Shown here: one piece after another, positions 1 to 23,286 of the stretch | How positions within the stretch are numbered: the first letter of the stretch is position 1 | Layout of the letters: each line of letters starts with the position of its first letter | Made by a program: the position numbers and the translations under genes | DNA from: a virus | Length of the DNA stretch: 23,286 nt | IMG/VR virus record: IMGVR_UViG_3300021959_000410 | Location: 1-23,286 of that record | Reading direction: 5' to 3' (one strand) | Notes under the pieces: model-generated | Told to the model about the DNA's origin: nothing | Databases searched by the model: none | What the model saw: the letters and a program-made list of their open reading frames with translations, nothing else

Positions 1-574
1 GCACGAGCAAATGATTGTAAAAAATATATCTAAATCTTATTTAGCAAGTGAATTAATGGTAGGCCCATCAACTGTTGGATGGTGGTTTAACAATACATTG
101 AGAATGCCTTTAAATAGAATTCGTGACGTCTCAAAAATATTAAATTCAACAATATTTACGCAAGTTTGCATTGATGAAATTGACAAAATTCTACAATCAA
201 ACATAGACAAAGTTCGTAAGGGAAGATATTTGTTGGTAAAACATGATTTGGAAAATCAACTTAATGACCAGTATGTTCCAGTTAAAATCCAGAAAAAGGA
301 AATTTTTATGAAAATACTAAAAGTAAATCTGTTGTTCCTTGCGATGGCGGCAGACCGCGATCACGATATCCCTAGCATCATAAAAGTCGATGGCAAGTGG
401 GCGTACATTGAGCGAGACGATAAAGACTTGCCTCAGTTGTTAGAGTACGCCGGATACTTTGCGGAGCTTCAGACTATTGACGTTGATAGTTACGAGTTCC
501 AAATGCACGTTGAAGGTAAGCGGTTCTGCCAATTGGTAGAGCCATCCATGATCGAAAAATATAAGGACAATTGA
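1..574 (+). CDS. Cro-like HTH protein fused to unknown C-terminal domain, 5' partial
   Basis: The reading frame is already open at the left edge (His-Glu-Gln before the first ATG at 11), so the true start may lie outside the window. Residues about 5-45 from that ATG look like a small Cro/YdaS-type helix-turn-helix: a Ser-Tyr-Leu-Ala-Ser turn, then a recognition-like helix with Ser-Thr-Val-Gly-Trp-Trp. This part is very AT-rich. From residue 100 the composition changes and a different, acidic domain follows (Trp-Ala-Tyr-Ile-Glu, Leu-Glu-Tyr-Ala-Gly-Tyr). An ATG at 308, in the same frame, has a good Shine-Dalgarno (AAGGA at 296-300, 7 bases away), so an 88-aa protein could also be made alone. 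A DNA-binding regulatory role is inferred from the HTH; the C-terminal domain is not recognised. Confidence 0.6.
   Translation, partial: HEQMIVKNISKSYLASELMVGPSTVGWWFNNTLRMPLNRIRDVSKILNSTIFTQVCIDEIDKILQSNIDKVRKGRYLLVKHDLENQLNDQYVPVKIQKKEIFMKILKVNLLFLAMAADRDHDIPSIIKVDGKWAYIERDDKDLPQLLEYAGYFAELQTIDVDSYEFQMHVEGKRFCQLVEPSMIEKYKDN
296..310 (+). promoter_or_regulatory. Internal ribosome binding site and ATG within the fused HTH gene
   Basis: AAGGA at 296-300 lies 7 bases before an in-frame ATG at 308. This is as good as most true starts in the operon. It would begin a separate 88-aa product, 308-574. Confidence 0.5.
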
Positions 575-828
575 TGCTTAAAAAAATACATAATTTTGTG
601 GATAACTTTGGTGTGGAGCGAGCTTTAAGCTGGCATCTGAACATCTGCATCGGAATAGCCTTTATGATCAATTTGATATTGGTCTTAATAATAATTGATT
701 TGAAGTACAATCTTTCACATGAAACGCAAGAAATTCGTATCGATACAACAAGACTCGCAGAAATTGGTGGAACTGATATCAATGAGCGCGTCCGATCCTT
801 ATTACTGGATATCCAACCTTTATCTTGA
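574..828 (+). CDS. Small single-pass membrane protein
   Basis: This is an 84-aa protein if read from the ATG at 574. That ATG shares one base with the TGA of the gene before it, which suggests coupled translation; a TTG at 571 directly precedes it in frame. The N-terminus is basic (Leu-Lys-Lys-Ile-His). A strongly hydrophobic stretch follows at about residues 19-42 (rich in Ile, Leu, Val, Met), then a charged tail. The likely location is the inner membrane. The last 47 bases overlap the next gene in another frame. No family is recognised. Superinfection or envelope functions are common for such phage proteins, but nothing here proves that. Confidence 0.5.
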   Translation: MLKKIHNFVDNFGVERALSWHLNICIGIAFMINLILVLIIIDLKYNLSHETQEIRIDTTRLAEIGGTDINERVRSLLLDIQPLS

Positions 829-1009
829 GGGGCCTGGTTTGTACGTTATTGAGTTTTCAGACGATGAAGCTGTTGGTGAGAATTTAGAAGATATGTTTCC
901 AGGCGCTGACCTTACCGATAAACATGAACGGGAAGAGGCGTTTGAGGAATACGCAGATTTATTAGTAGCGTCCAAAGAGTATATTCCTATACCTAAAAGA
1001 CTCTGCTAA
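782..1009 (+). CDS. Small acidic protein, unknown function
   Basis: The 75-aa reading from the ATG at 782 is preferred over an ATG at 719, which would bury about 110 bases in the preceding gene; starting at 782 leaves a 47-base overlap. A weak GGTGGA lies upstream. The protein is rich in Asp and Glu (Phe-Ser-Asp-Asp-Glu-Ala, Glu-Arg-Glu-Glu-Ala-Phe-Glu-Glu-Tyr) and has an aromatic N-terminus (Tyr-Tyr-Trp-Ile). No domain is recognised. It is the last gene before a hairpin and the recombination ATPase gene. Confidence 0.5.
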   Translation: MSASDPYYWISNLYLEGPGLYVIEFSDDEAVGENLEDMFPGADLTDKHEREEAFEEYADLLVASKEYIPIPKRLC

Positions 1010-1018
1010 TATTTAAAT

Positions 1019-1043
1019 AGGCGAACGGATAGTCCGACCGCCT
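1019..1043 (+). other. Stem-loop upstream of the ATPase gene
   Basis: AGGCG (1019-1023) pairs with CGCCT (1039-1043). An inner CGGA (1026-1029) pairs with TCCG (1033-1036) around the loop TAG. Only three T follow, so it is not a convincing intrinsic terminator. It sits just before the AAGGA ribosome binding site (1051-1055) of the next gene and may act in the mRNA leader. Confidence 0.4.
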
Positions 1044-1061
1044 TTAACATAAGGAAAACAA

Positions 1062-1724
1062 ATGTCAGTCAATCTTAGAAGTACGTCGTCCGTATCATCT
1101 ACCGGCGTTAAGGTGCTTGTATATGGCCAAGCTGGTGCTGGTAAGACAACGTTAATTAAAACATTGCCCAATCCGGTCATTCTGAGCGCTGAGGGCGGCT
1201 TGTTATCAATTAGTGATACCGAACTACCTTTTATTGAGATCAGCACAATGGCGGATCTCAGAGAGGCTTATTCGTGGCTTGTTGATAACGCCAAAGACTT
1301 TTCATCAGTAGCGGTGGACTCAATATCTGAGATAGCCGAAGTAGTGCTGAACAGTGAGAAGAAACTTGCAAAAGACCCGCGCCAAGCATACGGCGCGATG
1401 CAGGAACAAATGACAGACTTGATCAGGGCATTCCGAGACTTGCCAATGCACGTCCTGATGACCGCCAAGCTGGATAAGATGCAGGACGAGATGGGCCGCA
1501 TGTTGTACGCGCCGTCGATGCCTGGAAACAAGATCGGTCAGCAGTTGCCGTATTTCTTTGATGAGGTGCTGGCGATGCGGATCGAAAAGAACTCTGACGG
1601 TGTTGCATGGCACGGCTTGAAGTGTCACGGTGACGCGTCATGGCAGGCCAAGGATCGTTCGGGCAAGCTCGATGAATGGGAAGAACCGAACTTATCAAAA
1701 ATCATTGCGAAAATTGGAGGCTGA
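1062..1724 (+). CDS. RecA-fold AAA ATPase, Sak4-like phage recombinase
   Basis: This is a 220-aa P-loop ATPase. Walker A is at residues 22-29 (Gly-Gln-Ala-Gly-Ala-Gly-Lys-Thr), and a Walker B-type strand is at 82-86 (Ser-Val-Ala-Val-Asp) followed by Glu90. Size and layout fit the phage nucleotide-binding AAA_24/Sak4 group, RecA-core ATPases that promote single-strand annealing or exchange. A DUF669-type protein two genes downstream supports this, because Sak4-type ATPases often occur beside an SSB-like protein. The expected role is recombination-dependent replication or repair. The start follows AAGGA with a normal gap. The next gene begins one base after the stop codon, so the two are probably co-translated. 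The domain assignment is firm; the recombinase role is inferred. Confidence 0.8.
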   Translation: MSVNLRSTSSVSSTGVKVLVYGQAGAGKTTLIKTLPNPVILSAEGGLLSISDTELPFIEISTMADLREAYSWLVDNAKDFSSVAVDSISEIAEVVLNSEKKLAKDPRQAYGAMQEQMTDLIRAFRDLPMHVLMTAKLDKMQDEMGRMLYAPSMPGNKIGQQLPYFFDEVLAMRIEKNSDGVAWHGLKCHGDASWQAKDRSGKLDEWEEPNLSKIIAKIGG

Positions 1725-1725
1725 T

Positions 1726-2139
1726 ATGAGTATGAGTCCCGCAGCAGCAGAAGATGATGAAGTACGACGCTTGAGCATGATCTGGATCGAAGCAAAAGAA
1801 AAGGAGCGCCAAGCGGTAGAACAACGGCGAGCGGCAGAAGATGAGTTGTCAAAGTTGCTCGATGTTGACGAAGCAAAAGACGGTACGGTTAATTTGCACC
1901 TTGGCCCGTACAGAGTCAAAGTTGTAAGCAGATTGAATCGCAAAGTGGACAGCGATAAATTGCAGGACGTTGCCCGTGAAGCTGGTTTGTCTGATTACTT
2001 GCCAACTCTGTTCCGATGGAAGGCAGAGATTAATCTGAGTAGCTGGAGAAGTGCCGATGAAAAGATCACCAATCCGTTACTAGAGGCAATCACCACAGTT
2101 CCATCACGTCCATCTTATCAAATTGTTTTTGGAGAATAA
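1726..2139 (+). CDS. Conserved phage protein with coiled-coil N-terminus, between ATPase and SSB-like genes
   Basis: The 137-aa reading from the ATG at 1726 is preceded by GGAGG at 1716-1720 with 5 bases of spacing. Upstream ATGs in this frame lie inside the ATPase gene and were not used. Residues about 8-45 are charged and helical, rich in Glu, Lys, Arg and Ala, and likely form a coiled coil. The second half has a beta-like stretch (Leu-Gly-Pro-Tyr-Arg-Val-Lys-Val) and an aromatic/Trp-containing region (Phe-Arg-Trp-Lys-Ala, Ser-Ser-Trp-Arg). The family function is unknown to me. Its fixed place between the Sak4-like ATPase and the DUF669-type gene suggests an accessory role in the same DNA transaction, possibly as a loader or mediator. 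Confidence 0.65.
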   Translation: MSMSPAAAEDDEVRRLSMIWIEAKEKERQAVEQRRAAEDELSKLLDVDEAKDGTVNLHLGPYRVKVVSRLNRKVDSDKLQDVAREAGLSDYLPTLFRWKAEINLSSWRSADEKITNPLLEAITTVPSRPSYQIVFGE

Positions 2140-2141
2140 TC

Positions 2142-2609
2142 ATGAGTACATTAGATTTTGAATCATTCGACCTCGACGTAGAAGAAAAGCAACAAATCGA
2201 CACATTGCCGGAAGGCTGGTATGACGCGATGATCGAAAATGTTGAAGTTAGATCCACAAAAAGTGGGACTGGAGCCTATTTTGCGGTAACATATAACATT
2301 ATTGGCAATAACTACGCCAACCGCAAAGTATGGGGAAACGTGACATACAAAAATCCTAACGCAACGGCAGAGAACATTGGCCGTAAGCAGTTAAGCAAAA
2401 TGTCAGCCGCAGGCGGCCTGACCTCATTGCCATCCGATACCGATGAACTTATTGGTTTAACCATGTCGATCAAAGTTGGAGTCACTCCAGCAACTGATCA
2501 ATATGCGGCTCGAAATGAAGTTAAGGATTGGAAGTCGTCCGGCGGTGGATCACCATTGCCGAAAGCTCAGGAAACGAAATCTAACGCAGCACCTTGGGCT
2601 AAACAATAG
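2142..2609 (+). CDS. DUF669-type protein, probable single-stranded DNA-binding protein
   Basis: The 155-aa protein matches the DUF669 pattern: an opening Gly-Trp-Tyr-Asp-Ala-Met-Ile, then Ser-Thr-Lys-Ser-Gly-Thr-Gly, then Asn-Arg-Lys-Val-Trp, then a helix with Asn-Ile-Gly-Arg-Lys-Gln-Leu, and an Asn-Glu-Val late in the chain. This group is regularly found with Sak4-like ATPases and is thought to act as a phage SSB. The C-terminal 30 residues are low-complexity (Ser, Gly, Pro, Ala) and end Pro-Trp-Ala-Lys-Gln, resembling a flexible tail, although it lacks the acidic tip of bacterial SSB. The start has GGAG 8 bases upstream and sits two bases after the previous stop. ssDNA binding is inferred from family and context. 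Confidence 0.75.
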   Translation: MSTLDFESFDLDVEEKQQIDTLPEGWYDAMIENVEVRSTKSGTGAYFAVTYNIIGNNYANRKVWGNVTYKNPNATAENIGRKQLSKMSAAGGLTSLPSDTDELIGLTMSIKVGVTPATDQYAARNEVKDWKSSGGGSPLPKAQETKSNAAPWAKQ

Positions 2610-2619
2610 GGAGATATTC

Positions 2620-2871
2620 ATGTCTAAAAAAGAAGTAAAAATGGCTATCAAAAACATCGGAAGCCAAAAGAAAACAGCAGAATTGTTGAATGTTAGTCAA
2701 CAATATATAAGTAATTGCGTAATGAGAGGATATTTCCCAATTAGCCACGCAAAAAAAATTGCAGATAATTCAAACATTCATCCAATACATTTAATAAATC
2801 CAGAAGTTGAAAAGTTTGCAATTGATTTAGTTTTTCCAAATCAAAATAGAGAAGGAGAAAGTTATGTCTAA
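2620..2871 (+). CDS. Cro/YdaS-like HTH regulator, first copy
   Basis: This is an 83-aa protein with a helix-turn-helix at about residues 12-40: Lys-Lys-Thr-Ala-Glu-Leu-Leu, the turn Asn-Val-Ser, and the recognition helix Gln-Gln-Tyr-Ile-Ser-Asn. The layout is that of Cro/YdaS repressors with little beyond the HTH. Start at 2620 follows GGGAGA. By hand alignment it shares 43 of the first 73 residues with the next gene, so the two are tandem duplicates. The DNA is markedly more AT-rich than the genes before it. The stop codon is inside the first codons of the next gene (shared ATGTCTAA, 2864-2871). It probably binds an operator as a dimer; no operator can be assigned. Confidence 0.75.
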   Translation: MSKKEVKMAIKNIGSQKKTAELLNVSQQYISNCVMRGYFPISHAKKIADNSNIHPIHLINPEVEKFAIDLVFPNQNREGESYV

Positions 2872-3166
2872 AAAAGAAGTCAAAGAGGCAATTGAAATTC
2901 TTGGCGGCCAAAGAAAAGTCGCAAAATTACTAAAAGTTACTCAGCAATATGTTAGTAATTGTTGCATAAGAGGATATTTTCCGCCTGTTCATGCAAAAAA
3001 AGTTGCACATCACGCTAAAGTTAATCCAATACATTTAGTGTCTCCAACTCTTGAAAATTTCATGATTGATTTTATGTTTCCAATAGATGATGAACCACGA
3101 GGTAATGAAAATTATCAAGAAATTGACAGTAATCATCCTTATCATCCAGCTTTTGGACTTGTTTAA
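2864..3166 (+). CDS. Cro/YdaS-like HTH regulator, second copy
   Basis: A 100-aa paralogue of the preceding gene with the same opening (Met-Ser-Lys-Lys-Glu-Val-Lys) and HTH (Val-Thr-Gln-Gln-Tyr-Val-Ser-Asn-Cys). It has about 17 extra C-terminal residues rich in Glu, Asn, His and Pro. Recognition-helix positions differ (Val-Met becomes Cys-Ile just after Ser-Asn-Cys), so the copies may read related but distinct operators or form heterodimers; this is inference. The start overlaps the upstream stop by 8 bases and follows GGAGAAAG. A very stable hairpin follows directly. AT-rich like its twin. Confidence 0.75.
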   Translation: MSKKEVKEAIEILGGQRKVAKLLKVTQQYVSNCCIRGYFPPVHAKKVAHHAKVNPIHLVSPTLENFMIDFMFPIDDEPRGNENYQEIDSNHPYHPAFGLV

Positions 3167-3167
3167 C

Positions 3168-3187
3168 AAGGGGGCTTCGGCCCCCTT
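3168..3187 (+). terminator. UUCG-tetraloop hairpin, possible terminator or mRNA stabiliser
   Basis: AAGGGGGC (3168-3175), loop TTCG (3176-3179) and GCCCCCTT (3180-3187) form a perfect 8-bp stem with the extra-stable C(UUCG)G closing. The following bases, CTCTTA, are only weakly U-rich, so termination would be partial. It ends just before the ribosome binding site of the nuclease gene. It could lower downstream transcription or protect the 3' end of the HTH mRNA. Confidence 0.6.
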
Positions 3188-3201
3188 CTCTTAGGAACAT
3201 C

Positions 3202-4209
3202 ATGAGCAAAATCGTAGAACGCATTGACGAATACCATGCAAAGAATACTGACACTCAGCGCGGACACATGGGCGGATCAATACTTGGTCACAAGTGTGAA
3301 CGCTATTTGTGGTACATGTTTCGTTGGGCGTTTTCAGAAAACTTCTCTGGCCGCATGCGCCGCTTGTTTCGTCGAGGGCAATTAGAAGAGAGAACGATAG
3401 TATCTGACCTCCGAGCAATTAATATCAATATCCGTAACGTTGGCGACAATCAATCTCGCGTTGAGTTTGGCAATCACATTAGCGGTAGCGTTGACGGCAT
3501 CATTTACGGTGGTGTGCCTGGGCATGAAGAGGAAAAGTTTATTGCTGAGTTTAAGACTCACAACAAAAAGTCTTTTGATCTTGTTTCGCGAAAGGGCGTA
3601 CAGGAAACTAAGCCAATGCACTATGCGCAGATGCAAGTGTATATGAACGGCATGAAGATTCATAAAGCGTTATACGTTGCCGTGTGCAAGGATAACGATG
3701 AGATGTACACCGAGATCGTTGAGTACGATGAGCAATTCGCTGAACGGTTATTAAAAAAGGGCGAATTCATTACATTGGCAAATGAAGCTCCGCCAAGATT
3801 ATCAGATGATCCTACTTGGTTCATGTGCAAAAGTTGTCCTGCTAAACACATATGCCACGAGGGGCAACCTACCAAACAGGTCAATTGCAGAACGTGCGCG
3901 CACTCCACTCCAAAGCCTAACGGCACATGGGACTGTGACAGATTCAAAGCTGAGGACATTCCAGAGGACTTTCAGCGTAAGGGATGCGACTCGCACGTCT
4001 TGCATCCTGACGTTGTGCCCTGGACTCGATTAGAGAGTAGCGATCCGCATGAGGCATTGTGGGAGATACAAGGCAACTTTATCAGGAACGGGGAAAGCGA
4101 TGCTAATACATACGCCAGCACTGAATTGGTAAGCAATCTTGATGCATGCCTGAAGCCTGATCAGTTTATGGCGGACTTACGTTTTGATGGCGGAAAGATA
4201 ATAGGATGA
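3202..4209 (+). CDS. PD-(D/E)XK nuclease with Fe-S cysteines, Cas4/RecB-like exonuclease
   Basis: The 335-aa protein carries the core of Cas4/RecB-type exonucleases: Arg-Arg-Gly-x-x-x-Glu around 57-62, the metal-binding Asp98 in Gly-Ser-Val-Asp, Glu116-Phe-Lys118, and the Gln143-x3-Tyr147 motif. Cys32 with Cys209-x2-Cys212-x5-Cys218 matches the four-cysteine Fe-S clamp of Cas4, AddB and Dna2. A second metal site, Cys229, Cys232, Cys245, Cys262 and His265, looks like a zinc finger. The likely activity is resection of DNA ends to give single strands for the Sak4/DUF669 pair. No CRISPR genes are nearby, so this is a phage recombination nuclease and not an adaptation Cas4. The start follows AGGA. 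The next gene overlaps by 4 bases. Confidence 0.8.
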   Translation: MSKIVERIDEYHAKNTDTQRGHMGGSILGHKCERYLWYMFRWAFSENFSGRMRRLFRRGQLEERTIVSDLRAININIRNVGDNQSRVEFGNHISGSVDGIIYGGVPGHEEEKFIAEFKTHNKKSFDLVSRKGVQETKPMHYAQMQVYMNGMKIHKALYVAVCKDNDEMYTEIVEYDEQFAERLLKKGEFITLANEAPPRLSDDPTWFMCKSCPAKHICHEGQPTKQVNCRTCAHSTPKPNGTWDCDRFKAEDIPEDFQRKGCDSHVLHPDVVPWTRLESSDPHEALWEIQGNFIRNGESDANTYASTELVSNLDACLKPDQFMADLRFDGGKIIG

Positions 4210-4931
4210 CCGAAATAAAGTGGTGCGCTTTTGCGTATGATCATTATGGATTGGAAGGATGTTTTTCAGATCCTGTTCCATTGTTTTATTACATTAATGA
4301 GCAAAATAAAAAAATGAATCAATGGACATTTCCTCCAAACTACATGGAATGTTATGCGCTAATGGATTTTTGTAAAAATGCATTTGTTATTAAGTCTCCA
4401 ATTGATTTAAATATAAATATAGATATTGAAAAAGAATACGTTGAAGTAACCAACGCTGACCAAAAATTCTTTGACGACTTTTTTGTAGTAAGAGATTCCA
4501 ATGAATTTGGAATTAAAAGAATGGGCCTTACATTGCCTCCAAAGTTACTGTTTTTTTCTCAAGAATCAGTGGATATGGAGTCAATGCCATTTACAATTTT
4601 GCCTCAAATTTCTCCAATTTATAACAAATTAACCGTTATACCTGGAAGATTTAATATTGGGAAATGGATTAGGCCAATAGAAGTTAGTGGAGAAATAATT
4701 AATAAAACTAAAAATATATTATTAAAAAAAGACGATCCAATGATGATTGTTAGATTTTTTCCTAAAAAAGGAAACGTTAAATTGCAACGAGTTTATCAAA
4801 ATGAAGAAATTATGAAAGCATCGTATGGTTGTACTCATATGAAAAAATATGTAAGAAAAACTCCGCTTGAAAAATGTTATCAAGCAATGGACGGTTTTTT
4901 AAGGCATCTTGGATTTAAAAAGAAAATTTAA
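4206..4931 (+). CDS. AT-rich phage protein of unknown function
   Basis: A 241-aa protein that overlaps the nuclease gene by ATGA and ends one base before the helicase start, so it is part of the operon. It has no catalytic motif I can name. Visible landmarks are Asn-Ala-Phe-Val-Ile-Lys-Ser-Pro, Gly-Lys-Trp-Ile-Arg-Pro-Ile-Glu and Asp-Asp-Pro-Met-Met-Ile-Val-Arg-Phe-Phe-Pro. I have a faint memory of similar landmarks in cyanophage hypothetical proteins, but I cannot confirm it. Composition is unusual: the 60 bases from 4381 hold 12 G/C, against 25 in the 60 bases from 5101 of the helicase gene. Recent acquisition from a more AT-rich phage is likely. Confidence 0.6.
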   Translation: MTEIKWCAFAYDHYGLEGCFSDPVPLFYYINEQNKKMNQWTFPPNYMECYALMDFCKNAFVIKSPIDLNINIDIEKEYVEVTNADQKFFDDFFVVRDSNEFGIKRMGLTLPPKLLFFSQESVDMESMPFTILPQISPIYNKLTVIPGRFNIGKWIRPIEVSGEIINKTKNILLKKDDPMMIVRFFPKKGNVKLQRVYQNEEIMKASYGCTHMKKYVRKTPLEKCYQAMDGFLRHLGFKKKI

Positions 4932-6533
4932 ATGCTTCGTAAGTATCAACAAAGAGCGATTGATCAACTATACGACTGGTTCCGCGCTAATAAGTACGGC
5001 AACCCGTGCATCGTATTGCCAACCGGAAGTGGCAAGTCGCACGTTGTTGCAGCAATATGTAAGGATGCGATAACGCAATGGCCTGAGACTCGCGTGTTAA
5101 TGGCAACTCATGTAAAAGAATTGATCGAGCAGAACGCAGAAAAAATGTTACTGCACTGGCCGGATGCGCCGTTAGGGATATATAGTGCAGGAATTGGGCG
5201 TAAAGAATCCCATGAGCAAATCACGTTTGCTGGAATACAGTCTATCAGAAAGAAAGCCGGTGACCTAGGGCGTATAGACTTGATGATCGTAGACGAAGCG
5301 CACCTGATATCGCATAACACCAACACCAGCTACAGAAAATTAATTGACGGCCTAAAGATCATCAATCCCGCGATGCGGATAATTGGATTGACGGCCACTC
5401 CGTACCGGCTAGGGCATGGCATGCTTACCGATAAAGGCGGCATATTTACTGCGCTAATAGAGCCAACAAGCATTGAGGCGTTAGTTGAGGATAAGTATCT
5501 AGCACCACTAAAGTCTAAGTTAACTGGCGTACAGTTAAACGTATCTGGAGTGCATAAGCGCGGCGGTGAGTACATAGAAAAGGAACTACAGGCCGCAGTT
5601 AACAAAGATCACACAAATAACGAAGCTGTAGACGAAGTTATTAAATTAGCCGGTGACCGTAAGGCTTGGCTTTTCTTTTGTGCTGGAGTTAAGCATGCGA
5701 TGGCCATCAAGGACATATTGCTTGATCGAGGCATTGAGGCAGAATGTATTACGGGAGAAACTCCTAAGACTGAACGGGAAAGAATCATAAGCGAGTTCAA
5801 GTCTGGCAAGATTCGAGCGCTGACTAACGCCAATGTGCTAACTACTGGCTTTGACTATCCAGACATTGATCTTATCGTAATGCTACGACCAACCATGTCG
5901 CCTGGACTGTATGTGCAAATGGCTGGGCGCGGGATGAGAATCAAAAGCCACACGGATCATTGCATGGTGTTAGATTTCGCTGGAGTAGTTCAAAATCACG
6001 GGCCTATTACTAACGTTAGATCACCAAATAAACAAAAGGAAGGGAGCGGTGAAGCTCCAGTTAAAGTATGCCCACAGTGCGATAGCCTGGTTCCTCCAGC
6101 AGTTAAAACATGCCCAGATTGCGGTTACGAGTTTCCGCCTCCAAAAGAAAAACTTATGAAACTACATGATGTAGATATCATGGGCAAAAAACACAAAATG
6201 ATATCTATTGGCAATTGGCATTGGTCTAAGCATGTATCTAAGGCAAGCGGCAAGGAAATGATCAAAGTTAGGTATTACTCAAAGCAAATCATGGATCCTA
6301 TTGTTTCCGAGTATTTTGCGATAATGCACGAAGGATATGCCGGAGAGAAATCACGCCAAAAGATTATTGAGATAGCTCATAAATCAAATATTGATGCTTC
6401 ATCAATATTTTATATGGCGGATGATTTAGACGAATTATGTTCAATATTGAATACGGGGCGATGTCCAAATGAGATATCATATGCGCAGGAAGGCAAGTTC
6501 TACAAAGTCACTAACAGAGAGTGGGCGAACTGA
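4932..6533 (+). CDS. DEAD/DEAH-box superfamily 2 helicase with C-terminal zinc ribbon
   Basis: A 533-aa SF2 helicase with a complete motif set: Walker A Pro-Thr-Gly-Ser-Gly-Lys-Ser at 30-36, DEAH at 121-124, motif III Thr-Ala-Thr-Pro at 154-157, motif V Leu-Thr-Thr-Gly-Phe-Asp at 303-308, and motif VI Gln-Met-Ala-Gly-Arg-Gly at 329-334. A zinc ribbon follows, with Cys380, Cys383, Cys394 and Cys397. The N-terminal Leu-Arg-Lys-Tyr-Gln resembles the Q-motif region of RadD/SSL2/UvsW-like helicases. Such enzymes remodel branched DNA or RNA; in phages, UvsW-like helicases process recombination and replication forks. With the ATPase, SSB-like protein and two nucleases beside it, a role in recombination-dependent replication is likely. 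ATG follows the previous TAA directly. Confidence 0.88.
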   Translation: MLRKYQQRAIDQLYDWFRANKYGNPCIVLPTGSGKSHVVAAICKDAITQWPETRVLMATHVKELIEQNAEKMLLHWPDAPLGIYSAGIGRKESHEQITFAGIQSIRKKAGDLGRIDLMIVDEAHLISHNTNTSYRKLIDGLKIINPAMRIIGLTATPYRLGHGMLTDKGGIFTALIEPTSIEALVEDKYLAPLKSKLTGVQLNVSGVHKRGGEYIEKELQAAVNKDHTNNEAVDEVIKLAGDRKAWLFFCAGVKHAMAIKDILLDRGIEAECITGETPKTERERIISEFKSGKIRALTNANVLTTGFDYPDIDLIVMLRPTMSPGLYVQMAGRGMRIKSHTDHCMVLDFAGVVQNHGPITNVRSPNKQKEGSGEAPVKVCPQCDSLVPPAVKTCPDCGYEFPPPKEKLMKLHDVDIMGKKHKMISIGNWHWSKHVSKASGKEMIKVRYYSKQIMDPIVSEYFAIMHEGYAGEKSRQKIIEIAHKSNIDASSIFYMADDLDELCSILNTGRCPNEISYAQEGKFYKVTNREWAN

Positions 6534-6867
6534 ACACGTTGAGCAACGGGAGTTTGTAAGCTGGTTTCGCAAGACCTACAAAGCCAAGATAATAGCGATA
6601 CCAAACGGCGGCCAAAGAAACATCGTAACCGCCGCACGTCTCAAGGCCGAGGGCGTAACTCCAGGAGTCCCAGACTTATTCGTTCCAGAATGGCTACTTT
6701 GGATTGAAATGAAGAAAAAAAGTGGTGGCGCTGTATCCAAAAGCCAAATAGAATGGCACAATTATTTAAAATCTATCAACCAAAGTGTTATAGTGTGTAA
6801 AGGGTGCGAAGATGCTCAGTGCCAAGTCGAGAATTTTTTTAAGGAGATGGAGCATGAACATGTCTAA
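6469..6867 (+). CDS. VRR-NUC domain nuclease
   Basis: A 132-aa stand-alone VRR-NUC protein. Landmarks are Glu-His-Val-Glu-Gln near residue 22, Ile-Pro-Asn-Gly-Gly-Gln-Arg at 44-50, Gly-Val-Pro-Asp-Leu at 66-70 (metal-binding Asp69), Ile-Glu-Met-Lys at 79-82 (Glu80, Lys82), and Ser-Gln-Ile-Glu-Trp-His at 92-97 (Gln93). These are the PD-(D/E)XK residues of the family. Small phage members act as structure-specific nucleases, often on branched DNA, and are commonly next to SF2 helicases, as here. The start is uncertain: ATG at 6469 or 6481, both overlapping the helicase end by 50-65 bases, with no strong ribosome binding site; Met1-Tyr4 may be dispensable. Confidence 0.85.
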   Translation: MRYHMRRKASSTKSLTESGRTEHVEQREFVSWFRKTYKAKIIAIPNGGQRNIVTAARLKAEGVTPGVPDLFVPEWLLWIEMKKKSGGAVSKSQIEWHNYLKSINQSVIVCKGCEDAQCQVENFFKEMEHEHV

Positions 6868-7186
6868 ATCATACAGATTTTCAACATATTTGAAGGAAAT
6901 GAGAACCAAGTACAATATGACGCAGAAAGACTTGGCGGATAAGCTCGAAGTACATCATAAGACTATTAGCAGTTGGGAAAATGGCAATAGTTGCCCGAAT
7001 ATAAATAAAATATTAAAAGCAGAAGATCTGTTTAACGGTATAGCTCAGGAGCTTACATACGCAGATCCAGAGCATAGCATCCTTGGGGCAGATAAGATTA
7101 ACCTCATCGGGATGGGCGCCATGATTCTAGTAATAATATTTTTTGTGGCTATGTACTTTGGATTGGCAGAAGTGCTTGGATGGTGA
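6854..7186 (+). CDS. Membrane-anchored XRE-family HTH regulator
   Basis: The 110-aa reading from ATG at 6854 has AAGGAG at 6841-6846; an ATG at 6860 with GGAG at 6849 is an alternative. Residues 10-60 are a clear XRE/Cro-C1 HTH (Met-Thr-Gln-Lys-Asp-Leu-Ala, Thr-Ile-Ser-Ser-Trp-Glu-Asn-Gly). After a short linker, residues about 82-105 form one strong transmembrane helix (Ile-Leu-Val-Ile-Ile-Phe-Phe-Val). The protein is thus a DNA-binding domain held at the inner membrane, C-terminus outside or buried. It overlaps the VRR-NUC stop by 14 bases. It could couple transcription to membrane state, or the HTH may have been reused as a protein-binding module. The target is unknown. Confidence 0.75.
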   Translation: MNMSKSYRFSTYLKEMRTKYNMTQKDLADKLEVHHKTISSWENGNSCPNINKILKAEDLFNGIAQELTYADPEHSILGADKINLIGMGAMILVIIFFVAMYFGLAEVLGW

Positions 7187-7398
7187 GCATCAATTTACGC
7201 AAGTTTAAGAAGCGCATAAAGCACATAAAGTTTGGGCCATACTATCTGGTGGCCACTGGAAAAGAACGCGCTGGAGAGCCTCTATTTACGTTTATTGACG
7301 GGAAAATATATACAGCTTCTGAGGCGCTTGCTTTGGCCAGAAAATACGGATATGATTCAGTTGAGAGAATTTATGAGGCATTCAACTCTCTCGGATGA
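7180..7398 (+). CDS. Small basic phage protein, last gene of the rightward operon
   Basis: A 72-aa protein starting within the end of the XRE gene (shared ATGGTGA). The N-terminus is strongly basic (Arg-Lys-Phe-Lys-Lys-Arg-Ile-Lys-His-Ile-Lys). The middle is beta-like (Tyr-Tyr-Leu-Val-Ala-Thr, Phe-Thr-Phe-Ile-Asp-Gly-Lys-Ile-Tyr). The C-terminus looks like two helices (Ala-Ser-Glu-Ala-Leu-Ala-Leu-Ala, Ser-Val-Glu-Arg-Ile-Tyr). No family is recognised; nucleic-acid binding would suit the charge but is a guess. It lies 18 bases before a strong terminator. Confidence 0.55.
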   Translation: MVSINLRKFKKRIKHIKFGPYYLVATGKERAGEPLFTFIDGKIYTASEALALARKYGYDSVERIYEAFNSLG

Positions 7399-7414
7399 TT
7401 TTCTCCTCCTCCCC

Positions 7415-7684
7415 TCAAGCCCCGCGTTTTGGGGCTTTTTTTATGGATTCCATGGTGAATCTAGCCTCTCTTTTGATCCAAGCCTTCGGTATATGCATTT
7501 TGGCGTTTGATTCTTTTTTGGATATGGCGGATGCAACGCATATTGCATTGTCGTCCTCGGCCACGATAAAGCCCAAGGTGTAGCAATCGTGTAGCTCAGG
7601 CTTTTTTGTTTCTTCCCATCCTGAGTCAGCTACGGCATCGACCCATTCTATATAGATACATTTATGGTCTGTAGCAGTCGACAT
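7415..7684 (-). CDS. Small conserved phage protein, unknown function
   Basis: An 89-aa protein, the last of the leftward operon. The first half reads Cys-Ile-Tyr-Ile-Glu-Trp-Val-Asp-Ala-Val and Tyr-Thr-Leu-Gly-Phe-Ile-Val-Ala-Glu-Asp-Asp. It then continues with Ile-Pro-Lys-Ala-Trp-Ile-Lys and a basic tail ending Pro-Lys-Arg-Gly-Ala. This layout is familiar from small phage proteins of similar length (a short beta-rich domain with a Leu/Val-Gly-Phe core), but no function is known to me. The start is 23 bases inside the lipoprotein gene. The final codons form the opposite-strand terminator hairpin, so the tail sequence is under a second constraint. Confidence 0.6.
   Translation of the reverse strand: MSTATDHKCIYIEWVDAVADSGWEETKKPELHDCYTLGFIVAEDDNAICVASAISKKESNAKMHIPKAWIKREARFTMESIKKAPKRGA
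7417..7442 (+). terminator. Intrinsic terminator of the rightward operon
   Basis: AAGCCCC (7417-7423), a 7-base loop, GGGGCTT (7431-7437) and a T run (7436-7442) make a classic rho-independent terminator for + strand transcription. On the - strand it lacks a U tract, so it is one-directional. Its bases also encode the last residues of the leftward gene that ends at 7415. Confidence 0.9.
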
Positions 7685-7901
7685 CTATGTCACAATCCTC
7701 AAAATACCTGTCCATCATAAGCTCCTGCATAACCGCATGCCGGATCTCTTCCTTAGCCCGATCAGTGATCAAGGCTGGGCATTGATAAGTCACATTGTAC
7801 ACCGGAGCAGGCCTAGCAGCGTCCAATATCTTCTTGGCCGCAATGACGCTACATCCTGAGCAAGCCAGTGCTATAAGCAAGCTCAGGATGCGGATTAACA
7901 T
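7662..7901 (-). CDS. Putative small lipoprotein, candidate outer spanin
   Basis: A 79-aa protein with an Arg at position 4, a hydrophobic core (Leu-Ser-Leu-Leu-Ile-Ala-Leu) and Ala-Cys14-Ser-Gly-Cys17. That makes a lipoprotein signal likely, with Cys14 or Cys17 lipidated; neither lipobox is perfect. The mature part is short, has a Pro-Ala-Pro-Val segment and an acidic end rich in Asp and Cys. Size, lipidation and place near a holin-like gene fit an outer-membrane spanin (Rz1-like), but no adjacent inner spanin embeds it and the low proline content is atypical. ATG shares one base with the preceding TAA. The exported lipoprotein call is moderate; the spanin role is inferred. Confidence 0.55.
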   Translation of the reverse strand: MLIRILSLLIALACSGCSVIAAKKILDAARPAPVYNVTYQCPALITDRAKEEIRHAVMQELMMDRYFEDCDIDVDCYRP

Positions 7902-8038
7902 TACTTTTTCTTTTTGCCAGCCCTACGTTTTACCGAATAAGCGATGGCAACAGCCTGTTTTGGCGGTTTGCCAGCCTTAATTTCAGCCTCAACGTTCTTT
8001 TGAAAGGCTTTTTTTGATTTGCTTTTTATTAATGGCAT
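7901..8038 (-). CDS. 45-aa lysine-rich phage miniprotein
   Basis: Read directly from the - strand: ATG at 8038, stop TAA at 7903-7901. It opens [12 protein letters not shown], has a helical middle ([10 protein letters not shown]) and Gln-Ala-Val-Ala-Ile-Ala-Tyr-Ser, and ends in four Lys. Fifteen Lys/Arg and two Glu make it highly basic. I recall near-identical miniproteins in many unrelated phages, so it is a real conserved gene. Its function is unknown; DNA or RNA binding is a reasonable guess. Both ends use TAATG stop-start overlaps. Confidence 0.8.
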
Positions 8039-8154
8039 TAGTATCCCTTTTTAGCTTTGGTTTTCTTGGACTTTTTTTTAGCCATTTTCTTCATCATGCA
8101 TTCACCAGCGGCCATGCATTTCTTAGGGCTTGGGCAAGTTGGGCAAGTTTTCAT
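8038..8154 (-). CDS. 38-aa Cys-rich, lysine-rich miniprotein
   Basis: ATG at 8154 is preceded by GGAG; stop TAA at 8040-8038 overlaps the next ATG. The N-terminal half holds four cysteines (Cys-Pro-Thr-Cys-Pro, then Lys-Lys-Cys and Gly-Glu-Cys), a spacing that could bind zinc. The second half is a Lys-rich tail. There are thirteen Lys and one acidic residue. Gene order and coupling support expression. I do not know a family; it looks like a minimal nucleic-acid-binding zinc knuckle. Confidence 0.65.
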
Positions 8155-8163
8155 TTTGTCTCC

Positions 8164-8634
8164 TTAACGTTTAACTGCGGATGATCCTACATAGAAACTA
8201 AATACCATTATAAGCACTTGGTCATATGTAGTCCTGAACATGGCCGCGTGTTCAATAATCTTCCACTCAGTCCATGTTTTTGTTGTGTCAATAAGCCCAA
8301 ATAGATACTTGCCGCCAGACTTCATTTCAACTGGCACTGCAATATCTATTGGTGCAATCATTGGCGCAAGGCTGATAACAACCACCATAGCTAGAAAAGC
8401 CAAAACCAATATGCGCCTGGTTAAGCTAGAAAACTTGTCAGAAGTCCTTACCTGAAACTCTTTGTTTGATAGCTCTGAATGGATTTTCTCTCGTTCTAGA
8501 TCGAACGTGAGCTTCTCCATCATCATTTTATGTTGGTCTGCTTTTGCCTTTTGCGCGTTCGCCAGTAAACCGGAGACAATGCCCATGAGATTACCGCCAG
8601 CAGCCAATAAAACTTCCGGCCCCATTCCAAACAT
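8164..8634 (-). CDS. Holin-like three-segment membrane protein
   Basis: A 156-aa protein with hydrophobic segments at about 7-27 (Val-Leu-Leu-Ala-Ala-Gly-Gly), 75-94 (Ile-Leu-Val-Leu-Ala-Phe-Leu-Ala-Met) and 138-151 (Val-Leu-Ile-Met-Val-Phe-Ser-Phe-Tyr-Val-Gly). A charged helix lies between the first two. The end, Phe-Tyr-Val-Gly-Ser-Ser-Ala-Val-Lys-Arg, resembles the C-terminus of phage three-TM holin-like proteins. A role in timing lysis is plausible, supported by the neighbouring lipoprotein, but no endolysin is visible in the window. The start follows AGAGGAAG. Its first 112 bases are shared, in another frame, with the 3' end of the HNH nuclease gene upstream. Confidence 0.6.
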   Translation of the reverse strand: MFGMGPEVLLAAGGNLMGIVSGLLANAQKAKADQHKMMMEKLTFDLEREKIHSELSNKEFQVRTSDKFSSLTRRILVLAFLAMVVVISLAPMIAPIDIAVPVEMKSGGKYLFGLIDTTKTWTEWKIIEHAAMFRTTYDQVLIMVFSFYVGSSAVKR

Positions 8635-8924
8635 AACTGCTTCCTCTTAAATCGTTTTAAATATCTAATAGCTTTACTTAAACTTTTAGGATTGTCTTTA
8701 AAAAGCCCAAGCCCAGTATTACATTTCTGACAAATTAATCCTCTAATTTGATCAGATTTGTGGCAGTGATCAACAGATAATTTACCTCTATCTGTATCCT
8801 TGCCGTCTATCCCGCAGATCAAGCATTTATTGTCTTGCCTAAATGCTATTTCAACGTAATCTTTAAAAGTAATTCCGTAAGCGTTCTTGTAACGAGAATT
8901 ACGCCTAGCTACTGGATCAGCCAA
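8523..8924 (-). CDS. Endonuclease VII-like HNH nuclease, TTG start
   Basis: A 133-aa protein with the recombination endonuclease VII signature: Cys34-x2-Cys37, Val-Asp-His-Cys-His at 51-55, Arg-Gly-Leu-Ile-Cys65-x2-Cys68-Asn, then Leu-Gly-Leu-Phe-Lys-Asp-Asn-Pro. Family members cut branched DNA before packaging (T4 gp49) or act as free-standing mobile nucleases. The only possible start is TTG at 8924, directly after the in-frame TAA of the upstream miniprotein, and no Shine-Dalgarno is visible. Translation likely depends on reinitiation. Residues from about 97 on are overprinted on the holin-like gene and lie outside the normal core, so an original stop may have been lost. The sequence is more AT-rich than its neighbours. 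Confidence 0.8.
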   Translation of the reverse strand: MADPVARRNSRYKNAYGITFKDYVEIAFRQDNKCLICGIDGKDTDRGKLSVDHCHKSDQIRGLICQKCNTGLGLFKDNPKSLSKAIRYLKRFKRKQLCLEWGRKFYWLLAVISWALSPVYWRTRKRQKQTNIK

Positions 8925-9074
8925 TTATTTTTTTTTGGCAGTTTTCTTAGACTTCCTAAATGCCGAAGCAGTTGGAGCGCCTTTAGTACCTGGCTTTCTC
9001 ATTTTCTCACCAGATCCAGCTTTAATCCTCTCACGCTTTGCGTGAATGTTTGCGTAAAGTCCTCGTTTCATCAT
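8925..9074 (-). CDS. 49-aa basic phage miniprotein
   Basis: ATG at 9074 overlaps the preceding TGA; a second ATG follows at once (9071). The stop TAA is at 8927-8925. It reads Lys-Arg-Gly-Leu-Tyr-Ala-Asn-Ile-His-Ala-Lys-Arg, then Gly-Ser-Gly-Glu-Lys-Met-Arg-Lys-Pro-Gly, then Gly-Ala-Pro-Thr-Ala, and ends in a run of Lys coded by nine A. I recall this pattern from many phage genomes, always as a tiny separate gene. Seventeen Lys/Arg against two Glu suggest nucleic-acid or membrane binding; the function is unknown. Confidence 0.8.
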   Translation of the reverse strand: MMKRGLYANIHAKRERIKAGSGEKMRKPGTKGAPTASAFRKSKKTAKKK

Positions 9075-9346
9075 TTACTCTTTTTGTGTTTGTTAGCAAA
9101 ATTTCTTGCGGCCTCAACACTTCCAAAGCCCCAAGCCTTTAACGCCAACGCTTTACGAGTTGGCCTGCCCTTAGAATCAGTCATAGGGCCTTTCATCCCT
9201 GCGAATCTCGCGGCGAAAGATACGCGTCTTGGATTGGTTCCAGACTTAACTGGAGCCTTCAAGTCTCCGCCCTCTTTATTCTCAAAGTATTTACGGCCTT
9301 TTTCGTTTAGGCCACCTTTTGGATTTTGATAGACTTTTTTAACCAT
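9071..9346 (-). CDS. Small basic conserved phage protein
   Basis: A 91-aa Lys/Arg-rich protein with the landmarks Gly-Gly-Leu-Asn-Glu-Lys-Gly-Arg, Leu-Lys-Ala-Pro-Val-Lys, Asn-Pro-Arg-Arg-Val-Ser-Phe-Ala-Ala-Arg-Phe and Gly-Arg-Pro-Thr-Arg-Lys-Ala-Leu-Ala-Leu. It reminds me of a conserved phage domain listed as DUF6321, which I cannot verify here. No function is established. It starts by TAATG overlap with the coiled-coil gene upstream (CGGAG just before). It belongs to the same run of basic small proteins as the next gene. Confidence 0.7.
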   Translation of the reverse strand: MVKKVYQNPKGGLNEKGRKYFENKEGGDLKAPVKSGTNPRRVSFAARFAGMKGPMTDSKGRPTRKALALKAWGFGSVEAARNFANKHKKSK

Positions 9347-10059
9347 TATTGCTCCGACAATATGTTAGTCATAGCTCGATCTATGCGCTTGTTCATGCGC
9401 TCTTCAAGCTCTTTCATTTGTGCGTCAACTGACACAACTCGCTCGTCAAACCATTTCTGAGCGTTAACAATTGCTTCTCTGTTGCGCTCTTCCCATGCAA
9501 CTGCATTTTCATTAAATGCCGCCATCCTTGATTCAAACTTAGATTGCGCGTCATCTAGTGCCTTGCGACTTTTGTCTAAGTTTGCCTGAGACTGCGCATC
9601 TACCGACTGCAATCTTTCGTCAAACCACTTTTGAAAGTCCTCGACAAGTTTGCGGTTGGAGCTTTCGTTTTCTTTAGACTTGCTATCTATCTGTCCAATG
9701 CGATCTTCAAAATAGATTTTAGCTTCTGCCAAAACATCACGATTCCGTTTTTCAACATCTCGCATGGCTTTTTCAACATCAGATAAAGCGCTTTCAACAT
9801 TGATAACATCAGTTCGTAAATCTTCCTTAATATCTCTTGCATAGCTAATTGCCTCCTCTACTTTAATCATAGAAGTGTTTACTTGAGTCTCGATTGCGCC
9901 TGGATCAAGATTTCTGAGCTTTGCTTTTAATCCCTCATAATCTTGCCAGAACAACGCGGCTCCCCAAACGATACCGGCCGCGCTACTAAGCGCAGTCAAT
10001 ACCGCAAAAACTTTTCCACCAGTAAATTTAATGCCGCCTACGTTAATTTCTGTACTCAT
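9346..10059 (-). CDS. Membrane-anchored coiled-coil protein with ~29-residue repeats
   Basis: A 237-aa reading from ATG at 10059; an ATG at 10068 is too close to GGTGG to be favoured. One transmembrane helix (Val-Leu-Thr-Ala-Leu-Ser-Ser-Ala-Ala-Gly) lies near residues 17-38 and the rest is a long charged coiled coil. From about residue 105 a unit of 28-30 residues repeats four times, centred on Trp/Tyr-Phe-Glu/Asp-Asp/Glu-Arg and a following Val/Ile-Asp-Ala/Ser-Gln/Lys; copy three is degenerate. This topology (N-terminal anchor, long coiled coil) is seen in inner spanins and in envelope-spanning proteins. A lysis or envelope role is inferred, not shown. Confidence 0.7.
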   Translation of the reverse strand: MSTEINVGGIKFTGGKVFAVLTALSSAAGIVWGAALFWQDYEGLKAKLRNLDPGAIETQVNTSMIKVEEAISYARDIKEDLRTDVINVESALSDVEKAMRDVEKRNRDVLAEAKIYFEDRIGQIDSKSKENESSNRKLVEDFQKWFDERLQSVDAQSQANLDKSRKALDDAQSKFESRMAAFNENAVAWEERNREAIVNAQKWFDERVVSVDAQMKELEERMNKRIDRAMTNILSEQ

Positions 10060-11308
10060 ATTGTTCATCCACCATTTCGTTCCATTTCTTATCGTCTAAA
10101 TAAATTGCGCCCCAAAGTCTATCTTTTAGCTTGTTAGTTTCCTTGATTTCTATAATATCGTAAAACTCAGCATCTCGAAGTTGCGCCACTGCCTCATAGC
10201 TTGGCGCTGACATTGACATAACCGCAATAGCTACCGCCTGAGCCTGCGCGTCATAGGCTGAATCAAAATTAGCGGCAACCTGTTGCATACTCATTTCGGT
10301 GATCGTTATGACATTAGACTTGGTTTCAGAATTGCCAGCAGAAGATGAACTAGATGATTCTTGTTGCTCAGATTGCGCCTGCTCAACTTTAGCGTCAGGC
10401 TCTTGCGAAGATTGCTCTTGCGCCACTTCTGGCTCTTGCCGTTGCTCTGCTGGAGCCATTTCTGGAGTTGGTTGTTGATCTGACATTTCGATCTCAACTA
10501 CAACCTCTTCTGACATTTCTGGAGACTCCATTGGAGCTATCTCCATGTCTGGCATACTCATGTCTGCCATGTCCATTGGAGCGTCCATAGTTGTATCCAT
10601 CCCAGGCATGTCAATCTCAACAACTATTGGATCAAGCGCTGGCATTGTAGTATCAACGCCAACATCCATAGATGGATCAATGCCAATGTCGGCAATTGGA
10701 TCTATTGCTATATCAGAGAAGTCTGGATTGATAATGTCATCTAGCGCAGGATCGGTAACTAGCATCTCGGTGTAAGTGTTGTAATCGAGATTGAAATATA
10801 CGTCTGTAGTCGCGCTGGCAAAGTATCCATTCCATCCGCCTGGATCTTGCGAAGTAAAGCTAATAGTTGCGGTGCTGTAATCTTCTGTGGCTGTAAACGA
10901 GAAATTGTAATCTACGAAGTAATCATTGTAATTTAACGTTACTGTATCGGTGTAAGTGTTATTCCCATAATTAACCGTAACAGTAAGAGTGTCGTAGTAG
11001 CTGGTGTCGGCAGTTTGCTCGCACCAAGCGCCGCTAGGAGTGTTGTTGCATCCGTATGCGCTCATGCCGTATCTTATGTCGCCAATGAACTCGTACTGGC
11101 TTAAATCTATTACTTGAGATACGGTGGCTTCTGTATTGCTATAAACCCATATAACACTGTCAGCGCCAGATTCCCAAAAATCTATATCGCCATCAATGAT
11201 CCATTGATCATTGTCAATAAGATTGTCGGTAGTATCTACCGCAAGACAAAAACTAGGAATTAGTAGCGATAATGCTACTTTTCGCAATAGTAAGGATGAA
11301 GTAAGCAT
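10043..11308 (-). CDS. Large exported protein with acidic low-complexity linker
   Basis: A 421-aa protein. Residues 1-23 look like a signal peptide (Lys10, hydrophobic core, Ser-Phe-Cys-Leu-Ala end). Residues 26-180 are Thr/Tyr/Asn-rich and beta-like, with a possible disulfide pair Cys87 and Cys96. Residues 185-325 are low complexity: Asp/Met/Pro motifs, then Glu/Gln/Ser and a Ser run. Residues 333-421 form a second, conserved-looking helical domain ending in charged and Tyr residues. The likely site is the periplasm or cell surface, or the virion surface if the leader acts otherwise. The start overlaps the upstream stop by 34 bases, and no good Shine-Dalgarno is visible. Function unknown. 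Confidence 0.7.
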   Translation of the reverse strand: MLTSSLLLRKVALSLLIPSFCLAVDTTDNLIDNDQWIIDGDIDFWESGADSVIWVYSNTEATVSQVIDLSQYEFIGDIRYGMSAYGCNNTPSGAWCEQTADTSYYDTLTVTVNYGNNTYTDTVTLNYNDYFVDYNFSFTATEDYSTATISFTSQDPGGWNGYFASATTDVYFNLDYNTYTEMLVTDPALDDIINPDFSDIAIDPIADIGIDPSMDVGVDTTMPALDPIVVEIDMPGMDTTMDAPMDMADMSMPDMEIAPMESPEMSEEVVVEIEMSDQQPTPEMAPAEQRQEPEVAQEQSSQEPDAKVEQAQSEQQESSSSSSAGNSETKSNVITITEMSMQQVAANFDSAYDAQAQAVAIAVMSMSAPSYEAVAQLRDAEFYDIIEIKETNKLKDRLWGAIYLDDKKWNEMVDEQYEYRN

Positions 11309-11847
11309 TTTTGTTTATCATGCTTGTCTTTAAACTTTTCTGACCTATCAACCTCTTTTGCTAATACTAACTTTTCGTATTCAAGCGCACCTTCTGGCAC
11401 TCGATCAAGATTAGCAAGCCATGCTTGTTTTGCGTTTTTGCCAATCAAACCATTGATTGGGCAGTATGTACCAGCGTCCCACATTGATTGAAACACTCTA
11501 TAATCCGCCATACATAATAATGAAACTGCGGCAACTTTCATGCCCATAGCGTATAGCTGTTTTGACAATTTTAAGTTTTCACAATTAACGTCACGGATGG
11601 TTGTTGCGCCAGATATTCCAAGTATCTGAGTTTGCACCGCACCGGCAACTCCAGTAGTACAGATATCGGTATTGTTTACGATTACGTTTGGAGAGTGTGC
11701 GCTGTTTACTGTTTTATCTACAGTAGTAGTGCCGACTGTATTTGATGAGCTAGAAACCGTACTAGATACCGTGCTACTTACAGTATCTGTTGCGGTAGAA
11801 GTTGCAACTGGGATAGTTAAAAGTAGCGCTAGTAGTAGTTTTCTCAT
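11275..11847 (-). CDS. Exported six-cysteine phage protein
   Basis: A 190-aa protein with an N-terminal signal peptide (Arg-Lys-Leu-Leu-Leu-Ala-Leu-Leu-Leu, cleavage near Ala-Thr-Ala). A Ser/Thr/Val repeat stretch follows at 21-45. The folded part carries Cys63, 89, 112, 129, 181 and 188, with the landmarks Asp-Ile-Cys-Thr-Thr-Gly, Val-Gln-Thr-Gln-Ile-Leu-Gly and Gly-Met-Lys-Val-Ala-Ala-Val-Ser-Leu-Leu-Cys. I recall this core from marine phage hypotheticals. An even number of cysteines in an exported protein suggests disulfides. It shares ATGA with the upstream miniprotein and overlaps the 421-aa gene, so the two exported proteins are made together. Confidence 0.7.
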   Translation of the reverse strand: MRKLLLALLLTIPVATSTATDTVSSTVSSTVSSSSNTVGTTTVDKTVNSAHSPNVIVNNTDICTTGVAGAVQTQILGISGATTIRDVNCENLKLSKQLYAMGMKVAAVSLLCMADYRVFQSMWDAGTYCPINGLIGKNAKQAWLANLDRVPEGALEYEKLVLAKEVDRSEKFKDKHDKQKCLLHPYYCEK

Positions 11848-11969
11848 CGGAATAATGGACTCTTGGCTTTAGATTTTTTTGCTATTCTTGCTAATTTTTT
11901 ACGTTTACTTAACTTTTTTCTTTTAGGAACTGGCTTTGCTTTTACGTCGAAAGATTTAACTTTGGCCAT
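11844..11969 (-). CDS. 41-aa lysine-rich miniprotein
   Basis: Read directly: ATG at 11969 (sharing one base with the upstream TAA), stop TGA at 11846-11844 (sharing ATGA with the next gene). Content is 14 Lys and 4 Arg with a single Asp; the centre is Lys-Arg-Lys-Lys-Leu-Ser-Lys-Arg-Lys-Lys. No fold is recognisable. The double coupling and fixed position argue that it is translated. Polycation-like; DNA condensation or RNA binding is a guess. Confidence 0.65.
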   Translation of the reverse strand: MAKVKSFDVKAKPVPKRKKLSKRKKLARIAKKSKAKSPLFR

Positions 11970-12220
11970 TACTTATCAGCCTTTCCGTCAATCTTAGCGT
12001 CGATAGCATCTAACTTATCAATAACTCTATCAACAAATCTTTCAAATTCTTGGCGCTTAACATAGCTTCCGGCGACTAAAACTTCTACTTCACTGAGTCT
12101 TGTTTGAAGCCTCGATTGAGCCTTCTGCATGTCTCGTATAGAACTCCATATGGTATGAGCAAGAAATCCTAACGATGTAGTAGCTATACCAAAAACCCAG
12201 TTGAATAAAGTTTGATCCAT
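11969..12220 (-). CDS. Small membrane protein with coiled-coil tail
   Basis: An 83-aa reading from ATG at 12220, which shares one base with the preceding TGA; an upstream ATG at 12238 would extend into the previous gene. Residues about 5-25 are a membrane segment (Trp-Val-Phe-Gly-Ile-Ala-Thr-Thr-Ser-Leu-Gly-Phe-Leu). The rest is a heptad-like helix (Leu-Gln-Thr-Arg-Leu-Ser-Glu-Val-Glu-Val-Leu) ending in Asp-Lys-Leu-Asp-Ala-Ile-Asp. This small N-anchored coiled-coil type is common near phage lysis genes. The role is unknown. Confidence 0.65.
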   Translation of the reverse strand: MDQTLFNWVFGIATTSLGFLAHTIWSSIRDMQKAQSRLQTRLSEVEVLVAGSYVKRQEFERFVDRVIDKLDAIDAKIDGKADK

Positions 12221-12510
12221 CAGTATGTTCCTTCCCATACTCTTAACTTACTAAAATCGCCAGATAATATCTTGCGTTTAATAACTTCTTTGGCCGCCTC
12301 ATGGTCAGTCCAACTAATGCCAGCCTCTTTGAGCCATTGCGCCATTATATGCAAAGGAATGCGTCCTACCAGCCTTTTATCGCCAGTCTGCCCTAGTCCG
12401 GCATCTTTTATTTGCTTGACAGAATCTAAAACTGGCTGATTGTCATACACTCTTTCAACGGTAAGAGTATCTCCGCCGTCATCGTGATGAACTATTTCTT
12501 TAATTTTCAA
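12220..12510 (-). CDS. Conserved small phage protein, TTG start
   Basis: A 96-aa protein that starts with TTG at 12510. The start is well supported by GGAG at 12520-12517, six bases upstream, and no ATG or GTG fits. It reads Val-Glu-Arg-Val-Tyr-Asp-Asn-Gln-Pro-Val-Leu-Asp, then Gly-Arg-Ile-Pro-Leu-His-Ile-Met-Ala-Gln-Trp, and ends in a short basic-aromatic tail. I recall this pattern from proteins encoded just after capsid genes in podoviruses. No function is known. It is the first gene after the capsid terminator, so its level depends on read-through. Confidence 0.7.
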   Translation of the reverse strand: MKIKEIVHHDDGGDTLTVERVYDNQPVLDSVKQIKDAGLGQTGDKRLVGRIPLHIMAQWLKEAGISWTDHEAAKEVIKRKILSGDFSKLRVWEGTY

Positions 12511-12521
12511 AACAAGCTCCT

Positions 12522-12547
12522 AAAAAAAGGGGGGCATTTAGCCCCCC
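12522..12547 (-). terminator. Intrinsic terminator after the major capsid gene
   Basis: On the - strand: GGGGGGC (12547-12541), loop of 5, GCCCCCC (12535-12529), then seven U (12528-12522). It lies 9 bases past the capsid stop. It should cut late transcription here and keep capsid mRNA in excess of the accessory genes. Confidence 0.92.
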
Positions 12548-12555
12548 ATACATCA

Positions 12556-13512
12556 TTAAGATGTTGTGTTGTCAAATACGCCGCCGTGTGCTTTCTCGTT
12601 GTTACATACGAGAGTTAGCTCGGTTACGACTTGACGCTTCGTGTTGTCACCAGTTTTTGCAAGCTCAGTGTTTGTAGTTCCGCGAAGAACTGCAACTGAC
12701 CACATGTCGTCTTGCATGATGAACACGTCGCGTGAACGGTTTTCACGAGATGGAAGGAACTCAATCGTTCCCCAAGGCGTGACGTACACGTCGAGAGATT
12801 TAACAACTTTCATGTCACCAGCCTGAACTGCTGAACGCTGATTGTTGTTACCAGTGAAAGCAAGAGCTTTGTTCATCTGGAATGCTGAAAGATAAACAGT
12901 GTCTGGCTTGCCACCAGCTTCCCAAATTGACTGCATAACACCGTCAAAACGAGTTTGATCAAACGCTTGAAGCGTAGTCGTCTCGTCTGTACGAGCGTCA
13001 GTTCCGTCACCAGTTGGATCTGCACCTTCGTTGTCGCCAAAGTCGGTGTTAGAAATCAACCATGCAGGAGCACCAGCAAGTTCACGAGCAGTTGAGCTAT
13101 TGCCAGCAACGCGAGCGTTGTTGTCAAAGAGAGCTTTCTCAATGTCAAGTTTCTGCTCTTTAGCAGTCTTGAGCATTTGATAAGCAATCTCAGATGCGCG
13201 ACCAGCTTTATTCAAACCTTTGTCAGTATCAGGAATGATAACTGCGTTCTTAAAGATTTGAGTGTAGTTACCACGACGTACAGTTGCTGAACGTGAGTTA
13301 GCAGTTGTGTCATCGCCTTCAATGTGAGCGTTAGCCGCAGAAGAGCGAAGAGCATCTGTTTGCCACTCATGGTAAGTGTTGGTTGCTTTTACTTTTTTTG
13401 CTTTAGAGTAAAAAGGTGTATCTTCTGGAGATACGTCATAAATGATATTAGAGAGATCCTCTCTAATACCGACAGCATCATAGCTGTCAAAAGTATTGGT
13501 TGGTTGTGCCAT
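12556..13512 (-). CDS. Major capsid protein, SU10/DUF5309-like
   Basis: The 318-aa shell protein has a typical opening for this family: Thr-Asn-Thr-Phe-Asp-Ser-Tyr-Asp-Ala-Val-Gly, Arg-Glu-Asp-Leu-Ser-Asn-Ile-Ile-Tyr, then Ser-Pro-Glu-Asp-Thr-Pro-Phe-Tyr. The middle carries the helical spine (Glu-Ile-Ala-Tyr-Gln-Met-Leu-Lys) and the C-terminal part the Arg-Gln-Val-Val-Thr-Glu-Leu-Thr-Leu strand. It forms the icosahedral head on the scaffold encoded just upstream. The start follows GAGGTAAAC. Codon use and composition are more GC-rich than its neighbours, consistent with a highly expressed gene. A strong terminator follows. Confidence 0.9.
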   Translation of the reverse strand: MAQPTNTFDSYDAVGIREDLSNIIYDVSPEDTPFYSKAKKVKATNTYHEWQTDALRSSAANAHIEGDDTTANSRSATVRRGNYTQIFKNAVIIPDTDKGLNKAGRASEIAYQMLKTAKEQKLDIEKALFDNNARVAGNSSTARELAGAPAWLISNTDFGDNEGADPTGDGTDARTDETTTLQAFDQTRFDGVMQSIWEAGGKPDTVYLSAFQMNKALAFTGNNNQRSAVQAGDMKVVKSLDVYVTPWGTIEFLPSRENRSRDVFIMQDDMWSVAVLRGTTNTELAKTGDNTKRQVVTELTLVCNNEKAHGGVFDNTTS

Positions 13513-13529
13513 TTTAGTTTACCTCAAAG

Positions 13530-14534
13530 TTATTCATTAACAATAAAGCTGAGAGCATCTTCGATGCGTCCGCTTTGTTTAAATTTGGCCCGTTGCCGTT
13601 CCATTGCTTTTTGGCGCGAATTTTCAACTTTCTTTGCCCCAGGCTTTATGACTGGTTTCGCGCCCTTGACTTTCGCCTCGGCTTTCGACTTGCCATCCAT
13701 CATATTCCTGTACTTCGTGGCATCTGCTAAGATCCTAGCTGCTCTGCTATCTATTAGTTCCTCCATGTCTTTATGAGTGTAACCATAGTATTCAGTAGCT
13801 AACTTATACATCCTATTTTTAAGAGATTCAGATTTTTGCGGATCTTTCAACTCAGGCACTAATTCGATTAATTTAATCGCTTCCTGCTGAGTGTAAATAG
13901 CCTTAGCTCTTTTTTCAGCTTCTTTTGCGTAATGCATTTCTTCCGCAATTCGCTGTCTTTGAGCTTGATATTTCTGAATGTCCTCTTCATATTGGGCTTT
14001 TGCTTCTACATATCCTAACGGATTTTCGTCGAATAAAGCCTTTGTAGGTGCTTTTGGTTCTTGCAGAATTTGACCAGATTGATACATCTGCTCTAGTTGA
14101 ATTACGTTCTGCCTTATAGCATTGATATCGCTGTACATTGACTCAAGCTCTTTTCGAGATTGAGCAACTTCCTGCATACCTTTTTGGATATACTTTTGGC
14201 CTGAATAACCTCGCTTTAGATCCTCTAGGCTTACCCGCTCTTCCACGCCGTCTACTTTGACAACGTGCCAAACTGGTTCCTCAGAATCGGCTTCGTCATC
14301 AGCCTCTTCGTCACTATCCTTCGCTTCGACTTCTACCTCTTCTTCCTCGCTGTCGTCGACCTCAGCGTCATCTACCTCATCCGATACCTCTTCTGACGCT
14401 TCCATTTCTGGAGTGGCATCTTCGGACTCAGTAACTTCTTCTGTCTCTACTTCTTCTGGCTCGTCAGTTCGTACAATAAGTCCAACTGCTTGCTCAATAC
14501 TTCCGTCAAATTGGTTTTCAGTCGTGTCAGACAC
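13530..14534 (-). CDS. Capsid scaffolding protein, GTG start
   Basis: The 334-aa protein starts with GTG at 14534 after AAGGGAGA. Residues about 22-88 are extremely acidic, mostly Glu and Asp. Residues about 115-250 are helical and coiled-coil-like, rich in Gln, Glu and Lys. Residues 280-325 are strongly basic (Lys-Pro-Gly-Ala-Lys-Lys, Arg-Gln-Lys-Ala-Met-Glu-Arg-Gln-Arg-Ala-Lys). An acidic start, helical middle and basic end immediately before the capsid gene is the usual scaffold plan: the basic end binds capsid subunits and the acidic end is displaced by DNA. Confidence 0.85.
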   Translation of the reverse strand: MSDTTENQFDGSIEQAVGLIVRTDEPEEVETEEVTESEDATPEMEASEEVSDEVDDAEVDDSEEEEVEVEAKDSDEEADDEADSEEPVWHVVKVDGVEERVSLEDLKRGYSGQKYIQKGMQEVAQSRKELESMYSDINAIRQNVIQLEQMYQSGQILQEPKAPTKALFDENPLGYVEAKAQYEEDIQKYQAQRQRIAEEMHYAKEAEKRAKAIYTQQEAIKLIELVPELKDPQKSESLKNRMYKLATEYYGYTHKDMEELIDSRAARILADATKYRNMMDGKSKAEAKVKGAKPVIKPGAKKVENSRQKAMERQRAKFKQSGRIEDALSFIVNE

Positions 14535-14548
14535 GGTGCTTATCTCCC

Positions 14549-14776
14549 TTAGTTGTTTTTGTCAAAGATTTTTTCGTCAGTTAAAACTGAGTTAATGTAA
14601 TCCTTGACTTCGCTTAATGCACAAATAACGTTGTGCGCCTTTTCTCGATCCTTTTCAGTAGAGTTTGCGTTTAAAAAAATTGCAACTTGTTTAGATTTAA
14701 CAGCCTCTATAACTGAGATAAAAGTCTCGTCGTTTTGAAGCTGTCTAACCTTTGATGCTTTATCTTTAATGTTCAT
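14549..14776 (-). CDS. Small helical protein between portal and scaffold
   Basis: A 75-aa protein whose ATG shares one base with the portal TAA; GGAAGG precedes it. It appears fully helical, with Phe-Ile-Ser-Val-Ile-Glu-Ala-Val-Lys, Asp-Arg-Glu-Lys-Ala-His-Asn-Val-Ile and Leu-Ser-Glu-Val-Lys-Asp-Tyr-Ile. Small helical proteins with a central Ala-His motif sit at this spot in several podovirus genomes. A role in head assembly is likely from position alone. Confidence 0.65.
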   Translation of the reverse strand: MNIKDKASKVRQLQNDETFISVIEAVKSKQVAIFLNANSTEKDREKAHNVICALSEVKDYINSVLTDEKIFDKNN

Positions 14777-16869
14777 TAAAACCTTCCGCCAGTAACAGCT
14801 TGAGCGGGAGCTTGATCTGGATATCTAGGAGCTTGTTGGGCTTGTTTTATAGCCTCAACATCAACTTTTGCTCCATATTGTCCAAGTATCTTAGCGGCCT
14901 CGATAAGTAAATCTTGATCCATCTTATCGCGCTCTCTGTCATCCTGAGCAATAGCTTTTTGAGCATCTACTTGCATCTTGACCAAATCTGTTTGCGCCTT
15001 AGTCTGAGCCTTGAGTTGCTCGGCTTGCACCATTGCCGTACCAGGATCAATTGGCTGTGGCTTCTGTGATGCTTCTATCATCTTCATCTGGATCAATTGT
15101 TGTTCCATTTGCTCATTTAATGGAGAGAAGTATCTATCACTGTTTCTAATGCCAGCAACCGCCAACATATCTGCCAACGTATTGCGAATTAGCGTCATCG
15201 TTACCAAGCCATTGCCTGGGCCATATGTCTGCCATATTTGCATCTGTAGCCCTAGAGCTTGTTGCAGTGCGGCAACCTTCTGATCGTCTTTTCCGGTGCC
15301 TAATCCAACGTTACACATAACGTCCATATTGGTGTTCCACGAGCGTGGATCAATAGGCACAAACTGGCTATTCATGCGCATTAATTGCTCTTCGTCACTG
15401 TTCTCTACAAACAGCTTCAACATGAGCTTAAATAAGCGCCTCATGCCACCTTCTGCCAGATTCCTTGCCATTACCTCTATCTGAGCCGCGCCGCCCTGTG
15501 CGGTCAACTGAGCCGCCGTAGCGGTGGTGTTTTGTAAGGCATCTGGATCTAGGCCCATAGCGGCCCTAGAAACGCCTGTCTTGCCCTCAATCATCTGATC
15601 CATATACTGGATAGCCGAAAGCGTGTTAGCTGCTACAAACGGCACAGATATCTCTTGGATAGAGTTTGGAGATTTCATGCGGATAATACCGCCAATCTCG
15701 TTATTTAAGAGATCGTCTACATTGACCTGATTTTCTACAAATCCAAGCCTTGGATTGTTGGTCAATGCCACGTTATCCAGTACGCCACGAAGCATAGCTG
15801 TAGATGCATCTTGATCAGTCATAATCAAATCAGCTACTGATCTACCAAAGAATGCGTGTGGCTCTGGATCGACCTCAAATATGGCGAATGGAATCTCTGT
15901 CCAAGGCTCATAATCCAATAACTGATAGTCGTTACCGCCAAGTATAAATTTGTATAACTGGGCAACTCCAGTGCCTTCGATATCCATTTTCATGTAGGCT
16001 TCGGTAATCGCCACCAGCTTCATTGACAAGTCTGGCGTTTGCTCATCCTCGTCCATCTGATATCCGCGACGCTCAAAATCTTCTTGTTCTGAATATGTAT
16101 CGCTTGATCCAATTCCGGTGAGCTTTGATACCTGATCAAAGTCGTATCCCATGTTAACCACGTCAGATACGCGCATTTCGGTGCGGTGAGCTATGACATA
16201 GAAGTCATCAATTGATCGAGCGTTTCTGTCCACCATAAATTCTTCTGGCGGCACTGATTCAACCTTTAACTGCCCTTTTTCATTCTTTCGTATAATCGTG
16301 ACAGAATGTTCTCTAGCTTCCATTTCCATGCCCATTTCATCAATGGACATAGAACTTTCTTCGCTATGCTCAATAACTTCAATGTCATCTTCACTAACAA
16401 TTGCGGTAAATTCATCATCGGTTAGATTCGTATAAGAGTATGTTTCAGATTCTGTATATTTGTCCCAATATACCTTTAGAACTCCAACTTTCTTAACTAA
16501 TGCGTCATGGAACGCATCATTTACAATGCGATATCCACCAATCTCGCTAAATGCCCAGTGCATATACTGAGTTGCCATTTGCGCCGTTGCTATATCCTCT
16601 GGCCCTTTTGGAACGTACTCAACAGGCTTATCAGTAGATAGAAACACGCGCATAAGGCTTGGCTTAATAGCTCGAACCGTGTCCCGCACTTTAGTGGCAA
16701 CTACCTTTGATCTGCCATCTTCTTGGCCAATATCCACTTCGCCATCAAAGTAACGTTGGGCTTTAATCCTATCTTCTGCTATTTCGCTTTCAATGAAGTC
16801 AACAGCATCTTGCACAGCGTTTTGTACAATGCCTTCAATCTTCGTTTTATCCATACGTTCTGGCTTCAT
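14776..16869 (-). CDS. Portal protein, P22-like
   Basis: The 697-aa protein has the length and motif run of P22-type portals (P22 gp1 is 725 aa): an N-terminal helix, then Lys-Val-Arg-Asp-Thr-Val-Arg-Ala-Ile-Lys-Pro-Ser-Leu-Met-Arg, then Val-Glu-Tyr-Val-Pro-Lys. It continues with Val-Gly-Val-Leu-Lys-Val-Tyr-Trp, Pro-Pro-Glu-Glu-Phe-Met-Val-Asp-Arg and Phe-Phe-Gly-Arg-Ser-Val-Ala-Asp-Leu. The last 90 residues are a Gln/Ala-rich helix like the P22 barrel. It forms the dodecameric DNA gate at one vertex, to which terminase and ejection proteins attach. The start follows AAGGGA. It is followed by the 75-aa gene, scaffold and capsid, the usual head block. Confidence 0.88.
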   Translation of the reverse strand: MKPERMDKTKIEGIVQNAVQDAVDFIESEIAEDRIKAQRYFDGEVDIGQEDGRSKVVATKVRDTVRAIKPSLMRVFLSTDKPVEYVPKGPEDIATAQMATQYMHWAFSEIGGYRIVNDAFHDALVKKVGVLKVYWDKYTESETYSYTNLTDDEFTAIVSEDDIEVIEHSEESSMSIDEMGMEMEAREHSVTIIRKNEKGQLKVESVPPEEFMVDRNARSIDDFYVIAHRTEMRVSDVVNMGYDFDQVSKLTGIGSSDTYSEQEDFERRGYQMDEDEQTPDLSMKLVAITEAYMKMDIEGTGVAQLYKFILGGNDYQLLDYEPWTEIPFAIFEVDPEPHAFFGRSVADLIMTDQDASTAMLRGVLDNVALTNNPRLGFVENQVNVDDLLNNEIGGIIRMKSPNSIQEISVPFVAANTLSAIQYMDQMIEGKTGVSRAAMGLDPDALQNTTATAAQLTAQGGAAQIEVMARNLAEGGMRRLFKLMLKLFVENSDEEQLMRMNSQFVPIDPRSWNTNMDVMCNVGLGTGKDDQKVAALQQALGLQMQIWQTYGPGNGLVTMTLIRNTLADMLAVAGIRNSDRYFSPLNEQMEQQLIQMKMIEASQKPQPIDPGTAMVQAEQLKAQTKAQTDLVKMQVDAQKAIAQDDRERDKMDQDLLIEAAKILGQYGAKVDVEAIKQAQQAPRYPDQAPAQAVTGGRF

Positions 16870-16879
16870 TTATATTCCC

Positions 16880-18514
16880 TTATGGCATTATAGATTGCAC
16901 GCCTGATTCAACGCCTTCAGCAATACCGCCTGCTTGTTGCGCTGCATACGTTTGTATAGCCCTAATTAATTGATCTTTGGCTTCTGGCCCTAGTTTTGGA
17001 TTTGCCAAAACTTCTTCAATCATTTTATTTACTTTTGCGCTTTGAGATCCTCTGGCCATGCCTCGTCCGGCGGCAGATGCTCCAGTTGACAATCCAGCTA
17101 CAAGTGCCGTTGTTCCTAAATCTCCAGTTAAAGCATAAGCGCTTCCTGGAAGTGCGGCTCCAGTAGCCATTCCAACAATTCCTCTACCGCTAAATCCAAA
17201 TTGTTGCAAGAACCTTCCCATAGACTGTACGTTTGTCTGTTTTGAAGCATTTCTTATTGCTTCTATTTCTTTTTCATTAAAAGTAGGCTCATAACCTTTG
17301 TCAATTCTATTTAGCAAGTTTCTAAGTCTACTTTGCACCAGCTTATATGCGTCTCCGCCTTGATCAATTGCATTTCCAGCAATATTCAATTCAGTTAGTA
17401 TTTTGTTAGCATTTGATGAGCGTCTCCACAATTCATTTGCCATTTGGAATTCTGGGCCAAGTTGAGACGAAACTCTGTTTTTATATTGATTCCAAATAAA
17501 GCCAAGCATTGCCTTTTCTGCACCTTCAGCATCCTCAATAGCATTTTGAATACTTAGTCTGTCAGACATTGCTTGAGCGCCGCTAACATAATTTTGGCGA
17601 TCTCTTCCTCTCAAAGTGCTTAATATTTCTTTTGTTTTTTCAAAATCTTTTTTAATTACTTCTCTTCCAGCATCGTCTATAAATGTATGTCCATTTTGTT
17701 TTGCAAAGTTAAATGCATCATTCTCCAATCCTTGAAAAATAGTTGGATCTATTACTAGATTTTTATTATCACGAATTCGAGAATAAAGATTAGATGCTTC
17801 CTTTCTTATTCCAGAAGAATATACTTGATATGGATTTGTACCTTCAAATTTTTGAAAACCTTTTGATACGCCAGTTTTTAATAAACCAGGAACTACAGAG
17901 GATGCAATACCTATAATTGGCTGTAACCATTTTGGAATATCTCCCTCAGTCAATTCCAAAGCTGTTTGCTCTCCGCCTGCGGCAGTTAAAGCTGATCCAA
18001 TTTGTTTTAGTCCACCTACTCCTGGAACAGCAACAGATCCTGCGGCATACTCTGCGCCTCTTCTGGCGAATCTTTCTGCGCCAGTTTGTGGAGGCATTTC
18101 TGACGGCCTTTTTTCAAATTTCAATGTATCAACATTAAAAAATGGAACTTCAAATGCTTCTTTTAAAAATTCAGATCCCATTATGGGCTTATCACTTGTT
18201 GGAAGCCCAAAAGCGCCCATAGCTGAACTAACAGCGTCAACAGGTAGCCCAGCAAGATTTGCTAATCCAGTAGTTACGCCGCCAAGAATTTGAGTTCCAA
18301 GACCGCCGCTTGGCGTGTTTTGAGAAATCTTAACTGCCTCTTTAGCATCAAATGCGGTTATATTTTGAGATACATCTGATCTTGGATCTTTAATACGAAA
18401 AGTTTTTGGATCTCTTGTTTCAGATTGAAACTTTTGAATCGCCATATCTTTTGTATCAGCCCATACTTGAACAGCCTGTCCGGTGTTTGGATTTTTAAAT
18501 TTATATATAGGCAT
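16880..18514 (-). CDS. Putative DNA ejection / internal virion protein (544 aa)
   Basis: The N-terminal 35 residues look like a small beta domain (Tyr-Lys-Phe-Lys-Asn-Pro, Gly-Gln-Ala-Val-Gln-Val-Trp-Ala). Gly/Ala-rich hydrophobic stretches follow at about 70-110, 155-185 and 455-490. A long helical middle, rich in Asn, Lys and Glu, separates them. That pattern of membrane-active stretches within a helical virion protein is typical of P22 gp16/gp20-type ejection proteins. It begins by TAATG overlap with the 658-aa gene, and the portal gene follows. The ejection role is inferred from composition and place; there is no enzymatic motif that I can see. Confidence 0.65.
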   Translation of the reverse strand: MPIYKFKNPNTGQAVQVWADTKDMAIQKFQSETRDPKTFRIKDPRSDVSQNITAFDAKEAVKISQNTPSGGLGTQILGGVTTGLANLAGLPVDAVSSAMGAFGLPTSDKPIMGSEFLKEAFEVPFFNVDTLKFEKRPSEMPPQTGAERFARRGAEYAAGSVAVPGVGGLKQIGSALTAAGGEQTALELTEGDIPKWLQPIIGIASSVVPGLLKTGVSKGFQKFEGTNPYQVYSSGIRKEASNLYSRIRDNKNLVIDPTIFQGLENDAFNFAKQNGHTFIDDAGREVIKKDFEKTKEILSTLRGRDRQNYVSGAQAMSDRLSIQNAIEDAEGAEKAMLGFIWNQYKNRVSSQLGPEFQMANELWRRSSNANKILTELNIAGNAIDQGGDAYKLVQSRLRNLLNRIDKGYEPTFNEKEIEAIRNASKQTNVQSMGRFLQQFGFSGRGIVGMATGAALPGSAYALTGDLGTTALVAGLSTGASAAGRGMARGSQSAKVNKMIEEVLANPKLGPEAKDQLIRAIQTYAAQQAGGIAEGVESGVQSIMP

Positions 18515-20490
18515 TATTGAACTTCCTCAATTTCGTATTCAACACCGTCTTTTGTAACTGTTCCAGCACCTTGTGTAGTTGTGCTTTCAGAATATTGAGT
18601 TTTTTTGTTTTCAAGCCAATCTTGCATTTCTGTGTAACTATTAAACTCTTTTAATTTGCCTTCGTCATCTGTAAATATAGATGATGGTTGTTCAATGTTT
18701 TTTAAACCTCTTTGCTCTTTAAATGGGCCATAAACGTTACTATCAAGCCTTTTGTTGTATCGATCAATTACGCTTCTTTGAATTTTTTGTCTTATATAAG
18801 TCATGTACAACAAAGCGGCTGGAGTTGTCTCAATTGTTCCTGTAAGAACTTGTCTCAAGAATTCTCTTTCTGCCGGAGTATCAAGTCCTCTTGCCCCAAT
18901 TCCAAGCTCTCCAATTGCGCCAAATACATCAGCACCAAGTGTTGCGTTAATCAACTCTGCGTCAGTTAATCTGTTTACTCTTGCTTTATCTCTACTTCCA
19001 AATCCAACCAAGAACGCATCAACACCTTTTCTAAATTCAGCAAATGGGCCAGTTTCAAATCCTTCTTTGCCTTCGCTAACTGCGCCACGAACAATAGCGT
19101 CAGCAGTATTGTTTAGAGAATAAATTCTTCCAACTGCTTTTTCAGCATCATCAATTAATTTAACGTCTCCAGGAGCAAATTCTTTGCCCATTTCTTCATA
19201 ACCTTTTCCAATGCCTTTGTCACCAAGATTAACAGTCACGGTCGGAGCAGTTGATTTACTGTATGGGCCTCCTTTACGTTGGCCAGTTGTCTCGCTAACT
19301 TGGATTCGACCACCTGTTAATGGATCGTGTTCAATTTCTTTGTATTCTGCGGCAGTAAGCTCTCTAAATGTTTCTTCAGGCTTTTTGGTAAATTCAGCAT
19401 ATGCTTTATCAAAGTCTAAAGAGCCAGTAGCAACTGCTTCTGCAAGATCCTTTCTACCTTTGCTTAATAGCCAATTAGCGCCATCAATAGCGTTTTTGCG
19501 CTTTTGAATGCCTTCCATTTGGCCTTGCAAATATTGTCCCCATTGTTGATTTGGGAATGTGCTTAATGAGTTTAGCCCAATGGCTACCGCCAATAGGAAT
19601 TCTTGGTTACCAAAAGTCTTTTTGTAATGATCTGGAGAGCCATAATTATTAGAAAATCTATTTGCGGCATCGTTTAATTCATCAGCAGTTAATCCAGTAT
19701 CTTGACCTTTATATGAAATCCTTCCACTGCCATCTTTTGCATAATCAATTAAATCAGACTGCAATCCAATACCGCCGCCTGGTTTAAGCCCCATTTGATC
19801 AATAGTCTGTCCCTGTCCCGCTCCTGCTGCTTCCATAGCAGACACATATTGATTAGATGATCTTGGATCCATTGATCCAGCTATTGGGCCATTTTCTGCT
19901 ACTCGATTAACAGGAACTTGATTTTGTTGGTTTTGATAGCTTTGAACCGCATCCAATATGTTTGGGAAAGATGGAGCGCTTTGTTGTTGGTTGTTATTCG
20001 GAGATTGATTTGGAAAAGTTATTCCAGCACCTTGTGATACATCAATTCCTTGATTAGAAATTCTGTTATTTCTTCTATTTATAACGTTATTTGCAAATTG
20101 AGTAGCATTGTCTGCCAATGTAGGCGGTTGCGGATTAATTGTTTGTACATCTGGATAATTAATATTAGGAACTTGTGGGTTCAAAAGAGAAACATTAGAA
20201 CCAGACGGTCTTTGAGATGAAAATTGAGGCATCCTTTGATCTGGCGGGATTGATGAAAATTGAGGCGGTGAAACAGGATTGCCGCTTTCATCAATTTGTA
20301 CTCCATTATTTTGTTGTTCAGCCAAATTTACGCCAGTCAACATTGGCGGAAGAGAAGCATCAAATTGCTCATTATAATAATCACGCCCCAAACCAAGCAT
20401 ATTCATTCTTGCTTGCCGTTGAGCCTCTATTCTTTTTCTTTCTTCAGCTAATTGAGCCAGCCTAATTCTTCTTTCTTCATCCGTCATCAC
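18514..20490 (-). CDS. Large internal virion protein (658 aa), N/Q-rich
   Basis: Residues 1-35 are a charged helix (Glu-Glu-Arg-Arg-Ile-Arg-Leu-Ala-Gln). Residues about 45-225 are low complexity, very rich in Asn, Gln, Pro and Ser, with repeated Pro-Gln-Phe-Ser-Ser. From about residue 400 a structured helical domain follows. It contains Asp-Asp-Ala-Glu-Lys-Ala-Val-Gly and the motif Gly-Leu-Asp-Thr-Pro-Ala-Glu-Arg-Glu-Phe-Leu with Val-Leu-Thr-Gly-Thr-Ile, which I recall from phage minor structural proteins. No lytic active site is evident. It probably enters the cell with DNA; this rests on context. Confidence 0.65.
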   Translation of the reverse strand: MMTDEERRIRLAQLAEERKRIEAQRQARMNMLGLGRDYYNEQFDASLPPMLTGVNLAEQQNNGVQIDESGNPVSPPQFSSIPPDQRMPQFSSQRPSGSNVSLLNPQVPNINYPDVQTINPQPPTLADNATQFANNVINRRNNRISNQGIDVSQGAGITFPNQSPNNNQQQSAPSFPNILDAVQSYQNQQNQVPVNRVAENGPIAGSMDPRSSNQYVSAMEAAGAGQGQTIDQMGLKPGGGIGLQSDLIDYAKDGSGRISYKGQDTGLTADELNDAANRFSNNYGSPDHYKKTFGNQEFLLAVAIGLNSLSTFPNQQWGQYLQGQMEGIQKRKNAIDGANWLLSKGRKDLAEAVATGSLDFDKAYAEFTKKPEETFRELTAAEYKEIEHDPLTGGRIQVSETTGQRKGGPYSKSTAPTVTVNLGDKGIGKGYEEMGKEFAPGDVKLIDDAEKAVGRIYSLNNTADAIVRGAVSEGKEGFETGPFAEFRKGVDAFLVGFGSRDKARVNRLTDAELINATLGADVFGAIGELGIGARGLDTPAEREFLRQVLTGTIETTPAALLYMTYIRQKIQRSVIDRYNKRLDSNVYGPFKEQRGLKNIEQPSSIFTDDEGKLKEFNSYTEMQDWLENKKTQYSESTTTQGAGTVTKDGVEYEIEEVQ

Positions 20491-20498
20491 TTAGCCCT

Positions 20499-20927
20499 TT
20501 AAAATCCAAATTTATTCAAAAATAATCCTAATCCGCTACTAGATTGATCCAAACCAAAATTTGTTGGGGCTTGAAAATTATAATTAGGAGCCATTCCTTC
20601 TTGTCCAATTGTCTGTTGCGGCATCTTTAAGCCTGGCTCTGAGATTCCACCAGTATTGAAAGAGTAAGTAAGCGGAATTTCTTTATCTTTCATGAATGCA
20701 TCTGCAAGCCCTTGAAATCCTGCTCCGTCAACCTTCTCCTCCTCCATCATTGGAGTGGGCTTCAACATATTTGGCCCTGAAGCCAACAATCCGCTAGTAG
20801 GTTTTGGCATTTGAGCGGCAACATTTGGATTTCTAGCCATCACAGTGCTTGCGTCGCCTATGACATTCGCGCCAACTCCAAGTTGATTAGGATTTGTATA
20901 TAACCCGTAAGGATCAAAAGGATTCAT
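20499..20927 (-). CDS. Pro/Asn/Gly-rich probable virion protein
   Basis: A 142-aa protein of low order: many Asn, Pro, Gly and Met (Asn-Pro-Phe-Asp-Pro-Tyr-Gly, Met-Pro-Lys-Pro-Thr-Ser-Gly), with one short helix near 68-82 and a hydrophobic C-terminus (Leu-Gly-Leu-Phe-Leu-Asn-Lys-Phe-Gly-Phe). The start follows AGGAT. Its place between two virion genes, with gaps of only a few bases, suggests a small structural or ejection component. No family is recognised. Confidence 0.5.
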   Translation of the reverse strand: MNPFDPYGLYTNPNQLGVGANVIGDASTVMARNPNVAAQMPKPTSGLLASGPNMLKPTPMMEEEKVDGAGFQGLADAFMKDKEIPLTYSFNTGGISEPGLKMPQQTIGQEGMAPNYNFQAPTNFGLDQSSSGLGLFLNKFGF

Positions 20928-20930
20928 GTC

Positions 20931-21911
20931 TTATCCTACAGAATAAATTTTTGAATAATTAACTCTCAGATATCCATCATCGCCTTTAACAACAAATTCT
21001 GGATTAGTTTTTTGAACTTCTTGAGCCAAAACTCCAATGGCAGGAAACTTATCTGCCCCGATAGCCTTGCCCAACTTGTTCCATGCCCACTTGTACAAAT
21101 TCATACCGTTAGGAAGTTTTCCTATTTGCTTAATGTCTTTTTTAAGCCTTACATCTGAAAACATTCCAGCTTGAGCGCCTATGCCTGCTATTGTAGATAG
21201 CATGTTAAATAGCCCTGGGCTTCCGGTTTGAGTCTGAGTTGTAGGCATTGGAGTTGCTTGCAAAGCGTTTGACAAGTAATTTAGGCTAGTTTCTGGCGCT
21301 GCTACATAACCACCATATTGAGCCTTAGCCGCATCAATTAGTGCCTGCTGTACGCCTTGCTGTAGCGCTCCCTGTTGCATGAGATTCTGCTGTACGGTCT
21401 GACCCATACCAAAACCAAGGTTAGATATATTGGCAAGCTGATTAGCCGCAGCTAGACGCTGTTGAGCGCCTTGCAAGCCTGATCCAACGTTGTACTGTTG
21501 GGCCGCCATTCTATTAGCTATATCAGACAAAGCGGCTTGTTGAGCTTGAGTATATCCAGCCTGCCTTAATCCGGCAGATGATTGCGCTAATTGTTGAGCA
21601 ACATTTCTGCCTAATTCAGCCTCTGCAATACCATGTCGAGAACCGCCAAAAGCTCTAGCGGCTTGAGCTTGCGCACCAAGGTTATTAAGCCCCATCTGAG
21701 CGCCACGCAATATATCGGCCTCATTAGCCTGTATGACTTGCTCAGTGTAAGGATTCATGTATGGCGATAAGTCTGTAGTGGCCAATTGCCCAGCCCGTAC
21801 TTGCCCAGGCCTGTATCCCATGCCAGCTATAGATCCTAATCCAGCGCCATATACTCCTTGAGCCGCAGCTTCATTTACGTTTGGTATTCCGCCTTGTGGT
21901 GCGCCTGCCAT
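20931..21911 (-). CDS. Virion protein with C-terminal S74-type intramolecular chaperone domain
   Basis: The 326-aa protein has two parts. Residues 1-245 are Ala/Gln/Gly-rich and helical with an early Asn-Pro-Tyr-Thr-Glu-Gln, like internal or stopper virion proteins. Residues about 250-326 match the S74 domain: the Ser252-Asp253 cleavage dyad in Phe-Ser-Asp-Val-Arg-Leu-Lys, Gly-Val-Leu-Ala-Gln-Glu-Val at 293-299, and Val-Asn-Tyr-Ser-Lys-Ile at 317-322. In tail spikes this domain drives trimer folding and then cuts itself off between Ser and Asp. Here it ends right after the Tyr-Ser-Lys-Ile strand, a short form. The start follows AAGGAAT. Confidence 0.8.
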   Translation of the reverse strand: MAGAPQGGIPNVNEAAAQGVYGAGLGSIAGMGYRPGQVRAGQLATTDLSPYMNPYTEQVIQANEADILRGAQMGLNNLGAQAQAARAFGGSRHGIAEAELGRNVAQQLAQSSAGLRQAGYTQAQQAALSDIANRMAAQQYNVGSGLQGAQQRLAAANQLANISNLGFGMGQTVQQNLMQQGALQQGVQQALIDAAKAQYGGYVAAPETSLNYLSNALQATPMPTTQTQTGSPGLFNMLSTIAGIGAQAGMFSDVRLKKDIKQIGKLPNGMNLYKWAWNKLGKAIGADKFPAIGVLAQEVQKTNPEFVVKGDDGYLRVNYSKIYSVG

Positions 21912-21933
21912 GTTATATTCCTTTACTTATAAT

Positions 21934-22428
21934 TTATGTGTATCCTATTTGACCAGTGCCATGAAACCTTGTTACTTGCGAAGTGCCTCCGCCACCACCA
22001 CCAGTATTAGGTGGTGGAACATATAAGTTTTCATAATTTCCACTGTAAGGATCAACAAACAACTTGTTGTATGCAGAAACTTGTCCTGGCCTTCTGGCAG
22101 CTAATTCTGCAACTGCTTGGTCAAATAAATTGCCAGAAGAGTATCCTTGAAGGCCTCCAGCATAAGTTGTTGGAGTTGGAGCCATGTCTTGCAATGGAGA
22201 AACTTGCCCTCTTGGAACAAGACCAAATGCTTCTGCAGCGTTTATATTTGATCCAAAAGCAGCCATTTGAGTAGGATTAAAAGCCGCAACGTCAGGCCCA
22301 TAATATGGCCTGTATCCTAGCACTTGAGCTTGTTTTGCCCTTTCAAGGTTTTCTTTTGCGTAAGGTTTAACCCACTCAGGAATGTCGTTTGTTTGAGTTC
22401 TTGATCCGCCTTTTCCGCCGCCGCCCAT
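21934..22428 (-). CDS. Small glycine-rich internal virion protein
   Basis: A 164-aa protein beginning Met-Gly-Gly-Gly-Gly-Lys-Gly-Gly, with a helical stretch (Trp-Val-Lys-Pro-Tyr-Ala-Lys-Glu-Asn-Leu) and Phe-Asn-Pro-Thr-Gln-Met-Ala-Ala-Phe. It ends with a poly-Gly segment and a short aromatic tail. A glycine-rich start followed by Pro-Glu-Trp-Val is common in podovirus internal proteins that precede a larger Ala/Gln-rich partner, as here. The start follows GGGAGA. A role in head or ejection is likely; specifics are unknown. Confidence 0.6.
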   Translation of the reverse strand: MGGGGKGGSRTQTNDIPEWVKPYAKENLERAKQAQVLGYRPYYGPDVAAFNPTQMAAFGSNINAAEAFGLVPRGQVSPLQDMAPTPTTYAGGLQGYSSGNLFDQAVAELAARRPGQVSAYNKLFVDPYSGNYENLYVPPPNTGGGGGGTSQVTRFHGTGQIGYT

Positions 22429-22812
22429 TTAAATCTCCCTTTTAAGCGTTGTAAACTGGTAATCCCAGCCTAGTTTGTCCAGTATCTTTTCCCATCCAGG
22501 CCTTCCGGCTATAGTCATAGCGGTACAGTTATTAGCCTTAGCAAACTGAGCAAATGGCTCATTTAGCTCTAAAATTTCGTTAAGCGTACCACCAGCTAAA
22601 AAAACGTGAAAGTGTTTTTGTCTAGGATATGTAACAAATTCTGTCACCGCACAACTATTCTCAAGAGGCCACAACTGATAACGGTGGCAAAGAACGCCAA
22701 GAGCAATATCGTCGAAACTGTGAGTATCGCCAGAGTAAGCCAAAGCGTTTTCAATCCAAACTTTGCACCTAACAAGCTCTTCTGTAAGAGTCCTAATATC
22801 ATTTGGCTTCAT
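22429..22812 (-). CDS. GNAT-fold-like internal virion protein
   Basis: A 127-aa protein. The pattern runs Cys-Ala-Val-Thr-Glu-Phe-Val-Thr-Tyr-Pro-Arg, then Phe-His-Val-Phe-Leu-Ala-Gly-Gly, then a long helix, then Cys-Thr-Ala-Met-Thr-Ile-Ala-Gly-Arg-Pro-Gly-Trp-Glu-Lys and Gly-Trp-Asp-Tyr. It matches the GNAT-like proteins found beside podovirus internal virion genes, including the T7 gp13 type. The usual acetyl-CoA Gln-x-x-Gly-x-Gly/Ala loop is not evident, so a structural rather than an enzymatic role is favoured. The start shares ATGA with the fibre gene stop. Confidence 0.7.
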   Translation of the reverse strand: MKPNDIRTLTEELVRCKVWIENALAYSGDTHSFDDIALGVLCHRYQLWPLENSCAVTEFVTYPRQKHFHVFLAGGTLNEILELNEPFAQFAKANNCTAMTIAGRPGWEKILDKLGWDYQFTTLKREI

Positions 22813-23286
22813 GGAACGTATAACTCACTAACCGATAAAGTAACTGACGGCGAAGCTGGGCAAAATGCCGTAGCAGCAGTCGTTACCAATGATGCCGTCA
22901 AATCACTTGTGGCAAACATTGCCTGTAAGTAATCATTAGAGTTTACCTGAAAAACACCAGTCCTTGATACTATTTTCTTTTGCCCGTTTGATTCTAAAGT
23001 GGTAACCATAGTTGAATTAGCTATGTCTGATCCGTTAACTCTTGGCCAAAAATAGAACGTTTTGGCGCTCGCAGAACTCGATACAAGCTCTGCCGTAAAA
23101 CTTAATTTATAAACTCCACTTCTTTCAAATACGATCTTACTTGTGTCAACGTCGTCAATTGATACATTGTGAGAATAAGCCTCTGTATCCCAAGTTATTG
23201 CCTTTGCCGTATTAATTGAAACAGCCGCCTGATTGTTAAAATCAGCAAAAAAGCCATATGAGTTCTCGCCGTATGGAATAGGTAAA
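22809..23286 (-). CDS. Tail fibre / receptor-binding protein, C-terminal C1q-like domain, 5' partial
   Basis: The frame stays open from the stop at 22809 to the right edge with no stop codon, giving at least 158 residues; the ATG at 23009 is internal. The visible part reads as a beta-sandwich of the TNF/C1q type: Ser-Gly-Val-Tyr-Lys-Leu-Ser-Phe-Thr-Ala, Phe-Tyr-Phe-Trp-Pro-Arg-Val-Asn-Gly-Ser, Tyr-Leu-Gln-Ala-Met-Phe and a closing Ser-Val-Thr-Leu-Ser-Val strand. Phages use such trimeric heads at fibre tips to bind the host surface. The N-terminal, tail-attaching part lies beyond the window. Confidence 0.75.
   Translation of the reverse strand, partial: LPIPYGENSYGFFADFNNQAAVSINTAKAITWDTEAYSHNVSIDDVDTSKIVFERSGVYKLSFTAELVSSSASAKTFYFWPRVNGSDIANSTMVTTLESNGQKKIVSRTGVFQVNSNDYLQAMFATSDLTASLVTTAATAFCPASPSVTLSVSELYVP

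Follow-up and report, generated by a model that had tools for sequence, protein, structure and literature searches.

What do very small, strongly basic proteins contribute when a phage encodes several of them among its late genes? The window, a 23,286-nucleotide stretch of DNA from a phage of aquatic bacteria (IMG/VR record IMGVR_UViG_3300021959_000410), carries five such genes, here called A to E, downstream of the gene for the major capsid protein. The sequence-only reading had taken them for a cluster expressed together late in infection, and had suggested DNA condensation, packaging help, RNA binding or host takeover as possible roles. The features that bear on these suggestions are as follows.

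7662-7901, lipobox protein gene (gene name read from the sequence)
7901..8038, minus strand, gene A, 45 aa, phrog_2423 family
8038..8154, minus strand, gene B, 38 aa, four-cysteine mini-protein with a lysine tail
8164-8634, holin-like gene (gene name read from the sequence)
8523..8924, minus strand, endonuclease VII/HNH gene directly 3′ of C (PF02945, E 1e-21)
8925..9074, minus strand, gene C, 49 aa, phrog_16028 family
9071..9346, minus strand, gene D, 91 aa, Pfam DUF6321 (PF19846)
11844..11969, minus strand, gene E, 41 aa, 44% lysine plus arginine, no family match
12529..12547, minus strand, terminator-like hairpin 3′ of the capsid gene, 7 G-C pairs followed by T7
12556..13512, minus strand, major capsid protein gene (phrog_1328, E 6e-88), upstream of the hairpin and the mini-gene cluster

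Five basic genes downstream of the capsid gene

The basic character ascribed to all five proteins was borne out. Lysine and arginine make up 33% of A, 34% of B, 35% of C, 25% of D and 44% of E, and the net charges are +13, +12, +15, +17 and +17, respectively. A combined content of at least 0.26 is reached by A, B, C and E (not D), as against 3 of the 142 remaining window ORFs in the 35-95 aa size range; when the window's nucleotides are shuffled, a mean of 0.81 such ORFs results. D has the lowest lysine content of the five. All five genes follow the hairpin, a strong terminator-like structure 3′ of the capsid gene, as had been stated, and their late co-expression, judged from the operon, is plausible. 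The TAATG or ATGA overlaps described for every member are present at the starts of E, D, C and A, which lie at -1, -1, -4 and -1 nt relative to the upstream stop; B starts 9 nt past its neighbour, with a strong ribosome-binding sequence in front, so for B the claim holds on the downstream side alone.

Purifying selection, whose lack had been named as evidence against a function, was found in two comparisons. Against the relative L089, dN/dS is 0.04-0.18 for A to E, on small counts of 6-19 synonymous differences per gene; against L008, in which no E was found, it is 0.01-0.14 for A to D. The values for A are 0.05 and 0.12, respectively, and that for E is 0.04 against L089. Across locus pairs the values for D spread widely (interquartile range 0.09-0.51). 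These comparisons confirm that the five ORFs are real genes under purifying selection.

Spread across phages

Conservation of at least two of the proteins across unrelated phages proved to be an understatement. In tblastn searches of 50,697 phage records, an E limit of 0.01 gave matches to A in 532 and to C in 84, and the stricter limit of 1e-5 applied to D gave 482; B and E gave no match in the same records at E up to 10 with the low-complexity filter on. Among viral contigs, relatives of B occur in 79 stretches and relatives of E, 88-100% identical, in 15, and at least 597 of the 599 stretches matched with C are viral-contig relatives of it. Gene neighbourhoods were compared in a set of loci, some overlapping (L001-L430), with genes called by ORF rules. 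For A, C and D these loci are the best 80 matches each of longer lists, so the sample leans towards close relatives, and about 15 of the B-seeded loci, together with the E-seeded loci, are apparently relatives of the window's phage.

The five proteins are not a homogeneous set: a conserved unit is made up of A, C and D, B often accompanies it, and E is limited to close relatives in the searches made. B, a candidate zinc-binding mini-protein, carries the motif CxxCPxPxKCxAAGxC followed by a lysine tail, and its cysteines are invariant in all five aligned B proteins; it has no PHROG family and no Pfam family above cut-off, the only Pfam match being sub-threshold (E 0.73). A, C or D is present in 50 of 78 B-seeded loci. 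E matches no Pfam or PHROG family.

Where TerL cannot be aligned (836 of 1275 locus pairs, from loci largely picked by C/D similarity), C retains a median identity of 77%; in the A-seeded sample it stands at 80%. The corresponding values are 44% for D and 62% for A, a drop which suggests that D and A may follow lineage-specific partners.

Association of A, C and D

Fusions of the modules with one another occur as single ORFs in twelve cases from other contigs of the locus set, two of them (L294 and L295) near-identical to each other: four are A-C-D, five C-D, two A-D and one A-C, and in all 12 the order is A before C before D. Where the three are separate genes, C is central in 32 of 34 loci (L001 left out). 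Among the best matches listed for A, the 76 A-seeded loci contain C in 55 cases, D in 48 and both in 46. Basic small genes cluster beside C and D, at 70 of 141 versus 89 of 582 further off, a difference matched in 0 of 2000 within-locus permutations (L001-L007 left out). The endonuclease VII/HNH gene adjoins C in L089 too, and in DSL-LC05 an annotated HNH gene lies directly upstream of C. Profile comparison of C with D found no relation between them. An alignment of an S-C-D fusion to single modules looked misaligned and was set aside.

A, C and D are already catalogued as families without a function. What is new is that they behave like a single modular unit; a joint unit of phrog_2423, phrog_16028 and DUF6321 was not found in literature searched by family names and sequence motifs. 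Our best guess is that a single late phage function is divided among A, C and D as exchangeable modules, with B and E as accessory basic peptides.

Module A and phage heads

A matches phrog_2423 over nearly its full length (E 2.3e-20, profile positions 1-44 of 52). No Pfam family matches A at E up to 1, so that it falls below the gathering threshold of DUF6496 (PF20106), a family that shares with A a KQAxAIA-like motif; a DUF6496 protein (38.8 bits) occupies a slot adjoining C in L126, and similar proteins are found in L047, L122 and L134. A PDB sequence search with A returned weak, unrelated matches only.

Two observations tie A to the head. In the Acinetobacter phages Ab59 and C62 (Obolenskvirus), A makes up the N-terminus of the protein annotated as prohead protease (52.5 and 53.3 bits, with a profile built from 26 sequences that include one Pbunavirus homologue). 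For the mature virion of Pa193, a preprint names gp20, gp21, gp24, gp27 and gp31 as proteins identified by LC-MS (PMC11042391). Pa193 gp24 corresponds exactly to the ORF at 20594-22030 (EMSGE at residues 301-305) and the lengths of gp28-gp30 agree with the next genes, so that the simplest assignment of gp21 is to the 68-aa homologue of A encoded at 19739-19945; the numbering needs one ORF beyond the GenBank annotation between portal and gp24, which we place at 20072-20287. This homologue is barely charged (net +2). A probable link of A to the head or virion is thus supported by the numbering of gp21 and by the prohead-protease fusion.

Module C and its bacterial homologues

C matches phrog_16028 (E 8.1e-28, profile positions 1-49 of 50), with the consensus GLYANIHAKRxRIKAGSGEKMRKPGxKGAPTAxAF. 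Its AF2 model has two helices, at 8-18 and 36-45 (pLDDT 81, pTM 0.40), and the PDB sequence search gave weak, unrelated matches only. Homologues of C are also present among ordinary bacterial genes. In ten bacterial loci, for each of which one to three neighbouring genes were examined (L194 and L227 not included), seven contexts are ordinary (L211, L220, L232, L255, L256, L258 and L260, with L220 and L258 representing one context), one is a prophage (L176) and two lack Pfam matches (L192 and L257); within one bacterial genus, C occurs in 7 of 61 genomes. Several of the bacterial homologues carry very basic tails. In one of them (L194, from a bacterial contig) the Ala-Lys-Pro tail scores 32.1 bits against the histone H1-like Pfam family HC2 (PF07382), below the cut-off of 40. 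The similar tail of L227 has no HC2 match, and neither has the window's C, which lacks a counterpart of the L194 tail. Nucleic-acid binding fits what is seen of C, and the bacterial copies show that C can serve outside a virion.

Module D

D is a member of DUF6321 (87.9 bits, gathering cut-off 28.5) and its AF2 model is a compact domain of four helices (pLDDT 89, pTM 0.75). A PDB sequence search found no match, a Foldseek search of the PDB nothing credible (best E 2.8, an absence that is not proof of a new fold), and a second fold comparison one chain (Z 2.4, rmsd 3.3, 56 aligned residues), likewise not a credible PDB match. Against BFVD, D retrieves mostly DUF6321 proteins, some of the matches being labelled ferritin/DPS, AAA or 'Virion protein', with prohead protease and XkdF matched only weakly.

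The DUF6321 domain is also found at the end of two longer proteins (about 440-530 aa), Syn9 gp114 and a relative of it in S-E7, whereas the window's D is a stand-alone protein of 91 aa with an extra C-terminal helix. The S-SM1 member of T4-GC 119, the cluster carrying D in S-E7, is labelled hypothetical, and three others in that stretch are labelled structural. The 'structural protein' labels of cyanomyovirus D proteins (S-E7, RB11-B) are annotation and were not taken as proof of virion status. We do not claim a link of D to the RRKSFKARH module found in phrog_7595, for which the alignment covers 15 columns at a probability of 34%.

Position relative to capsid and packaging genes

In 44 loci with a recognised TerL and portal, 75 of 78 mini-genes lie between the two, against 81 of 322 other small genes (L001 left out), a count biased by the centring of the loci on the mini-genes. 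Within three genes of TerL, TerS, portal or capsid we find 45 of 70 mini-genes and 178 of 300 other small genes, so that the former are hardly nearer (L001-L007 left out); after this small-gene control, nearness to head genes (within five genes, D 92/129, C 52/93, A 33/42) was dropped as evidence.

Individual gene orders vary. L048 reads TerL-D-C-A-portal. In P-SCSP1q and P-SCSP1u the capsid gene is followed directly by D and C; passages of the P-SCSP1u cryo-EM paper on the modelled capsid, portal, adaptor, nozzle and fibre do not mention C or D. The D-ending protein of Syn9 is encoded two genes past the small terminase gene, and the T4-GC 119 protein of S-SM1 likewise. The closest relative of the window's capsid, at 73% identity, is that of Octadecabacter Antarctic DB virus 2, which keeps C at 2606-2752 of its record (81 bits), two genes past the large terminase gene. 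A, B, D and E have no match in this phage (39,241 bases, E up to 0.1), and most of the set is therefore not required for that capsid.

The neighbouring family phrog_7595 matches phrog_220, 'minor head protein and DNA pilot' (E 3e-6), a lead on that family only; a PDB sequence search with it gave weak, unrelated matches. PHIKZ165.1, which has an S module, was set aside as a published protein, the relevant text naming PHIKZ165 only, not 165.1. A Dps reading of a 120-aa gene near the portal was likewise rejected: Pfam assigns DUF5856, and the PHROG label alone suggests Dps.

Discussion

The reading that we tentatively prefer, with a probability of roughly 0.4, is that the five genes encode late, head-associated, putative nucleic-acid-binding modules, of which A, C and D would be exchangeable and B and E accessory. 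The peptides would be made late in infection and gather at the prohead and packaging machinery through A. We regard A as the head-associating part because a homologue is apparently present in a mature virion and because A forms the prohead-protease N-terminus in two Acinetobacter phages. C and the basic termini of D, B and E would bind DNA entering or filling the head, a nucleic-acid contact that we infer because several bacterial C homologues have very basic tails. D, probably a small folded helical domain, may provide a third contact of the unit, and a few of the peptides would remain in the virion.

A somewhat unlikely alternative is that these are packaging or assembly factors which leave no trace in the virion and aid terminase, portal or prohead protease with DNA late in infection. 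The placement of mini-genes between TerL and portal, biased as it is, points this way, as do C in DB virus 2 and the Syn9 and S-SM1 proteins, each two genes past a terminase gene, and the endonuclease VII gene adjoining C in the window. The packaging help first suggested is thus possible, but the mini-genes show no excess over other small genes within three genes of packaging genes, the window's set lies 3′ of the capsid gene and away from the portal, and the protein that by numbering is the Pa193 A homologue is reported in the mature virion (PMC11042391). Since C stays similar where TerL cannot be aligned, it is unlikely to pair with a specific surface of TerL.

Host takeover or RNA binding, in which C would bind a universal cell target (ribosome, RNA, RNA polymerase or nucleoid) and the set would reprogramme the dying cell, is unlikely. 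A conserved target would suit the identity of C, about 80% in the A-seeded sample, the saturation of its synonymous sites in 74% of pairs in the first locus sample, and its presence among ordinary bacterial genes; however, DNA is equally universal as a target, the genes belong to the late operon and not to the early genes, and A is tied to head proteins.

Bulk DNA condensation, as a histone- or protamine-like neutralisation of the packaged genome by all five peptides, is very unlikely. By arithmetic, neutralising 10% of the charge of an assumed 40-kb genome would take about 108 copies of the full set; there is also the HC2-like tail, below cut-off, of one bacterial C homologue, and PMC3281028 mentions basic DNA-binding proteins in PBCV-1 virions. 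Yet the Pa193 A homologue, at +2, is not basic, DB virus 2 has a capsid related to the window's but no A, B, D or E, and PMC3281028, where it treats the neutralisation of phage dsDNA, finds no evidence that basic proteins contribute much.

The remaining explanations fare worse. It is most improbable that the peptides are lysis adjuncts, acting as cations on the envelope with the neighbouring holin-like and lipoprotein genes: B and A do lie between the holin-like gene and the lipobox protein gene in the window, but L089 keeps A to E with no homologue of either neighbour found there, and A and C adjoin head genes elsewhere. That the genes are mobile cassettes with no shared function, spread by adjoining HNH/endonuclease VII genes, is scarcely credible, for strong purifying selection and order-keeping fusions need a shared function, even if C has an HNH-type neighbour in the window and DSL-LC05 and the spread is patchy (within one bacterial genus, 7 of 61 genomes have C; DB virus 2 lacks A, B, D and E).

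Returning to head-associated modules, a bolder form of this reading, which we consider quite unlikely, is that A is a widespread prohead-entry module which brings a DNA-binding C-D payload into the heads of tailed phages, its C part being common to bacterial proteins with very basic, partly H1-like tails. If this were true, a small chromatin-like set of proteins would be packaged along with the DNA of many aquatic phages and passed on to the next cell. A and D each occur in about 500 phage records and C in 84, in families still without a function, and an A-C-D unit that is found split or fused turns three such families into one testable question, that of a basic module and DNA at the phage head. 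The unit combines a part linked to heads (A) with a part common to bacterial genes (C).

Among known systems, the internal head proteins of T4 are small, basic, late and head-associated and have N-terminal head-targeting peptides that the prohead protease removes. The mini-proteins, small and basic too, would resemble them further in being late and head-associated, and A could act as the targeting part.

Results

The complete virus record of 23,286 bases carries its late genes on the minus strand, running leftward through portal, scaffold, capsid and a strong terminator-like hairpin into a trailing group of small genes, among them A (45 aa; family phrog_2423), B (38 aa; a four-cysteine mini-protein), C (49 aa; phrog_16028), D (91 aa; Pfam DUF6321) and E (41 aa). 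Its capsid finds its best match among phage records in Octadecabacter Antarctic DB virus 2 (73% identical). The sequence-only reading had described five small Lys/Arg-rich ORFs joined to their neighbours by overlapping start and stop codons; the ORFs and their charge stand, as do most of the overlaps, but not all. It had also proposed that high dN/dS would count against these ORFs. Values of 0.04-0.18 were obtained against L089, a related locus with 76-78% DNA identity to the window over the three longest segments that align (A 0.05, B 0.18, C 0.07, D 0.07, E 0.04), and of 0.01-0.14 for A-D against locus L008 (A 0.12, B 0.14, C 0.01, D 0.07). A-E are genes under purifying selection. Family-wide medians from pairs with dS of 0.2-1.5 were 0.15 for C, 0.18 for D (with a wide spread) and 0.31 for A; counting every family pair, 66-79% have saturated synonymous sites. 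L089 keeps the order E-D-C-HNH-B-A, and no homologue was found there of the window's 190-aa, 421-aa, 240-aa, holin-like and lipoprotein genes, indicating that the mini-protein genes outlast these neighbours. Other features of the window are as follows.

2476-3166 (+): two tandem related small proteins, by eye helix-turn-helix (Cro-like) paralogues
8164-8924 (-): holin-like ORF overlapped over 112 nt by an endonuclease VII ORF; in L089, where the holin-like homologue was not found, the nuclease gene runs directly into B
10043-11308 (-): 421-aa protein of net charge -64 with repeats rich in Pro-Met-Asp/Ser, set within the basic cluster as its acidic counterpart; a PHROG search at E up to 0.01 gave no match
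20931-21911 (-): 326-aa protein matching a DNA ejection protein family, its end matching tail-fibre profiles

By tblastn against 50,697 phage records, A matched 532 (mainly Pseudomonas, Acinetobacter and Escherichia phages), D 482 and C 84 (mainly Synechococcus, Prochlorococcus, Pelagibacter and Roseobacter phages). Relatives on viral contigs numbered 79 stretches for B and 15 for E, the latter at 88-100% identity only. Of 167 records (the window itself, L001, which is its own copy, and one 99.8% identical contig among them), 107 were found to contain C, 135 D, 45 A, 7 B and 3 E.

A, C and D form one unit. The co-occurrence that the earlier reading had suggested looking for is present: among the matches listed, 76 loci were seeded by A alone, and of these 55 contain C, 48 D and 46 both; A, C or D accompanies B in 50 of 78 B-seeded loci. 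As separate genes, the three are ordered D-C-A in 20 loci, A-C-D in 12 and C-D-A in 2 (34 in all). Twelve ORFs fuse the modules, whose order is never broken, and a fourth N-terminal module (SPAQ/SKSQ type) is added in L065, L190 and L216.

Fusion ORFs of the A, C and D modules, by locus
A-C-D: L267, L326, L295, L294 (the last two near-identical)
C-D: L065, L190, L200, L216, L271
A-D: L268, L325
A-C: L045

Two measures of position relative to packaging and head genes disagree. Compared with other small genes from the same loci, the mini-protein genes show no real excess at distances of up to three genes from TerL, TerS, portal or capsid (45/70 versus 178/300). In the 44 loci where TerL and portal were both recognised, however, 75 of 78 mini-protein genes lie between them versus 81 of 322 other small genes, a count biased by loci that are mini-centred and mutually related. 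L048 reads TerL-D-C-A-portal; the window differs, with its set behind the capsid gene.

Of 141 small same-strand genes directly adjoining C or D, 70 are strongly basic, versus 89 of 582 further off, an excess reached in 0 of 2000 within-locus permutations. These neighbours include phrog_7595, phrog_17747, phrog_14910, phrog_25774 and DUF6496 proteins, and the cluster in the window is thus one case of a recurring pattern. Lys-rich mini-protein slots beside C or D lie at L091:4535-4909, L154:3686-3856, L016:7118-7396, L156:4009-4176 and L159:3920-4087; their families are phrog_14910, phrog_17747 and phrog_7595, two having no PHROG match. A separate gene family encoding 120-122 aa, present at L051:4084-4446 and in 12 other loci, lies close to the mini-protein genes and directly follows a portal-sized gene in 11 of these 13 loci. 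Two of its members were scanned and are DUF5856; the PHROG label is 'starvation-inducible transcriptional regulator'.

Discussion

We propose that the A/C/D modules are most likely a late head-associated nucleic-acid-binding unit, in which A would act at the head, DNA would be contacted by C and the basic ends, and D would serve as a folded partner. That the mini-proteins act in packaging without being incorporated, or in host takeover, are both serious alternatives.

The placement of A draws on annotated prohead proteases that start with an A module in Obolenskvirus Ab59 and C62 (52.5 and 53.3 bits), and on Pbunavirus Pa193, which encodes a 68-aa A homologue (77.4 bits). A preprint (PMC11042391) reports gp20, gp21, gp24, gp27 and gp31 in the mature Pa193 virion by LC-MS. 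Counting from the portal, we infer that gp21 is the A homologue: the gp24 residues given there coincide exactly with ORF 20594-22030 of NC_050148.1, the lengths of gp28-gp30 agree with the gene assignment, and the numbering requires four genes in a stretch for which GenBank gives three, the unannotated ORF 20072-20287 fitting. The net charge of this homologue is +2, so A is not simply a polycation.

C is a putative nucleic-acid-binding protein. Between loci whose TerL proteins cannot be aligned, median identity is 77% for C (836/1275 pairs), 44% for D (1405/2628) and 62% for A (171/351); C thus seems adapted to a universal target, for example nucleic acid, and D and A may follow phage lineage. 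The AlphaFold model of C has two helices at moderate confidence. Scanning bacterial and archaeal genomes for C returned 85 related stretches; 80 loci were retained, and the C profile was positive in 77 of them. Of ten loci checked for context, seven lie among ordinary genes (Lhr helicase, OpgC, glycosyl hydrolase, lytic transglycosylase and TctC, for example), one falls in a prophage carrying a P22-type portal, and two gave no Pfam match. In one genus C occurs in 7 of 61 genomes. Several bacterial homologues end in very basic tails; that of L194, outside the context-checked loci, scores 32.1 bits against Pfam HC2, under the cut-off of 40, and that of L227 has no match. DB virus 2, the closest capsid relative, keeps C two genes after its large terminase gene; A, B, D and E were not found there, so most of the set is accessory.

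D is modelled confidently as four helices (pLDDT 89, pTM 0.75), with no credible match among PDB folds. The DUF6321 domain forms the end of a large cyanomyovirus Syn9 protein, whose gene lies two genes behind gp16 and about twelve ahead of gp17. Annotation calls the T4-GC 119 protein structural in S-E7 and hypothetical in S-SM1. Fold matches in BFVD place D-like domains in the uncultured-phage proteins A0A6J5N5R9 and A0A6J5R4H4, the hosts being one ferritin/DPS-labelled and one AAA-domain protein.

A, C and D are already catalogued as families of unknown function. Our literature search found no paper naming DUF6321, and a search on DUF5872 and the motifs returned an algal-virus paper naming DUF5872 and other matches that look unrelated by title; within the literature searched, neither the A-C-D unit nor the C proteins of bacteria thus appear to have been described. 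A 2012 chlorella-virus paper (PMC3281028) sees no evidence that basic proteins neutralise phage dsDNA to any great extent, a view that a positive result here would alter.
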